DNA of 64,000 nucleotides. Origin: Yoonia sp. R2331 (GTDB taxonomy: Bacteria > Pseudomonadota > Alphaproteobacteria > Rhodobacterales > Rhodobacteraceae). Under the pieces are notes generated by a model. The model was given only the letters and a program-made list of their open reading frames with translations. It did not search any database and was not told where the DNA came from. Positions within the stretch are counted from its first letter, which is position 1. Every line of letters begins with the position of its first letter. The position numbers were made by a program, and so were the translations under genes. Below are positions 1-64,000 of this stretch, in pieces. Location: positions 1,612,001-1,676,000 of the forward strand of contig NZ_JBGCUN010000001.1 in assembly GCF_041103235.1 (NCBI RefSeq). Direction: 5' to 3'.

Positions 1-1
1 A

Positions 2-712
2 GCGGGCGAGATGCCAGATCTGGAGAATTTCCTGAACCGCGCCGCAGATGTGATGGCAAGTTCGATTGACCTTGACGCGCTGCTGGCGCTGGGCCGCCCG
101 ATCCAAAGCACAAGCCCACTGCGCAGCGACAGGTTTCGCGGGCTGCAAAAGGGGCAGTCGCTGGCCATTGCGCGGGATGCGGCGTTTTCGTTCAGCTATG
201 CCTATGACCTGGCACTTTACGCCCATATGGGTGTTGACCTGCGCTATTTCTCGCCGCTTGCTGACGACCCTGTCCCCCAGGCCGACCGGATCATCCTGCC
301 CGGCGGCTATCCAGAGCTCCATGCCGCCCGGCTGGCAGCGGCGCAAACCTTTATGACCAGCCTCAAGAGCGCCGCAGAAACCACTGATATATATGGCGAA
401 TGTGGTGGATATATGACCTTGGGTGAGACCTTGACCGATGCTGATGGTGTGCGCCACAAGATGGCGGGTCTGCTCAAGCTCGACACCAGCTTTGCCACCC
501 GCAAGCTGCATCTGGGCTATCGCACCTTGCACAAACATGGGCAGTCGCAACCCGCCTTCAGGGCGCATGAGTTCCACTATGCCACCACGCTGCGTGCCGA
601 AGGCACGCCCCTTTTTGACGCCTTTGATGCAGAAGGCACGGCCCTTGGGCCAATGGGACTGCAAGAGGGGCGCGTGTCAGGGTCATTTGCGCATATTGTG
701 TCAGGTACATAA
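2..712 (+). CDS. cobB: Cobyrinate a,c-diamide synthase, C-terminal part (5' end outside window)
   Basis: The reading frame is open to the first bases of the window, so the N-terminal ATP-binding half lies upstream. The visible ~236 residues carry the class I glutamine amidotransferase domain. It has an ILPGGYPE segment, a nucleophile in the motif ECGGYM (Cys codon at 401-403), and a late HEFHY segment matching the His end of the Cys-His-Glu triad. Family knowledge: CobB/CbiA amidates the a and c side chains of (hydrogeno)cobyrinate with glutamine and ATP in cobalamin synthesis. Which of the two names applies depends on the aerobic or anaerobic pathway, and the visible part does not settle it. 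A cobalamin product fits the B12-dependent ribonucleotide reductase encoded at 30-34 kb. Confidence 0.85.
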   Translation, partial: AGEMPDLENFLNRAADVMASSIDLDALLALGRPIQSTSPLRSDRFRGLQKGQSLAIARDAAFSFSYAYDLALYAHMGVDLRYFSPLADDPVPQADRIILPGGYPELHAARLAAAQTFMTSLKSAAETTDIYGECGGYMTLGETLTDADGVRHKMAGLLKLDTSFATRKLHLGYRTLHKHGQSQPAFRAHEFHYATTLRAEGTPLFDAFDAEGTALGPMGLQEGRVSGSFAHIVSGT

Positions 713-754
713 CGACCGTTGCACCCCGGCGCAGACAGGCATACCGATGGCGCC

Positions 755-1975
755 ATGGAACATGTGAACGACACTCTCGCCCGGCGCAACGTCGCTGTGC
801 TGGTCGCGGCGCAAGCGCTGCTTGGCAGCCAGATCACCATGATTTTCGTGGTGGGCGGGTTGGCCGGGCAACAATTGTCGCCGCTGGCTTGTTTTGCGAC
901 GCTGCCCATCTCTCTTATCGTTTTTGGGTCAATGACAACCGCGCCCTGGCTGAGCCCGTTCATGCAGCGCTATGGTCGTCAGATGGGGTTCTATGTGGGT
1001 GCCCTTGGCGGGTTGATCGGATCGGCCATTTCGGCCTACGCCATCACTGTCAGTAGTTTTGCGCTGTTTCTCGTGGGCTCTTACCTGACAGGTATCTATA
1101 TGTCCGCACAGGGTTTTTTCCGTTTCGCGGCGGCTGACACCGCTTCTGACGCGTTCCGGCCCAAGGCCATTTCCTATGTGCTGGCGGGGGGGCTTGTCTC
1201 TGCCATTATCGGGCCGCAGCTGGTGAGCCTGCTGACGTTCAACAACCCGGACGCCACTGTGATGCGCTATCTGCCGGTCTATTTCGCGGCGATGGTGCTG
1301 AATGTGATCGGCATGGCGCTGTTCGTATTTCTGCGCATCCCAAAGCCTGCAGCGGCAGCACCCGGTGATGACCGGGGCCGAACGATTGGGCAATTGCTGA
1401 CGACGCCACGCATTGCCGTCGCGGTGATCTGCGCGATGGTGAGTTATGCATTGATGAACCTTGTCATGACCTCGACCCCGCTGGCGGTTGTGGGCTGCGG
1501 CTATGGTGTCACTGATGCCTCGAACGTGGTGATGGGCCATGTGTTGGCGATGTTCGCACCATCCTTTTTCACCGGCCATCTGATTGCTCGCTTCGGGGTG
1601 GAGCGGATCATGGGGCTGGGGCTGGTCATTCTGGCCGCCGCTGGCGTTGTTGCCTTGCAGGGCGTGGAGTTGACCAATTTCTACATCGCACTGGTGCTGC
1701 TGGGGCTTGGCTGGAACTTTGGTTTCATCGGCGCCACCACAATGCTGGCCAGCGCCCATTCCCCGGCAGAGCGTGGCCGGTTGCAAGGGGTCAACGACAT
1801 GATCGTCTTTGGCATGGTCACGGTGGCCAGCCTCGCCTCTGGCGGGTTGATGAATTGTGCGGGCGGCACTGCGGTTGAGGGCTGGAACGCGGTCAATATC
1901 GCGATGGTGCCATTTCTGGCACTGGCCGGTGGATCGCTGATCTGGCTGGTGCGCCGGAGCCGCGTGGCAGCCTAG
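755..1975 (+). CDS. Major facilitator superfamily transporter
   Basis: A 406-residue hydrophobic protein with about 12 predicted membrane segments, a GRQMGFYVGALGG-type loop after helix 2-3, and a central charged loop near residues 200-215. This fits an MFS permease. The frame could begin 36 bases earlier at a TTG (719), but that start lies only 6 bases after the cobB stop and codes for a hydrophilic tail. The ATG at 755 gives the usual short cytoplasmic N-terminus. Its position right behind cobB hints at co-transcription, but the substrate cannot be read from the sequence. Its stop codon overlaps the stop region of the convergent gene by 4 bases. Confidence 0.8.
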   Translation: MEHVNDTLARRNVAVLVAAQALLGSQITMIFVVGGLAGQQLSPLACFATLPISLIVFGSMTTAPWLSPFMQRYGRQMGFYVGALGGLIGSAISAYAITVSSFALFLVGSYLTGIYMSAQGFFRFAAADTASDAFRPKAISYVLAGGLVSAIIGPQLVSLLTFNNPDATVMRYLPVYFAAMVLNVIGMALFVFLRIPKPAAAAPGDDRGRTIGQLLTTPRIAVAVICAMVSYALMNLVMTSTPLAVVGCGYGVTDASNVVMGHVLAMFAPSFFTGHLIARFGVERIMGLGLVILAAAGVVALQGVELTNFYIALVLLGLGWNFGFIGATTMLASAHSPAERGRLQGVNDMIVFGMVTVASLASGGLMNCAGGTAVEGWNAVNIAMVPFLALAGGSLIWLVRRSRVAA

Positions 1976-2757
1976 CCCGGACAGGCGGGCATGTCTTGCG
2001 GCGGGCGCTGCAACGCTTTGCCCGGACCAAACATGGTTTCAAAAGCCGCGAGGCGATTGGGAATGTTCTGCGTCAGCCAATCAAGCACATCATCGGGCAG
2101 CCGGTCGGGATGCTGGAAATAGGTCATGGCAAACAGGGCAGTTTCGGCCACGTCCTCTTTTTCCGGGTTTGCAGCGGCGTATTCCGTCACAAAGACACCA
2201 TCGCCGCGCTGGGCCGCGATCCAGGGCCGTGATCGGCCAAATGTCAGATCGAGCGTGACATGGGTGCTTTCGTGAAAGACGGTTTCTTCCAAATCGTTGG
2301 TGGCGATGCGTTTGGCCACATTGGCATCATAGACCACGAAAAACCCGCCCTCGGCCTCTTCAAAAGCGGTTTCATCGCCGGCGTGGACCACGACGTGGTT
2401 CAGCCGTCCGCGCATGAAACTGGGCAAGCGGCCCAGCGGGCCGGTGAGTTGTCGGGCGACGGTTTCGGCCCGGTCGCCAAGGTCGGGATGTGTCCAGATT
2501 TCGATGGTGGTGCCATCGGTAAAGCTGGCAGAGAACACCTGCACGTTGTCCACGAAAAGCTGATCGTTGCGCTTGTCAGGCATTTCCTGCCGGGATGCGC
2601 CAAGGGCCGTCAGGCAGTGAAAGGCGCTGGGATCATCGCTGTGGATGAAGTCGATGTCGTTGGACGTGACAGAGCTGTCAAAAAGCGGGTCTGCCCATGT
2701 CGCCGTGCCAATCAGGCAAAGTGCTGCGGCCAGTTTCGCCACCTGTTTTGACGTCAT
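1972..2757 (-). CDS. Secreted putative zinc metallopeptidase (HExxH protein)
   Basis: A 261-residue protein with a probable Sec signal peptide (positive MTSKQVAK, hydrophobic core, cut near TWA-DP). It carries the zincin motif HESTH at about residues 162-166 (ETVFHESTHVTLD). The His-Glu-x-x-His pattern suggests a zinc site; the third ligand is not obvious. I chose the start at 2757 because its ATGA overlaps the stop of the upstream gene, like its neighbours; an ATG three codons earlier also exists. It is the last gene of a minus-strand run with cysS, cimA, a methyltransferase and a squalene/phytoene synthase-like gene. I do not recognise a named family, so peptidase activity is inferred from the motif only. 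Confidence 0.65.
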   Translation of the reverse strand: MTSKQVAKLAAALCLIGTATWADPLFDSSVTSNDIDFIHSDDPSAFHCLTALGASRQEMPDKRNDQLFVDNVQVFSASFTDGTTIEIWTHPDLGDRAETVARQLTGPLGRLPSFMRGRLNHVVVHAGDETAFEEAEGGFFVVYDANVAKRIATNDLEETVFHESTHVTLDLTFGRSRPWIAAQRGDGVFVTEYAAANPEKEDVAETALFAMTYFQHPDRLPDDVLDWLTQNIPNRLAAFETMFGPGKALQRPPQDMPACPG

Positions 2758-3509
2758 CGCATCCATCCGCGCAAAGCTACATAGGTGAAGCGCAGGTTAC
2801 CGGGTGACAGCGCCCCGTCAACAACGCGCTGCGGGCTGGCGATGGCCTGTTGCAGGACCGGACGTGCGGCCCAGCCCGAGAGCAGCGCAGGTGCGGCCGC
2901 GGGCGAGATCGTCGCGCGGGCGGCAGCGGCGCGGTTGAGGTGATCAAGGCCCTTTTGCGCCAGATCCCGCACCCCTTGCGGGGTGCCGTCGATCAGCGGA
3001 ATGCGGCTGCGGCTTTCCAGTTCCGGCACAGCCCGAAGCAAGTTGGCGATGCCCACCCCGGTGGCAAAATCGCGCACGGGTTGTTCCTCTGCCGGTCCCA
3101 GCAGGCGCGCGGCGGTCCACAAGAGCCCGCCTGAGGTGGCGTTGATATATTCATCCAGGTGGGCTGCGTCCTCAAAGGCGTCTTTGTAGACGTCCCAACG
3201 GCGCGCGGCCACAAGCGCGTCTAGGCTTGCGGCCCCGGCGGGGTCCAGCACATCGGCAAGGGCATCGACGATTTCGTGTTTGCGCGGAGTGGCGTCGCTG
3301 CCGATTTCGTCCAGCGCGTCACGCCACCATTGCAGGCGCATTTCCGCGATCATCGGTTCCTGCGTGACCCAAGGGGCGCGGCTGACTTCGACGTTGAAGG
3401 CAAAAAGCGGAAAGAGCACGCGGCGCGCGGGTACGGGTGCGGCCATGACGGCGCGAAAGCGGTCCGGGTCGGCGCGTTCGACCAATGCGGCGCAGGCGGT
3501 CAGGCTCAT
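2754..3509 (-). CDS. Squalene/phytoene synthase family protein, possibly non-catalytic
   Basis: A 251-residue all-helical protein with the family signature MRLQWWRDALDEI near residues 58-70 and the helix DEYINATSGGLLW near 120. Active prenyl synthases carry two Asp-rich (DxxxD) motifs for binding magnesium-diphosphate. I do not find a clean first motif here, which resembles the NDUFAF6-like branch that helps assemble respiratory complex I. The ATG at 3509 overlaps the methyltransferase stop as ATGA, which sets the start. Both neighbours overlap it, so it is translated with the cimA operon. Carotenoid or hopanoid synthesis is not supported by the context. Confidence 0.7.
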   Translation of the reverse strand: MSLTACAALVERADPDRFRAVMAAPVPARRVLFPLFAFNVEVSRAPWVTQEPMIAEMRLQWWRDALDEIGSDATPRKHEIVDALADVLDPAGAASLDALVAARRWDVYKDAFEDAAHLDEYINATSGGLLWTAARLLGPAEEQPVRDFATGVGIANLLRAVPELESRSRIPLIDGTPQGVRDLAQKGLDHLNRAAAARATISPAAAPALLSGWAARPVLQQAIASPQRVVDGALSPGNLRFTYVALRGWMR

Positions 3510-4231
3510 GCCCGGGTCACCACGCAAAGCTCATAACCGGTTTCATCCTTGGCGGCTTGCCAATCGGTCAGTTCCTGTGCGCCTTCGTCAAGCACTTTGA
3601 TTAGGGCTGTGTCGGCACCGGGACGGAGCTTTGCGATCCGCGCCATCATCGGGTCGTAATAGGCGTGCCATGCGGCATCGGTTAGCGGGCGGCTGGCAGT
3701 CAGGCGGAACCCGGCGGCGGTGATCTGCTGGGTGATCTGGCGACGGTTGGGGGTCTCGCCCTCGCCCGCCCACATGGCCTGTGCGGTGGCCGAAGGCGTG
3801 TCGGTGAAATAGGCCGGTGTCGTAAAGGCGATGGTGCCGCCCGGTGCCAGGGCTGCATTCCAGTTCTGCAAGCTTTGCGTGATGCCGGCAAAGTAGATCG
3901 CCCCGGCGCACCAGATCAGGTCAAAAGGGCCGGGTTGGGCAAACATGTCGCCTTGGGTGACGGTGACACGGGGATCATCAGCAAAGGTTGCGGCTCCTTC
4001 GGCGGCGAAATGCGCCTGCCAGTCGACGCCAATCAGTGTGGCGGGTGCGAAAGTGTCGAGAAGGGTGCCGATGTCGGCCCCCGGCCCGCAGGCCCCGTCA
4101 AGGATGCGCCCACCCTTGGGGACATGCGCGTGGTCCGCGACCCAAGCGATGTCCGCAGGCAGCCCCGGCCCTTCGCGCGGCAAGTCGCGGTGCAGCGTGA
4201 AAAAGGCGCTTGGTTTAGCCAACGGCCCCAT
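3506..4231 (-). CDS. Class I SAM-dependent methyltransferase
   Basis: A 241-residue protein with a Rossmann-fold methyltransferase core. Motif I (ILDGACGPGAD) is at about residues 43-53, an acidic end of strand 2 is at IGVDWQ, and a motif II-like segment FDLIWCAGAIYF follows. The substrate is not recognisable. The frame extends to a GTG at 4339, but that would overlap cimA by 125 bases. The ATG at 4231 leaves a 17-base overlap and begins at the conserved-looking MGPLAKPSAFF, so I use it. It is translationally linked to cimA upstream and to the synthase-like gene downstream. Confidence 0.75.
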   Translation of the reverse strand: MGPLAKPSAFFTLHRDLPREGPGLPADIAWVADHAHVPKGGRILDGACGPGADIGTLLDTFAPATLIGVDWQAHFAAEGAATFADDPRVTVTQGDMFAQPGPFDLIWCAGAIYFAGITQSLQNWNAALAPGGTIAFTTPAYFTDTPSATAQAMWAGEGETPNRRQITQQITAAGFRLTASRPLTDAAWHAYYDPMMARIAKLRPGADTALIKVLDEGAQELTDWQAAKDETGYELCVVTRA

Positions 4232-5834
4232 CCCGAATGAGTTTCCAGTTGATTGCATCAACCAATGCGTCAAAGGAGGCATCCACGATATTGGCACTGA
4301 CGCCCACGGTGGACCAGCGCCGTCCCTGCCCGTCTTCACTGTCGATGATGACGCGGGTCACGGCTTCTGTCCCGCCGTCGGTGATGCGGACCTTGAAGTC
4401 AACGAGCTTCATATCCGCGATCATGCCCTGATAGCGACCCAGATCCTTGGCAAGTGCGCGGGCCAGCGCGTTGACCGGGCCCTGATCGGATCCATCTGGT
4501 CCGATGCTTTCGCTGACGTTGAGGAATTTATGGCCGTCGACCTTGGTCACGACCACAGCCTCTGAGATGCTGACCATCTGGTTGTACTTGTTGCGGCGGC
4601 GCTCAACGGTGACGCGGTAGCGCTTGATCTCAAAGAAGGTGGGCAAGGTGCCCAGTTCCGCGCGGGCCAGCAGCTCAAACGAGGCTTGTGCGGTGTCATA
4701 CGAATAGCCGCGCGCCTCTTGTTCCTTGATCCGTTCCAGGATGCGCGGCAGCGCGGGGTTATCGGGCGCGACGTCGAGCCCCGCCTCTGCCAGCCGCTGG
4801 CGCAGGTTGGACTGGCCCGCCTGATTAGACATGGGCACGATGCGGGCATTGCCCACAAGGCCGGGGTCGATGTGTTCGTAGGTGGTTGGGTCCTTGGCAA
4901 TCGCACTGGCGTGCAGGCCCGCCTTATGTGCAAAGGCGCTGGCCCCCACATAGGGCGCCTGTTTCGTCGGCACCCGGTTGAGGATGTCGTCAAGCGTGCG
5001 GCTGGCGCGGCGCAGACCCTTGAGCGCGTCCAGCGTCACGCCGGTTTCAAAGCGGCTGGCGAAGGGCTCTTTCAGCAGCAAGGTCGGGATGATGCTGGTC
5101 AGGTTGGCATTGCCACAGCGTTCGCCCAGACCGTTGAGCGTGCCTTGAATCTGTCGCGCGCCCGCCAGCACGGCGGCCAGCGTATTGGCCACGGCGTTTT
5201 CGGTGTCGTTATGGGTGTGGATGCCCAGATGACTGCCGGGGATACCGCTGTCGATGACATCGGTGACGATGGAAGAGACCTCCTCTGGCAGGGTTCCGCC
5301 ATTGGTGTCACACAGCACGATCCAGCGCGCGCCAGCGTCATAAGCGGCATGGATCGCTTCGAGCGCGTAAGCGCGGTTGGCCTTGTAGCCGTCAAAGAAA
5401 TGTTCGGCGTCAAACAGCGCCTCGCGCCCATTGGCGACCAGATGCGCGAAAGAGGCCGCTAGGTTTTCGGTATTTTCCGCAAGCGTGATGCCAAGGGCGG
5501 TTTCCACGTGGAACGGGTGGCTTTTGCCAACCAGACAGACGGCCGGTGTGCCCGCATTCATCACCGCCGCCAGCACATCGTCATTTTCAGCAGAACGCCC
5601 GGTGCGCTTGGTCATGCCAAAGGCGGTCATGGTGGCGCGGGTTTTGATCCCGGCCTGAAAGAACTCGCTATCGGTGGGGTTGGCCCCGGGCCAGCCGCCT
5701 TCGATGTAGTCGACCCCCAGATCATCCAGCGCCTCGGCAATGCGGAGCTTTTCGGTCGTAGAAAACTGCACACCTTGGGTCTGCTGTCCGTCGCGCAGGG
5801 TTGTGTCGAAAAGGTAGAGGCGTTCGCGGGTCAT
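4215..5834 (-). CDS. cimA: (R)-citramalate synthase
   Basis: A 539-residue enzyme of the LeuA/homocitrate synthase family that condenses pyruvate with acetyl-CoA to citramalate, opening the threonine-independent route to isoleucine. The TIM barrel begins with LFDTTLRDGQQTQG, carries the metal-binding HTHND motif (GIHTHNDTENA) near residue 205, and is followed by the C-terminal LeuA-type allosteric domain (from about residue 400). The length and the GGWPGANPTD segment fit CimA rather than 2-isopropylmalate synthase (LeuA). The start codon overlaps the cysS stop by one base (TAATG), so the two are translationally coupled. Confidence 0.9.
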   Translation of the reverse strand: MTRERLYLFDTTLRDGQQTQGVQFSTTEKLRIAEALDDLGVDYIEGGWPGANPTDSEFFQAGIKTRATMTAFGMTKRTGRSAENDDVLAAVMNAGTPAVCLVGKSHPFHVETALGITLAENTENLAASFAHLVANGREALFDAEHFFDGYKANRAYALEAIHAAYDAGARWIVLCDTNGGTLPEEVSSIVTDVIDSGIPGSHLGIHTHNDTENAVANTLAAVLAGARQIQGTLNGLGERCGNANLTSIIPTLLLKEPFASRFETGVTLDALKGLRRASRTLDDILNRVPTKQAPYVGASAFAHKAGLHASAIAKDPTTYEHIDPGLVGNARIVPMSNQAGQSNLRQRLAEAGLDVAPDNPALPRILERIKEQEARGYSYDTAQASFELLARAELGTLPTFFEIKRYRVTVERRRNKYNQMVSISEAVVVTKVDGHKFLNVSESIGPDGSDQGPVNALARALAKDLGRYQGMIADMKLVDFKVRITDGGTEAVTRVIIDSEDGQGRRWSTVGVSANIVDASFDALVDAINWKLIRDGAVG

Positions 5835-7267
5835 TACAGATCCCCCAGTTTGGCAGCGTCGAATCCGGGGCCAGCGGACCAGGTGGCCTGCCCGCCGACA
5901 TCCGTCACCTGCACACCGGCAGCATTGAGGATATCACGCACCTCGTCGGCGGTTGCCCAATCCTTATCCGCGCGCGCCTGCGCACGGGTCGCCAACAGCG
6001 CATCGACACGCGCGGCAACGGCGGGCGTGACATCTGGCCCTGCCTCGCCACCCTCAAACATCGGGATGGCGGACCAGTCGTTGACCAGCCCCAACATCTC
6101 TAGCCCATGCGCGAAACCGGCCAGTGCCTGCGGCGTGCGCCCTTTGGACAGCACATGGAGCCGGGCAATCGCACCGGGGGTGTTCATGTCATTGGCCAGC
6201 ACGCCGATAAATTCGTCATCCGCCTGCCATTTGCCATCCGCCTGAAGTGCCGCGACCAGTTGCGGACCAAACCCATGGCCGTGCAGGATGCCATACCACT
6301 TGCGCAGGGTCGCTTCTGCCTCGGTGCGCTTGGCTTCGGTCCAGTCCATAGGCTTGCCGTAGTGGGTGGTCAGATAGACCATGCGAATGACTTCTCCCGG
6401 CACGCCCTGATCCAGCAGATCGCGCACGGTGAAGAAGTTGCCCAAGGATTTGGACATCTTCTTGCCTTCGACCTGCAGCATCTCGTTGTGCAGCCAGACG
6501 CGGGCAAATTCGCCATTCGGGTGCGCGCAACGGGACTGGGCAATCTCGTTTTCGTGGTGCGGAAATTGCAGGTCATTGCCGCCGCCGTGAATGTCGAAGC
6601 TTTCACCCAACAGCGCCTTGGACATTGCTGAGCATTCAATGTGCCAACCGGGTCGCCCGTAGCCCCAAGGACTGTCCCATCCCGGCACCCCATCGGGTGA
6701 AGGTTTCCACAACACAAAGTCCATCGGGTCGCGTTTATAGGGCGCCACTTCGACCCGCGCGCCTGCGATCATGTCGTCAACCGAGCGGCCCGAGAGGCTG
6801 CCATAGTCCGGGTCGCTGGCGACCGAAAACAGCACATGGCCTTCCGCCTCATAAGCATGGCCCTTGGCGATCAGATCAGCGGACATCTCGATCATCTCTT
6901 GGATGTAGTTTGTCGCGCGGGGTTCATGCGTCGGGCGCATCGCACCCAGCGCGTCCATATCCGCGTGATACCAGCCGATGGTCTCTGCCGTGATGTCACC
7001 AATCGCACGGCCCGTTTCAGCAGCGCGCGCGTTGATCTTGTCATCGACGTCGGTGAAGTTGCGCACATAAGTGACGTTCCCAGCGCCATAGACGTGGCGC
7101 ATCATCCGAAACAGCACGTCAAACAGCAGCACATTGCGCGCATTGCCCAGATGCGCGCGGTCATAGACCGTCGGCCCGCACAAATACATGCTGACTTTGC
7201 CGGGGATGACAGGTTCAAAATCCACCTTGCGGCGGGTCTTGGTGTTATGGAAACGGATCGGTGTCAT
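5834..7267 (-). CDS. cysS: Cysteinyl-tRNA synthetase
   Basis: A 477-residue class I synthetase that charges tRNA-Cys in the cytoplasm. The N-terminal zinc/substrate segment [18 protein letters not shown] contains the HIGH-equivalent HLGN. A second zinc-ligand region, WHIECSAMS, follows near residue 235, and KKMSKSLGN near residue 270 is the KMSKS loop. Length is usual for the family. It heads an overlapping minus-strand operon with cimA and four further genes. Between its start and the preceding DUF1697 gene lies a 169-base leader that holds a possible cysteine-rich peptide (see 7349-7414), so control by charged tRNA-Cys is conceivable but unproven. Confidence 0.95.
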
Positions 7268-7348
7268 AGCGCCTCACGCACGGGTTTTGCCGGCGGGCTT
7301 AGCGAAATCAGGATCAATGTGAAACGTGAAAAAGCAGCCCGCTGGAGA

Positions 7349-7414
7349 TCAGCAGGGAATAATGCAGCAAATAATGATGCAGGTCTTTTTCATGGGGCCG
7401 GAATAGCAGGCCAT
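7349..7414 (-). CDS. Possible cysteine-rich leader peptide upstream of cysS
   Basis: A 21-codon frame, ATG at 7414 and TGA at 7351-7349, reads MACYSGPMKKTCIIICCIIP plus a final C. It contains five Cys and six Ile codons and ends 81 bases before the cysS start. Around its stop, short mutually exclusive complementary segments (GCTG, CAGC, GCTG) precede a run of five T, and a GCGGGCT segment can pair with AGCCCGC further down. That layout resembles an attenuator. Against it, I see no good ribosome binding site and the stems are short. This is an inference from pattern only. Confidence 0.3.
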   Translation of the reverse strand: MACYSGPMKKTCIIICCIIPC

Positions 7415-7436
7415 GACGGTTGCGTCCAGCATTGAT

Positions 7437-7949
7437 CTAGTCTGCGGCCAATGCCGCCAGTTTGCGGATGGTGTTGAAGTTGCGCGCGGTGAACGTGGTG
7501 CCGGTGATGACCTTGTCCATCTTTTCCACCAGTTTCGACCGCCCGATCCCCTCTGGCGCGTGCAGCCAGACGATGCGGTCCATCACCGCCAGCGCCTCTG
7601 TCGGGGCTTGCAAGCTGGCGGCGCGCGCCTCGTCCATCGCGGGCGGATCAAAGCAGAAAAACCCGTGTACAAGGTTGCCGGGGTCCGGCGGAAACGGACA
7701 GCCAAGGACCGCGGCGCGCAAATCGTCACCAGTAAGCACGAGCACCGCGACATCCACAGCCAGCTTTGCGCGCAAGGCTTTTGCCAGATCATCCGGCGAC
7801 CCGCTTGCACTGAACACCAGATTGCCCGAGGCGATATAGGTCGTGATGTCCTGCCAGCCCAGATCCGCCGCCTGCGCCCGCAAATCGGCCATGGGCAGCT
7901 TGTTCCCACCGCCGACATTCACCCCACGCAAAAGCGCCACATGCCGCAT
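7437..7949 (-). CDS. DUF1697 family protein
   Basis: A 170-residue protein with the family's N-terminal signature LLRGVNVGGGNKLPM and the segment YIASGNLVFSA, and the C-terminal ARNFNTIRKLAAL. Biochemical function is unknown for the family. The frame allows starts further upstream (7988), but the ATG at 7949 begins at MRHVALLRGVNVGG, the usual family start. It lies 23 bases upstream of the possible cysS leader on the same strand and diverges from the MmcQ/YjbR pseudogene. Confidence 0.8.
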   Translation of the reverse strand: MRHVALLRGVNVGGGNKLPMADLRAQAADLGWQDITTYIASGNLVFSASGSPDDLAKALRAKLAVDVAVLVLTGDDLRAAVLGCPFPPDPGNLVHGFFCFDPPAMDEARAASLQAPTEALAVMDRIVWLHAPEGIGRSKLVEKMDKVITGTTFTARNFNTIRKLAALAAD

Positions 7950-8019
7950 CGCTGATCCTTTCATTGACACCATCGCCCCCATGAACAAAAATAGAACAAT
8001 TGCAAGTCAGAGGCCAGCC

Positions 8020-8361
8020 ATGTCACGCAAAACGGTCAACGCCATCTGTGCCACCCATCCCGGTGCGACGCTGGATCACAACCTTGGCGAAGGCCATGAC
8101 AGCTGAAAAATCGGCGGCAAGCTGTTTGCGATCATTGGCGCGTTGGGGGATGTAGTGTCGGTCAAAACCGACAGCGTGGAAACCGCACAGATGCTGATTG
8201 ATGCCGGTGCCGGCAGCAAGGCGCGTTATCTGCACCGGTCTTGGATATCGGTACCGTTGGGCGCCGACGAAGACGAGCTCCGCCACCGGGTCGCGGTGTC
8301 TTATGACATCATCTTTGCGAGCCTGACGAAGAAGGCGCAGGCGGAGATTGTGGGTAGGTGA
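8020..8361 (+). pseudogene. MmcQ/YjbR family gene interrupted by one in-frame TGA
   Basis: The frame from the ATG at 8020 reads MSRKTVNAICATHPGATLD and on to GEGHDS. It meets TGA at 8104-8106, then continues in the same frame as KIGGKLFAIIGALGD and through SVKTDSVETAQML and SLTKKAQAEI to a stop at 8359-8361. The family normally has Trp at the stop position (GHDxWKxGGK), so a single TGG to TGA change explains the break. Length without the stop (about 113 residues) matches the DNA-binding MmcQ/YjbR-like family. Reinitiation downstream would leave out the N-terminal third. It is either a recent nonsense mutation or a base-call error. A selenocysteine reading is not supported. Confidence 0.75.
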
Positions 8362-8373
8362 TGGCCGCATGCG

Positions 8374-8575
8374 TGCCATTGCCACCGGGTGACGGCCGCA
8401 ACTTTGCAAGCAAAGCCGCTGACCCGCACTGTTGCGTTTGCCTCCGTCAAACGCACTTCTTCTGGCCAGAATAATCCTCGGGGGAGTATGAGGGGGCAGA
8501 CAGCCCCCTCATCCGCGCCGCCGAAGGGCGGCGCAAAAGATCGTGTGCGGCGCAGCCGCTCTGTTTGGTCAAACC
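8374..8575. repeat. Dispersed intergenic repeat, copy A
   Basis: It lies between the converging MmcQ pseudogene and VOC gene. Modules in order: CACCGGGTGACGGCCGCAAC with CTTTGCAAGCAAAG; the hairpin TGCGTTTG-7-CAAACGCA (7-nt loop) around 8431-8453; the core CTTCTTCTGGCCAGAATAAT at 8456-8475; a perfect 8-bp hairpin GAGGGGGC-AGACA-GCCCCCTC at 8490-8510; and a GC-rich end. The same modules occur in copies B-E. Its position between two 3' ends suggests a bidirectional terminator-like role. Confidence 0.75.
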
Positions 8576-8965
8576 TCAGTCGTATTGCACAACCTCGATC
8601 TCTACGCCGTTGTCCTCGTGGAAATAAAAGCGGCGGCCCGGTTCATAGTCCGCATGGGAATGTGTCTGATAACCCTTCGCCTCAATCCTGGCCTGCGTTG
8701 CATCCAGATCCTCGACCACGACCGCAATGTGGTTCATCGCACCACGGGTGGCATAGCTGGCATCCGCCTTGGGCACAGTTTGCTCTGGCGCGTGACCCGA
8801 ATAGACTGCGACATAGCTGGTGTCGGTGCCCACATGAACCGTATAGCCACCGCCATTCATGCTTTCGCCTTCCCAGCGGGTGTGCCAGCCAAAGAGGTCC
8901 GACAGAAGTGCCGCAGTGGCGCGCGGGTCGGCCACGGTTATATTCACATGCTCAAGATATGCCAT
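8576..8965 (-). CDS. VOC (glyoxalase/bleomycin-resistance) family protein
   Basis: A 129-residue protein with the two beta-alpha-beta-beta-beta modules of the vicinal oxygen chelate fold: MAYLEHVNITVADP at the start, HIAVVVEDLDATQ in the middle and RRFYFHEDNGVEIEVV at the end. The His and Glu positions fit metal ligands. The reaction is unknown. The ATG at 8965 shares one base with the stop of the small upstream ORF (TGATG), so the two are coupled, and both lie downstream of a SoxR-type operator. That suggests a redox-stress role. A longer frame to 9052 overlaps the small ORF and is less likely. Confidence 0.8.
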   Translation of the reverse strand: MAYLEHVNITVADPRATAALLSDLFGWHTRWEGESMNGGGYTVHVGTDTSYVAVYSGHAPEQTVPKADASYATRGAMNHIAVVVEDLDATQARIEAKGYQTHSHADYEPGRRFYFHEDNGVEIEVVQYD

Positions 8966-9144
8966 CAGACCACACCCTTCTTCATCCAGTTGCGAAACCG
9001 GGCGATCGGTCCCGGCGGCAGTTTTGATCGTTCCACATGAAAGCACCCACAATCAAGGTCATGGCCCCAGCCGATGCCCTCGCGTTGCAGGGCGTTGATG
9101 GCACCGGGGTCCACGCAGACCCGCATTGTCCGTTCCTTGGTCAT
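8965..9144 (-). CDS. Small hypothetical protein coupled to VOC gene
   Basis: A 59-residue frame (MTKERTMRVCVDPGAINALQ and on to RNWMKKGVV) with three Cys, including a CGC pair in LDCGCFHVE, and a basic C-terminus. I do not recognise the family. GGAG lies 8 bases before the ATG at 9144, which is better spacing than for the ATG at 9150; the ATG at 9126 is also possible. Its stop overlaps the VOC start by one base, and it is the first gene after the SoxR-type palindrome. Coupling and regulated context argue that it is real. The CxC pattern could bind a metal or respond to redox state, but that is speculation. Confidence 0.6.
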   Translation of the reverse strand: MTKERTMRVCVDPGAINALQREGIGWGHDLDCGCFHVERSKLPPGPIARFRNWMKKGVV

Positions 9145-9179
9145 TGTCATTCTCCTCTATTCAAACCTTTGCGAATCTG

Positions 9180-9210
9180 TTTGTAATTTCTCAAGTGCAC
9201 TTGAGATCAA
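9180..9210 (-). promoter_or_regulatory. SoxR-type operator in a long-spacer promoter reading to the small ORF/VOC genes
   Basis: A perfect 18-bp palindrome TCTCAAGTGCACTTGAGA at 9189-9206 closely matches the E. coli soxS operator (CCTCAAGTTAACTTGAGG). On the minus strand TTGATC (9210-9205) and TACAAA (9185-9180) are spaced by 19 bases, the long spacer typical of MerR-family promoters, and the start codon follows 36 bases on. The plus strand shows no comparable pair. Inference: SoxR, encoded divergently 16 bases away, activates the 8576-9144 gene pair. Confidence 0.75.
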
Positions 9211-9221
9211 GAGGTTTCTTC

Positions 9222-9656
9222 ATGTCCCAGGGCCTGACGATCGGCGATCTGTCGCGGCGCACCGGCTTGGCCGTGTCCGCGATCCGGTTTTATGAAACCC
9301 ACGGCATCGTGCATCCGGTGCGCAATGCAGGTGGCCACCGGCGCTATGCCCGCGCCGATATCCGGCGATTGTCCTTTGTGATGGCAGCCCAAAAGCTGGG
9401 GTTCGCCCTGTCTGACATCGCGGGCCACATGGCGCATCTGCCCGCGCACAAAGCCCCGACCAAGGCCGACTGGACCCGCATCAGCCGCCTGATGCGCGCC
9501 GAGATCGAGGCGCGGATCACAGCCCTTGAAACCCTGCGCGACACGCTGGATGGCTGTATCGGCTGCGGCTGTCTGAGCTTGAAATCCTGCGCGCTTTACA
9601 ACCCCGCTGACGTGCAGGGGCGTGACGGCCCGGGGCCGCGCAAGCTGATGGCTTGA
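9222..9656 (+). CDS. soxR: Redox-sensitive transcriptional activator SoxR
   Basis: A 144-residue MerR-family regulator. Its N-terminal winged helix begins LTIGDLSRRTGLAVSAIRFYE, a dimerisation helix follows, and the C-terminal 2Fe-2S ligand motif is CIGCGCLSLKSC (C-x2-C-x-C-x5-C). The four Cys are all present, which separates SoxR from other MerR proteins. Family knowledge: oxidation of the cluster by redox-cycling compounds or superoxide turns on target promoters. The ATG at 9222 begins at MSQGLTIGDL; the frame extends upstream only through non-homologous sequence containing the operator. No soxS is visible, as in most non-enteric bacteria. Confidence 0.93.
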   Translation: MSQGLTIGDLSRRTGLAVSAIRFYETHGIVHPVRNAGGHRRYARADIRRLSFVMAAQKLGFALSDIAGHMAHLPAHKAPTKADWTRISRLMRAEIEARITALETLRDTLDGCIGCGCLSLKSCALYNPADVQGRDGPGPRKLMA

Positions 9657-9687
9657 CCGCGCCCCAATGGCGTGATCGTCATGGCGC

Positions 9688-10872
9688 ATGAAGCTATCTG
9701 ATCGCATCACCCGCATCACCGGCGGCGGCTCTGACGGGTGGGACGTGTTTTACCGTGCCCGCCGGATGATTGCCCAAGGTACGCCTGTTTTGGAGCTGAC
9801 CCAAGGTGAACACGACATCGGCACCGATCCCGTCATTCTTCAGGCGATGCATGATGCAGCCAAAGCGGGGCGCACCGGCTATGCCCCGGTGCAAGGTGAC
9901 ATCGCCTTACGCGTGGCGGTCGCGGACCGGATCGCCGAGGCGTCAGGCGTGCCGACGACCCCGGCCAACATCCAGATCACACCCGGCGGGCAAGCGGGAC
10001 TGTTCGCCGCCCACCACGCGGTGCTGGATGAAGGCGACACCGCCCTGTTCATTGACCCCTATTACGCCACCTACCCCGGCACCTTGCGGTCGGTCGGTGC
10101 GGTGCCACGCGCGGTGCCGACATATGCGCGCCACAGCTTTCAACCCCAGCCCGATGATTTGAGCGCAGCCGCCCCGGGCGCAAGATCGTTACTGATCAAC
10201 ACGCCCAACAATCCCACGGGCGTGGTCTATGACACGCCAACGCTGGATGCGATTGCACAGACTTGCCGGGATCATGATCTTTGGCTGATCTCGGACGAGG
10301 TCTATGACACCCAAATTTGGGAGGGCAGCCACGTTAGCCCGCGCAGCTTGCCCGGCATGGTGGACCGCACGTTGGTGGTGGGGTCGATGTCGAAAAGCCA
10401 TGCGATGACCGGCAGCCGCATCGGTTGGATCTGCGCCGCGCCTGATGTGATCGAGGCGATTTTCAACCTTGCCAACAACACCACCTATGGTGTCGCCAGC
10501 TTTGTGCAGGCAGCCGCCCTATTTGCCTTGGAACAAGGCAGCGCGCTGGAAGACAAAGTTGCCGCCCCGTTTCGCCGCCGCCGGGCGCTCGCGTCACAGG
10601 CGCTGGCGGGGCAGAATGTGATCCGGCAAATCCCGTCACAGGGGGCGATGTATGTGATGCTGGATATCCGTGCCACGGGGCTGAGCGGCGAGGGTTTTGC
10701 CAATGCCTTGCTGGACGCGCATCACATCGCGGTCATGCCCGGCGAAAGCTTTGGCGCGGCGGCGGCGGGTCATATCCGCGTGGCGATGACAGTCGACGAT
10801 GATGCCTTTGCCGCCGCGCTGGACACGCTTGTGGGCTTTGCCCGGACGCTGGCGGCGCAACACGCGGAATAA
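9688..10872 (+). CDS. Pyridoxal-phosphate-dependent aminotransferase (class I/II)
   Basis: A 394-residue fold-type I aminotransferase. Landmarks are the substrate-binding LTQGEHDIGTDP near residue 37, the PLP phosphate region ITPGGQAGLFAA near 90, NTPNNPTGVVY near 170, the Asp of SDEVYD near 203, the Schiff-base Lys in SMSKSHAMTGSRIGW near 235, and a late Arg that would bind the carboxylate (HIRVAMTV). It resembles aspartate/aromatic aminotransferases, but the substrate cannot be fixed. It follows soxR by 31 bases on the same strand. Confidence 0.85.
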   Translation: MKLSDRITRITGGGSDGWDVFYRARRMIAQGTPVLELTQGEHDIGTDPVILQAMHDAAKAGRTGYAPVQGDIALRVAVADRIAEASGVPTTPANIQITPGGQAGLFAAHHAVLDEGDTALFIDPYYATYPGTLRSVGAVPRAVPTYARHSFQPQPDDLSAAAPGARSLLINTPNNPTGVVYDTPTLDAIAQTCRDHDLWLISDEVYDTQIWEGSHVSPRSLPGMVDRTLVVGSMSKSHAMTGSRIGWICAAPDVIEAIFNLANNTTYGVASFVQAAALFALEQGSALEDKVAAPFRRRRALASQALAGQNVIRQIPSQGAMYVMLDIRATGLSGEGFANALLDAHHIAVMPGESFGAAAAGHIRVAMTVDDDAFAAALDTLVGFARTLAAQHAE

Positions 10873-10922
10873 ACGCCCGTTTTCCGGCAGCAGCCCTGCC
10901 GGGAATCGCTTAATCTGCTGCC

Positions 10923-11984
10923 ATGACCTTGTTGATGCCTGATGATCAGACCCTTTATGACGCGCTATTGGCGCGCGATGCCGCCTATGAGGGGCGCATT
11001 TGGGTCACTGTCGCATCCACTGGCGTTTTCTGCAGGCTGACCTGCCCCGCACGCAAGCCCAAGCGCGAAAACTGCGCCTTTCATGACAGTCTTGCGGCCT
11101 GCATCGCGGGCGGTTTTCGGCCCTGCAAGCGGTGCAATCCGCTGGCGCAGACCGATCCGGCGGTGACGGATTTGCTGGCGGCACTTGAGGCGACCCCGGA
11201 CCACCGCTGGACGGCGGCGGATGTGGCGGCGCGCGGATATGATGTCGCAACCATCCGGCGCGCATTTCAGCGGCAGTTCGGCATGACGTTCCTTGAAATG
11301 GCGCGCCAGCGCAGGCTTGCCACCGGGTTTACGACGCTGGTGTCAGGTGCGCGGGTGATTGATGCGCAGATTGATGCGGGATTTGAAAGCGCGCAGGCCT
11401 TTCGCGACGCCTTTGCCCGACAGATTGGGCTGAACCCCGGTGCGTTTCGGCGCAATGCGCGCATCCGCGTCGATCAGATCAGCACGCCTTTGGGCACGAT
11501 GGTCGCCGCCGCTGACGCGACGCATTTGCACCTGCTGGAGTTCTTCGACCGCAAGGCCCTGCCTGCAGAGATGGCGCGGCTGTACAAGCTGATCAGGGGT
11601 GACATCGGCTTTGGTCGCACGGGCGTCACCGATCAGACAGAAACCCAGCTTGCCGCGTATTTTGCCGGACGCGACGCCCGGTTCACCGTGCCGCTGGCCT
11701 TGCATGGCACGCCCTTTACCCGGTCGGTCTGGCAGGCCCTGCAGGACATCCCGGCGGGTGAAACTCGCAGCTATGCGGCACTTGCGGCGGGCATGGGGCG
11801 CCCCACCGCCACCCGTGCCGTGGCCCGCGCAAACGGCGCCAACCAGATTGCCATATTGATCCCCTGTCACCGAATTCTGGGCGCGGATGGCAGCCTGACG
11901 GGCTATGGCGGCGGGCTGTGGCGCAAGGACCGATTGATCGCAACAGAACACCAGTACAAAGGACGACACCATGAGCTTTCGTGA
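10923..11984 (+). CDS. ada: Bifunctional regulator / O6-methylguanine-DNA methyltransferase Ada
   Basis: A 353-residue three-part protein. The N-terminal zinc domain has the four-Cys set GVFCRLTCPARKP and FRPCKRCNP, in which the first Cys takes methyl groups from phosphotriesters. An AraC-type helix-turn-helix follows (RRAFQRQFGMTFLEMARQRR, about residues 103-122). The C-terminal suicide alkyltransferase has the active-site PCHRIL near residue 318 and GYGGGLWRK. All key Cys are present, so both repair and auto-activation of the adaptive response should work. It overlaps the downstream gene by 14 bases. Confidence 0.93.
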   Translation: MTLLMPDDQTLYDALLARDAAYEGRIWVTVASTGVFCRLTCPARKPKRENCAFHDSLAACIAGGFRPCKRCNPLAQTDPAVTDLLAALEATPDHRWTAADVAARGYDVATIRRAFQRQFGMTFLEMARQRRLATGFTTLVSGARVIDAQIDAGFESAQAFRDAFARQIGLNPGAFRRNARIRVDQISTPLGTMVAAADATHLHLLEFFDRKALPAEMARLYKLIRGDIGFGRTGVTDQTETQLAAYFAGRDARFTVPLALHGTPFTRSVWQALQDIPAGETRSYAALAAGMGRPTATRAVARANGANQIAILIPCHRILGADGSLTGYGGGLWRKDRLIATEHQYKGRHHELS

Positions 11985-12771
11985 CCTCCATCAACCCGGC
12001 AACCCGCTGGTCATGCTGAATGTTTGGGATGCGGGAAGTGCGCGCGTGATGCACCGGCTGGGCGCGCAGGCGCTGGCAACATCATCCGCAGCACTGGCCT
12101 ATACATTGGGCCGCCCCGATGGCGGCACGATCAGCCGAGAGGACAGTCTGACCCATGCGCAGGACATCGTGGCGGCAACGCCGCTGCCGGTACAGGGCGA
12201 TTTCGAGAACGGCTTTGGCGATGATCCCGACACCTGCGCAGAGACCGTGCGCATGGCTGCAGAGGTGGGGCTGGCGGGCATTTGCATCGAAGACACGATG
12301 TTTCCCAGTGGCAATGCCTACGCCTTTGATTTGGCGGTTGAACGGATGCGCGCCGCAAGTGCGGCAGCGCGTGCCTTGCCGGGGGATTTCGTGCTGACCG
12401 CACGGGCCGATGGCATTCTGACGGGCGCTTATGACACGGACGAGGCGATCCGCCGCATCGTGGCCTTTGCCGCAGCCGGGGCCGATTGCCTGTATGCGCC
12501 TTTGCCGCCTGATATGGATGCTTTGGCGCAGATCGTGGCCGCTACCGACAAGCCGGTCAACGCATTGGTCGCGGGGCGGTTCACCAAGCAAAGCCGCGCC
12601 GATTTCGCGGCCATTAGGGTGGCGCGCCTGTCGATCGGGTCGTCACTGGCACGGGTCACGCACCGCGCGATCCATGACATCGGGGCCGCGATGATCGGTG
12701 GGGATTTCACAGGCCTGAAGGCGGGGATCAGCAGCGCGACGATTGACGCGCTGCTGAAAGATCAAAGTTAG
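11971..12771 (+). CDS. Isocitrate lyase/PEP mutase superfamily protein
   Basis: A 266-residue TIM-barrel protein with the family segments MLNVWDAGSARVM, an acidic metal site in VQGDFENGFGDDP, GICIEDTMF and LTARADG. The catalytic Cys of true isocitrate/methylisocitrate lyase (KKCGH) is absent. It therefore belongs with the phosphonomutase/oxaloacetate hydrolase-like branch often annotated as carboxyvinyl-carboxyphosphonate phosphorylmutase, a name not to be taken as function. Its start lies inside the ada 3' end, so expression may follow DNA alkylation control. Its stop overlaps that of the convergent porin-like gene. Confidence 0.8.
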   Translation: MSFRDLHQPGNPLVMLNVWDAGSARVMHRLGAQALATSSAALAYTLGRPDGGTISREDSLTHAQDIVAATPLPVQGDFENGFGDDPDTCAETVRMAAEVGLAGICIEDTMFPSGNAYAFDLAVERMRAASAAARALPGDFVLTARADGILTGAYDTDEAIRRIVAFAAAGADCLYAPLPPDMDALAQIVAATDKPVNALVAGRFTKQSRADFAAIRVARLSIGSSLARVTHRAIHDIGAAMIGGDFTGLKAGISSATIDALLKDQS

Positions 12772-13373
12772 AAAGTAAAGCCGACGCGGACGCTGGCGGT
12801 TGTCGCCTCGATATCGGTGCCGCCGCCGTTGAAGTCGTCAAACTGGTGTTGCAGCACTTCGGCGCCGAGACGGATGTTCGGGGCGACCTGATAGTCCACG
12901 CCCAGACCGGCAAAGTAGCCTGTATCATCCGCCTCAAGCGCGCCAGAGGAATAGGCCTGTGCCGCACCGGCGGTCACGTAAGGCAGCCATTGGCCTGCGT
13001 CGTAACCGGCGCGGACCTTGGCCCGGGCGACGCCATCAAGGTTGATACCGGTGGCGGCATCGGTGATCTCGGTTGCGTCATATTCCAGCTCTCCGCCCAG
13101 CACGAAGGACCCAAGATCGTAAAGGTAGCCAGCGTGCACACCGTAGGTGTAATCTTCTGTGTCGTCAGAAAAGCCGTCGGCGTTCAGCTGGCCATAGCCG
13201 AGGTTGGCACCAGCATAGAACCCGGTCCAATTGCCGCCGGTGTAGACCGGTGCGGGGGCCACGGCCACGGGGGCGGGCGGCGGGGCCATCACAGGTTCAG
13301 TGATGCCACCGGCGATGGCGGGGGCGGCAAAGAACCCAAGGGCCGCGCTGGTGATCAAAAGACGCTGTTTCAT
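12768..13373 (-). CDS. Outer-membrane beta-barrel protein (Omp25/OmpA-like small barrel)
   Basis: A 201-residue protein with a Sec signal peptide (MKQRLLITSAALGFFAAPAIA), a short Pro/Ala-rich stretch, then alternating hydrophobic strands: NWTGFYAGANLGYG, YGVHAGYLYDLG, FVLGGELEYD, ARAKVRAGY. It ends in Phe (SVRVGFTF), the usual BamA recognition signal. It is a typical alphaproteobacterial 8-stranded barrel; a structural role is likely, and porin activity is not shown. Two adjacent ATGs lie at 13376 and 13373; the second has GGAG six bases upstream. Confidence 0.85.
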   Translation of the reverse strand: MKQRLLITSAALGFFAAPAIAGGITEPVMAPPPAPVAVAPAPVYTGGNWTGFYAGANLGYGQLNADGFSDDTEDYTYGVHAGYLYDLGSFVLGGELEYDATEITDAATGINLDGVARAKVRAGYDAGQWLPYVTAGAAQAYSSGALEADDTGYFAGLGVDYQVAPNIRLGAEVLQHQFDDFNGGGTDIEATTASVRVGFTF

Positions 13374-13819
13374 CATATTCTCCATTCTGGAACATTGCGT
13401 GCCCCTCACATCTGTGCGCGCACCTGCACGTTCAACCGCCTCACGGGGGTGTGAATTTTCGCCAGCAAAAACTTGCGATTACGCAGATATGCTGGGCGGA
13501 AAAAGGCGCATCGGCTTGGGCCTGTGCGATGTTTCGCCGGGCGTGAGCGGGCGCTGGCAAGCCTTTGCCCATCGCACGCCACCCCCCTTGAAGCCGCGAT
13601 GTCGCAAACAAAGCCCGATGTCGCAGACAGGACAGACCCCGCTGCTGCCCGCGCCAGACTGGGGGTGCATGAGGAAGAGGAGGTCCGATGCGCCCTGATC
13701 GCGTGTTATTCGCAGTGATCACCCGCACCATCGGTGCGCGGCGCGGGCGTGCGGCACGGGGACGACCGGCAGTGGTGCGCCGTTTCTGACTGTTCCTACT
13801 TCCATGCGAAAGACACCAC
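13374..13819. other. 446-base intergenic region with a possible 33-residue ORF
   Basis: The region separates the divergent barrel and MttB-family genes and should hold both promoters, but I see no convincing -35/-10 pair. At 13688-13789 (+) a 33-codon frame MRPDRVLFAVITRTIGARRG, ending VVRRF, starts 5 bases after a strong AGGAGG. It is very Arg-rich and ends 30 bases before the MttB-family start. I do not recognise it. It could be a small basic protein, an upstream ORF that affects translation of the next gene, or chance. Confidence 0.35.
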
Positions 13820-15370
13820 ATGACCGATACCAAACCCGCAGGCCGCCCTACCCGCTCTGGCGGGCGCGCCGCGCGCACCGCCGCCCGCGCCGCCCCTCTG
13901 GCCGAGGCATTGCGCCCGATCCGCGCGGGCCTGAGCGGCGGGCGCTATAACCCGCTGTCCGAGGCGGATGTCGCCGCCATTCATGATGCCGCGCTTGTGG
14001 CGCTGGAAGACATCGGCCTGAGCCAGGCCCCGCAGTCAGGCATTGACGCCATGACGGCGGCCGGTGCGATCCTTGGCGATGATGGACGCTTGCGGTTCCC
14101 CCGCGCGCTGGTCGAGGACATGCTGGCCGTGGCCTGCACCGATCTGACGCTGCATGGCCGCGACCCCAGGCATGATCTGCAGTTGACCGGCACCCGCGTG
14201 CATTACGGCACCGCTGGCGCGGCCGTGCATATGGTGGATGTGCTGGGCCGGATTTACCGCGAGAGCACTTTGCAGGATTTGCATGATGCCGCGCGGATTG
14301 TGGACCAGCTGGACAACATCCATTTCCTGCAGCGCCCGATGGTGGCGCGCGATATTGTCGATAACCGCGAGATGGACCTCAACACGGTTTACGCGACCGT
14401 GTCGGGCACGACCAAGCACATCGGCACGTCCTTTACCGAGCCGGATTTTGTGCCCGATGCGATCGAGATGTTGCACATGATGGCCGGGGATGAGGCGACC
14501 TGGCGTGCGCGACCATTTGTGAGCAATTCCAACTGCTTTGTGGTGCCGCCGATGAAGTTTGCGACCGAAAGCTGTCAAGTGATGGAGGCGTGCATCGCCG
14601 GTGGGATGCCTGTGCTGTTGCTGTCTGCCGGTCAGGCGGGTGCCACGGCGCCTGCGCCCATTGCCGGGGCCATCGTGCAGGCGGTGGCAGAGTGTCTGGC
14701 CGGTGTGGTTTACGTCAACAGCATCGCACCGGGGCATCCGGCGATCTTTGGCACATGGCCGTTTGTGTCGGACCTGCGGACAGGTGCGATGTCAGGTGGA
14801 TCGGGCGAGCAGGCGCTGCTGACCGCAGGCTGCGCGCAGATGCATCGGTTCTACGGGCTGCCCGGCGGGGCCGCAGCGGGGATCGCGGACGCCAAGCTGC
14901 CCGATATGCAGGCCGGGTGGGAACAGATGGGTTCCAACGTCATGGCGGGGCTTGCCGGGTTGAACATGGTCTATGAGGCGGCGGGCATGCATGCGTCTTT
15001 GCTGGGGTTCTGCCACGAGTCGCTGATATTGGGCGATGATCTGTTGGGCCAAGCGATGCGCTGTGTCCGCGGGATCGAGGTCAACGAAGAGACGCTGGGG
15101 CTGGAGACAATGCGCGATGTCTGTCTGAACGGGCCGGGGCATTATCTGGGGTCGGATCAGACGCTTGCCTTGATGCAGACCGAATATGTCTATCCCGCGA
15201 CGGCGGACCGGTCATCGCCCAAGGAATGGGAAGAGCGGGACAAGCCTGATCTGATCGCCAATGCAATTGCGCGCAAAGAGAAGATCCTGGGCAAACGCGC
15301 CACGGCACGGCTGGACCCGGTGACCGATCAGGCGATCCGGGCGCGGTTCAACATTCATCTGTCAAACTGA
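13820..15370 (+). CDS. Trimethylamine methyltransferase (MttB) family protein, non-pyrrolysine type
   Basis: A 516-residue protein of the MttB superfamily. After a basic N-terminus (residues 1-35) it shows the TIM-barrel segments YNPLSEADVAAIHDAAL, HYGTAGAAVHMVD, SNSNCFVVPPMKF, PVLLLSAGQAGATAPAP and ADAKLPDMQAGWEQ. The frame has no in-frame TAG, and no pyl genes are in the window, so it is the non-Pyl type related to glycine-betaine methyltransferases (MtgB). Roseobacters carry many such paralogues for methylamine and betaine use. No corrinoid protein or methyltransferase partner is adjacent, so the substrate is open. Confidence 0.85.
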   Translation: MTDTKPAGRPTRSGGRAARTAARAAPLAEALRPIRAGLSGGRYNPLSEADVAAIHDAALVALEDIGLSQAPQSGIDAMTAAGAILGDDGRLRFPRALVEDMLAVACTDLTLHGRDPRHDLQLTGTRVHYGTAGAAVHMVDVLGRIYRESTLQDLHDAARIVDQLDNIHFLQRPMVARDIVDNREMDLNTVYATVSGTTKHIGTSFTEPDFVPDAIEMLHMMAGDEATWRARPFVSNSNCFVVPPMKFATESCQVMEACIAGGMPVLLLSAGQAGATAPAPIAGAIVQAVAECLAGVVYVNSIAPGHPAIFGTWPFVSDLRTGAMSGGSGEQALLTAGCAQMHRFYGLPGGAAAGIADAKLPDMQAGWEQMGSNVMAGLAGLNMVYEAAGMHASLLGFCHESLILGDDLLGQAMRCVRGIEVNEETLGLETMRDVCLNGPGHYLGSDQTLALMQTEYVYPATADRSSPKEWEERDKPDLIANAIARKEKILGKRATARLDPVTDQAIRARFNIHLSN

Positions 15371-15379
15371 CGGCTGCGC

Positions 15380-15600
15380 GGGGCGCCAGATTTTTTGAAA
15401 AATCTGTCTCGGGGGCCAGCCCCCGAACCCCCGGGATTATTTTGGCCAGAAGAACAGGGGACACGCAGTAGCCCGCCGCGTGCGGGAAAGCCCGTCAGGT
15501 CGCGCAGCGACCTGACGCGTGCGGGAAAGCGACTTTGCTTGCAAAGTTGCGGCCGTCACCCGGTGGTAATAGCGCGCAAACGGCCATCACCCGGTGGCAA
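15380..15600. repeat. Dispersed intergenic repeat, copy B
   Basis: It lies between the converging MttB-family and anmK genes. Relative to copy A it is inverted. It holds a hairpin AGATTTTTTGAAAAATCT at 15388-15405; CGGGGGCCAGCCCCCG at 15410-15425; the core ATTATTTTGGCCAGAAGAA at 15436-15454; a 10-bp hairpin GTCAGGTCGC-GCA-GCGACCTGAC at 15494-15516; then GTGCGGGAAAGCGACTTTGC and GGCCGTCACCCGGTGG. The second half repeats GGCCATCACCCGGTGGCAAT at 15582-15601, a local tandem copy of its last module. Confidence 0.75.
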
Positions 15601-15633
15601 TGAAGCTCTGCCATTCCAACCGGCCCATCACCC

Positions 15634-16731
15634 CTACCCGCGCGGCACGCTCAACGTCCCGCCACAGACCGCAGCCCGGACGCCTGTTGTGCCCGGACAG
15701 GACGTCGGAAGTCCGCGCGCCACGCGCACGGCGAGGTAGGCAAAGGCTTGCGCTTCGAGCATGTCACCATCAAGACCGGCATCCTCGACCGGTTTCACGG
15801 CGCAATCCACAGCTGCTGCAATCATCTGCATCATCACGGGGTTGTGCCGCCCGCCGCCTGTCACCCAGAGCGTTTGCGGCAATTGCGGGCAGTGTTGCAT
15901 CCCTTCGCTGACCGCGATCGCGACAGCCGCCGTCAGGGTTGCGGCGGCGTCAGCATCGCTGAGCCCGGCGCAGTCCTTTGCGAGCGCGGCGAAAGCATCG
16001 CGATCCAGAGATTTGGGCGGCATGCGGAAGAAAAATGGGTGCTGCATGAAACGGGTGATGATGTCTTCGTCCACCTGACCTTGTGCGGCCAGTCTGCCGC
16101 CTATGTCGTAAGGCAGATTCACACGGGACTGCATCATGTCATTGAGCGGGGCATTGGCAGGGCCGGTGTCAAAGGCCAAGAGCGCGCCATCCGCCTCTGG
16201 CCGGTCAGCGGTGGGATCAACCCACGTGAGGTTGCCGACCCCGCCGAGGTTCAAGAAGGCACAAGGTGCAGTCGCCCCGATGAACCGGGCCAGTGCCCAG
16301 TGATAGAAAGGGGCCAAGGGCGCGCCCTGCCCGCCGAGTTTCACATCAGCGCTACGAAAATCCCAGACCACGGGTTTGCCCAGCGTTTCGGCCAGGGCGG
16401 CCCCATCACCCAGCTGATGCGTACCGCGCCCGCCCGGGTCATGAGCCAGGGTCTGGCCGTGAAACCCCACAAGTGCCGCGTCTTCAAACCCGGCCAAGGC
16501 GATGGCATGGGCCTTGGCAATGACGGCCGCGGCCTCTGCCAGATCATCGCCGGGCCAGCGGCCCAATGCGGCCTTTAGGATTGCGCGTTCCCGGTCAGAA
16601 TATTCGCGGTAGGTGCTGTCACCAAAGCCGGTGATGGTCACGCCATCGGTCTCAATCTCTGCGGCGTCTACACCATCCAGCGAGGTTCCCGACATCGCCC
16701 CGACTGCCCTGATCGGCCCTTTGATCTTCAT
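15634..16731 (-). CDS. anmK: Anhydro-N-acetylmuramic acid kinase
   Basis: A 365-residue sugar kinase of the ASKHA fold that phosphorylates and opens 1,6-anhydroMurNAc during cell-wall recycling. Landmarks are [16 protein letters not shown] near the N-terminus (phosphate loop), [38 protein letters not shown] and [12 protein letters not shown]. The ATG at 16731 has GGGAAAGAG close upstream; the frame extends to 16794 but would then run into the tyrS start. It diverges from tyrS with a gap of about 60 bases, so a shared promoter region is likely. Confidence 0.92.
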
Positions 16732-16792
16732 GCTCTTTCCCTTGCCCCCATCGGCGCTTATAGAGTGCGCCAAGCAAAGCGCGGGAACAAGC

Positions 16793-18043
16793 ATGACCTA
16801 CCACCCCAAGTCCGATTTCATGGCCGTGATGATGGAACGCGGCTTTCTGGCCGATTGCACCGATTATCAGGGGCTGGATGAGGCGCTGTCGAAGGGACCG
16901 GTGCCCGCCTACATCGGCTTTGACGCCACGGCCACGTCGCTGCATGTGGGCAGCCTGATCCAGATCATGATGCTGCGCTGGTTGCAAAAGACCGGGCACA
17001 AACCGATCACCCTGATGGGCGGCGGTACCACCAAGGTGGGTGATCCCTCATTCCGCGCCGATGAGCGCCCCTTGCTGGGGGCAGAGCAGATTGACGCCAA
17101 TATCGCGGGCATCCGCCAGGTGTTTGCCGCCTACATGGACTATAGCGATGGGCCGACCGGCGCATTGATGCTGAACAATGCCGAATGGCTGGACGGGTTG
17201 AATTACCTTGATTTCCTCCGCGACATCGGGCGGCATTTCTCGATCAACCGGATGTTGTCGTTTGAAAGTGTGAAATCGCGGCTGGATCGCGAGCAGAGCC
17301 TGTCGTTCCTTGAGTTCAACTACATGATCCTGCAGGCCTATGATTTCCTTGAGCTGAACCGTCGCTATGGCTGTCTGTTGCAGATGGGCGGATCGGATCA
17401 ATGGGGCAATATCGTCAACGGGATCGACCTGACGCGGCGGGTGCTGGAGCAAGAGATTTACGGGCTGACCTCGCCCTTGCTGACCACGTCCGACGGCAAA
17501 AAGATGGGCAAGTCGCAGTCCGGTGCGGTCTGGTTGAATGCAGACCTGTGCAGCCCTTATGAATTCTGGCAGTTCTGGCGCAACACCACGGATGCGGACA
17601 CGGGCAAGTTCTTGAAGCTTTACACCGAATTGCCGGTGGCGGAATGCGACCGGCTGGGTGCGCTGGAGGGGTCAGAGATCAACGCGGCCAAGGTGATCCT
17701 TGCCAATGAGGTCACCACCTTGCTGCACGGGGCCGATGCCGCCGCCGCAGCAGAGGCGACCGCGCGCGAGGTCTTTGAGAAAGGCGGCGTGGGGGATGAT
17801 TTGCCAACCCTGACCATCCCCGCGTCGGAGCTGGGCGAGGGTCTGTCGATTGTGCAGGCGCTGGTGAAATCCGGGCTGGCCGGATCGGGCAAAGAGGCCA
17901 AGCGGCTGATTGCTGAAAATGGCGCGCGGCTGAATGATGAGCCGCTGACCAATGCGGGCCTGATGCTGGATGCGGATGCGCTGGCCCAGCCGATCAAGCT
18001 GTCGGCGGGCAAGAAGCGGCATGCGCTGGTGCAATTGGGTTAG
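16793..18043 (+). CDS. tyrS: Tyrosyl-tRNA synthetase
   Basis: A 416-residue class I synthetase of the TyrRS group. HVGS ([13 protein letters not shown] equivalent) lies near residue 43. Tyr-binding residues are in [14 protein letters not shown] and MGGSDQWGN, and the KMSKS loop is [14 protein letters not shown] near residue 230. A C-terminal S4-like RNA-binding domain follows ([20 protein letters not shown]). The true start is the ATG at 16793; the same frame runs upstream through anmK-antisense sequence and is not coding there. The stop overlaps the stop of a small minus-strand ORF by 4 bases. Confidence 0.95.
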
Positions 18044-18168
18044 GTCAGTAACGTCAGGACCAGCCAGACCGGCACCGACAGCACGGTGGCCAACAGTGTC
18101 AGGGCCGTCAGCGTCAGGCGCGGCGGCGGGATATCGGTGTCGCGCAGGCGGCGAAAGCGGTGTTCCAT
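18040..18168 (-). CDS. Small single-pass membrane protein, 42 residues
   Basis: A short frame starts at the ATG at 18168 and ends TAA at 18042-18040, and reads [20 protein letters not shown] and then a continuous hydrophobic stretch to the end. A basic N-terminus followed by one membrane helix of about 24 residues looks like a small inner-membrane protein. Its stop overlaps the tyrS stop by 4 bases, the same convergent geometry seen at 1972-1975 and 12768-12771, which supports it. I do not recognise a family, and I see no strong ribosome binding site. Confidence 0.5.
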
Positions 18169-18213
18169 GCGCCGATTAACCCCACTTTAGGTTTCATCTG
18201 TCTTAACAAGGGC

Positions 18214-19062
18214 ATGTTTGACATGCCTTTGCCCACCCATGCGCGCACGCTGCCGCTGCAACAAAGCCCCGCCTATGCCCGGACGCTGCGCGCGCTGGGC
18301 CAGAAAGCACGGATTGTGCACGGCGATGGCGTGGGGCAGATGGCGGTAGTGACACGGCAGACGCCCTTTGGTCCGTTGCGCGCAGCGATGCGCGGGCCGC
18401 TCTGGGAAACGCCCGATCCGCGCGACCGGGTGGATTTTCTGCGCCGCCACCGGGTGCATCTGCACAATCCAGAGGACGACGCCCCCGATACCATGCGCGC
18501 GGCTGGCTTTTGGCAGGTGATGACCCCCGGCACCGTGGGCCTGATGGACCTGACCCGTGATCCGGTCGCAGCCATGCACGGCAAGTGGCGCAACGCCTGG
18601 CGCAGCGCCGCGCGCGCAGATCTGCGTGTCCAGTCCGGCCCGTTTGAGCCTGCGCGCGACAATTGGATCCTGGCGCTGGATGGAGCGCAACAGCGTGTGC
18701 GGGGCTTTCGCGGTTATCCGCATGCCTTTACCCATGCTTTTGCTGCCCAAAACCCCGATGCTGCCTTATGTTACGTAGCCTATCAGGAGCGCAGTCAGAT
18801 CGCCGCAATGATCTTTCTGCTGCATGCCCCGACGGCCACCTATCACATTGGCTGGACCGGAGAGGATGGGCGGCGCTGCAATGCGCATCGGTTGCTGTTG
18901 ATCCAAGCGGCGCGCGATCTGTCTGCGCGCGGAATGACCACGCTTGATCTGGGGCAGATTGATACCCGCCGCGCGCCCGGGTTGGCACGGTTCAAGTTGG
19001 GTGCTGGTGCGCAACCGGTCACCTTGGGTGGCACGTGGGTACGGTTGCCGTGGTGCCGCTAA
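18214..19062 (+). CDS. GNAT/FemAB-like acyltransferase
   Basis: A 282-residue protein of the GNAT superfamily. It has a poorly conserved N-terminal half and a C-terminal half with YVAYQERSQIAAMIFLLHAPTATYHIGWT followed by AHRLLLIQAARDLSARGMTTLDLGQID. These resemble the acceptor and CoA-binding strands of FemAB-like (lipid II/aminoacyl) transferases. The start is ambiguous: ATG at 18214 has AAGGG upstream and is preferred, while ATG at 18223 or the frame's earlier start at 18160 are alternatives. The substrate is unknown. Confidence 0.65.
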   Translation: MFDMPLPTHARTLPLQQSPAYARTLRALGQKARIVHGDGVGQMAVVTRQTPFGPLRAAMRGPLWETPDPRDRVDFLRRHRVHLHNPEDDAPDTMRAAGFWQVMTPGTVGLMDLTRDPVAAMHGKWRNAWRSAARADLRVQSGPFEPARDNWILALDGAQQRVRGFRGYPHAFTHAFAAQNPDAALCYVAYQERSQIAAMIFLLHAPTATYHIGWTGEDGRRCNAHRLLLIQAARDLSARGMTTLDLGQIDTRRAPGLARFKLGAGAQPVTLGGTWVRLPWCR

Positions 19063-19165
19063 GCCGCTGCCTGTGCGGAAATGCCCCTGCGCTTCCCCTT
19101 GATCGCCCGCGCGATTTGCGGGCAAAGCTGGACCAAAGGCCCTGCGCGCCAAAGGATCCGATGTG

Positions 19166-20014
19166 ATGACCCAATACCTTGTCTATGATGTTTTTACCGA
19201 CCGCCCCTTTGGCGGGAACCAATTGGCAGTGTTCCCTGACGCCACGGGCCTGTCGGAGGACCAGTTGCAGGCCATTGCGGTCGAGTTCAAATTCTCTGAA
19301 ATCACCCTCGTCTATCCGCCCGAAGACCCGGCCCATACGGCCAAGGTCCGCATTTTCACACCGACACAGGAAATCGACTTTGCCGGGCATCCAACCATTG
19401 GCACAGCAATTGCGCTGTATGATCTGGGGCGCGGGTCCGATCTGGTGCTGGAACTTGGGGTCGGCCCGATTGCCTGCACGGTGACACCCGAAGGTGCAGC
19501 GTTTACCACCACCGCCCCGCTGTCGCGTCTTTCGCACCCCGATCCGGCCCTTGTTGCCCGCGCGCTGGGCACATCACGGTCGGCAATTTCCGCCACGGTG
19601 CATGGGCCGGTGCAAGCCTCGCTTGGGCTGCCTTTTGTGATTGTGGAACTGACCGACCGCGCGGCCCTGGCCCATTGCCAGCCCGATATTGCAGCCTGCC
19701 GCGACGGGGCACAGCGGCACCCGGCGGGGCTCGATTTTGCGATCTTTGCCTATGTCCGCGAGGGTGCGCAGGTCGATGCGCGCATGTTTGCCCCGCTCGA
19801 CAACATCCCGGAAGATCCAGCCACCGGCAGCGCCTGCGCCACCTTGGCCGCCCTGCTGCACGAGGATTTGCGCCAGCCGCAAACCCTGCACATCACCCAA
19901 GGTGAAGATATGGGACGGACGTCAAGGATTACCGCGCAAAGCCACGGTGATCCGGTGCAGGTCACAATCTCTGGTCAGGCCGTGCGTGTCATGGACGGCA
20001 GGCTGCTGGTCTGA
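19166..20014 (+). CDS. PhzF family isomerase
   Basis: A 282-residue protein with the duplicated diaminopimelate-epimerase-like fold. The first half has YDVFTDRPFGGNQLAVF and EFKFSEITLV (Glu catalytic position), then RIFTPTQEIDFAGHPTIGTA. The second half ends with the phosphate/substrate loop EDPATGSACATLAALL. All usual PhzF signatures are present and the length is normal. Phenazine genes are absent around it, so as in most bacteria the real substrate is unknown. AAAGGA lies upstream of the ATG at 19166; a GTG one codon earlier is also in frame. Confidence 0.88.
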   Translation: MTQYLVYDVFTDRPFGGNQLAVFPDATGLSEDQLQAIAVEFKFSEITLVYPPEDPAHTAKVRIFTPTQEIDFAGHPTIGTAIALYDLGRGSDLVLELGVGPIACTVTPEGAAFTTTAPLSRLSHPDPALVARALGTSRSAISATVHGPVQASLGLPFVIVELTDRAALAHCQPDIAACRDGAQRHPAGLDFAIFAYVREGAQVDARMFAPLDNIPEDPATGSACATLAALLHEDLRQPQTLHITQGEDMGRTSRITAQSHGDPVQVTISGQAVRVMDGRLLV

Positions 20015-20028
20015 CCCCGTGACGATCC

Positions 20029-20856
20029 CTAGCGGTAGATGCGCGGCACGCCCAGTTTGTCATGCACCGCGTTGACCGCCTGCGGCTGGATATGCAGCGC
20101 GCTTGCGAGATCGTGCAGGTACTTCGCCTCTTCCTGGCTATCTAGGTCGATGCCCAGCACAGACATCATGTAGACTTGCCTTTCCATGCCTTGCGGAACC
20201 GCATTGGCCAGCCCTGCCACATCAATCGGCTTTTGTAGCTCGCGGTTCACGAAATCACGCTCTGCCTGACTGACATCGCCAAGCTTGTCCATGATCTTGG
20301 CCTGTTCGCCCTGATCAAAGGTGCCATCGGATTTGGCCGCTTGCAGCATGGCGGCGAGCATCAGGCCTGCGGCGGCTTCCTGATCCTGGCTGGAGGTCTT
20401 GGCCTTTTGCGGGGTGCTGTCGAATTGCGAGCCGAGCACGTCCCCCAGACCGCCGCCGCCACCGCTGGCACCGCCGAGCGCACCGGCCAGACCGCCCAAG
20501 AGGCCACCCAGACCGCCGCCAGCGGCGCCGCCTGTCAACCCGCCCAGCAAATCCTCTAACCCCGCAGGCGACGAAGGGCGCGCGCGCGTATCGACGCCGT
20601 CACTGCCGGCAAATTGGTCAAGCAGGCCGCCAAGCCCGCCCTGCGCGGCACCACCGCCAAGGATGTTATCCATCATCCCTTCGAGCGGGTTGCCCGCCTG
20701 TGCATCAGCCTGATTGGGGGAATGCGCACCACGGAAAAGCCCGTCATCCGCGACCTGCCCGGATGGCGTGTTGCCACGTCCTTGCATCATCTTTTGCGCG
20801 CCCTTGGCGACGGCGACACCAATGGCCACCTTGGCCAGCGTTTTCATCAAGCTCAT
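20029..20856 (-). CDS. DUF533/TerB-like protein with Gly-rich linker
   Basis: A 275-residue protein with three parts. The N-terminus (MSLMKTLAKVAIGVAVAKG) is amphipathic or membrane-seeking. A very Gly-rich low-complexity linker spans about residues 60-145, built from GGLGGLLGGL-like units. The C-terminal helical TerB-like domain has AAGLMLAAMLQAAKSDGTFD and EEAKYLHDLASALHI, typical of DUF533 proteins. Function is unknown; the domain is often linked to envelope stress or tellurite-resistance-type proteins. The ATG at 20856 follows GGGGGAAT; a longer frame exists but is unlikely. Confidence 0.75.
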   Translation of the reverse strand: MSLMKTLAKVAIGVAVAKGAQKMMQGRGNTPSGQVADDGLFRGAHSPNQADAQAGNPLEGMMDNILGGGAAQGGLGGLLDQFAGSDGVDTRARPSSPAGLEDLLGGLTGGAAGGGLGGLLGGLAGALGGASGGGGGLGDVLGSQFDSTPQKAKTSSQDQEAAAGLMLAAMLQAAKSDGTFDQGEQAKIMDKLGDVSQAERDFVNRELQKPIDVAGLANAVPQGMERQVYMMSVLGIDLDSQEEAKYLHDLASALHIQPQAVNAVHDKLGVPRIYR

Positions 20857-21013
20857 GTCATTCCCCCAGATTTCAATGGCTGCCAGCCTGACAGGCCGCA
20901 TCTTTGGCCCAAAGGGGAAAAACCGCAGCAGAGCAACCTTTCGCGCAAGCCCGCATCTGGTCTTGGCCCCGATTGCACGCTATGGCAGGGGAGTTTCACT
21001 GCTCGGGGGCCCA

Positions 21014-21424
21014 ATGACCACCACCATCCTGTCCCGTTGCGAGGCTGCTGGCCTGCGCATGACCGATCAGCGCCGCACGATTGCAGCTGTGCTGCAAGAC
21101 GCCGATGATCACCCCGATGTGGAAGAGTTGTATAATCGGGCCGCTGCCGCCGATCCGCGCATTTCGCTGGCAACGGTGTATCGCACCGTAAAGCTGCTGG
21201 AAGAGACAGGCATTCTGGAAAAGCACGAATTTTGTGATGGCCGCGCCCGGTACGAGACCGCGGACCGCGAACACCACGATCACCTGATCGACATGCAATC
21301 AGGTGAGGTGATTGAATTTCTGGACCCCGAGATCGAGGCCCTGCAGGAAAAAATCGCAGCGAAACTTGGCTACAAATTGATCGGGCACCGGTTGGAATTA
21401 TACGGCACCAAGACCAAGGGCTGA
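21014..21424 (+). CDS. fur: Fur family transcriptional regulator (Fur/Mur type)
   Basis: A 136-residue metal-responsive repressor. The winged helix carries RMTDQRRTIAAVL and ISLATVYRTVKLLEETGIL. The metal-binding/dimer domain carries HEFCDGRARYETADREHHDHLI and GEVIEFLDPEIEALQEKIA. These match the alphaproteobacterial Fur/Mur branch rather than Irr, and the C-terminal Cys pairs of E. coli Fur are absent. In many alphaproteobacteria this protein senses manganese (Mur), so iron control should not be assumed. The true start is the ATG at 21014; an in-frame upstream extension overlaps the divergent DUF533 gene. Confidence 0.9.
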   Translation: MTTTILSRCEAAGLRMTDQRRTIAAVLQDADDHPDVEELYNRAAAADPRISLATVYRTVKLLEETGILEKHEFCDGRARYETADREHHDHLIDMQSGEVIEFLDPEIEALQEKIAAKLGYKLIGHRLELYGTKTKG

Positions 21425-21427
21425 GGT

Positions 21428-21511
21428 CTAACCGGCAATCAGGGTTGCAAACCCGGTCGCCGTCGCCCAACCACACATCAACACAACAAAACGCATTTTC
21501 GACATCCCCAT
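21428..21511 (-). CDS. Possible 27-residue membrane peptide
   Basis: A short frame starts at the ATG at 21511 (second ATG at 21505) and ends TAG at 21430-21428. It encodes MGMSKMRFVVLMCGWATATG and then FATLIAG: basic start, then one hydrophobic helix. It ends 3 bases from the fur stop on the opposite strand. No clear ribosome binding site is seen, so this is a weak call based on composition and on the compact convergent spacing common here. Confidence 0.25.
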   Translation of the reverse strand: MGMSKMRFVVLMCGWATATGFATLIAG

Positions 21512-21636
21512 GTCTGTTCAATGCAAGGATCGTCGCAATTGGTTGCGATTCCCTCAATGCTGGAAATCCTGACTTCTTTTCATTTTCTACAACTTTCGGT
21601 ATCGCAGCCACGAGCGACCACAAGATAGGACAGGGT

Positions 21637-23835
<2,199 letters not shown>

Positions 23836-23836
<1 letters not shown>

Positions 23837-24597
23837 TGTTTCCGTACATCGAAAGTGCTGGCCCATCTGATGCACCCGACGTCGTGTTTCTGCACGCCGT
23901 CGGGACATCAGGTTGGATGTGGCAGGACGTCATCGCCGCCCTGCCCGATCTGCGCTGTCATACGGTGGACCTGCCGGGTCACGGACGCTCTGCGCAGATG
24001 CGATGGCAGTCGCTGCCAGCCGTGGCAGAACAGGTGTTGAGCGTCATACCAAGCCAGAAACCGGTTCATCTGGTGACTTTGTCACTTGGCAGTTACGTCC
24101 GTCTGCACTTGTTACACCATGCGCCGGGGCGCTTTGCGTCGGCCACGTTGTCGGGTGTTCATGCAGACGGTATGCCCAACAAGACCCTGATGAAAGTCAT
24201 GGGCGCGCTGATGTCACCCTTTGTCCGTCTGCCCCGCCTTGCCCGCATGAATGCGGCAAATCTGGGCATTCCCGACGACAGGATCGACGGATATGTCGCT
24301 GCGGCCCGCCTGACAACGCCGCAGGCCTTTCGCCGCGCCAGCAACAACGCCGTTGATTTCGAAGCGCCGGATATTTCCGGGTTTGGCGGTCGCTTGTTGA
24401 TCGCGGCGGGCGGAAAGGAACATGCGCTGATCCGCGACAGCCAAACCAAGATCGCTGCCATGGTCCCACATGGCAGAGCGGCGCAGGCGCCGGGGCTTGG
24501 GCATGGTTGGTCAGGTCAGAACCCGCGACTTTTCGCAGAGATGGTCCGGGCAATGGTCAACAACACAGCACTGCCCGAGGCGCTTGTTTTGCTGTGA
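23836..24597 (+). CDS. Alpha/beta hydrolase (3-oxoadipate enol-lactonase-like)
   Basis: A 253-residue alpha/beta hydrolase beginning at a GTG that overlaps the enolase stop by one base. The oxyanion region is DVVFLHAVGTSGWMW, and DLPGHGRS follows. The nucleophile elbow LVTLSLGSYV is a degenerate GxSxG with T-L-S-L-G, and the probable catalytic His lies in GLGHGWSGQ. It resembles PcaD but no other catechol-pathway genes are near. The altered elbow makes the exact activity uncertain. Confidence 0.75.
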
Positions 24598-24634
24598 CGG
24601 TCCAAGATGGTGGCGGGCCAGTATGGGACGCGCC

Positions 24635-25687
24635 TTAGTCAAACCGTGTCGGGCGATATGGCCCCAGCGCATTGACCATATCGCCATGCAGCAATTCCTG
24701 CGTGGCGTATTCAGCCGAGATGGCCGCCAAGGTCACGCCAGAGTGCATCACGCAGGCATAAAGCCCCGGTTCCACGGCCCCAATCACCGGCAATCCATCC
24801 TGCGGCACCGGGCGGTAGGCCAGCGCCACTTCGGTCCAACAGAGATCGTGCTGTGGAATCATCGCCTGCAATCGCGCCAATGCGGCATCGGCCGCCAGCA
24901 CAGGGGTTTGGGCAAGCTGCGTGCTGTCATCGGCCTGATGCCCAATCGCTGTCGGCATGACCAAGCGACCCTCGGCGTCTTGCTTTACCTCGCCCGCGGG
25001 GCTGACCAGTATATGGGCGAGAACCGGCGGTAAGGCATTGGTTTTCATCAGCAATCCCGGTCGGGTCAGCATCGGCAGACCGATCAAATCTGCCGCCCCG
25101 GTGCCAGCGGCGACGACCACCTGATCGGCGTGGATGACACCTTGGTGCGTTGTAACGCCAGTCACCTTTCCGGCGGTCCGGTGCACTGCCTGCACGGTCA
25201 CGCCCAGCACGGCGCGCGCACCGTTCGCCTGAGCGGCGGCGAACAGATCGCGGGTTAATGCGGCGGCATCGACCACGCCCTCTGCCGCGAAGCAAAGGCC
25301 TGCGTCGGGGGCCACGATGTTGGGTTCCAAATCCGCGATCTGGGCCTGATCAAATTGGCTCACCGGGTAGTCAAGCGCGCGCAGATCGTCGGCCATCTTG
25401 GTGAGCGCATCGCCCTGTTCTTCATACCAAAGCGCGGGCTGCCATGTGTAGGCACCGGTGGTAAGGATCTGGTGCAGCCGCTGATGCGCGGCAATGCCGG
25501 CCGCACGCAAGCGGTAGTGTTCCGCATCCTTATAAAAGCTGGCGTTGATCCAGCCAAAAGAAGTACCCGAGGCCCCCGCAGCGGGCCCAGCCATGTCCAC
25601 AATCGTCACCTTTGCCCCTGCCGCTGACAGGCGATAGGCCAGTGCCGCCCCGATCAGCCCGGCCCCTACAATCACGATATCTTTCAT
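24635..25687 (-). CDS. FAD-dependent oxidoreductase (DAO/DadA-like)
   Basis: A 350-residue protein with the FAD dinucleotide-binding motif IVGAGLIGAALAYRLSAAGAKVTIVD at the N-terminus (GxGxxG). A DAO-family body follows (GASGTSFGWINASFY, VVVAAGTGAADLIGLP) and a C-terminal flavin-contact region (RPVPQDGLPVIGAVEPGLY, HSGVTLAAISAEYATQELL). It probably oxidises an amino acid or other amine, but the substrate is not recognisable. It diverges from the DUF985 gene 53 bases away. Confidence 0.8.
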   Translation of the reverse strand: MKDIVIVGAGLIGAALAYRLSAAGAKVTIVDMAGPAAGASGTSFGWINASFYKDAEHYRLRAAGIAAHQRLHQILTTGAYTWQPALWYEEQGDALTKMADDLRALDYPVSQFDQAQIADLEPNIVAPDAGLCFAAEGVVDAAALTRDLFAAAQANGARAVLGVTVQAVHRTAGKVTGVTTHQGVIHADQVVVAAGTGAADLIGLPMLTRPGLLMKTNALPPVLAHILVSPAGEVKQDAEGRLVMPTAIGHQADDSTQLAQTPVLAADAALARLQAMIPQHDLCWTEVALAYRPVPQDGLPVIGAVEPGLYACVMHSGVTLAAISAEYATQELLHGDMVNALGPYRPTRFD

Positions 25688-25739
25688 GCCTGCACCCTCG
25701 CCCTATTGCCGCACGCGCGCAATCCCGTAACGTGGCGGC

Positions 25740-26165
25740 ATGACAGCTGATGAGATCATTGCCCATCTGGACCTGCAACCGCATCCTGAAGGTGGCTATT
25801 ACCGCCAGACATGGGCTGCAAAGAATGCGGGCCGCGCGACAGGGACTTGTATCTACTTCCTGTTGAAAGCCGGAGAATCGAGCCATTGGCACACGGTGGA
25901 TGCCGCTGAAATCTGGCTGTATCACGCAGGTGCGCCGCTGGTCCTGTCGCGCGCGGCGCAGGCCAAGGGCCCTGCAACGGATGATCTGTTGGGCCCCGAT
26001 TTGGCGGCGGGTCAAGCCCCGCAATTGATCGTCCCGCCGGGTCATTGGCAGGCCGCACGCACCACCGGCGACTACACGCTGGTCAGTTGCACTGTGTCCC
26101 CCGGTTTCCTATTCGAAACCTTCGTGCTGGCGGATGCCGGTTTTGATATCCCGCGCGTCGGATAG
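25740..26165 (+). CDS. DUF985 cupin protein
   Basis: A 141-residue single-domain cupin with the family pattern LDLQPHPEGGYYRQTW at the start, SSHWHTVDAAEIWLYHAGAPL (metal-type His and Glu) in the middle and VSPGFLFETFVLA at the end. DUF985 proteins are small cupins of unconfirmed role; sugar or nucleotide-derivative binding has been suggested for relatives. Nothing in the neighbourhood (oxidase upstream, tungstate transporter downstream) settles the function. Confidence 0.85.
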   Translation: MTADEIIAHLDLQPHPEGGYYRQTWAAKNAGRATGTCIYFLLKAGESSHWHTVDAAEIWLYHAGAPLVLSRAAQAKGPATDDLLGPDLAAGQAPQLIVPPGHWQAARTTGDYTLVSCTVSPGFLFETFVLADAGFDIPRVG

Positions 26166-26226
26166 GTGGCTGGACAAGGGCGCAGGGCCGCCCTAGCAGG
26201 AATGCCATGATCGCGGCGTCTGGCAG

Positions 26227-26931
26227 ATGAATGATATCCTTGATGGACTGGTGGCCGCCTTTTGGCTGGTCGCAACGCTGGATGCCGATCTGGTGCAAAT
26301 CAGCTTGCGGTCACTGCAGGTCAGCATCAGTGCGCTGATGGTTGCCAGCCTGATTGCGATCCCCTTGGGGACGGCGCTGGCGGTGCAGCGGTTCCGCCTG
26401 CGGCGCCTTGTGATTGCCGTTCTGAACGCGCTGATGGGCCTGCCGCCTGTGGTGGTCGGTCTAATCGTCTACATCTTGCTGAGCCGGTCCGGTCCGTTTG
26501 GTGTCCTGGGCCTGCTGTTCACGCCCACCGCCATGATTATCGCACAGGTGATCATCATCACGCCGCTGATCGCCTCGATCACCCACCAGGCGATGCGAGA
26601 GCTTTGGGCCGAGTATCATGACCTGCTGATCTCGCTGAATGCTACAAAGTGGCAGCGGATCGTCACCTTGATCACCGATGGCAGGCGCGCGTTGCTGACG
26701 GCTGCACTGGCCGGATTTGGCCGCGCCATCGGAGAGGTCGGCGCGATCATGATCGTGGGCGGTAACATCGACAATGCGACACGGGTGCTGACCACCGCGA
26801 TCGCGCTTGAGACCGGCAAGGGCGATTTCGCCTTGGCGCTGGCGTTGGGGTTTGTGCTGATCGGGCTGGCGCTGGTGATCAATCTGGCGATCCATTGGCT
26901 GTCTGGCACGGAACGGCGGGGGCGCTGGTGA
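26227..26931 (+). CDS. tupB: Tungstate ABC transporter, permease
   Basis: A 234-residue inner-membrane protein with about five helices. Its ABC permease loop reads ATKWQRIVTLITDGRRALLTAALAGFGRAIGEVGAIMIVGGN, in which the EAA-like region and GRAIGEVGA contact the ATPase. The MGLPPVVVGLIVYILLSRSGP segment is typical of TupB. It is the first gene of tupBCA; its stop overlaps the tupC ATG by one base. The system delivers tungstate (or molybdate) for pterin-cofactor enzymes, matching moaC and moeA at 48-50 kb. Confidence 0.88.
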   Translation: MNDILDGLVAAFWLVATLDADLVQISLRSLQVSISALMVASLIAIPLGTALAVQRFRLRRLVIAVLNALMGLPPVVVGLIVYILLSRSGPFGVLGLLFTPTAMIIAQVIIITPLIASITHQAMRELWAEYHDLLISLNATKWQRIVTLITDGRRALLTAALAGFGRAIGEVGAIMIVGGNIDNATRVLTTAIALETGKGDFALALALGFVLIGLALVINLAIHWLSGTERRGRW

Positions 26932-27620
26932 TGTTGCCGCTGAACGCCAAGGGGCTGATCGTGCGTCGCAAGGGAAAGGTGCTGCTTGGCCCAATTGATC
27001 TGACGCTGGAGGGTGCCGGGATCACCGTGGTCATGGGGCCAAACGGGTCAGGCAAGACCACGCTGTTGCGCGCGCTGCACGGGATCGAGCGGTTGTCGGA
27101 TGGCACCTTGGACTGGGCTGTTCCCGCTGCCGTGGCGCATCAGCACCAGTCCTTCGTGTTCCAGGCCCCCGTGGTGTTGCGCCGCACGGTGGCAGGCAAT
27201 CTGCGCTATCCGCTGACCCTGTCGCGAGCGCCCGACCAAGAGGCCCGCGTTGCGGATTGGGCGGCCCGTGCGGGGCTGACGGCCAAGCTGCACCTGCAAG
27301 CGTCGCGCCTGTCGGGGGGCGAGCGGCAAAAGCTAGCACTCGCCCGCGCGCTGATCACCGCCCCCAAGGTGCTGTTTCTGGATGAGCCCTGCGCCAGTCT
27401 TGACGGGGCTGCGACCCGTGCGATTGAAGCCTTGCTGCTGGACGCGGCGTCACGCGGCACGCGGATCATCCTTGCCACCCACGACATGGGGCAGGCCCGC
27501 AGGCTGGCGAGTGACGCGCTGTTCATGGTGCAGGGCCAGATCCACGAGCGCGGGAACGACATTCTGAACGCCCCGCAAACTCCTGAGCTTGCGGCCTTTT
27601 TACGGGGGGACATCCTGTGA
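26931..27620 (+). CDS. tupC: Tungstate ABC transporter, ATP-binding protein
   Basis: A 229-residue ABC ATPase with Walker A GPNGSGKTT near residue 38, Q-loop FQAP (VFQAPVVLRRTV), signature LSGGERQKLALARAL, Walker B VLFLDEPCASLDG and H-loop ATHDMG. It is shorter than most nitrate/molybdate ATPases and lacks a C-terminal TOBE domain, as usual for TupC. The ATG at 26931 shares its A with the tupB stop, and the tupC stop does the same with tupA, so the three are one translational unit. Confidence 0.9.
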   Translation: MLPLNAKGLIVRRKGKVLLGPIDLTLEGAGITVVMGPNGSGKTTLLRALHGIERLSDGTLDWAVPAAVAHQHQSFVFQAPVVLRRTVAGNLRYPLTLSRAPDQEARVADWAARAGLTAKLHLQASRLSGGERQKLALARALITAPKVLFLDEPCASLDGAATRAIEALLLDAASRGTRIILATHDMGQARRLASDALFMVQGQIHERGNDILNAPQTPELAAFLRGDIL

Positions 27621-28402
27621 TGCGCCTGATCGCTGCCCTTTGGCTACTGCTTTCGGCACCTCTTGCCCATGCCGAGACGCTCAAGCTTGCAGTCACCACA
27701 TCCTTTGAAAACTCAGGGCTGGCAGATGTGCTTCTGCCCGCGATTGCTGCTGATACCGGGATCACGGTGCAACTGTTGGTCGTCGGCACTGGGCAGGCCC
27801 TGCGGCTGGGTGCGGCGGGTGATGTGGATGCGGTGCTGGTGCATGCGCGCGCCGCCGAAGAGGATTTTGTCGCCGCGGGCTACGGCACCCATCGGCGCGA
27901 GATCATGTATAACGATTTTGTCCTGATCGGCCCCGCAAATGACCCCGCTGGCATCCGTGATGCGACGTCGGCCCGTGATGCGCTGGCGCGGATTGGGCAG
28001 GCCAAGGCCCTGTTTGTCAGTCGTGGCGATGACAGCGGCACCCATAAAGCGGAACAAGCCCTTTGGCCCGATCCGCCTGCAGGCGATTGGTATCTGGAAA
28101 CCGGGTCCGGCATGGGGGCCGCGCTGAACACCGCCGCTGGGCTGCCCGCTTACGTTTTGGCCGACAGGGCCAGCTGGCTGAACTTTGGCAATCCGGGCGA
28201 TCTGGCGCTGCTTTATGCAGGCGACCCGATGTTGTTCAACCAGTACAGCCTGCTGCCGGTCAATCCCGAGCAGCACCCGCATGTGGCCGTCGGTGCCGTG
28301 GCAAAGCTTGAGGCTTGGCTGACCAGCCCGCGCGCGGCCGATCTGATCAATGGCTACACGATCAAAGGCGCACAGCTTTTTACCTTTAACGCCACGCCCT
28401 AA
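27620..28402 (+). CDS. tupA: Tungstate ABC transporter, periplasmic binding protein
   Basis: A 260-residue secreted protein with a signal peptide (MRLIAALWLLLSAPLAHAE). Its oxyanion-binding segments are LAVTTSFENSGLADVLLP (the TTTS-type motif), VGTGQALRLGAAGDVDAVLVHA, VLIGPANDPAGI and SRGDDSGTHKAE. These Ser/Thr/Arg-containing loops are typical of TupA/WtpA tungstate binders. Placing tupA last (B-C-A) differs from the common A-B-C order. The operon ends at repeat copy C, whose hairpin may terminate it. Confidence 0.88.
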   Translation: MRLIAALWLLLSAPLAHAETLKLAVTTSFENSGLADVLLPAIAADTGITVQLLVVGTGQALRLGAAGDVDAVLVHARAAEEDFVAAGYGTHRREIMYNDFVLIGPANDPAGIRDATSARDALARIGQAKALFVSRGDDSGTHKAEQALWPDPPAGDWYLETGSGMGAALNTAAGLPAYVLADRASWLNFGNPGDLALLYAGDPMLFNQYSLLPVNPEQHPHVAVGAVAKLEAWLTSPRAADLINGYTIKGAQLFTFNATP

Positions 28403-28455
28403 CTTCTTCTGGCCAAAATAATCCTCGGGGGTCCGGGGGCAGACAGCCCCCGGTC
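28402..28455. repeat. Dispersed intergenic repeat, copy C (short)
   Basis: It fills the gap between the converging tupA and TIGR00266 genes. It has only the core CTTCTTCTGGCCAAAATAAT at 28403-28422 followed by the 8-bp hairpin CCGGGGGC-AGACA-GCCCCCGG at 28433-28453. The AGACA loop is the same as in copy A. The short form between two stop codons supports a terminator-like role. Confidence 0.75.
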
Positions 28456-28462
28456 CTGCCGT

Positions 28463-29245
28463 TTATCGGTCGCCGAACATATCCCCCAGCCCACCAAGGA
28501 CCGAGCCTTCGCCCTTGCCGCCGCCTGCGGCTTGCAGCACCCGGTTCGCCAAGCGCGAGAACGGCAGCGATTGCAGATAGACGGTGCCCGGACCGTGCAG
28601 CGTGGCGATAAACAGCCCTTCGCCGCCGAAAACCATCGACTTGAGGTTGCCTGCGCGTTCGATGTTGTAGTCGACCGTGCTGGAGCAGGCCGCAAAACAG
28701 CCCGTATCGACGCGCAAGGTTTCACCCGCGGCCAATTCGCGTTTGATCACCGTGCCGCCCACATGGATGAAGGCCATGCCATCGCCGCGCAGGCGCTGCA
28801 TGATAAATCCTTCACCGCCAAAGAACCCCGCCCCCAGCTTGCGCTGAAAGGCGATGTCGGTGGTGGTGCCGAAGGCCGCACAGAGAAAAGCATCTTTCTG
28901 GCAAATCAGCTCTTCCCCGACAGTGGCCATGTCGATGGGTATGATCTTGCCCGGATAGGGTGCCGCAAAAGCCACGCGGCGCTTGCCGCTGGGGGCGTCG
29001 TTGCGAAAGTGGGTCAAAAAGATTGATTCGCCGGTCAGCACCCGTTTGCCCACGTTCATCAGCGCGCCCATCACCCCGGAGGTCGGCGTGGTGCCATCGC
29101 CCATCTTGGTGTCAAACCCGATGCCGTCTTCCATGTAGTTCATCGCACCGGCCTCGGCGATCAGCTTCTCTCCGGGGTCGAGTTCAACTTCGACGATTTG
29201 CATGTCATCGCCGAAAATTTCGTAATCTACTTCATGGCATCGCAT
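28463..29245 (-). CDS. TIGR00266/AIM24 family protein
   Basis: A 260-residue beta-rich protein with the family start [21 protein letters not shown], then [13 protein letters not shown], the central [23 protein letters not shown] and the second-half [22 protein letters not shown], ending in a Gly-rich tail. The duplicated sandwich resembles the mitochondrial AIM24 and tryptophan-attenuator-like fold. No biochemical function is known. Its end faces repeat copy C, and its start is followed upstream by repeat copy D. Confidence 0.85.
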
Positions 29246-29312
29246 CCAATGTCCTTTCGTTTCAATGATAACAAAAGGATAGTGACGGTGTGGGGCGCAA
29301 ACAACGGCATGG

Positions 29313-29504
29313 TTTCGAAAAATGTGCGGCTGCGCCGCGCGCGATCTTTTGCGCCGCGTGGCGGCGCGGATGAGGGACGCTGTCCCTCAAACTCCCTGGG
29401 ATATTTTTGGCCAGAAGAAGTGCATTTGACGCAGGCAAATGCAGCAGTGCGGGAAAGCGACTTTGCTTGCAAAGTTGCGGCCGTCACCCGGTGACAATGG
29501 CGCG
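29313..29504. repeat. Dispersed intergenic repeat, copy D
   Basis: The fullest copy. It holds GC-rich hairpins (GTGCGGCTGCGCCGC and GCGCCGCGTGGCGGCGC); the hairpin TGAGGGAC-GCT-GTCCCTCA at 29371-29389; the core ATATTTTTGGCCAGAAGAAG at 29401-29420; the hairpin TGCATTTG-7-CAAATGCA at 29421-29443 (7-nt loop); then GTGCGGGAAAGCGACTTTGC and GGCCGTCACCCGGTGACAAT. The TGCATTTG/CAAATGCA stem here is TGCGTTTG/CAAACGCA in copy A, a compensatory pair change. Confidence 0.8.
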
Positions 29505-29551
29505 CCAAGGAGCGACACCCTGCGGGGTTAGGGACACCCCACCCACGCACC

Positions 29552-29582
29552 AAAAAAAGGGGCGACCCGAAGGCCGCCCTTT
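29552..29582 (-). terminator. Rho-independent terminator after the nrdJ-coupled gene
   Basis: Read on the minus strand: an 8-bp stem GGGCGGCC-TTCG-GGTCGCCC (one G-T pair) with a stable TTCG loop, followed by seven T. It lies about 100 bases after the stop of the 128-residue gene and would end the nrdJ transcript. Confidence 0.8.
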
Positions 29583-29683
29583 AGTTTCGCTGATCAGGCT
29601 CGTGTTTATGTACCGCCCGGTTTATTGCCTGCGGCCCGATCCGCGCCGAAAGTGACCTCAGCCACTTTGGGTCTCTGGTATTC

Positions 29684-30070
29684 TCATCCGAAGATCGACG
29701 CTGCCAAAACAGCCCAATCTATCCCCTTTTGGTTCATCAGCCATCTCCCTGCGCCCGACCGCTTAAGTTTGTCGGTAAATTCATCCAGAGATGAGGAGCT
29801 CTTCCTTATGTCCGAGATTTCTGAAGCGATTTCACTAGGTATTTCAATGTCGTAACCGACAATCCTTACACCTTGTCCGTTCGTTCCTTCTGTGAACACC
29901 TTCGACAAATCAGCTTGTCCGACATCGATAATCGTCAGCGCAGGTCCACCCTTTGTGCCTTTGCCTGTGAAGCCGTCAATTGTAACTTCATCAATGCCTT
30001 CGATTTTCCAGCCCAATTCGTCGTCAAACGAACCACTATTTTTTATGGTGATGGACGTGGGTTTCTTCAT
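29684..30070 (-). CDS. Hypothetical protein translationally coupled to nrdJ
   Basis: A 128-residue protein beginning [20 protein letters not shown] and ending WAVLAASIFG. The first ~80 residues look like a small beta-rich domain (VTIDGFTGKGTKGGPALTIIDVG), then a helical Ser-rich stretch follows. I do not recognise the family. Its ATG shares one base with the nrdJ stop (TGATG), and the terminator at 29552-29582 closes the unit. The coding sequence is visibly AT-richer than nrdJ and other neighbours, with more A/T-ending codons, which suggests recent acquisition. It could be anything from a reductase accessory factor to a passenger gene; the coupling alone does not show a link. Confidence 0.65.
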   Translation of the reverse strand: MKKPTSITIKNSGSFDDELGWKIEGIDEVTIDGFTGKGTKGGPALTIIDVGQADLSKVFTEGTNGQGVRIVGYDIEIPSEIASEISDIRKSSSSLDEFTDKLKRSGAGRWLMNQKGIDWAVLAASIFG

Positions 30071-33000
30071 CAGCTACACCCGCTTGTCCCACCGCAGGTA
30101 TTGCACTTCATGCATGTCCCGTTGCGCACCAGCGTGTAGTTGCCGCATTCGCCGCAGGGGTCGCCCTCGTAGCCCTGCATCTTGGCCTTGTCGCGCAGGG
30201 TCAGTCCGGTGGTTGAGGTCACGGCCTCAGCCACGGCGGCGTCGGCCACCTCTGGCACAAGCGTGTTGAGGGCTGCGACCGGGTTCATGCCGCCATCCAG
30301 CACCATCAGCTCTTGCGGTGCGCGGTTGCGGAGGTAGCCCGTGGACACCACCTTTTTCAGCACATCCACCTGTGACGACGCGCGGGTGCCTTCCAGTTCG
30401 GTGAAGTTCGAGACACCCTCTTCCTCGCCACGGCCCAGCTCGTCAAAGCTGACGCCTTCGGGTTTGACGTGCGCCAGATCGGTGCGGTCGAGGTAGGACA
30501 CAGCCAGTTCGCGGAAGATGTAGTCAAGGATCGACGTCGCGGTCTTGATGCTGTCGTTGCCCTGCACCATGCCTGCGGGTTCGAACTTGGTGAAGGTGAA
30601 GGCGTCAACGAATTCCTCGAGCGGCACGCCGTATTGCAGGCCCACGGAGACCGCGATGGCGAAGTTGTTCATCATCGCCCGGAAGCCCGCACCCTCTTTG
30701 TGCATGTCGATGAAGATTTCGCCCAGCTTGCCGCTTTCGTATTCACCGGTGCGCAAGTAGACCTTGTGCCCGCCGACGATGGCCTTTTGGGTGTAGCCGC
30801 GACGGCGCTGGGGCATCTTGGTGCGCTCGTGCTCTTTGAGGATCTCTTTGACGATGATCTTCTCGACCACTTTTTCAGCCAGCACGGCGGCTTTTTCCTG
30901 CTGGCTGCCGCTTTCCAGCACCTCTTGCGCCTCTTCGTCGTCTTCGACGAGTGCGGCGGCAAGTGGCTGGCTGAGCTTGGAGCCGTCACGGTAGAGCGCG
31001 TTGGCCTTGATGCCGAGCGACCAGCTGAGTTCATAGGCCTTCTGGCAGTCTTCGATCGTAGCATCGTTTGGCATGTTGATCGTCTTGGAGATCGCGCCAG
31101 AGATGAACGATTGCGCGGCGGCCATCATGTGGATGTGGCTGTCGACGGACAGGAAACGCTTGCCCTTCTTGCCGCAGGGGTTGGCGCAGTCAAAGACGTT
31201 CAGGTGCTCGTCCTTGAGGAACGGCGCGCCTTCCAGCGTCATGGTGCCGCAGACGTGGTCGTTGGCCGCGTCGATGTCCTGCTTGGAGAAGCCAAGGTGG
31301 CGCAGCAGATCAAAGGTCGGGTCGTTCAGCTTGGCCGCAGGGATGCCCAGCGTCTGGGTGCAGAACTCTTCCCCCAGCGTCCACTGGTTGAACACGAACC
31401 GGATGTCGAAAGCTGACTTCAGCGCGCCTTCGATCTTTTCCAGCTCGGCCTGACCAAAACCATGACCGATCAGGCTGGTGTGGTTGATCGCAGGTGCTTG
31501 GCCCAATGACCCGTGGCCAACCGCATAGGCAATGATTTCTTCGATCTGGGCAGAACCGTAGCCGAGTGTTTCAAGGGCTGCAGGTACCGACTGGTTGATG
31601 ATCTTGAAATAACCGCCACCGGCGAGTTTTTTGAACTTCACCAGCGCAAAGTCAGGCTCAATCCCGGTTGTGTCACAATCCATGACAAGACCAATGGTCC
31701 CGGTCGGCGCAATCACCGACACTTGCGCGTTGCGGTAGCCGTGCTTTTTACCCAGCTTCAGCGCCTCGTCCCATGCACCGACCGCAATGTCGCACAGGCG
31801 ATCATCGGGGCAGTTGGCGTGGTCAAGTGCTACTGGCTTGATGTCCAGATTGTCATAGCCATCGGTCTTGCCCAAAGCAGCCTGACGGTGGTTTTTGATC
31901 ACGCGCAGCATGTGCTTGCTGTTTTTCTTGTAACCGGGGAATGCCCCCAGCTCACCAGCCATTTCGGCGGATGTGGCATAAGACACGCCTGTCAGGATCG
32001 CGGTCAGGACTGCGCCCATGCTGCGGCCTTCGGCGCTGTCGTAACCGTAGCCCATATTCATCAGCAGACCGCCGATGTTGGCATAGCCCAGACCCAGCGT
32101 GCGGAAGTCATAAGACCGCTGCGCGATTTCCTTGGACGGGAACTGCGCCATCATCACAGAGATTTCGAGCGTCACAGTCCAGAGGCGTGTGGCGTGGATG
32201 TAGTCTTCGACCTGAAACTGGCCGTCCTTGTAGAAAGTCAGCAAGTTCATCGAGGCCAGGTTACAGGCCGTGTCATCGAGGAACATGTATTCAGAACAAG
32301 GGTTTGATCCCCGAATCTCACCGTCTTCTGGGCAAGTGTGCCAAGCGTTGACGGTATCGTGGTACTGGATGCCCGGATCGGCACAGGCCCATGCGGCGTG
32401 CCCCACTTTTTCCCACAACTCGCGGGCGTCGATGATTTTCGCCACTTCGCCGTTCTTGCGGTTGCGCAGCTTCCACTGCTCGCCATTTTCGACCGCTTTC
32501 AGGAAAGCATCCGTGACGCGGATGGAGTTGTTGGAGTTCTGGCCGGAAACACTGGAATAGGCTTCGCTATCCCAATCGGTGTCATAGGTCGGAAATTCAA
32601 TGCTGGTGTGGCCCTGCTTGGCGTAGTCCAGCACGCGCTTGATGTAGGTTTCGGGGATCATCACTTTTTTTGCATCGCGCACAGCGGCTTGCAGGGTGTT
32701 GTTCACCTTGGGGTCATAGGCGTCAGCTTCCGCCCCGTCCCATGCTTTGATCGCCGCAAAGATCGCGTTCAGCTTTTGCTCGTGCATCTTGGAGCCAGCA
32801 ACGATGGACGCGACCTTTTGTTCTTCGATGACCTTCCAGTTGATGAATTCCTCGATGTCGGGGTGGTCGGCATCGACGATCACCATCTTGGCCGCACGGC
32901 GAGTTGTGCCGCCCGATTTGATCGCACCGGCAGCCCGGTCGCCGATTTTCAGGAAACCCATCAGGCCAGAGGATTTACCACCACCCGACAGCGGCTCACC

Positions 33001-33699
33001 CTCGCCACGCAGCGAGCTAAAGTTGGTGCCGGTGCCAGAGCCGTACTTGAACAGGCGCGCCTCGCGCACCCAGAGGTCCATGATGCCGCCGTCGTTGACC
33101 AGATCGTCGGACACTGACTGAATGAAGCAGGCGTGCGGTTGCGGGTGTTCGTAGGAAGAGGCGGATTTGGTCAGCTCTTTGGTCTGATAATCCACATAGT
33201 AGTGGCCCTGTGCAGGCCCATCGATGCCGTAGGCCCAGTGCAGGCCGGTGTTGAACCACTGCGGGCTGTTGGGGGCCGCGCGCTGGGTCGCCAGCATGTG
33301 GCGCATTTCGTCGTAGTAGGCGCGGGCGTCTTCCTCGGTGGTGAAATAGCCACCCTTCCAGCCCCAATAGGCCCAAGCCCCGGCCAGACGGTCAAACACC
33401 TGTTTGGCGGAAGTCTCACCACTCATGGTGGCCCCTTTGGCAGGTTCGCCGCGCCACAGAAACTCTGGCACGCCCTTTTCCTTCACGCGCTTGATCTCAG
33501 AGGGCACGCCGGCCTTGCGGAAATACTTCTGTGCAATCACGTCAGAGGCGACCTGGCTCCAAGCTTCGGGGATTTCGCAATTTTCCAGCTTGAAGACGAT
33601 GGTGCCGTCAGGATTCCTGATTTCGGATGTCGCGCTGCGAAACCCGATCCCGGCATATGCATCTTCGCCTGCGGTGGTGAAATTGCGTTCAATCTTCAT
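30070..33699 (-). CDS. nrdJ: Vitamin B12-dependent (class II) ribonucleotide reductase
   Basis: A 1209-residue adenosylcobalamin-dependent reductase that makes deoxyribonucleotides with or without oxygen. The catalytic barrel contains [38 protein letters not shown] (active-site NxCxE-like motif) and [23 protein letters not shown]. The C-terminus ends in a zinc-ribbon/redox Cys set CGECGNY and CMKCNTCGG. The ATG at 33699 (MKIERNFTT) is the usual start; the frame runs upstream but without homology. No nrdAB is present here. It leads a two-gene unit with the small AT-rich gene. B12 need fits cobB at the window start. Confidence 0.95.
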
Positions 33700-34352
33700 T
33701 GCGTCAGCCCCGTCTTCTTTGCCGTCGTTGCGGCGTATGATCAAAATAACCTGCCCCGGTGATGCCGGTGCGATGCCTCTGGAATGGGGTGCGTCAGGCC
33801 GCAAATCACCCGTGCGCAGCCCAAGCAGCCACGCTGGTCGATCTGGTTGTCAGCGGAACACTCCCCGTCCCTGCCGATCTACATCTTGTGTCGTCCCAAT
33901 CGGCTTGCACAACTTGACGCAACTACACCTAGTGGGTCAACGGGATTATTCACTAAATCTTGGGATTTTGCTGTTGACCGAAGCGGCTCTGCCTGACCCA
34001 TCCAAAGCGCTGCGATTCCCCCACAGAATTCTCCACAGCGAAAACCGAATGAACCCGCACCTTTAGCAAGATCGGTTAAGACTTTGGGTGAAGTCGGCGC
34101 GCATCTGCCCCCGCTGTTGCGGCCCAAAAATAATGTGTCGGTCGCGCCACTCTGACCACCGCTGGTGGTATGCAAGCGTTGCCGGACCCCCCATATCTAG
34201 CGGGTCATCCTTTCTTCTGGCCAAAATTATCGCTGCTGAAGGTATCAATTATTGGTCAAATAATCGCACCCCAACGGTGCAAACAGATACCAGCCGTCAG
34301 AATCGCGCCAAAAGACGCGGCCGCGCCAAATCATAAGCTGATTGTGGTGAAG
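33700..34352. other. 653-base non-coding region upstream of nrdJ
   Basis: No convincing gene is seen on either strand; the open frames lack ribosome sites and homology-like content. It should hold the nrdJ promoter. Two related motifs, ACATCTTGTGT (33881-33891) and ACACCTAGTGG (33925-33935), each resemble one half of an NrdR box, which controls ribonucleotide reductase genes. TTCTCCACA at 34029-34037 is one base from the DnaA box. I looked for the B12-box of a cobalamin riboswitch and did not find one. Confidence 0.4.
34211..34230. repeat. Core-only copy F of the intergenic repeat
   Basis: TTTCTTCTGGCCAAAATTAT matches the core module of copies A-E without the flanking hairpins. It lies between the nrdJ upstream region and tRNA-Pro. 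It may be a decayed copy or a chance match of a short core. Confidence 0.4.
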
Positions 34353-34429
34353 TGGTCGGGGCGGAGAGATTCGAACTCCCGACCCTCTGTTCCCAAAACA
34401 GATGCGCTACCAGGCTGCGCTACGCCCCG
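34353..34429 (-). tRNA. tRNA-Pro (anticodon TGG)
   Basis: On the minus strand the acceptor CGGGGCG pairs with CGCCCCG, followed by discriminator A and an encoded CCA. The D arm is AGCGCAGCCTGGTAGCGC, and the anticodon stem TCTGT/ACAGA holds the loop TTTGGGA with anticodon TGG. The T arm has TTCGAATC. The cloverleaf is complete over 77 bases including CCA. Anticodon UGG reads proline CCA/CCG codons. Confidence 0.95.
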
Positions 34430-34452
34430 ACTGCGGGTTCTCTAAACCGCAA

Positions 34453-34908
34453 TTATTCGCAGGGCAAGACCGCATTCGCGCCAAATGCAGGATGTTGCAA
34501 CACATCCCCCACCTTGATGCCCAAACGGGTGCTCAAACCGCCGTTAACCTCAAGCACGGCAAGCACATCGTCCCCACCATCAATGGTGGTTTCATCCAGC
34601 GGCACCGCGTTTTCGTGGATGTGGGTGATAACCCCGGTGTCATCCGTAAACAGCATGTCGAGGGGAATCAGTGTGTTGCGCATCCAGAATGTCGCGTTGC
34701 GCGGCGCCTCGTAGATAAAGAGCATGCCTTCCAGCGTGCCCATCTCTTCGACAAACATCAGCCCCTGGGCGCGTTCCTGCGGGTCATCGGCCAGATCAAC
34801 ACTGAAATGCGCCAGACCAAAATCGCCTTTGACCGAGACCTTGTCATCGCTGCAGGCGGCAGATGCCACCTGCCCGGTCAGGCAAAACGCCAAAGCCAGA
34901 CGCATCAT
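34453..34908 (-). CDS. DUF192 family secreted protein
   Basis: A 151-residue protein with a signal peptide (MMRLALAFCLTGQVASA) and the DUF192 core: FSVDLADDPQERAQGLMFVEEM, FIYEAPRNATFWMRNTLIPLDMLF and VLEVNGGLSTRLGIKVGD. The family is a small beta barrel of unknown role, often periplasmic. The start overlaps the stop of the cold-shock gene as ATGA, with a second ATG directly after. It lies just upstream of tRNA-Pro on the same strand. Confidence 0.88.
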   Translation of the reverse strand: MMRLALAFCLTGQVASAACSDDKVSVKGDFGLAHFSVDLADDPQERAQGLMFVEEMGTLEGMLFIYEAPRNATFWMRNTLIPLDMLFTDDTGVITHIHENAVPLDETTIDGGDDVLAVLEVNGGLSTRLGIKVGDVLQHPAFGANAVLPCE

Positions 34909-35432
34909 GCGTCAGAGGCTTCCCAGCCGCTGACCTCAATCGCCATCAGGCCCCGGTTGCCTTCCATCACGCGCAGGCCCACCGCCTCGCCGGTGGCAAG
35001 GTCAGCCAGACCAGAGCGGCGCACCACTTCGATATGCACAAAGACGTCGCGGCTGTCGCCGAACACATTGGCAAAGCCAAAGCCCTTGCCCTTATCAAAC
35101 CATTTCACCCGTGCGGGCTGCACCGTGTAACTTGCGATCTCTTCCGGGGACACGGCGGCCATGTCGGCCAAATGCACGTTTTCATCGGGCGGCGGCGGTG
35201 TGATCCCCAGCACCTCAGAGGCCTGAAGGCCGCGCGGCGTCTTCTGCACCACGATTTCCACCTCAGACCCGTCTGCCACGGATCCCTGACCAAAGTTGCG
35301 CAGCACGTTGGCGTGCAACAGCACGTCCGGTCCCGTCGGTTCGGTTGTCACAAAGCCAAACCCTTTGACCGGATCGAACCATTTGATTCGTCCGGTGACT
35401 GTCTTGCCCTCTTGCGCGTCGCTTTCTTGCAT
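34905..35432 (-). CDS. Cold-shock protein with two CSD domains
   Basis: A 175-residue protein with two cold-shock domains: residues about 12-75 (GRIKWFDPVKGFGFVTTE, DVLLHANVLRNFG) and about 107-170 (ARVKWFDKGKGFGFANVF, DVFVHIEVVRRSG). Each has RNP1 (KGFGF) and RNP2-like (VLLHA, VFVHI) motifs for single-stranded nucleic acid binding. Double-CSD proteins of this size are characteristic of alphaproteobacteria and act as RNA chaperones. It overlaps the DUF192 gene by 4 bases, so the two form an operon. Confidence 0.9.
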   Translation of the reverse strand: MQESDAQEGKTVTGRIKWFDPVKGFGFVTTEPTGPDVLLHANVLRNFGQGSVADGSEVEIVVQKTPRGLQASEVLGITPPPPDENVHLADMAAVSPEEIASYTVQPARVKWFDKGKGFGFANVFGDSRDVFVHIEVVRRSGLADLATGEAVGLRVMEGNRGLMAIEVSGWEASDA

Positions 35433-35540
35433 CGTCGTCCATTGCCGGATTTGGCCGGCTTTCCGTTAACTTCATTCTGACAGCTCACTCATGACACACA
35501 ACACAAACTGTGCCGCCCTGCACATTCCCCCTAATGCAGA

Positions 35541-36146
35541 TCAGGGTGAGAGCCGATTAACAACCCATTTCTTCGCTGCGCCATCTCGTGTCCATCGAAA
35601 CCTGTCATGCAGGCGAAAGGCACCATCGGCCCAGAACTCTATTTCCAAGGGGGTGATCCTGTACCCGCCCCAATAGGGCGGCCGCGCCGGGTCTGTGCCG
35701 TGCTTGGCCGTCATCTTTGCCACATCCGCCATCAAGGCGGCGCGGCTGGCAAGCGGTTGCGACTGACGCGAGGCCCAGGCCCCCAGTCTGCTTTTTAACG
35801 ACCGCGAGGCGTAATACGCATCCGCCTGCGCCCCGTCTTCCTTGCTGACAAGGCCACGCACCCGGATCTGCCGCGCGATTGATTTCCAGTGTAGCACAAA
35901 AGCGCACTTGCCCGCGCCATCTAATTCACGTGCCTTTTGGCTTTCATAATTCGTATAAAAGACAAATGAGTCAGGTTCGATGTCTTTCAACAGCACCATG
36001 CGCACGTTGGGCAACCCATCAGCGTCGACTGTCGCAAGCGCAATCGCGTTCGGATCAGCCGGTTCCACATCGGCCGCTTCGCCCAGCCAGCGCTGTGCGA
36101 TTGCAAGGGGGTCATCCCCTGCAAAAATACCGTCCCGTCCGTCCAT
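35541..36146 (-). CDS. pdxH: Pyridoxamine 5'-phosphate oxidase
   Basis: A 201-residue FMN flavoprotein that oxidises pyridoxamine or pyridoxine 5'-phosphate to PLP. The FMN sites are [23 protein letters not shown] and [19 protein letters not shown]. The C-terminal signature is [19 protein letters not shown], ending VVNRLSP. Residues and length are normal. It diverges from fabI, with about 210 bases between. PLP made here would serve the aminotransferases in this window. Confidence 0.93.
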
Positions 36147-36282
36147 CGTGGTGTTAGCGTCCCAATCCCTTAGGGGCTTACACTTAAATCAGCGCAGGAA
36201 TTGCCGCAACCCGACTGATGTGATTGCTGCATTGCGGCACAGGCATGGGCGAAAAATGGCTGACAACGCATACGTCGCGGAA

Positions 36283-36311
36283 TTGACACGACCGCTTGCT
36301 GCTCTTTCAGA
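36283..36311 (+). promoter_or_regulatory. Possible fabI promoter
   Basis: A perfect -35 TTGACA (36283-36288) is followed 17 bases later by TTCAGA (36306-36311), a weak -10, about 50 bases before fabI. Upstream, TGCCGCAA (36202-36209) and TTGCGGCA (36232-36239) form an inverted repeat in the pdxH-fabI gap that could be an operator. Confidence 0.35.
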
Positions 36312-36359
36312 CATGCCCTAAACCGAACGCGACCGGCAAACCGGAGCAGGAGAATTGCA

Positions 36360-37166
36360 ATGTCCGCACAACTGATGACTGGCAAAAGAGGCCTGATCAT
36401 GGGTCTGGCCAACGACAAATCCATCGCATGGGGCATCGCCAAAGCCTGTGCCGACGCAGGAGCAGAGCTTGCGTTTTCATATCAGGGCGAGGCGCTGAAA
36501 AAGCGCGTGGGGCCCTTGGCGGACAGCGTGGGGTCAGACATTGTGCTGCCCTGCGATGTCTCCGATATGGACAGCGTGGACGCCATGTTCGCGGCCCTCG
36601 AAGAAAAGTGGGGCAAGCTTGACTTCGTCGTGCATGCCATTGGTTTTTCTGACAAATCAGAATTACGCGGCCGTTACGTCGACACCAGCCGCGAGAATTT
36701 TCTGACCTCGATGGATATCTCGGTCTATTCGTTTACCGCCGTGGTGAACCGCGCCGAAAAGATGATGAACGAAGGCGGGTCCTGCCTGACGCTCAGCTAC
36801 TATGGCGCCGAACGGGTGATGCCGCACTATAATGTCATGGGGTTGTGCAAGGCCGCTTTGGAGGCGTCAGTGCGCTATCTGGCCGAAGATCTGGGCAAGG
36901 ATGGCATCCGCGTGAACGCCATCTCGGCAGGGCCGATCAAGACGCTGGCCGCATCGGGGATTGGCGATTTCCGCTATATCCTGAAGTGGAACGAATACAA
37001 CTCACCGCTGCGGCGCACGGTGACGATCGAGGACGTAGGCAAATCCGCAGTTTATCTGCTGTCCGATCTCGGCTCTGGCACCACCGGCGAAGTGCTGCAT
37101 GTGGATGCGGGCTACCACGTGGTCGGGATGAAGGCGGTCGACGCGCCCGATATCACCAAGGAATGA
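36360..37166 (+). CDS. fabI: Enoyl-[acyl-carrier-protein] reductase (NADH)
   Basis: A 268-residue short-chain dehydrogenase-type FabI completing each fatty-acid elongation cycle. The cofactor motif is GLANDKSIAWGIAKA, and the catalytic set is in LSYYGAERVMPHYNVMGLCKAALEA (Tyr-x6-Lys). ISAGPIKTLAASGIGDFRYI is the substrate-loop region that also binds triclosan in the family. GGAGAA lies before the ATG. Nothing suggests loss of function. Confidence 0.95.
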   Translation: MSAQLMTGKRGLIMGLANDKSIAWGIAKACADAGAELAFSYQGEALKKRVGPLADSVGSDIVLPCDVSDMDSVDAMFAALEEKWGKLDFVVHAIGFSDKSELRGRYVDTSRENFLTSMDISVYSFTAVVNRAEKMMNEGGSCLTLSYYGAERVMPHYNVMGLCKAALEASVRYLAEDLGKDGIRVNAISAGPIKTLAASGIGDFRYILKWNEYNSPLRRTVTIEDVGKSAVYLLSDLGSGTTGEVLHVDAGYHVVGMKAVDAPDITKE

Positions 37167-37206
37167 GCGTGGCGGCGGCCTCTGCAACAGCGCGCGAGGC
37201 GGCGTT

Positions 37207-37821
37207 ATGACGCTGGCCGCATTTCTGTCAGTGGTGCTGATCCATCTGGCCGCGGCGATCAGCCCCGGCCCGTCGTTTGTGGTGGCCCTGCGCGTGGCCG
37301 CAGCCGAAGGGTTTCGGGTTGCAGCAGCACTTGCCCTTGGGTTTGGCCTTGGGGCCATCTTGTGGGCCACAGCCGCAATGGCGGGGATTGCGCTGCTGTT
37401 TGAACTGGTTCCTGCACTTTTTGCGGCGATGAAACTGGTCGGTGCGGCCTTCTTGATTTTCATTGCAGTCATGATGTGGCGCCACGCCAATGCACCGATG
37501 GCAGAGCCCGACAGCGCTGCTTCCCCCCGCTCTGCCTGGGGCGCTGTGCGCTTTGGCTTTCTGACTTTCGCCACCAACCCGAAACCTGCGATCTTCTTTG
37601 GCGCGGTCTTCGTCGGGCTTGTCCCGGCCGAGGCGTCGCTGGCATGGAAGGCGGCCATCATCGCGGCTGTCTTTGCCAATGAAACCCTATGGTCTCTGGC
37701 TGTCGCACGCGTCTTTTCATTGCCGCAGGCCCGCGCGGCATATGTCCGCGCCAAGACCTGGATTGATCGCAGTTTTGGCACGCTTATCGCCCTCTTCGGG
37801 CTCAAAATCGCCACCACCTGA
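37207..37821 (+). CDS. LysE family translocator
   Basis: A 204-residue membrane protein with about six helices and the family start [25 protein letters not shown]-like segment (here [18 protein letters not shown]), [17 protein letters not shown], and [20 protein letters not shown]. LysE/RhtB-type proteins export amino acids such as lysine, threonine or homoserine lactones. The substrate here is unknown. It is 40 bases after fabI and 11 bases before gpt on the same strand, so it may be co-transcribed. Confidence 0.85.
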
Positions 37822-37832
37822 AAGGCCACACC

Positions 37833-38351
37833 ATGACAGACCGCCTGCCCCACGAAAAAGGCTTTCACATCTCCTGGGACCAGATTCACCGCGACAGCCG
37901 CGCGCTGGCGTGGCGGCTGGACGGCAAGGGCCCCGATGACGGCGCATGGCGGGCGGTGGTCGCGATCACCCGGGGCGGTATGGCGCCAGCCATGATCGTA
38001 GCACGAGAGTTGGACATCCGCACCGTCGATACGATTTCGGTCATGTCCTATCATTCAGGCGGCGGCAAAGCCGACCAGCGACGCGAAGCAAAGGTGCTGA
38101 AATCCCCTGACACCGACATCATGGGCGACGGCACCGGCATCCTGATCGTTGACGATCTGGTGGACAGCGGCAAAACGCTGGAACTTGTCCGCCAGCTTTA
38201 CCCCAAGGCGCATTTCGCCACCGTCTACGCCAAGCCAGAGGGCGAACCGCAGGTCGATACCTTCATTACCGGCGTCAGTCAGGACACCTGGATTTTCTTT
38301 CCATGGGACATGGCACTGCAGTACGTCGAACCCTATCGTGGCAAAGACTGA
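37833..38351 (+). CDS. gpt: Xanthine(-guanine) phosphoribosyltransferase
   Basis: A 172-residue type I phosphoribosyltransferase with the PRPP-binding motif [18 protein letters not shown] and the N-terminal [23 protein letters not shown]. The C-terminal purine-binding WIFFPWDMA matches E. coli Gpt. It salvages xanthine and guanine to nucleotides. It is followed by repeat copy E, which may end the fabI-lysE-gpt transcript. Confidence 0.9.
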
Positions 38352-38409
38352 CAGGACAGGAGCCTCCGGCGGGGATGATTTGAGCCAGAAGAAGATGGAC
38401 GCCCCACTT

Positions 38410-38505
38410 TGCTTCTTCTGGCCAAAAATATCCCAGGGAGTTTGAGGGACAGCGTCCCTCATCAAAAAAATAGAATCGCGCGCGGCGCAGCCGCACATTT
38501 TGGAA
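38410..38505. repeat. Dispersed intergenic repeat, copy E
   Basis: It lies between gpt and an aminotransferase on the same strand, in the orientation opposite to copy D. It holds the core GCTTCTTCTGGCCAAAAATA at 38411-38430, TCCCAGGGAG, the hairpin TGAGGGAC-AGC-GTCCCTCA at 38443-38461 (the reverse complement of the copy D hairpin), and the end GCGCGCGGCGCAGCCGCACATTTT. Confidence 0.75.
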
Positions 38506-38514
38506 AGACATCGC

Positions 38515-39687
38515 ATGACCGCACGCACCGCCGCCACCTTTCCGCCCCCTGTGATGGAGGCACGGCGCTGGCTGGACGGGGTCACGCATCCGGCTGACAG
38601 GCCCTTGCTGAACGTCAGCCAGGCCGCCCCGGTTGATCCGCCGCCGCCGCCCCTGTTGGCCGCCATGTCAGAGATCGTGCTGAACGATCCAAGCGCACAT
38701 CTTTATGGTCCGGTGCTTGGTCTGCCAGACTTGCGGGCCGAGGTGGCGCAGCAATTCAGCGCCGCCTATGCCGGAGAGATCACGCCTGCGCATGTGGCCA
38801 TCACCTCTGGCTGCAATCAGGCCTTTGCCGCCGCCATTTCAGCCTTATGTGGTGAAGGCGACAGCGTCATTCTGCCCACGCCTTATTACTTCAACCACGC
38901 GATGTGGCTGGATATGGCCGGCGTTGACGTAACCCCCCTGCCCGCCGGCCCCGGCCTGATCCCACGTGTCACCGATGCCGCTGATCTGATCACCGATCGC
39001 ACCCGTGCCATCGCGCTTGTCACCCCCAACAATCCCTGCGGTGTGGAATATCCTGCCGAGACCCTGACCGCGTTCCGGGATCTTTGCCGCGCGCGTGGGT
39101 TGAAACTGATCGTGGATGAGACATACCGCGACTTTGACAGCCGCAGCGGCGCGCCACACCACCTGTTTCAGGACCCAAATTGGGATGACGTGCTGATCCA
39201 GCTTTATTCGTTTTCCAAAGCCTACCGGCTGACCGGCCATCGGGTCGGTGCGATCACGGCGTCACCGGCTTTGCTGGCAGAGGTGGAAAAGTTCCTCGAC
39301 ACGGTGACGATCTGCCCCAACCAATTGGGCCAGCGCGCGGCCCTGTGGGGAATGCAGCATCTGGGCGACTGGCTGGCAGGCGAGCGATTGGAAATTCTGG
39401 ATCGGCGGGCGGCCATTTCGGACCATTTTCCGGTGTTGGCGGCCAAGGACTGGGAGCTGATGGGAGTAGGTGCCTATTTCGCCTATGTGCGCCATCCGTT
39501 TGATCTGCCGTCCGATCAACTGGCACCGCGGCTGGTGCAGGATGCCTCTGTCCTGACCCTGCCCGGCACAATGTTCCGCCCGGCAGACGATCCATCGGGC
39601 AAGACCGAATTGCGGATCGCATTTGCCAATATCGACCGTGCCGGTATCGCGGAATTGTTCGACCGGCTGGCGGCATTTCAGCCCTAA
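38515..39687 (+). CDS. Aminotransferase, class I/II
   Basis: A 390-residue PLP enzyme with the family marks AITSGCNQAFAAAISAL near residue 98, TPNNPCGVEYP near 170, IVDETYRDF near 200, and the Schiff-base Lys in YSFSKAYRLTGHRVGA near 235. It belongs to the same superfamily as the 9688-10872 enzyme but is clearly a distinct paralogue. The ATG at 38515 (MTARTAATF) is preferred over one five codons earlier because the latter lies in repeat copy E. The substrate is unknown; 'aspartate aminotransferase' would be a guess. Confidence 0.82.
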   Translation: MTARTAATFPPPVMEARRWLDGVTHPADRPLLNVSQAAPVDPPPPPLLAAMSEIVLNDPSAHLYGPVLGLPDLRAEVAQQFSAAYAGEITPAHVAITSGCNQAFAAAISALCGEGDSVILPTPYYFNHAMWLDMAGVDVTPLPAGPGLIPRVTDAADLITDRTRAIALVTPNNPCGVEYPAETLTAFRDLCRARGLKLIVDETYRDFDSRSGAPHHLFQDPNWDDVLIQLYSFSKAYRLTGHRVGAITASPALLAEVEKFLDTVTICPNQLGQRAALWGMQHLGDWLAGERLEILDRRAAISDHFPVLAAKDWELMGVGAYFAYVRHPFDLPSDQLAPRLVQDASVLTLPGTMFRPADDPSGKTELRIAFANIDRAGIAELFDRLAAFQP

Positions 39688-39759
39688 GGCTTGCACCTTT
39701 CCGGCCCCTTCCATACACATCTGCGAAACCCGCCGATCTGCGTGGAAAAGGAACGACCT

Positions 39760-41607
39760 ATGGCTGCGAAAAAAGGCAGAAACCCCTTTGTCTGGATCAT
39801 CATGATCCTGCTCTTTGTCGGCCTGTTGGGCTTTGGCACGGGCGGTCTGGGTGGCAATATCCGCAGCCTTGGCACCGTGGGCGAAAAGGATGTCGCCATT
39901 GCCGCCTATCAGAACGGTTTGAACCAGCAATTGCGGGCGTTCGAGGCGCAGGCTGGCCGTCGCGTGACCTTTCAAGAGGCGCGCGAACTGGGCCTTGATC
40001 GCGCTGTGTTGCAACAGTTGATTGCAGAGCGGACGCTGGACAATGAAGCCGCGCAATTGGGCATTTCGGTGGGCGACGAACGGGTCCGCGAAGAGGTGCT
40101 GCGTGTGCCCGCCTTCCGCGACCTGTCGGGCGAATTTGACCGCGAAGCCTATCGCTTGACGCTGGAACGCTCTGGCCTGTCAGAGGCGGATTTTGAAGCC
40201 TCGATCCGCGACGAGGTGGCCCGCACGCTGTTGCAGGGCGCTGTGGTGGGCGGTGCGCCCACGCCCGACGCATTTGCCGAGGCGGTTGTGCAATTCGCAT
40301 CAGAGACCCGCGACATCAGTTTTGCACCGGTCACGGCCAGCATGCTGACCGCGCCGCTGCCGGGGGCAACAGAGGCTGACCTACAGGCCTTCTACGATGC
40401 CAACCCCGACCTTTTCACCGCACCAGAGCAGCGCGCGATCAGCTATGCCTGGATCACGCCAGAAATGGTGCAGGACGACATCACCGTGGACGAATCTGAG
40501 ATCCGGGCGCTCTATGAAGAGCGTCAGGCCGATTTCATCCGGCCCGAGCGGCGACTGGTCGAACGGCTGGTTTTTGCCGGAGAGACACCTGCAAATGACG
40601 CCAAATCAGCCCTCGACGCGGGCGAGACCGATTTTGACACGCTGGTCGCAGACCGCGGGCTTGACCTGTCGGACGTGGATATGGGCGATGTGGCACAAGG
40701 TGATCTGGGTGCGGCTGGCGATGCGGTTTTTGCCGCAGACGCAGGTGACGTTGTAGGGCCGTTCAACACCTCGCTTGGCCCGGCATTGTTCCGCATGAAC
40801 GCGGTTCTGGCCGCCGAAAACATCAGCTTTGAAGAAGCGCGGCCCGATCTGAACGCAGAGCTTTCGGCACAACGCGCGATCCGCCAGATTGACGCCGCAT
40901 CCGAAGGCATCAACGACCTGATGGCGGGCGGTGCAACGCTGGAGGATCTGGCCGAGCGCACGATCTTGACCATGGGCACAATCAGCTGGACCGCTGACAC
41001 ACAAGATGGGATCGCGGCCTATGAGGCGTTTCGCAACGCGGCCGCCACCGCCGAAGAAGGCGCGTTCCCGGAACTGATCCCGCTGGCCGATGGTGGCGTC
41101 TTTGCGCTGCGGCTGGACGGGATCACACCGCCTGCTGTGCGCCCCTTTGCCGAGGTGCGGCAGGAAGTGGATGCTGCTTGGCAGGTGCAATCGACCCATG
41201 ACGCGGTTTTGGCAGAAGCACAAAACCTTGCAGATCAGATCAGCCCGCTGACCGGGTTCGAGACCCTTGGCCTGACGCCGACAACCGCAGAGAAGGTCAC
41301 CCGCACGACCTTTGTCGAAGGCACACCGCCGGGCTTTGGCGAGGTATTGGCCGAGATGGAAGTGGGCGATGTCGAGGTGATTGACAATGGTGCGGCAGCC
41401 GGTGCGCTGATCGTGCGGCTGGACGCGACTGCACCGCCTGATCCGGCGGATCCGCAAGTCGCAGCCCAGTTGGAACAGGCCGGTGCGCAGGCCGCCCAAG
41501 GTATCGCGCAAGATATCTTTGAGGCCTACAACACCGCCGTGCAGACCCGCACTGATGTTTCGATCAACCAATCGGCACTGGATGCGGTCAACGCACAGCT
41601 GCAATAG
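39760..41607 (+). CDS. ppiD: Membrane-anchored peptidyl-prolyl isomerase/foldase (PpiD/SurA_N type)
   Basis: A 615-residue periplasmic chaperone. It has a short cytoplasmic start, one N-terminal membrane anchor (NPFVWIIMILLFVGLLGFGTG), a SurA_N-like region with NGLNQQLRAFEAQAGRRVTF and VLQQLIAERTLDNEAAQLGI, then a parvulin-like middle and a C-terminal domain. Catalytic conservation of the parvulin domain looks weak, so chaperone action may dominate, as for other PpiD proteins. The ATG at 39760 follows GGAACGA. Its stop abuts the trpE ATG with no gap, so trpE is probably transcribed through it. Confidence 0.85.
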   Translation: MAAKKGRNPFVWIIMILLFVGLLGFGTGGLGGNIRSLGTVGEKDVAIAAYQNGLNQQLRAFEAQAGRRVTFQEARELGLDRAVLQQLIAERTLDNEAAQLGISVGDERVREEVLRVPAFRDLSGEFDREAYRLTLERSGLSEADFEASIRDEVARTLLQGAVVGGAPTPDAFAEAVVQFASETRDISFAPVTASMLTAPLPGATEADLQAFYDANPDLFTAPEQRAISYAWITPEMVQDDITVDESEIRALYEERQADFIRPERRLVERLVFAGETPANDAKSALDAGETDFDTLVADRGLDLSDVDMGDVAQGDLGAAGDAVFAADAGDVVGPFNTSLGPALFRMNAVLAAENISFEEARPDLNAELSAQRAIRQIDAASEGINDLMAGGATLEDLAERTILTMGTISWTADTQDGIAAYEAFRNAAATAEEGAFPELIPLADGGVFALRLDGITPPAVRPFAEVRQEVDAAWQVQSTHDAVLAEAQNLADQISPLTGFETLGLTPTTAEKVTRTTFVEGTPPGFGEVLAEMEVGDVEVIDNGAAAGALIVRLDATAPPDPADPQVAAQLEQAGAQAAQGIAQDIFEAYNTAVQTRTDVSINQSALDAVNAQLQ

Positions 41608-43116
41608 ATGTCACTGCTACCTGATATGACCGCCTTTGCGCGGGGTTACGACGCGGGCCACAATCAGGTGGTCTATACCCGCGTAGCCGCTGATCTGGAC
41701 ACTCCGGTGTCTCTGATGCTGAAGCTGGGTGATGCCGGGCTGAACACCTTCATGCTGGAATCCGTGACCGGTGGCGAGGTGCGCGGGCGCTATTCGATCA
41801 TCGGCATGAACCCCGATCTGATCTGGGAGTGTCGCGGCACCACCAGCCGCACGAACCGCAACGCCCGCTATGATGCGGATGCCTGGGTCGAAAGCACAGA
41901 GCCGCCACTGGCCGCCCTGCGCGCGCTGATCGCCGAAAGCCGGATTGATCTGCCCGCTGATCTGCCCGGAGCGGCAGCCGGGTTATATGGCTATCTGGGC
42001 TATGATATGATCCGGCTGGTCGAGCATTTGCCGGATGTGAACCCCGACCCTTTGGGCCTGCCTGATGCGATGATGCTGCGGCCCTCGGTTGTGGCGGTTC
42101 TGGATGGGGTCAAGGGTGATGTGATCCTTGTGGCCCCGGCCTGGGCAGGTGGCGATCTGTCAGCCAAGGCCGCTTATGCGCAAGCCGCAGAGCGGGTGAT
42201 GGACGCCGAACGCGCCTTGACCCGCGCACTGGCCGAGCCGCGCACGCTGGCCGACCCCGCGCCGGTAGCCCCACCACAGTCGAACTTTACCCATCAGGGT
42301 TATCTGGATGCGGTCGAGACGGCCAAGGATTACATCAAGGCCGGTGACATCTTTCAGGTGGTCCCCAGCCAGCGCTGGACGCAAGATTTTCGCGAACCGC
42401 CTTTTGCGCTTTATCGCAGCTTGCGGCGCACGAACCCGTCGCCCTTTATGTTCTATTTCAACTTCGGCGGCTTTCAGGTGATTGGGGCCAGCCCGGAAAT
42501 CCTTGTGCGGGTGTTCGACAAAGAGGTGACGATCCGCCCCATTGCCGGCACACGCCCGCGCGGTGCCACCCCGGCAGAGGATGCCGCCAACGAGGCAGAC
42601 CTTCTGGCGGACAAAAAGGAACTGGCCGAGCATTTGATGCTGCTGGATCTGGGGCGCAATGACACGGCCAAGGTGACCAAGGTCGGGACCATGCGACCGA
42701 CCGAAAAATTCATCATCGAGCGCTACAGTCATGTGATGCACATCGTGTCCAACGTGGTGGGCGAGTTGGCCGACGATCAGGACGCGCTATCTGCGTTTTT
42801 CGCAGGCATGCCAGCAGGCACCGTTTCCGGCGCGCCCAAGGTGCGCGCGATGGAGATCATTGACGAGCTGGAGCCCGAAAAGCGCGGCGTCTATGGCGGC
42901 GGCTGCGGCTATTTTTCGGCCAACGGGGATATGGACATGTGCATCGCGCTGCGGACTGCCGTGGTACAGGATCAAAAGCTTTATATTCAGGCAGGCGGCG
43001 GCGTGGTCTATGACAGCGACCCCGAAGCGGAGTATCAGGAAACGGTTCACAAATCGAATGCCATCCGCAAGGCCGCGGCGGATGCCGCGATGTTCACCGG
43101 ACGCGGCAACAGCTAA
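41608..43116 (+). CDS. trpE: Anthranilate synthase component I
   Basis: A 502-residue chorismate-binding enzyme that forms anthranilate using ammonia from TrpG. It has the N-terminal Trp-feedback region (LKLGDAGLNTFMLESVTGGE) and the catalytic domain GDIFQVVPSQRW, FQVIGASPEILVR, IRPIAGTRPRG, DLGRNDTAKV and APKVRAMEIIDELEP. It starts at the base after the ppiD stop. No leader peptide or attenuator is visible, so control probably lies upstream of ppiD or at the protein level. Confidence 0.95.
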   Translation: MSLLPDMTAFARGYDAGHNQVVYTRVAADLDTPVSLMLKLGDAGLNTFMLESVTGGEVRGRYSIIGMNPDLIWECRGTTSRTNRNARYDADAWVESTEPPLAALRALIAESRIDLPADLPGAAAGLYGYLGYDMIRLVEHLPDVNPDPLGLPDAMMLRPSVVAVLDGVKGDVILVAPAWAGGDLSAKAAYAQAAERVMDAERALTRALAEPRTLADPAPVAPPQSNFTHQGYLDAVETAKDYIKAGDIFQVVPSQRWTQDFREPPFALYRSLRRTNPSPFMFYFNFGGFQVIGASPEILVRVFDKEVTIRPIAGTRPRGATPAEDAANEADLLADKKELAEHLMLLDLGRNDTAKVTKVGTMRPTEKFIIERYSHVMHIVSNVVGELADDQDALSAFFAGMPAGTVSGAPKVRAMEIIDELEPEKRGVYGGGCGYFSANGDMDMCIALRTAVVQDQKLYIQAGGGVVYDSDPEAEYQETVHKSNAIRKAAADAAMFTGRGNS

Positions 43117-43145
43117 GCGGGTGTCGGCCGGGCTTTGGCCCCGCT
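43116..43145. terminator. Hairpin between converging trpE and deacetylase genes
   Basis: AGCGGG (43116-43121) pairs with CCCGCT (43140-43145), with an inner GGCC-GGGCTTT-GGCC stem. It overlaps the 3' ends of both genes and could end transcription from either side, but no T-run follows. Confidence 0.4.
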
Positions 43146-45006
43146 AATTCGGATCTTCTTGCATCAGGGCCGAGACTGGTGCCATGGCCACCTGCCCCGC
43201 ACGGTTGGCGGTGCCCCAGAGGATCAGCGCCGACAGAGTATCGGCTCGCATCCGGCCCAGCACCACCACGCCGCTGTTCTGGCGTGCGCGAAACGCCGCC
43301 TGATCGAGAAACCTGCGGATCACGCGGGCGTCTTGGCCGTCACCATCCAGATCGCGGAACACTTCAACCGCAGGCACACCGGCGGCGTCTGCCGCCCGCA
43401 ACCCACTGTTCAGGCCGCTGGACAGGCTGATGAAGCCGCGCCCTTCTGCGGCCAGCGCCGCCAGCATCTGGCCTGTGGCCGTGCGGTTGGCAGCGCCGGT
43501 GTTGGCCAGCGCAATCGTTTCCGGCAGCGTCCCAAAGCTGGCCTCGAGTGCGACCTCAACATCCGCAGGCTGCGCGCCTTGCGGCAGGGACAGCGCGACA
43601 CCCAGTTCGATGCCGTTGGCGCGGTAGGCGGCCATCCGCTCTGCCGCGCCGGGCAATGCGGGATCAATCAGGACAGTGACGGAAAACGGCACCTCTGACA
43701 GGGCACGCAGGGCTTCGGCAAAGTTGGGATCATCCAGCAGGATCAGCGCCATCAACGGCTTGTCATCGGGGTTCTCAAAGGTGGCGGCATAGCGTTGCAG
43801 CGCCGGGGCATCGTCGGGGATGTCTGGTGGCGCGGGCGCTGGATCTTCTGGGGCCTCTTCGACTGCGGTGCTGCCACCGACGCGGTTGATCTTCACCCCA
43901 CCCGCACCTTGCGGCAGGCTGTTGGTGGGCGCGTCGATGATGCTGACCACGACGGGGGCATCCTGTGTTGCCGGAGCATCCGGTGCGTCTGTTTTCACCG
44001 GACCTTCGGGCGTGGGGGTCGCGGGGGCCTCTGGTGTAGTTTCAACTTCGGCTTCGGGCAGGTCTGGTGCGGAGTCTTCTTCTGGCAGCGCTGTGATGAT
44101 TTCTGGTGTGGTCACTTCGGGCGTCTCAGTCGGTGCTGCTGGCGCGGCTTCGGCCTCGGGTTGGTTTGCGGGCGCGGCCGGAGCGGTTTCGGCCTGAGGT
44201 TGTTCGGCTGGTGCGACCGGGGCGACGTCAGCGGCGGGTTGTGTGGCTGGTGCGGCCACATCGGCCATCGCGACCTCTTGCGGCGCATTCGGTTCCGGCG
44301 CGGGCTCTGGTGCCACATCGGCAAGTTCTGCCACATCGGGTTCTTCGACCGGGGTGGCGCGGTCGGGCGATGTATCAATGATCTCTGCCGGGGCGGCCTC
44401 TGCCACGGCGGGCGGCGTTTCAACGGGCAGCACCTCTTGCACATCAGGCGTGGGTGCATCGGTGTCAGCAGGTTCCGCATCCACCACTTCGACCGGCGTG
44501 GCGGGCGTGGTTTCGATCACCAGATCGCCTTCGTTTGTGGGCACCTGCGGGGCGAGCGATTGCGGGTTGGGAAGCACAGGTTCTTCCGCCTCGGGTGCGA
44601 TGTCGGGCACGTCAGGCGCATCGGGCAAGGCGAGGGTCACGGCGATATCGGGTGTTTCAGGCAGCGCGAGCGGATCACTGTCTGCGATCGGCGCGGTCAC
44701 CGATTGCTGGGGCGCTGCCACGCGCGGTGTCGCCGCCACCTCTGTCGGCTCTGTCGCAGCAGTGGATTCGGGCATGGATGGATTGGGCGTTGCCACGGTC
44801 GGTGTTTCTGCCACGTCGACCTGTGGCGGCGCAGGCGGGGTGTTGCCCGCAGGCTGCGGTGCCACCAAAGATGCCGACACAACGCCAGCACCGCCCAGCA
44901 CCAACCCCCAAACCGTTCCGCGAATGACGCCTTTTGCCACGATACCTGCCCTTTGCCCCAATTCACGCACTGCCCCGGCCTTGACGCTTACCTGCCCCTT
45001 GGCCAT
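43144..45006 (-). CDS. Divergent polysaccharide deacetylase family protein with long acidic linker
   Basis: A 620-residue protein in three parts. Residues 1-50 hold a basic start and one membrane segment ([20 protein letters not shown]). Residues ~52-395 are a low-complexity Pro/Ala/Glu/Val-rich acidic linker. Residues ~400-615 form the divergent polysaccharide deacetylase (YibQ/PF04748-like) domain with [47 protein letters not shown] and [16 protein letters not shown]. Metal ligands of true deacetylases are not all evident, so activity on polysaccharide is uncertain. It is encoded antiparallel between trpE and trpG. The linker probably spans the periplasm. Confidence 0.85.
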
Positions 45007-45020
45007 GAATAGCGCAATTA

Positions 45021-45046
45021 TACCGCTTCAATCACCCGAAGCGGTA
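45021..45046. promoter_or_regulatory. Perfect 9-bp inverted repeat between deacetylase gene and trpG
   Basis: TACCGCTTC (45021-45029) and GAAGCGGTA (45038-45046) are exact inverted repeats with an 8-base spacer, in the 70-base gap between two divergent genes. It could be a dimeric repressor operator covering both promoters or a hairpin in the trpG leader. No known consensus was recognised. Confidence 0.45.
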
Positions 45047-45076
45047 GCCCCAATTTCGAAACCGGCGGTGGTTTGC

Positions 45077-45658
45077 ATGCTCTTACTGATCGATAACTAC
45101 GACAGCTTTACCTACAACCTTGTTCACTATCTGGGCGAGTTGGGGACAGAGGTGGTTGTGCGCCGCAATGACGCGCTGGACGTGCAAGAGGCGATGGGCA
45201 TGAACCCCAGCGCCATTCTGTTGTCGCCGGGGCCCTGTGATCCTGCGCAGGCAGGCATTTGCCTTGCGCTGACCGAAGCCGCCGCCGAGACCAAGACACC
45301 CCTGATGGGGGTCTGTCTGGGGCATCAGACGATTGGCGAGGCTTTTGGCGGCAAGGTCGTGCGCTGCCACGAGATCGTGCACGGCAAGTTGGGCCAGATG
45401 CGCCACACCGGCAAGGGTCTGTTCCGCGATCTGCCCAGCCCCTTTGCTGCGACGCGTTACCATTCGCTGATTGTGGAACGCGAGAGCCTGCCTGACAGCC
45501 TAGAGATCACAGCAGAGCTGGACGATGGCACGATCATGGGGTTGCAGCACAAGACGCTGCCGATCCACGGGGTGCAGTTCCATCCTGAAAGCATATCGTC
45601 GGAGCACGGACATAAGTTGCTGCAGAATTTCCTTGATATCGTGCCGGTGGCGGCATGA
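45077..45658 (+). CDS. trpG: Anthranilate synthase component II (glutamine amidotransferase)
   Basis: A 193-residue class I amidotransferase that supplies ammonia to Trp[21 protein letters not shown] is at the start, [12 protein letters not shown] follows, the nucleophile is in [15 protein letters not shown], and the catalytic HPESI of [14 protein letters not shown] is near the C-terminus. The ATG at 45077 is the true start; the frame upstream is only the complement of the deacetylase linker. Its stop overlaps trpD as ATGA. Glutamine hydrolysis by this subunit may also serve PabB, as in other bacteria. Confidence 0.94.
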
Positions 45659-46671
45659 GCGACGCGATGAAACCACTGATCTTCGCGGCAAGCGAAGGTC
45701 CCCTGTCCCGCACACAGGCCGAACTGGCCTTTGGTATTCTGTTTCGCGGTGAAGCGACGCCCGCGCAGGTCGGCGGCTTTTTGATGGCGATGCGGGCGCG
45801 GGGCGAATCCGTGGCCGAATATGCCGCTGCTGCCCATGTGATGCGTGAGCACTGCGTGCCGGTGAAGGCCCCGGCAGGCGCAATCGACATCGTAGGCACT
45901 GGTGGCGATGGCAAACATACGCTGAATATCTCGACTGCGACGGCGTTTGTTGTCGCGGGCGCAGGCGTGCCGGTGGCCAAACATGGCAACAAGAACCTGT
46001 CGTCAAAATCCGGCACCGCGGATGTGCAAGGGGCGATGGGCATCAACGTGATGGTCGGCCCAGAAGTAGTGGAACGCGCGATTGCCGAGGCTGGCATCGG
46101 ATTCATGATGGCGCCGATGCATCATCCCGCGATGAAGCATGTGGGGCCGGTGCGGGTCGAACTTGGCACAAAGACGATCTTTAACATCTTGGGACCATTG
46201 ACAAATCCCGCAGGTGTCACCCGCCAGTTGACTGGTGCATTTGCGCCTGATCTGATCTTTCCGATGGCCGAAACCCTGCGCGATCTGGGGTCCGAAAAGG
46301 CCTGGTTGGTGCATGGTTCGGACGGCACTGACGAAATCACGATTTGTGGACCTACGGCAGTGGCCGCCCTTGCAGAAGGTCAGATCACGTCGTTGGAGAT
46401 TCACCCCGAGGACGCAGGGCTGCCTGTGCATCCGTTCAAGGACATTCTGGGTGGCACGCCCGAGGACAATGCCGCCGCCTTCCGCGCCTTGCTGGATGGG
46501 GCTGCCGGTGCCTACCGCGACGCGGTGCTGCTGAACGCCGCGGCGGCATTGGTGGTGGCAGACAAGGCGATCAACCTTCGGCAAGGTGTTGAAATGGCTA
46601 TGGAAAGCATTGATGCAGGCCACGCGAAGACCGCACTTGCCAAGATGGCGAAGATCACGACGGCGGCGTGA
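45655..46671 (+). CDS. trpD: Anthranilate phosphoribosyltransferase
   Basis: A 338-residue enzyme that transfers phosphoribose from PRPP to anthranilate. The PRPP site is [26 protein letters not shown], followed by [16 protein letters not shown] (a two-Asp/Lys metal region) and [17 protein letters not shown]. The length is normal. It overlaps trpG by 4 bases upstream and shares its final base with the ung ATG downstream. Confidence 0.94.
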
Positions 46672-47318
46672 TGTTTGATCTGTCGCGGCTGGGGGCCTGG
46701 GCCGATCTGCCGTTCTTTAGAAACGAATTGCCGGAAATTGCGAAGGCGCTGACTGCAGAGGCCGGACCGATTTTTCCGCCGGTGGACCGCGTGTTTCGTG
46801 CGTTGGAACTGTGCCAACCCGACCAGACGCGTGTGATCATTCTGGGTCAGGACCCCTATCATACACCTGGCAAAGCGGACGGGCTGGCCTTCTCAATCCC
46901 AGGGGATTTCGGCGGCAGGCTGGACAGCCTTGGAAATATCCTCAAGGAAATTCAAAGTGATACAGGGCAAAGTCGTAGCAAGACAGATCTTGAGGATTGG
47001 GCGGCACAGGGTGTGCTGCTTCTGAACACCGCCCTGACTGTGCCGCAGGGTCAGGCCAAGGCCCACGCCAAACTGGGCTGGGACAAGCTGACCCGCGCTG
47101 TCATTGCCCATCTGCAGGACGCACCCCGCGCCTATGTGCTGTGGGGTGGCCCGGCACAGCGGTTTGCGCCAGAGGCAGGCCGCAATCTGGTTCTAAAGAC
47201 CGCGCATCCGTCCCCCCTGTCAGCCTATCGCGGGTTTTTCGGGTCGCGCCCGTTTTCAACCGTCAATCAATGGCTTATTGAGCGGGGGCAAACTCCGATA
47301 CATTGGGCTGATCCATGA
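46671..47318 (+). CDS. ung: Uracil-DNA glycosylase, family 1
   Basis: A 215-residue repair enzyme that removes uracil from DNA. It has the water-activating motif [19 protein letters not shown], the Asn-containing LLLNTALTV and the DNA-intercalation loop [17 protein letters not shown]. Family 1 marks are complete. It sits inside the tryptophan operon between trpD (one-base overlap at the ATG) and trpC (ATGA overlap), an unusual place for it. Expression would follow trp genes unless an internal promoter exists. Confidence 0.93.
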
Positions 47319-48127
47319 CCGCGACGATCCTTGAACACATCAAAGCCTACAAGCTGGAAGAGGTCGCCGCTGCCAAGGCGCAGACCCCGCTGGCCGCGGT
47401 TGAGGCTGCGGCCAAGGACGCCCCGCCCGTGCGCGGCTTTGCGGCAGCGTTGCAAAGCGCGTCGCGCGAGGGGTACGGGTTGATTGCAGAGATCAAAAAG
47501 GCGAGCCCGTCCAAAGGATTGATCCGCGAAGATTTTGACCCACCCGCTTTGGCGCAGGCATATGCCGCAGGTGGGGCGACGTGCCTGTCAGTGCTGACCG
47601 ATGGGCCATCTTTTCAGGGCGACAACAGCTTTCTGACAGCTGCCCGCGCAGCGTGTGATTTGCCCGCGCTGCGTAAGGATTTCATGTACGACCCCTATCA
47701 GGTGGCTGAGGCGCGGGCGCTGCATGCGGACTGCATTTTGATCATCATGGCTAGTGTATCAGACGCGCAAGCGGCAGAGCTTGAGGATGCAGCGATCAGC
47801 TGGGGCATGGATGTGCTGCTGGAAGTGCATGATGCGGCAGAGCTGGAGCGGGCCTGCCACCTCAAAAGCCCCTTGATGGGGATCAACAACCGCAATCTGC
47901 ACACCTTTGAGACCACGCTTGATACCACGCGGACCCTGTCAAAACAGGTGCCGCACGACCGGATGATCGTTTGTGAAAGCGGGCTGAACACGCCTGCGGA
48001 ATTGGCCGATATGGCGCGCTATGGCGCGCGGACCTTTCTGATTGGCGAAAGCCTGATGCGGCAGGCTGATGTGGCCGGTGCCACGCGCACATTGCTTGCC
48101 AATCCGCTGACTGGCGGGGGTCTATAA
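47315..48127 (+). CDS. trpC: Indole-3-glycerol phosphate synthase
   Basis: A 270-residue TIM-barrel enzyme that closes the indole ring from CdRP. Signature segments are [15 protein letters not shown] (catalytic Lys), [44 protein letters not shown] and CESGLN. It is monofunctional (no TrpF fusion). It is linked by ATGA to ung upstream and ends 1 base before moaC, so moaC probably depends on the same transcript. Confidence 0.95.
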
Positions 48128-48128
48128 G

Positions 48129-48599
48129 ATGCCGCTGAGCCATTTCGACGACAGCGGCAGGGCGCATATGGTCGATGTCTCGGACAAGGCCGTCACCGCG
48201 CGGATCGCAGTGGCCGAGGGGCATATCACCATGACGCCCGCCACGTTGGCGCTGATCAAGGACGGCACGGCGGCCAAGGGTGATGTGCTGGGCACCGCAC
48301 GTCTGGCGGGCATCATGGCCGCCAAGAAAACCGCAGAGCTGATCCCGCTGTGCCATCCGCTGCCGATCAGCAAGGTCAGCGTTGATCTGGTGCCTGATGA
48401 TGCCCTGCCCGGTGTGCGGATTAGCGCGACCGTGAAGACCACAGGTCAGACCGGTGTTGAGATGGAGGCGCTGACAGCAGTCTCGGTCGCCGCACTGACG
48501 GTGCATGACATGGTCAAGGCGGTGCAAAAGGACATGGTCATCGGCGGTGTGCGGGTGGTGCTGAAAGACGGCGGCAAATCAGGCCGGTTCGAGGCATGA
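48129..48599 (+). CDS. moaC: Cyclic pyranopterin monophosphate synthase
   Basis: A 156-residue enzyme completing the first step of molybdenum cofactor synthesis with MoaA. The family signature is [24 protein letters not shown], and the active-site Lys/Asp region is [25 protein letters not shown]. Length is normal. It overlaps moeA by 4 bases. The pair moaC-moeA after trpC is a conserved order in this group. Confidence 0.95.
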
Positions 48600-49771
48600 T
48601 CTCAACCAGCCAGGCGCTGGATGCGCTTTTTGCGCTGGCCCGGCCGTTGGATGTGGAAACCGTGCCATTGGGGTTGGCTGCCGGTCGCTATATGCCGCAG
48701 GCGGTTCATGCGACGCGCACCCAACCGCCCTTTGCCGCCTCTGCCATGGACGGTTATGCGGTGCCAGATGCAGAGGTTACATCGGGCCAAAGCTTAGACG
48801 TGATTGGTGAATCTGCTGCCGGGCATGGGTTTGCGAGCCGCGTCGGTCCGGGTCAAGCGGTGCGAATTTTTACCGGCGCGCCGATGCCCGAAGGCACGCA
48901 GCGGGTGATTATTCAAGAGGATGTGACGCGCGCAGGTGATGTGATTACCGTCCAGCCAGAGCATGACACCAAGCTTTATGTTCGCCCCGCCGGTGCCGAT
49001 TTCGCCAAGGGCGATGCCTTGTCCCCGCGCCTGCTGACCCCATCGGACATTGCCCTGCTGGCGGCGATGAATATCGCGCAGCTCGACGTGACCCGCAAAC
49101 CGCAGGTGGCGATCATCGCCACGGGGGATGAACTGGTGCAACCCGGTGAAGTGCCGGGGCCGGATCAGATCATCGCCTCGAATTCCCATGGATTGGCCGC
49201 ATTGATCGCGCAGCATGGTGGCGCGCCGCGCCTGTTGCCCATCGCCCGCGACACGGATGCGGCGCTGAACCTTGCCTTTGATCTGGCAAAGGGAGCTGAT
49301 CTGGTGATCACGATCGGGGGTGCCTCTGTCGGTGATCATGATCTGGTCGGTGGTGTGGCCGCGGCGCGCGGGATGGAACGTGCGTTCTACAAGATCGCGA
49401 TGCGGCCCGGTAAGCCGCTGATGGCCGGACGTCTGGATGGTGCGATGATGATCGGCCTGCCCGGAAACCCGGTCTCTGCCATGGTGTGCGGCCATATCTT
49501 TGTATTGCCGGTCTTGCGCGCAATGCTTGGGATGCCCGCGCAGGCTGCCCCGCGCCGCCGCCTGCCGCTGGCGAACGCCCTGCCCGGCAACGGCCCGCGC
49601 GAACACTATATGCGCGCGCAGGTGGCAGATGGCACTGTCACCGTGTTCGAACGTCAGGACAGCGCGCTTCTGACGGTGCTGGCCGCGGCCAATGCGCTCG
49701 CCGTGCGCCCGCCGAATGACGGTGCGCGCCTGCCCGGTGATTTGCTAGAGATTATCGACCTGACACACTGA
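48596..49771 (+). CDS. moeA: Molybdopterin molybdenumtransferase
   Basis: A 391-residue enzyme that inserts molybdate into adenylylated molybdopterin. Landmarks are [48 protein letters not shown] and [15 protein letters not shown], with a C-terminal MoeA-C domain ([10 protein letters not shown]). The metal needed would come through molybdate or tungstate uptake such as tupBCA. Its stop overlaps the lexA promoter region. Confidence 0.94.
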
Positions 49772-49774
49772 TTG

Positions 49775-49803
49775 TTGACACAAAACGGGAACATGCGTAG
49801 AAC
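49775..49803 (+). promoter_or_regulatory. lexA promoter with LexA (SOS) box
   Basis: A perfect -35 TTGACA (49775-49780) is 17 bases before TAGAAC (49798-49803). Overlapping spacer and -10 is GAAC-ATGCGTA-GAAC at 49789-49803, exactly the GAAC-N7-GAAC LexA box used by Rhodobacterales. Repressor binding here would block RNA polymerase, so lexA is autoregulated by DNA damage. Confidence 0.85.
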
Positions 49804-49849
49804 ATACGCAAAACGTGCCGCCACACGTGACCTGAATTGTGAGGCTTTG

Positions 49850-50536
49850 ATGCTGACGAAAAAACAACTCGATCTGTTGGAATTCATCCACAAGCGCGTG
49901 CAACGCGATGGTGTCCCGCCCAGTTTTGACGAAATGAAAGAGGCGTTGGACCTGCGGTCCAAATCGGGCATTCACCGCCTGATCACCGCATTGGAAGAGC
50001 GCGGCTTTATCCGGCGTCTGGCGCATCGTGCGCGTGCGCTGGAAATTGTGAAGCTACCCGATGCGATGGCGGACAAGCCGGGCTTCGCCCCGCGTGTGAT
50101 TGACGGCGACCGGCCGGACAGCATTCCACCGAAGTCACAGGCGGTCACTGCCGCCGCGATTGAGATCAACGTGATGGGCCGGATTGCTGCCGGTGTGCCG
50201 ATTGCTGCCATTTCAGAGGTGTCGCATTCGGTGGCCGTCCCGCAGTCGATGCTGGGCAAGGGCGAGCATTACGCGCTTGAGGTGAAGGGCGATTCAATGA
50301 TCGACGCAGGCATCAATGATGGTGATGTCGTCGTGATCCGCGAGACCGCGACAGCAGACGACGGTGATATCGTCGTGGCCCTGGTCGAGGATCAGGAGGC
50401 GACGCTGAAACGTCTGCGTCGCAAGGGGAGCACAATCGCGCTTGAAGCGGCGAACCCCGCATATGAAACCCGCATCTTCAATGATGATCAGGTCAAGGTA
50501 CAGGGCCGGTTGGTGGGCTTGATCCGCACCTACTGA
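49850..50536 (+). CDS. lexA: SOS transcriptional repressor LexA
   Basis: A 228-residue repressor. The N-terminal winged helix is [35 protein letters not shown]. The self-cleavage Ala-Gly bond is in [13 protein letters not shown] (near residue 117). The catalytic Ser is in [11 protein letters not shown] and the Lys in EATLKRLRR. The ATG at 49850 begins at the usual MLTKKQ; the open frame upstream to 49772 is promoter DNA. RecA-driven cleavage would release the SOS regulon. Confidence 0.95.
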
Positions 50537-52662
50537 CCCAACGCAATGCGCGACAAAGGGGCCGCAGTTTGCGGTCCTTTTGCGATTGCAGCGTTCAGAT
50601 CAGGGACGCCACCCCGCGCCGCATGGGCATTCCAGGGCCGTGTGCCGGTGACGTCCCGTGCTGTGGTCAGCACCAGCGCACCCTCTGCATCAAGCGAGGC
50701 CGCAATCGCCCCGTGTTGCCGCAATTGCCGGGCGTCGAGCACCAGACAGGGCCGGTCTGTCACCTCGGACTGATTGCTGATCAGAATGTCGGCGCCACCA
50801 CAACCCTGCAATTCAGCAAGGGCGGTCTTGCCCGAGACCTGCAGCACCTCCCAATCCCCAAGCGCGGCACGCACCACCCTGCCCTGCACATCGAGCCCCG
50901 GACGGCTTGCGGCGTTCGCCTGATCCACCGGTTGCCCATCATTCTCCAGCCAAATGCCGGCGACAAAGCCCGATCCCTTGCCGCGCGACAGGGCACGGCC
51001 TTGCGGGGTCATCATTCCGATTAATGCGCCATTGTCGGCGATCAACAATTGCGGGCGTTGGGTCTGGGTCCAAAGCAGCAGCGCGAGGCCGGCCACCACC
51101 GATCCGGCCCAGCGGGCGCGGCCGTGCCACAGCACCGACCACAGCAGGCCCAATGTCAGAATGCCCAGCACATAGCCCGCCGGGGACGGCACATGGCTGA
51201 GCGCGCCGTCTTGTGCCGCGACCGTGCGGGCGACCCAGAGGATCCAGCGCAAGCCAAGCTCCATCAGCCACAGGCCGATGCCCCAAAGGCCGAATGGTGC
51301 CAGACAGACCGCCAGCACGGCGGCGGGCATCACCAGCGTGCCCATGAGCGGCACGCTGAGCAGGTTTGCGATCAGCCCGTAGTGCGCGATCTGGTTGAAA
51401 TGTGCAGCGGCGATCGGGGCCGTTGCGAGGCCTGCCACAAAGGAAGAGATCACGACTGACAACACCGGGCGCGTCCACTTGGGCAGGCGCTGCAGGTCCA
51501 GATGGCGCATTTGCCCGAATACCACCACAAGCGCCGTGGTCGCGGCAAAGGACATCTGGAATCCTGGGCCCAGCAACGCCTCTGGGTGCAGGACAAGGAC
51601 GAGGATCGCGGCCATCGCCACGGCGCGCAATGTCAGCGCACGTCGATCCAGCAGGATGGCCACGAACATCACAGAGACCATGATATAGGCACGCTCGGTC
51701 GCGACATTGCCGCCCGACAGCGCAAGGTAGAATGCCCCAACGATCAGCGCGCAGACGGCGGCGATTTTCTTGACCGGCCAGCGCAGGGCCGCGCGCGGCC
51801 AAAGGGCCAGCCCGTACCGCAGGGCCGCAAAGACAAAGCCCGTCAAAAGGCCCATGTGCAGCCCCGAAATCGCCAGCAGATGGGCAAGGTTTGACGCGCG
51901 CAGGTCTTGCAGCGTGCTCTGCCCCATCGCAGAGCGGTCGCCGGTCATGATGGCCGCCGCGAAGGCCCCGGTTTCACCGGGCATGGCCTGCTGCACGGCT
52001 GTCGAAATCGCCATGCGTTTGGCAAAGATCCAGTGACGCCAACTGCCGGGGCTGACGGGGGCCGCCCGCAGCACCGGGTTGCGGGTATAGCCGACAGCGC
52101 CCAGACCGTCGAAATAGGCATGGCGCTGAAAGTCGAACCCACCCGGTTCTGCCGGGCCTGATGGCGGTGACAGATGGCCAGTGGTCATCAGAACCTCGCC
52201 CGGCTGATACTGTGTGAGCGGCTGATCGCCGTGCACGGAAATGCGCACCCGGGTGGGCATCCTGTCGGGCGCGATGCGGTCCAGTCGGACCTGATCGAGT
52301 GTCAGGCGTGGTGCGTCGCTTGCAGAGCGGTCGATATTGACCACGCGCCCCTCGATCGGGCCATAGTAGCGGAACGTCAGGATGGGCGCGTCCACCGCGA
52401 CAGCCTGCCACTTGGCAAGCATCGCACCGCAAAGCACCAGCGCCAGACCGATGGCAAGCGGCTGTGCTGCGTATGGGATCAACCGCGCCAGCAGCAAAGC
52501 CCCACAGGCGGCCCCGGCGACCCATGCCCAGACCACCAGTTCCGGTTCCACCCGCAGGCTGAAGTAACCCGCGATCCCGATCCCCAGACAGACCGGCACC
52601 CACCCAATCAGGTTTCCCCGCTGGGCCAGTGCCGCATCGACCATCTGTGTCAGGAGCTGCAC
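50530..52662 (-). CDS. comEC: ComEC/Rec2-family DNA uptake channel
   Basis: A 710-residue inner-membrane protein. N-terminal membrane segments are followed by an OB-like DUF4131 domain ([20 protein letters not shown]), then the competence domain with [34 protein letters not shown] (the ComEC signature) and about eight more helices. The C-terminal ~170 residues resemble the place of the usual metallo-beta-lactamase domain, but its HxHxDH metal motif is absent. It would form the channel for single-stranded DNA in natural transformation; nuclease activity is unlikely. Its 3' end overlaps lexA by 7 bases. An internal ATG at 52641 is an alternative start. Confidence 0.85.
50555..50581 (+). terminator. 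Terminator after lexA
   Basis: A stem AAAGG-GGCCGC with loop AGTTT and GCGG-T-CCTTTT forms an imperfect hairpin followed by T-rich sequence, 18 bases after the lexA stop. It lies inside the 3' end of the convergent comEC gene. Confidence 0.6.
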
Positions 52663-52737
52663 TTGTCACCGCCCTTTCAAAGGCTTATCCCGCGCTGCAA
52701 GACTGCCCCATTTTCGGTAAACCAAAGGTTAACGCCC

Positions 52738-54132
52738 ATGTCCGTTGTCACCCGTTTCGCGCCTTCCCCGACCGGGGCTTTGCACATTGGCGGCGCTCGC
52801 ACGGCCTTGTTTAATTGGCTTTATGCCCGTGGCCGGGGTGGCAAGTTCCTGTTGCGGATCGAGGATACCGACAAGGCGCGGTCAACGGAGGAAAACCGGC
52901 AGGCCATTCTGGACGGGTTGACATGGTTGGGGCTGGATTGGGACGGAGAGCCGATCAGCCAGGCCGCACGCGCGGACCGGCACGTCGAAGTGGCACAGCA
53001 AATGCTGGCGAGCGGCACCGCCTACAAGTGCTATTCCACGCCCGAAGAGATTGAAGCGTTTCGCGAAAAGGCGCGCGCCGAAAAGACATCAACTCTGTTT
53101 CGGTCGCCCTGGCGCGATGTGCCCGCAGATCAGCACCCCGATGCGCCCTTTGTCGTGCGCGTCAAAGCACCGCGCGAAGGACAGACCACTTTGCATGACG
53201 AGGTGCAGGGCGATGTGACATGGCAGAATGAGCAGCTTGACGACATGGTCCTGCTCCGCTCTGACGGGTCGCCGGTCTATATGCTGGCGGTGGTTGTTGA
53301 TGATCACGATATGGGCGTGACCCATGTGATCCGCGGCGACGACCATCTGGCCAATGCGTTTCGGCAGAACATGATCTATGCCGCGATGGGTTGGACCGCA
53401 CCGGTGCTGGCGCATGTGCCGCTGATCTTTGGGCCGGATGGCAAGAAACTGTCAAAGCGTCATGGTGCGACGGGGGCGGCGGAATATCAGGCGCTTGGGT
53501 ATCCGGCTGCCGGGATGCGCAACTATCTGACCCGATTGGGGTGGAGCCACGGGGATGACGAATTCTTCACGGACGCGCAGGCGCGCGAGTGGTTTAATCT
53601 GGACGGGATCGGCAAATCACCGGCGCGCTTTGATTTCAAAAAACTGGATAATATCTGCGGCCAGCATATCGCGGCGGCTGACGATGCTGCGCTGCTGCAT
53701 GAAGTGCAGGGTTTTCTGGCCGCGACCGGTGCGGAAATGCTGACGGAAACGCAGTCGGACGGATTTTTGAAAGCGATGTACTGCCTTAAAGAACGTGCGA
53801 AGACGCTGCCGGAACTTATTGAAAAGGCACACTTTGTCCTGACATCTCGCCCGATCACACCAGATGAGAAAGCGGCAAAACAGCTGGATTCGGTATCCCG
53901 TGGTATACTCTCAGAATTGACGCCGCACCTGCAAAGTGATAGCTGGTCACGCAGCACGCTGGAGGAAGCCGTTTCCGATGTGGCCACGCGCCACGACAAG
54001 AAATTGGGACAGCTTGCCGGGCCGCTTCGTGCAGCTTTGGCAGGTCGCGCGGTTTCCCCCAGTGTTTTCGACATGATGCTGGTCCTCGGGCGTGAGGAAA
54101 CACTCGCCCGGCTTCAGGATGCATCGGCCTGA
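52738..54132 (+). CDS. gltX: Glutamyl-tRNA synthetase
   Basis: A 464-residue class I synthetase with [29 protein letters not shown] (HIGH as HIGG), [12 protein letters not shown] and the KMSKS loop [13 protein letters not shown] near residue 240. A C-terminal helical anticodon-binding domain follows. It may be discriminating or charge tRNA-Gln too; that depends on a gatCAB elsewhere. The ATG at 52738 follows AAAGG; the frame upstream to 52174 is only comEC antisense. Confidence 0.95.
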
Positions 54133-54223
54133 AACCTTTTCGTTACGCTTTTATGGTGAACGATGGGCGGATTGCACGACACTAACGCCCGGCACACACC
54201 CGGCGCTGACATGGGGAAGATAC

Positions 54224-55519
54224 ATGGCCGATACCACAAAGACCGCGACACTGACCGTAGATGGAAAATCTTACGAATTGCCTGTCCATACGCCGACGTC
54301 TGGCCCGGACGTCATCGACATTCGCAAGCTGTACGGTCAGGCGGGCGTGTTCACCTATGACCCCGGCTTTACTTCGACCGCGTCGACCGACAGCACGATT
54401 ACGTTCATTGATGGCGACAAGGGCGAGCTGTTGCATCGCGGCTATCCCATCGACCAGTTGGCAGGTAAATCGCACTACCTCGAAGTGTGCTATCTGCTGT
54501 TATACGGTGAACTCCCTTCTGCCGCGCAGCTTGAGGATTTTGAGTTCCGTGTGACCAATCACACGATGCTGCACGAGCAGATGATGAACTTTTTCCGTGG
54601 CTTCCGCCGTGATGCGCACCCGATGGCGATCATGGTCGGCGTTGTGGGTGCGATGTCGGCGTTCTATCACGACAGTACCGATATCAATGACCCTTGGCAG
54701 CGCGAAGTCGCCTCGATCCGGTTGATTGCCAAGATGCCGACAATTGCCGCGATGGCTTATAAGTACCACATCGGTCAACCGTTCGTGTATCCGCGCAACA
54801 ACCTGGATTACGCGTCGAACTTTCTGAACATGTGTTTCAGCGTGCCCGCTGACGACTACAACGTCAGCCCTATTCTGGCCCGCGCGATGGACCGGATTTT
54901 CACGCTGCATGCGGATCATGAGCAGAACGCCTCGACCTCGACCGTGCGTTTGGCATCGTCGTCTGGCGCCAACCCGTTCGCCTGTATCGCCGCAGGCATC
55001 GCCTGTCTGTGGGGACCAGCGCATGGCGGCGCAAACCAGGCCTGTCTGGAAATGCTGCGCGAGATCGGCACAGTGGACCGCATCCCCGAATTCATCGCCC
55101 GTGCCAAGGACAAGAATGACCCGTTCCGCCTGATGGGCTTTGGGCATCGCGTCTATAAGAACTTTGACCCGCGCGCGACGGTGATGAAGGAAAGTGCCGA
55201 TGAGGTGCTGGACCTTCTGGGTGTCGAAAACAACCCGACCCTGCAGGTCGCCAAGGAACTTGAAAAGCAGGCGCTGGCCGATCCGTATTTCTCCGAGAAG
55301 AAACTGTTCCCGAATGTGGATTTCTATTCCGGTATCATTCTGGAAGCGATGGGTTTCCCCACCTCGATGTTCACACCGATCTTTGCGCTGTCGCGCACGG
55401 TGGGCTGGATTTCCCAGTGGAAAGAGCAGCTTGACGATCCACAGCTCAAGATTGGGCGGCCCCGGCAGCTGTATCTGGGCAGCACAGCGCGCGACTATGT
55501 CGACATCGAAAACCGCTAA
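54224..55519 (+). CDS. gltA: Citrate synthase
   Basis: A 431-residue type II citrate synthase, the entry enzyme of the TCA cycle. Catalytic residues are in [16 protein letters not shown] (His) and [17 protein letters not shown] (His), and the acetyl-CoA site Asp is in [12 protein letters not shown]. The N-terminal ~60-residue domain ([22 protein letters not shown]) is typical of the NADH-sensitive hexameric class. The start is the ATG at 54224. A clear terminator follows at 55525-55549. Confidence 0.96.
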
Positions 55520-55524
55520 GTTTC

Positions 55525-55549
55525 AGGGCCGCCATAGCGCGGCCCTTTT
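55525..55549 (+). terminator. Rho-independent terminator after gltA
   Basis: A 7-bp stem GGGCCGC-CATAGC-GCGGCCC (55526-55545) is followed by TTTT. It ends 3 bases before the next gene's ATG, so that gene's leader is the terminator itself. Confidence 0.85.
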
Positions 55550-55552
55550 GCT

Positions 55553-56044
55553 ATGCTGACGACTAAGCGGCTGATCCTGCGGGCAGCGCGGCCCGATGAT
55601 CTGGACGATCTGCACGCGATTTACAGTGATCCGCGCGCAATGCGCTATTGGTCCACGCCACCGCATCCCGATCGCGCGACTACGCAGGGCAATCTGGACC
55701 GGCTGATCGCCAGTGCAGCACGGCGGCTGGTCTATTTCGTGTTCGAAAAAGATGGCCACGCGATCGGTGTCGGCGGGATGCACAAGGACTATGAAATCGG
55801 GTTCCTATTGCATCCCGATTACTGGCGGCAAGGGTTCGCGCGCGAGGCGATGCAGACGATCATCCCACATCTTTTCAAAGTGACCGATGCCCCTGCCCTG
55901 ACCGCTGACGCAGACCCGCTGAACACAGCCTCTGTCGGATTGCTGCGAAGTCTTGGCTTTGACGAAACGCACAGGGCCAAGAATACGTTCTGCATTGAGG
56001 GTGTTTGGTCTGACAGCGTGTATTTCCGACGGAAACGTGGCTAA
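55553..56044 (+). CDS. GNAT family N-acetyltransferase (RimJ/RimL type)
   Basis: A 163-residue acetyltransferase with the RimJ-like start TTKRLILRAARPDDLDDL, the CoA-binding region IGFLLHPDYWRQGFAREAMQTII (Q/R-x-x-G-x-G/A pattern) and the C-terminal SVGLLRSLGFDETHRAKNTF. The substrate is unknown. Translation begins right after the gltA terminator, so expression may come from read-through or a promoter within gltA. Confidence 0.82.
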   Translation: MLTTKRLILRAARPDDLDDLHAIYSDPRAMRYWSTPPHPDRATTQGNLDRLIASAARRLVYFVFEKDGHAIGVGGMHKDYEIGFLLHPDYWRQGFAREAMQTIIPHLFKVTDAPALTADADPLNTASVGLLRSLGFDETHRAKNTFCIEGVWSDSVYFRRKRG

Positions 56045-56178
56045 TTCGCCCGTTTTTGCCAGACAGTTCATTCTTTTAGAACAAAGCCACAGTATCGTGC
56101 TGACAATGTCCGGGTTGAGCCTCAGTGAGGCCGCGTGTGGCACCCAAAACCTCGTCAGCAAAAACTGGAGATACACAC

Positions 56179-57144
56179 ATGGCAAGCTCATCCTTCATCA
56201 TCTATGGCGATGTCAACGTCGCGGTGACCATCACCGAAAATATGGATGGCACACTGACTTTCACGACCTCCGTCATCACTCAAGGCGAAAATGCGACGGG
56301 TTTGATCGGCGACATTAACGCGCTGTTTTTTGACGTGGCCGACAATATCGACGTCAGTCTTCTGGAAACCTCGGACGGCACCGATCTGGGGTCCACCGGG
56401 CTGGACACTGTCCTTTTGGAGGATGCGTTCAAAGAGGAAAGCATCACCAAGGTTGACAGCTTTACCAACATGAACGGCGAAGTGATCAAGGAAGCGGGCA
56501 AATTTGACGGTGGCGTGCAGTTTGGAACCCAAGGCATTGGGACAGACGACTATCAGTCCGTCTCGTTTACCTTGTCCACATCTGACGGCTCTGCGCTAAG
56601 CCTTGCTGACTTCAGTATGCAGGATTTTGGTGTGCGCCTGACATCTGTTGGTGTTGAAGGTGGCAGCCGTGACGGATCGTTGAAACTGGGCACCACAGCA
56701 CCGTTGTTCCCCGTGGATCCACCAGTCGAGCCGGGGTGCGACGATATCTACATCACCACCGAGGCTGATTTTTCGGCCCCGATCCTTCCCGGTTTTCCGC
56801 CTCTTCCCGGAGATCAGATCGTTGATCCCGACACGCAAGACGCGTTCTTTAGTCTTCTTTACAACAATGAAGTGGGCAGCAGCGTCACGTCAGTGGGCGG
56901 CGATGCTAGCAACGTTGGTCAGGTCATCACCGGCAGCAATGGCGGCACGATTGTGATCTATGCGGATGGCACATTTGACTTTTCTGCATTGAACACCTCT
57001 TTCGAAAACGACTTTGCCCATCTCAACGACAACGATGTCGAAACGACCACTTTCGTTTACGAAGTTGACGGGTTGGAACAGACACTTTGCGTAGAGGTCC
57101 ATGGCATCACCGACGACGGCGGGCCCGGTGGGCCCAACGGCTGA
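56179..57144 (+). CDS. Acidic hypothetical protein with C-terminal VCBS/cadherin-like region
   Basis: A 321-residue acidic protein, rich in Asp, Gly, Ser and Thr, with no classical signal peptide. The N-terminal part (about 1-170) is a beta-rich domain that includes VAVTITENMDGTLTFTTSV and LDTVLLEDAFKEESITKVDS. The C-terminal part (about 220-315) has GGTIVIYADGTFDFSALN and TTTFVYEVDG, resembling VCBS or cadherin-like repeats of type I-secreted proteins. A type I secretion route is a guess from composition. The ATG at 56179 begins at MASSSFIIYGDV; a frame from 56125 is also open. A strong terminator follows. Confidence 0.6.
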   Translation: MASSSFIIYGDVNVAVTITENMDGTLTFTTSVITQGENATGLIGDINALFFDVADNIDVSLLETSDGTDLGSTGLDTVLLEDAFKEESITKVDSFTNMNGEVIKEAGKFDGGVQFGTQGIGTDDYQSVSFTLSTSDGSALSLADFSMQDFGVRLTSVGVEGGSRDGSLKLGTTAPLFPVDPPVEPGCDDIYITTEADFSAPILPGFPPLPGDQIVDPDTQDAFFSLLYNNEVGSSVTSVGGDASNVGQVITGSNGGTIVIYADGTFDFSALNTSFENDFAHLNDNDVETTTFVYEVDGLEQTLCVEVHGITDDGGPGGPNG

Positions 57145-57160
57145 TCTGACGGCCTTTGTG

Positions 57161-57188
57161 AAAACGCCTTGCTTCGGCAAGGCGTTTT
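57161..57188. terminator. Strong bidirectional terminator
   Basis: A 12-bp perfect stem AAAACGCCTTGC-TTCG-GCAAGGCGTTTT with a TTCG loop lies 17 bases after the acidic-protein stop. The A-run before and T-run after make it symmetrical, so it can end transcripts from both directions. Confidence 0.9.
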
Positions 57189-57350
57189 GCGTTAGGCGGT
57201 GCGTGGCTGACAGGAAGCCTAGACGCCGCCAGCCCGCAGGGGCCAAGCTAAACCTGTTGCATTGACCTTTCGGACCGTTCAGCCAGTGACGCTGCGGTTG
57301 ACAAGGGCGGCTCTCGACCCAACACACCGCGTCAGAACTGGAGGAACCCC

Positions 57351-57878
57351 ATGTCACGGTCCCCACTTCCCCTCTTGATCGAGGATGTTTCGGCCTTTAC
57401 CAGCGCCTTGCGGAAAAGCTGGCCTGCCGACCCACCGGGCCAAGCGCAAGCCCTGACCCTGATTGCCCGCGCCGCAGGCTATCGCAATCACCAACACCTG
57501 AAAGCCAATGCCGATGTGCAGGACGCACCGGACAAGGCCGCACAAAAGCGCGTGCAGGATGCGTTGCGCGTGTTTGATGCGGAAGGCATCATGCAGCGCT
57601 GGCCCAAGAAAACCAGCGTGCAGCGCCTGTGCCTGATGTGGTTCTGGTCGCGCCTGCCCGCGCGTCGTGACTTGTCAGAGGCTGAGGTCAACACCGTGCT
57701 GCAAGCCGGAGAGGCCTTTGGCGACCATGTGCTGCTGCGCCGGTCACTGATTGACGGACGGCTTGTGCAACGGACCAACGATGGGCGCATCTATCGCCGG
57801 TTGGAGGCCGCACCCGCCCCCGAAGAACGGCAGTTCATCCGCGCGCTGTCAGAACGGCAGTTGGCAGCGCAGGTCTAA
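57351..57878 (+). CDS. DUF2087 domain-containing protein
   Basis: A 175-residue protein. The N-terminal half ([37 protein letters not shown]) looks like a toxin-free HTH-type or winged module often fused to DUF2087. The C-terminal half carries the DUF2087 signature RRDLSEAEVNTVLQAGEAFGDHVLLRRSLIDGRLVQRTNDGRIYRRL. Such proteins are thought to be transcription-related, but function is not established. GGAGGA precedes the ATG. It is isolated between a terminator and a convergent gene. Confidence 0.8.
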   Translation: MSRSPLPLLIEDVSAFTSALRKSWPADPPGQAQALTLIARAAGYRNHQHLKANADVQDAPDKAAQKRVQDALRVFDAEGIMQRWPKKTSVQRLCLMWFWSRLPARRDLSEAEVNTVLQAGEAFGDHVLLRRSLIDGRLVQRTNDGRIYRRLEAAPAPEERQFIRALSERQLAAQV

Positions 57879-57881
57879 CCC

Positions 57882-58658
57882 CTAGCGCCCCTCGAATTTC
57901 GCGGGGCGCTTTTCAAGAAAGGCCACGACCCCTTCCTGAAAGTCGCGGGTCTGGCCGCATTTGCCCTGTAGTTTTGCCTCGAGCGTCAGTTGCCCGGCCA
58001 TGTCATTGTCAAAGGACGCGCGCATGGCTTCTTTGACGTAGGTGTAGGTTTGGGTGGGACCGGCGGCCAGTTGTGCGGCACGGGCCTGCCAATGGGCAGT
58101 GAATTCCTCTGCCGGGGCGGTTTCATAGATCATGCCCCAGTCGGCGGCCTGAATGGCCGTGACCTTATCGGCAAACAACGCCGCCCCCATTGCGCGCGCA
58201 AGCCCCACCTGACGCGGCAGGAACCACGTGCCGCCTGCGTCCGGGATCAGCCCGATCCGGGTGAACGCCTGCACGAAATAGGCATCATAAGACGCCATGA
58301 CCACATCTGCCGCCAGTGCCAGGTTCGCCCCTGCGCCCGCTGCCGGGCCATTGACCGCGCTGATGGTCGGGATTTTGCTGTCGATAATGGCGCGCAGCAT
58401 CGGCACATATTCGTCCCGCAAGGTGCGTTCCAGATCAAGGCTGGCCGCAGATCCACCATCGCCAAGGTCTTGGCCGGAACAAAACGCCTTGCCCGCGCCG
58501 GTGATCACAAGCACCCGCGCCTCAGTCTGGACGGCGTTGACGGCATGGGTGATCTCGGCCCGCATTTGCGTATTCAGCGCGTTCATCACATCGGGCCGGT
58601 TCAGCGTCAGCACCGCAACGTCGTTGCGGGTCACAAGCGTGATGGCAGAATATTCCAT
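57882..58658 (-). CDS. paaG: Enoyl-CoA hydratase/isomerase, PaaG-like
   Basis: A 258-residue crotonase-fold protein. The oxyanion-hole segments are ITGAGKAFCSGQDLGDGG and SAVNGPAAGAGANLALAADVV, and the catalytic region is RIGLIPDAGGTWFLPRQVG (PDAGG typical of PaaG, 1,2-epoxyphenylacetyl-CoA isomerase). Other enoyl-CoA hydratases share this fold, and no other paa genes are in view, so the phenylacetate role is likely but not certain. A short imperfect palindrome lies 38 bases upstream. Confidence 0.8.
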   Translation of the reverse strand: MEYSAITLVTRNDVAVLTLNRPDVMNALNTQMRAEITHAVNAVQTEARVLVITGAGKAFCSGQDLGDGGSAASLDLERTLRDEYVPMLRAIIDSKIPTISAVNGPAAGAGANLALAADVVMASYDAYFVQAFTRIGLIPDAGGTWFLPRQVGLARAMGAALFADKVTAIQAADWGMIYETAPAEEFTAHWQARAAQLAAGPTQTYTYVKEAMRASFDNDMAGQLTLEAKLQGKCGQTRDFQEGVVAFLEKRPAKFEGR

Positions 58659-58695
58659 GGGCGGCGTCCTTTATGCTGTTGCCCACAACTTAGTG

Positions 58696-58707
58696 AACCA
58701 ATCAGTT
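58696..58707 (-). promoter_or_regulatory. Possible operator upstream of the PaaG-like gene
   Basis: AACCAATCAGTT has the symmetry AAC-n2-AT-n2-GTT, resembling TetR-family operators of the fatty-acid and phenylacetate type. No regulator gene is adjacent. The site is short and the match is only suggestive. Confidence 0.25.
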
Positions 58708-58727
58708 TAGGAAAGCGCGCCTTTGCG

Positions 58728-59171
58728 TCACGAGCCAATTATTTTCTCAAGCTCGGCCTTTTCGGCATCGCTGAGCGCAACAGGAGGGGCGACGTCGCGT
58801 CTGCGGATCGTCGACCAACCGATGCCAAGCCCGACCAACAGCAGCACGGGCGCTGCCAACCAAAGCACCAGATTGGACCCTGCAGCCCGGGGGCGCATCA
58901 GAACAAATTCACCAAAACGTGCGGCCATATAGTCCAGAACTTCGGCGTCTGAGTCGCCCGCGACAAGCCGTTCACGCAGGACGATCCGCAACTCGCGCGC
59001 AACGGCGGCGTGAGATTCGTCGATGCTTTCGTTTTGGCAAACGGGACATCGCAACTGGGTCGAAATTTCGCGCGCCCGGGCTTCCAGCGCGGGATCGTCC
59101 AGCATCTCATCGGGTTCCACGGCCCACAATGGAGCAGCCAGAAACAGCAGGATCAGGACCAGACGCTTCAT
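58728..59171 (-). CDS. ccmH: Cytochrome c-type biogenesis protein CcmH
   Basis: A 147-residue periplasmic thiol protein, membrane-anchored. It has a signal/anchor at the start (MKRLVLILLFLAAPLWAVEPDE), the redox motif LRCPVCQNESIDES (apocytochrome reduction), and a C-terminal membrane helix (LVLWLAAPVLLLVGLGIGW). It is the short CcmH without the TPR domain of CcmI. The ATG at 59171 overlaps the ccmF stop by 4 bases, and longer frames are ccmF antisense. Confidence 0.93.
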   Translation of the reverse strand: MKRLVLILLFLAAPLWAVEPDEMLDDPALEARAREISTQLRCPVCQNESIDESHAAVARELRIVLRERLVAGDSDAEVLDYMAARFGEFVLMRPRAAGSNLVLWLAAPVLLLVGLGIGWSTIRRRDVAPPVALSDAEKAELEKIIGS

Positions 59172-61129
59172 TCTGCCGGCACCGGCTTGGCCGCTGCTGC
59201 ACCGACCCGCAATCGCCGGTCTGTCAACGACAATAGCCCGCCGAGTGACATGAGGATCGCACCGCCCCAAATCCAGTTCGCAAGTGGTTTCACGTAGACA
59301 CGCACCGTGTGTCCGCCCTGAGGTTGCGGATCACCGATGACAACGTAGATGTCGCGCAGAAAACCGTTGTGAATGCCTGCCTCTGTTGTGGGCATTTGGG
59401 CGACTGGATAGAACCGTTTTTCAGGTTGCAGCACGGCGATCTGAGCCCCGTCGCGGGCCACGGCGATGTCCGCGATGGTGGTCTGGAAGTTCGGGCCGCG
59501 GTCACGGCGCACATCCTGCAAGGTCACCTGATAGGCCCCGACGTCATAGGTCTCGCCCGGGTTTGCCACGCGAATATCCTCGACCTGCCAGGCCAGAATG
59601 CCAGCAACCCCGATGATCGTGACACCCATGCCTGCATGGGCCGTGGCCTTACCCCAGTCCGCGCGCGGCAGCCGGGTGATGCGCCGCAGCCGGTCAGCGA
59701 CACCGCCGCGCCCGCTGCGCAACCAAAGATCAAGGGCGGCCCCGCCGATCACCCAGATGCCAAGCGCCAGACCAATCGGGCCAAGGGCGGACCGCCCGCT
59801 TTGCACCGCGAAGGCCAGCCCCGCCACGGCAACGGCCAGGAACGCCAAGGCCCCCAGTGTGCCCCGCGCCTTGGTCAAACGCCCACGCTTCCACGCCAGC
59901 AGAGAGCCAAGCGGCATGACCACCGCCAGCGCCACCATGAAGGGGGTGAAAGCTGCATCAAAGAATGGCGGGCCGACTGACAGCGTGCGATCAAACAGCA
60001 GTTCGGACACCAGTGGCCAGATTGTGCCGATAAAGACCACAAGGCAGCTGACCGCCAGCAGGATATTGTTCAGCACCAGCGCGCTTTCGCGGCTGACTGT
60101 GCCAAAGACGCCTTGGGCCTGCATCGCGCTGGCCCGCAACGCAAACAGCACCAGTGAACCGCCCAAAAAGATCCCCAGGATCAACAGGATGAACACCCCG
60201 CGTTCCGGATCATTGGCAAAAGCGTGGACAGAGGTAAGCACACCAGAGCGCACGATGAACGTGCCCAGGAGCGAAAACCCAAAAGCAAGGATCGCAAGCA
60301 GGATTGTCCAGCTTTTCAGCGTCTCGCGTTTCTCGACCACAATGGCGGAGTGCAAAAGAGCAGCGGCGATCAGCCACGGCATGAAGCTGGCATTTTCCAC
60401 CGGGTCCCAGAACCAGAAACCGCCCCAGCCCAGCTCATAATATGCCCACCAAGACCCCAGTGCGATGCCGACGGTCAGGAACATCCATGCAGCCAGCGTC
60501 CAGGGCCGCACCCAGCGGCCCCATGCGGCGTCCACGCGCCCTTCGATCAGGGCGGCCACCGCAAAGCTGAACGTCATGCTCAGCCCCACATAACCGAGGT
60601 ATAGGAACGGCGGATGAAAGGCGAGGCCGGGGTCCTGCAAAAGCGGGTTCAGGTCGCGGCCATTGAGCGGCGCGAAATCAAGCCGGTGAAACGGGTTCGA
60701 GGTGAACAGAATAAAGGCATAGAAGGCGACCGAAACGGCCCCCTGCACCGCCAGCACACGGGCGCGCAACCGCTGGGGCAGATTGTCACCAAACCACGCC
60801 GCACAGGCCCCAAACAGCGCAAGGATCAGCACCCAGAGCAGCAGCGACCCTTCGTGATTCCCCCAAACGCCGCTGATCTTGTAAAGCAGCGGTTTGTCGG
60901 TGTGGGAATTGAGATAAACAAGCTCTACCGAGAAGTCCGAGACTACAAATGCCCAGGTCAGCACCGCAAAGCTGAAGCCCACAAGCACCACTTGCAGCGT
61001 GGCGGCCGGTTCGGCCACGGCCATCCAGGCGCGCCAACCCTTGTGGGCACCCACCAGCGGCAGGATCATCTGCGCTATGGCGACAGCAAAGGCCAGAATC
61101 AGGGTGAAATGTCCAAGCTCGATCAGCAT
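59168..61129 (-). CDS. ccmF: Cytochrome c heme lyase subunit CcmF
   Basis: A 653-residue membrane protein with about 13-15 helices. It has the WWD heme-handling domain (WGGFWFWDPVENASFMPWLIAAALLHSAI near residue 225) and conserved His in flanking loops. It transfers heme from CcmE to apocytochrome c with CcmH. The ATG at 61129 (MLIELGHFTLILAF) is the family start; the frame continues upstream to 61213 without homology. Its start lies 84 bases after the stop of the XhlA-like gene of the lysis cassette. Confidence 0.95.
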   Translation of the reverse strand: MLIELGHFTLILAFAVAIAQMILPLVGAHKGWRAWMAVAEPAATLQVVLVGFSFAVLTWAFVVSDFSVELVYLNSHTDKPLLYKISGVWGNHEGSLLLWVLILALFGACAAWFGDNLPQRLRARVLAVQGAVSVAFYAFILFTSNPFHRLDFAPLNGRDLNPLLQDPGLAFHPPFLYLGYVGLSMTFSFAVAALIEGRVDAAWGRWVRPWTLAAWMFLTVGIALGSWWAYYELGWGGFWFWDPVENASFMPWLIAAALLHSAIVVEKRETLKSWTILLAILAFGFSLLGTFIVRSGVLTSVHAFANDPERGVFILLILGIFLGGSLVLFALRASAMQAQGVFGTVSRESALVLNNILLAVSCLVVFIGTIWPLVSELLFDRTLSVGPPFFDAAFTPFMVALAVVMPLGSLLAWKRGRLTKARGTLGALAFLAVAVAGLAFAVQSGRSALGPIGLALGIWVIGGAALDLWLRSGRGGVADRLRRITRLPRADWGKATAHAGMGVTIIGVAGILAWQVEDIRVANPGETYDVGAYQVTLQDVRRDRGPNFQTTIADIAVARDGAQIAVLQPEKRFYPVAQMPTTEAGIHNGFLRDIYVVIGDPQPQGGHTVRVYVKPLANWIWGGAILMSLGGLLSLTDRRLRVGAAAAKPVPAE

Positions 61130-61213
61130 GGGGGCTGTATAGCCGAGGCGGGCGCGGTTGACACGCCCACCCGCGCGAATTTGACTGCGGCAAAATGGTT
61201 TAGCAGCGCCCAA

Positions 61214-61417
61214 TCAGGGCATCAGGCCGCCCTGCACGATATAGGTGATCATGCCCAGAATCAAACCGCCGATCACCAGCCGCACCAGCCATTTCAACGT
61301 ATCTTCGATGCTGCCCAAACGGCGGGCCACATTGGCCTGATGCACCGCAGTGACCGCGTTATGGGTTTCAAGAGCGGCAACGCGCGCCTCAATCGTCTTG
61401 CCCGTCTCAACGCCCAT
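61214..61417 (-). CDS. XhlA-like small lysis accessory protein
   Basis: A 67-residue protein: an N-terminal amphipathic coiled-coil-like helix (KTIEARVAALETHNAVTAVHQANVARRLGSIEDTLKWLVR) and one C-terminal membrane segment (LVIGGLILGMITYIV). The SIEDTLKWLVR junction before the membrane helix is like the hemolysin XhlA family of phage lysis cassettes, in which XhlA works with a holin. It overlaps the holin stop by 11 bases, so it is translated with the holin and muramidase. The identification rests on architecture and the short motif. Confidence 0.65.
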   Translation of the reverse strand: MGVETGKTIEARVAALETHNAVTAVHQANVARRLGSIEDTLKWLVRLVIGGLILGMITYIVQGGLMP

Positions 61418-61916
61418 GGCTGGCCCACCATTCGGCGAGTGCGGCGTTTTCGTCTTTTGGATCAGGAGTACCAGTGGGCGCGGTTACAGCTTGGGTCAAG
61501 GCCACCGATTGCACGACAGAGCGTTGAAAATCCTGCCCTTTCGCCTGATGCCGCGCCCCGAAGTAAAAGCTGACGATCGCACCCATCAGCCACCAGAGCG
61601 GTTCGGGGATCAGTGCCACGCCAATCATGCGATCCGCAAACCAGACCGGATGCCACATGGCAGACACGAAAAGCGCAATGGTCCCCAGCGCCAGTGCGGG
61701 ACGCGGCAAGCGGTTGATCGCATCCACCAGCCGGTCAAACAGCCCCTTGCGCGGCTGCACGAACTCGGTGGCAAATTGCGCCAGAGCGGCTGATTTGCCA
61801 TCTGCGGCACGCTGTGCGGCGTTTTCGGCGTTCTCGCGAAACGCCTCGACCGTCTGGCTGACCGCATTGCGGCCATCGCCAAACAGCATCGACATTACCC
61901 CCGTGATCAACCCCAT
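61407..61916 (-). CDS. Holin of the 3TM (GTA-holin) family
   Basis: A 169-residue protein with an N-terminal amphipathic region (MGLITGVMSMLFGDGRNAVSQTVEAFRENAE) and two to three membrane segments (LALGTIALFVSAMWHPVWFAD, LWWLMGAIVSFYFGARHQAK), then a charged tail. WHPVWFAD and FYFGARHQ are typical of the gene-transfer-agent holin of Rhodobacterales (3TM holin family). It opens the inner membrane for the muramidase. It overlaps the muramidase by 10 bases and the XhlA-like gene by 11. Confidence 0.82.
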   Translation of the reverse strand: MGLITGVMSMLFGDGRNAVSQTVEAFRENAENAAQRAADGKSAALAQFATEFVQPRKGLFDRLVDAINRLPRPALALGTIALFVSAMWHPVWFADRMIGVALIPEPLWWLMGAIVSFYFGARHQAKGQDFQRSVVQSVALTQAVTAPTGTPDPKDENAALAEWWASHGR

Positions 61917-62518
61917 GCCGCGATCCTTTGCTGATGTTGCGCCGGTGTCAGGTGAAACCGGGCTGAAATGAACTCTTCCGCGCGCGTGATCCAGCCCCCT
62001 TTTCCACCATCGCGGCGGCGCGCGTATTTGCGGCTGGCCGCGCGGCGGTCGGCAAGCGCGTAGTAATAGTTGCGCCGCGCGATGCCGTATGCATCAACAA
62101 AGTGGTCAGGTGCAGCCGCAAAAGCCTGTGCTGTGGCCGCCGCGGTTTGCGGGCCAATCACGCCATCCACGCTGACGTCGATGCGCATGGAATTCAGCAG
62201 CCGTTGCAGGATTTTGACAGCATTGCTGCCCGCGTTGACGTACATATCAAAGACGCTGGCCTGCACCGGTTCCGGCAGCAGGTTGATACGTGGTCCCTCA
62301 AAGTAGTGTTTGACGAAGATATCCTCGGCCTGATCGCGGCTAAGCCTGCGCACATCCGCCGTGGTCACGCGCCCATCCCCGTCCAGGTCGAGGCCAAGAC
62401 GGCGCATCGTGTGAATCGTGACGCCAAAGTTTGTGGCCCCGCCCGGATCGGACGGGTCGTTCACATAACCGCCTTCGCGGGCCACGATCTCTGACGCGAT
62501 TTGTCTGACTGTTTGCAT
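61907..62518 (-). CDS. Holin-associated N-acetylmuramidase (GH108 endolysin)
   Basis: A 203-residue endolysin. The GH108 catalytic start is REGGYVNDPSDPGGATNFGVT with the catalytic Glu at residue 15. A central region contains an EF-hand-like loop (Asp44, Asp46, Asp48, Gly49, Val51, Asp55). A C-terminal peptidoglycan-binding domain (SMRIDVSVDGVIGPQTAAATAQA) follows, and then a basic tail. GAGGGG lies 7 bases before the ATG. It is the first gene of a muramidase-holin-XhlA cassette lying between ccmE and ccmF. The homologous pair releases gene transfer agent particles in Rhodobacter capsulatus, encoded away from the particle genes. Confidence 0.88.
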   Translation of the reverse strand: MQTVRQIASEIVAREGGYVNDPSDPGGATNFGVTIHTMRRLGLDLDGDGRVTTADVRRLSRDQAEDIFVKHYFEGPRINLLPEPVQASVFDMYVNAGSNAVKILQRLLNSMRIDVSVDGVIGPQTAAATAQAFAAAPDHFVDAYGIARRNYYYALADRRAASRKYARRRDGGKGGWITRAEEFISARFHLTPAQHQQRIAAWG

Positions 62519-62559
62519 AATGATCCCCTCACGTTGGGAATCAATCTGCGCTCGCTTGG

Positions 62560-63018
62560 TTAATTCGTGACTGCGGCACCGTCCGGTGCGACATAGGTGC
62601 CTTGTTCCTTCAGCGCGTCGATGACTTCTTTTGGCATGTAGGTTTCATCATGTTTTGCAAGGATTTCAACCGCTTCAAAGGTGCCGTTCACGTAGCGTCC
62701 CTGCCCGACCATGCCTTCGCCTTCGTTAAAAAGGTCGGGCAGAATGCCATCGTAAGTCACAGGGATCGTAGCCCCGCCATCAGTCACCGCGAAAGAAACC
62801 TTGGTCCCTTCACCGCGCACAATCGACCCATCCGCCACCAGTCCACCGATGCGGAAAAGCTCTGTCGCGACGGGTGGGTTTTCGGCCACTTCGCTTGGTG
62901 AACGGAAGAATTGAAAGGAATCGTCGGGCAGCAGTGCAAGGATGACCAGCACCACCGCCAGACAGACGCCTGACAGCGCCAAGATCTGAATTCGCCGCTT
63001 TTTCTTGAGCCCCTTCAT
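62560..63018 (-). CDS. ccmE: Cytochrome c maturation protein CcmE (heme chaperone)
   Basis: A 152-residue periplasmic heme chaperone with an N-terminal anchor ([22 protein letters not shown]), a beta-barrel OB domain ([21 protein letters not shown]) and the covalent heme His123 in [13 protein letters not shown], followed by Tyr. Heme passes from here to CcmF. Its ATG overlaps the argC stop by 4 bases, and it ends 41 bases before the muramidase start. Confidence 0.95.
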
Positions 63019-64000
63019 GGGAACATCGCCGGTTGCATCAGGGCCGTCGTTTCATCAAGCCCCAACATCAGGTTGGCATTCTGCAACGCCTGCCCACTGG
63101 ACCCTTTGCATAGGTTATCCAGCGTGGACACCACCAGCGTGCGCCCCGAAATCCGGTCGCCTGTCACCCCGATATGGCAAAAGTTCGACCCCGCGACATG
63201 CCCTGTGCCGGGGGTCTGGCCAAAGGGCAGCACCACTATGAAGGGCTCGTTGGCGTATTGCGCCGTCAGCGCCGCGTGCACCGCATGCGCATCACCTTTC
63301 AAATAGCAAGACGCGAGGATGCCCCGGCTCATCGGGACCAGATGCGGCGTGAACTGTATGCGCACATCGCGCCCGGCCAAGGCGCTGAATTCCTGATCAA
63401 ACTCGCCCAAATGCCGGTGCTTGCCCCCTTCAGCATAGCCCGAAGCGTCAGAGGCGCGCTCGGTGAACAGCATCTGTTCCTTGAGTGCCCGTCCTGCGCC
63501 GGACGCCCCGCATTTGAGATCACAGACGATGTCGTCAAGGTCGATCAACCCGCCGGTCATCAAGGGCCGCAACGCAAATTGCACCGTCGCGGCATTGCAG
63601 CCGGTGCCCGCCACCAGCCGCGCCGTGCGGATGTCGTCGCGATAGAACTCGGTCAGGCCGTAGACGGCGGTCTTTTGCAGATCAGCCGCCACATGCGGCT
63701 TGCCGTACCAGTGTTCATAGGCATCTGGGTTCCGCAGCCGGAAATCAGCGCCCAGATCCACAACTTTCACATGCGCCGGCAAATCACGGACTAGCGCCTG
63801 GCTTAGCCCGTGTGGCAAGGCGGCAAACACCAAATCAATGGTGGAAAAGTCGATGTCATCGACCTTTACCAGCCCTGGCAGGTCCAGATGGCGCAGATGC
63901 GGGAACACATCTGCCATGTGCTGACCTGCTTTCCGCTCGGCCGAGAGGGCCGCGATATGCAGGTCAGGATGGATGGCGATCAGCCGCACCAGTTCAGCAC
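63015..64000 (-). CDS. argC: N-acetyl-gamma-glutamyl-phosphate reductase (5' end outside window)
   Basis: The visible ~328 residues contain the catalytic Cys in [16 protein letters not shown] (near residue 130), the NADP-domain [13 protein letters not shown] and the late His region [12 protein letters not shown]. The enzyme makes N-acetylglutamate semialdehyde in arginine synthesis. The frame stays open to the window end (reading [13 protein letters not shown]-like sequence), so about 15-20 N-terminal residues with the GxxGxxG nucleotide motif lie beyond it. The gene shares its stop with the ccmE start (ATGA). Confidence 0.93.

Follow-up and report, generated by a model that had tools for sequence, protein, structure and literature searches.

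A probable gene transfer agent release cassette within the cytochrome c maturation cluster of Yoonia sp. R2331, with a CtrA-type half-site and a leader hairpin predicted to silence read-through RNA

The three-gene lysis cassette of Yoonia sp. R2331 lies in the argC-ccmE-ccmF cluster and is probably the release module of an RcGTA-like gene transfer agent (GTA), transcribed from a CtrA-type promoter of its own and silenced by a leader hairpin in RNA that reads through from upstream. We are evenly divided on a wider reading, in which this promoter-in-hairpin lock is what keeps a GTA suicide operon in the ccm cluster, its arms being re-made in each lineage, and in which the operon outlives the GTA in some genera and may serve other lysis there. 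Gene content, conserved location, the CtrA half-site, the −10-like element and the locus-specific complementarity of the hairpin arms were computed from a window of 64,000 nucleotides, i.e. the whole stretch of DNA analysed, and from related loci. The cassette genes and their nearest neighbours, in window positions, were as follows.

61907..62518, minus strand: muramidase (endolysin), GH108 N-acetylmuramidase with PG_binding_3, 203 aa, NF040573 equivalog
61407..61916, minus strand: holin, GTA_holin_3TM (PF11351), 169 aa
61214..61417, minus strand: small membrane protein of XhlA-like type, probable partner of the holin, 67 aa, lineage-restricted accessory
62560..63018, minus strand: ccmE, upstream neighbour, from which read-through would presumably come
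59168..61129, minus strand: ccmF, downstream neighbour, ATG at 61129

Upstream of ccmE, argC reaches position 63015 and extends past the end of the window, and ccmH is located downstream, beyond ccmF; argC, ccmE, the cassette, ccmF and ccmH all share one orientation. The codirectional ccmE is 41 bases upstream of the muramidase, and the cassette genes overlap by 10 bases (muramidase and holin) and 11 bases (holin and XhlA-like gene). A Pfam scan, which covered the named proteins of the window, returned Glyco_hydro_108 (2.6e-26) and PG_binding_3 (2e-20) for the muramidase, GTA_holin_3TM (PF11351, 2.6e-25) for the holin and, narrowly over the cut-off (35.8 bits against 34.7), XhlA (PF10779, 8.9e-9) for the third protein. 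The muramidase matched the NCBIfam model NF040573, "holin-associated N-acetylmuramidase", with 363.7 bits against a cut-off of 240, and the holin and the XhlA-like protein were without an NCBIfam match at 0.001. The remaining ORFs of at least 60 aa between ccmE and ccmF were antisense or other-frame overlaps of the cassette. Coordinates and Pfam matches together confirm the original prediction of a muramidase, a 3TM holin and an XhlA-like protein placed between ccmE and ccmF with overlaps of 10–11 bases, and the recurrence of the gene order across Rhodobacteraceae indicates that this order is more than chance. The closest locus among the best 80 of 551 was that of the uncultured Rhodobacteraceae isolate 516-3Z (L034), which encodes an identical muramidase and has a printed leader identical to that of the window.

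The ccm location is general in Rhodobacteraceae. In the first set of loci, the best 80 of 551 confirmed loci by muramidase similarity, ccmE upstream and/or ccmF downstream was present in 76 of the 80 (both neighbours 54, ccmE only 11, ccmF only 11, neither 4). The second set, partly overlapping with the first, comprised 130 loci (30 + 100), each from a different genome among the 329 with a holin, approximately one per genus, drawn from a list ordered best score first with some listed genomes skipped. A holin adjoined the muramidase in all 130 loci of this set, and 95 of the 100 loci with 3 kb flanks had ccmE and/or ccmF (both neighbours 65, ccmE only 21, ccmF only 9, neither 5). The distance between ccmE and the muramidase had a median of 69 bases in 170 leaders. 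The synteny of ccmE and ccmF thereby settles, for Rhodobacteraceae, the generality of the location, on which the original prediction took no position. In a class-level sample, PF11351 was found in 43 of 190 genomes, three of these being Rhodobacteraceae; among 20 loci of this sample (ca. 3.3 kb each), all three Rhodobacteraceae loci had ccm neighbours, and none were detected in the other 17, where divergent ccm genes could escape the queries or the short flanks. A literature search returned no account of a GTA endolysin or holin in ccm, subscription papers, where such an account may be in print, being largely outside its reach; for ccmE together with holin it returned only Shewanella and Haemophilus papers, as judged by title. 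In loci without an upstream ccmE, the gene facing the muramidase is often small and divergent, with a PHPEGGHYRQTW-type motif, and we take it to be cupin-like (L060, L071, L075, L105, L266, L279, L286).

Homologues of the window-type XhlA gene were identified in 13 of 130 loci, 30 of which had short flanks. Holin and ccmF were spaced by less than 150 bases in 88 of the 156 loci having both genes, which leaves little room for a third gene, and the loci with wider spacing include XhlA-like genes as well as an unrelated small membrane protein. XhlA and XhlB cooperate in PBSX-type systems, and the small XhlA-like protein adjoining the holin in the window resembles that arrangement, but many relatives of the window cassette are without a third gene or have another small membrane protein in its place. 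The third gene may be an accessory that modulates the holin. The unrelated protein, 59–64 aa long (AEHGPWVLLVFYLLYRD type), overlaps the holin end and replaces the XhlA-like gene at L039 (ca. 7180–7365), and proteins of the same type were seen at L073, L081, L104, L064 and others.

The leader between ccmE and the muramidase contains the following elements.

62558..62563, minus strand: TTAACC, CtrA-type half-site at −45, overlapping the ccmE stop codon
62543..62548, minus strand: CAGATT, −10-like element at conserved spacing from TTAACC
62535..62536, minus strand: predicted native transcript start, 7 bases after the −10-like element
62522..62542, minus strand: leader hairpin GATTCCC-AACGTGA-GGGGATC, its 3′ arm containing the G-rich half of the Shine-Dalgarno sequence, 3 bases before the ATG
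62525..62530, minus strand: Shine-Dalgarno sequence GAGGGG, 7–12 bases before the ATG

The search for CtrA sites, proposed together with the original prediction, thus led to a TTAACC half-site ahead of the muramidase. At −70 to −40, TTAAC was present in 136 of 170 ccmE-linked leaders and in 20 of the 33 muramidase leaders without ccmE, against 1 of 60 among phage muramidase leaders and 1 of 465 among controls (0/149 ccmF, 1/113 ech, 0/203 holin). The stop codon of ccmE and the half-site share bases in 41 of 132 leaders, as they do in the window. An A-N3-T pattern starts 16 bases from the first T of TTAAC in 96 of 132 leaders and at 17 bases in a further 22, every other offset from 6 to 39 accounting for at most 12 of the 132. 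We read this pattern at fixed spacing as a putative −10 element, the motif of which departs from the classical sigma-70 hexamer. The conservation of TTAAC suggests that it is a CtrA half-site promoter element of the cassette and a candidate for CtrA binding. Scanning of the window for sigma-70-like promoters returned none, and its four terminator-like sites, a number near chance (shuffle mean 2.6), were all within coding regions. Read-through from the cassette into ccmF, originally considered likely, is on these two results still possible.

The hairpin was assessed by folding the span from −45 to +3 of the muramidase start, with z-scores calculated against dinucleotide shuffles. Its median energy in 170 ccmE-linked leaders was −18.6 kcal/mol with a median z of −2.57, compared to a median z of −1.07 in 33 leaders without ccmE, −1.68 in 60 distinct phage leaders, and −0.07 to −0.12 at control starts (ccmF, ech, holin), which are leaders of a different kind, the holin start being inside the muramidase gene. 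In the set of about one leader per genus, the median z was −2.19 with ccmE (111 leaders) versus −1.43 without it (18 leaders; p = 0.0017). The hairpin weakens with the distance of ccmE (rho 0.24, p = 0.002): z was below −2 in 89 of the 133 loci with ccmE less than 100 bases away (one of them with an impossible negative gap), and in 4 of 15 loci with ccmE at least 150 bases away, where the median z was −1.09. When the upstream gene was divergent the hairpin was weak (median z −0.96, 21 loci), and ten loci with a codirectional upstream gene other than ccmE had a median z of −1.60 (p = 0.057 versus divergent), orientation being judged from ORF composition.

The letters of the hairpin arms vary between loci. 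When the 5′ part was swapped among loci, mostly those of other genera, the median energy in 132 leaders shifted from −19.0 (native) to −12.4 kcal/mol (chimeras; p = 3.5e-22), and in 19 leaders without ccmE the values were −13.5 and −13.4 (p = 0.046); the loss of stability in the chimeras indicates that the pairing is not merely a match of two fixed motifs. In an alignment of 12 leaders, six of eight pairs keep pairing with changes on both sides. Fifteen leaders of the window's own group had no consensus fold, and gap-free comparison of related leaders (22 ordered pairs) gave 2 compensatory versus 92 broken pair cells. These two results rule out base-by-base conservation of the hairpin and imply that its arms turn over fast. 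The region 60900–63200 had no Rfam match at E-values up to 1. The possibility that the hairpin is the transcription terminator of ccmE was rejected, since the start codon follows it and there is no T run. Phage muramidase leaders (L114–L193) tend to have start-site hairpins as well, yet are without the CtrA half-site (1/60).

Predicted accessibility of the Shine-Dalgarno sequence increased from a median of 0.16 in read-through RNA to 0.47 in RNA beginning at the predicted start, with a rise in 113 of 119 leaders, and the change falls within 10 bases of that start. In 73 of the 114 leaders having at least three paired Shine-Dalgarno bases, all pairing partners are located before the predicted start. 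The first base of the 5′ arm precedes the predicted start in 116 of 116 leaders and the whole 5′ arm does so in 25 of them; in the middle half of these leaders the start is positioned 0–3 bases before the last 5′-arm base, a result partly forced by geometry. With the predicted start this close to where the 5′ arm ends, the hairpin would be present mainly in read-through RNA, and according to the folding model it probably stops muramidase production from through-running transcripts. In the window, transcription is predicted to begin at the final base of the 5′ arm or one base later, and the Shine-Dalgarno sequence, half of which is in the stem, had an unpaired probability of 0.33 in read-through RNA versus 0.47 from the predicted start. 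At L034, for which another set of six bases was used, the values were 0.50 and 0.42, i.e. in the opposite direction. The predicted lock effect in the window itself is small or absent, and the family evidence for the lock is stronger than that from the window leader.

With an own CtrA-type promoter and a hairpin over the Shine-Dalgarno sequence family-wide, the original suggestion that lysis expression is tied to transcription of the respiratory cluster has become less supported. The lock predicted for the cassette leader follows the same logic as that of phage T4 gene e (lysozyme), and also of soc and I-TevI, as described in the accessible portions of the literature, where the Shine-Dalgarno sequence of gene e is sequestered in read-through transcripts and the transcripts from the late promoter are without the 5′ part (PMC3014915; PMC2988022). 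Unlike in T4, the promoter of the cassette is CtrA-type and cellular, its start is a predicted one, and a housekeeping cluster of the host would be the origin of the read-through.

Release of GTAs, named as the probable function in the original prediction, is supported by the holin family, by a GTA cluster elsewhere in the genome, by the CtrA half-site and by co-occurrence with GTA_TIM. The structural cluster sought on the strength of that prediction is present in the same genome, on one contig with the cassette and about 477 kb from it. This RcGTA-like cluster contains the single GTA_TIM match of the genome, and a scan of 10 ORFs there identified terminase, portal, protease, capsid, tail tube, GTA-gp10, DUF2460, baseplate hub, GTA_TIM protein and Rcc01698-like protein; a serine acetyltransferase gene follows the cluster. 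Among 394 Rhodobacteraceae genomes (393 genera), the holin family (PF11351) was found in 329 and GTA_TIM in 346, with 308 genomes having both, 21 holin only, 38 GTA_TIM only and 27 neither. The association had an odds ratio of 10.4 (p = 7.6e-12, kinship ignored), GTA_TIM being an imperfect GTA marker because many genomes have several matches to it. The cassette is almost certainly a lysis module freeing gene-transfer particles.

Like the RcGTA lysis genes rcc00555/rcc00556 (Dshi_1756/1757 in D. shibae), as far as the available accounts of these go, the cassette pairs an endolysin with a holin at a site unlinked to the structural genes of the GTA, and by description CtrA half-sites in the promoter there correspond to the half-site here; rcc00555 is presumably a member of NF040573. 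In R. capsulatus, the endolysin and lysis genes are described, in the accessible text of two papers, as late-expressed and dependent on CtrA and GafA, with CtrA half-sites in the lysis-gene promoter (PMC6363796; PMC9638019), and nothing in that text refers to a position in ccm or to a hairpin in the leader. A search of the 394 genomes did not recover the R. capsulatus locus; a published primer had one match there, with 2 mismatches, in one genome.

Absence of the GTA was judged by capsid, portal and TIM matches. Of the 21 holin-positive, TIM-negative genomes, 11 with a completeness of at least 95% were also without a match to the GTA capsid or portal of the window genome. Eight of these 11 (G376, G141, G203, G123, G076, G240, G249, G180) had a muramidase of 198–203 aa, TTAAC and both ccm neighbours, with hairpins that ranged from −11.0 to −21.9 kcal/mol and, at a median of about −15, were less stable than the overall median. 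As 8 of the 21 TIM-negative genomes keep an intact cassette and CtrA half-site, GTA release may not be its sole role; either the GTA was lost recently and decay of the cassette lags behind, or the cassette has another use. Of the others, G380 had a partial holin with no adjoining muramidase found, only part of the muramidase of G095 was visible, close to the end of a contig, and G030 was without TTAAC and ccmE. The lysis cassette was retained in G036 (L320), G114 (L319) and G210 (L301), in which GTA capsid or portal genes had a stop or a partial match. In G390, the muramidase was only 8 codons long from the chosen ATG.

The mechanism that we infer, as regards the transcript start, the effect on translation, the action of GafA and actual read-through, would be the following. 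The CtrA half-site and the −10-like element would direct transcription from a point close to where the 5′ arm ends, with GafA expected to assist by analogy with R. capsulatus, and the native mRNA, its Shine-Dalgarno sequence free, would be translated into the endolysin, the holin and its partner in the small number of cells that produce GTA. Read-through RNA from argC-ccmE would carry the full hairpin with the Shine-Dalgarno sequence hidden and would give little endolysin, so that a lethal cassette could be tolerated in a housekeeping cluster. If true, this would explain how a bacterial family can retain a lethal gene set in a cluster in active use, and the control of GTAs, which is described, in the literature accessible to us, as transcriptional and post-translational, would gain a checkpoint at translation. 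It would also offer a signature for finding domesticated lysis modules (TTAAC, a 10-base spacer and CANNYT, followed by a start-site hairpin) and mark the genera where the lysis module persists without detectable GTA markers.

A GTA release module could also have the hairpin as a general translational brake, thermosensor-like or related to mRNA stability, with the native start upstream of it. The native start is indeed a predicted one and the −10-like element is atypical, hairpins without a CtrA site occur in phage muramidase leaders, and the predicted switch of the window leader is small or absent; but hairpin strength tracks the presence, direction and nearness of an upstream ccmE, and the predicted promoter overlaps the 5′ arm, and we consider a general brake unlikely. 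Were the inverted repeat a DNA operator, e.g. for GafA, with RNA pairing incidental, its letters should be conserved, whereas the arms vary in letters and keep their complementarity, and at divergent loci the repeat is weak although 16 of 21 have the half-site at −75 to −40. Such an operator is therefore very improbable, even with the binding of GafA to the R. capsulatus lysis promoter that is reported in the accessible part of one account (PMC6363796). That the ccm position couples lysis to respiratory-cluster expression, with ccm transcripts as the source of lysis-gene expression, would agree with the short gap to ccmE and with the confinement of terminator-like sites in the window to coding regions, but it is scarcely credible when the Shine-Dalgarno sequence is predicted to be hidden in such transcripts family-wide and the cassette has a conserved CtrA-type promoter of its own.

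The cassette could finally be a prophage remnant, or serve lysis independently of GTAs, with its ccm position incidental. Of 80 viral loci encoding a related muramidase, 76 also had a holin. A tree of 135 muramidases placed the ccm copies in many groups, several of which match genera, with phage copies interspersed; the ccm label changed 12 times on this tree, at least 4 changes being forced by well-supported branches. Retention of the cassette in some genomes without GTA markers points the same way. Yet ccmE, ccmF and argC were found in 0 of the 80 viral loci, the location, the CtrA half-site and the open frames are recurrent across Rhodobacteraceae, and the holin family co-occurs with GTA_TIM, which makes a remnant or GTA-independent cassette quite improbable. 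The muramidases would have been exchanged with phages while the place in ccm was kept. Several viral contigs of 73–82 kb had two related muramidase loci each (L138 + L162, L147 + L157 and similar pairs).
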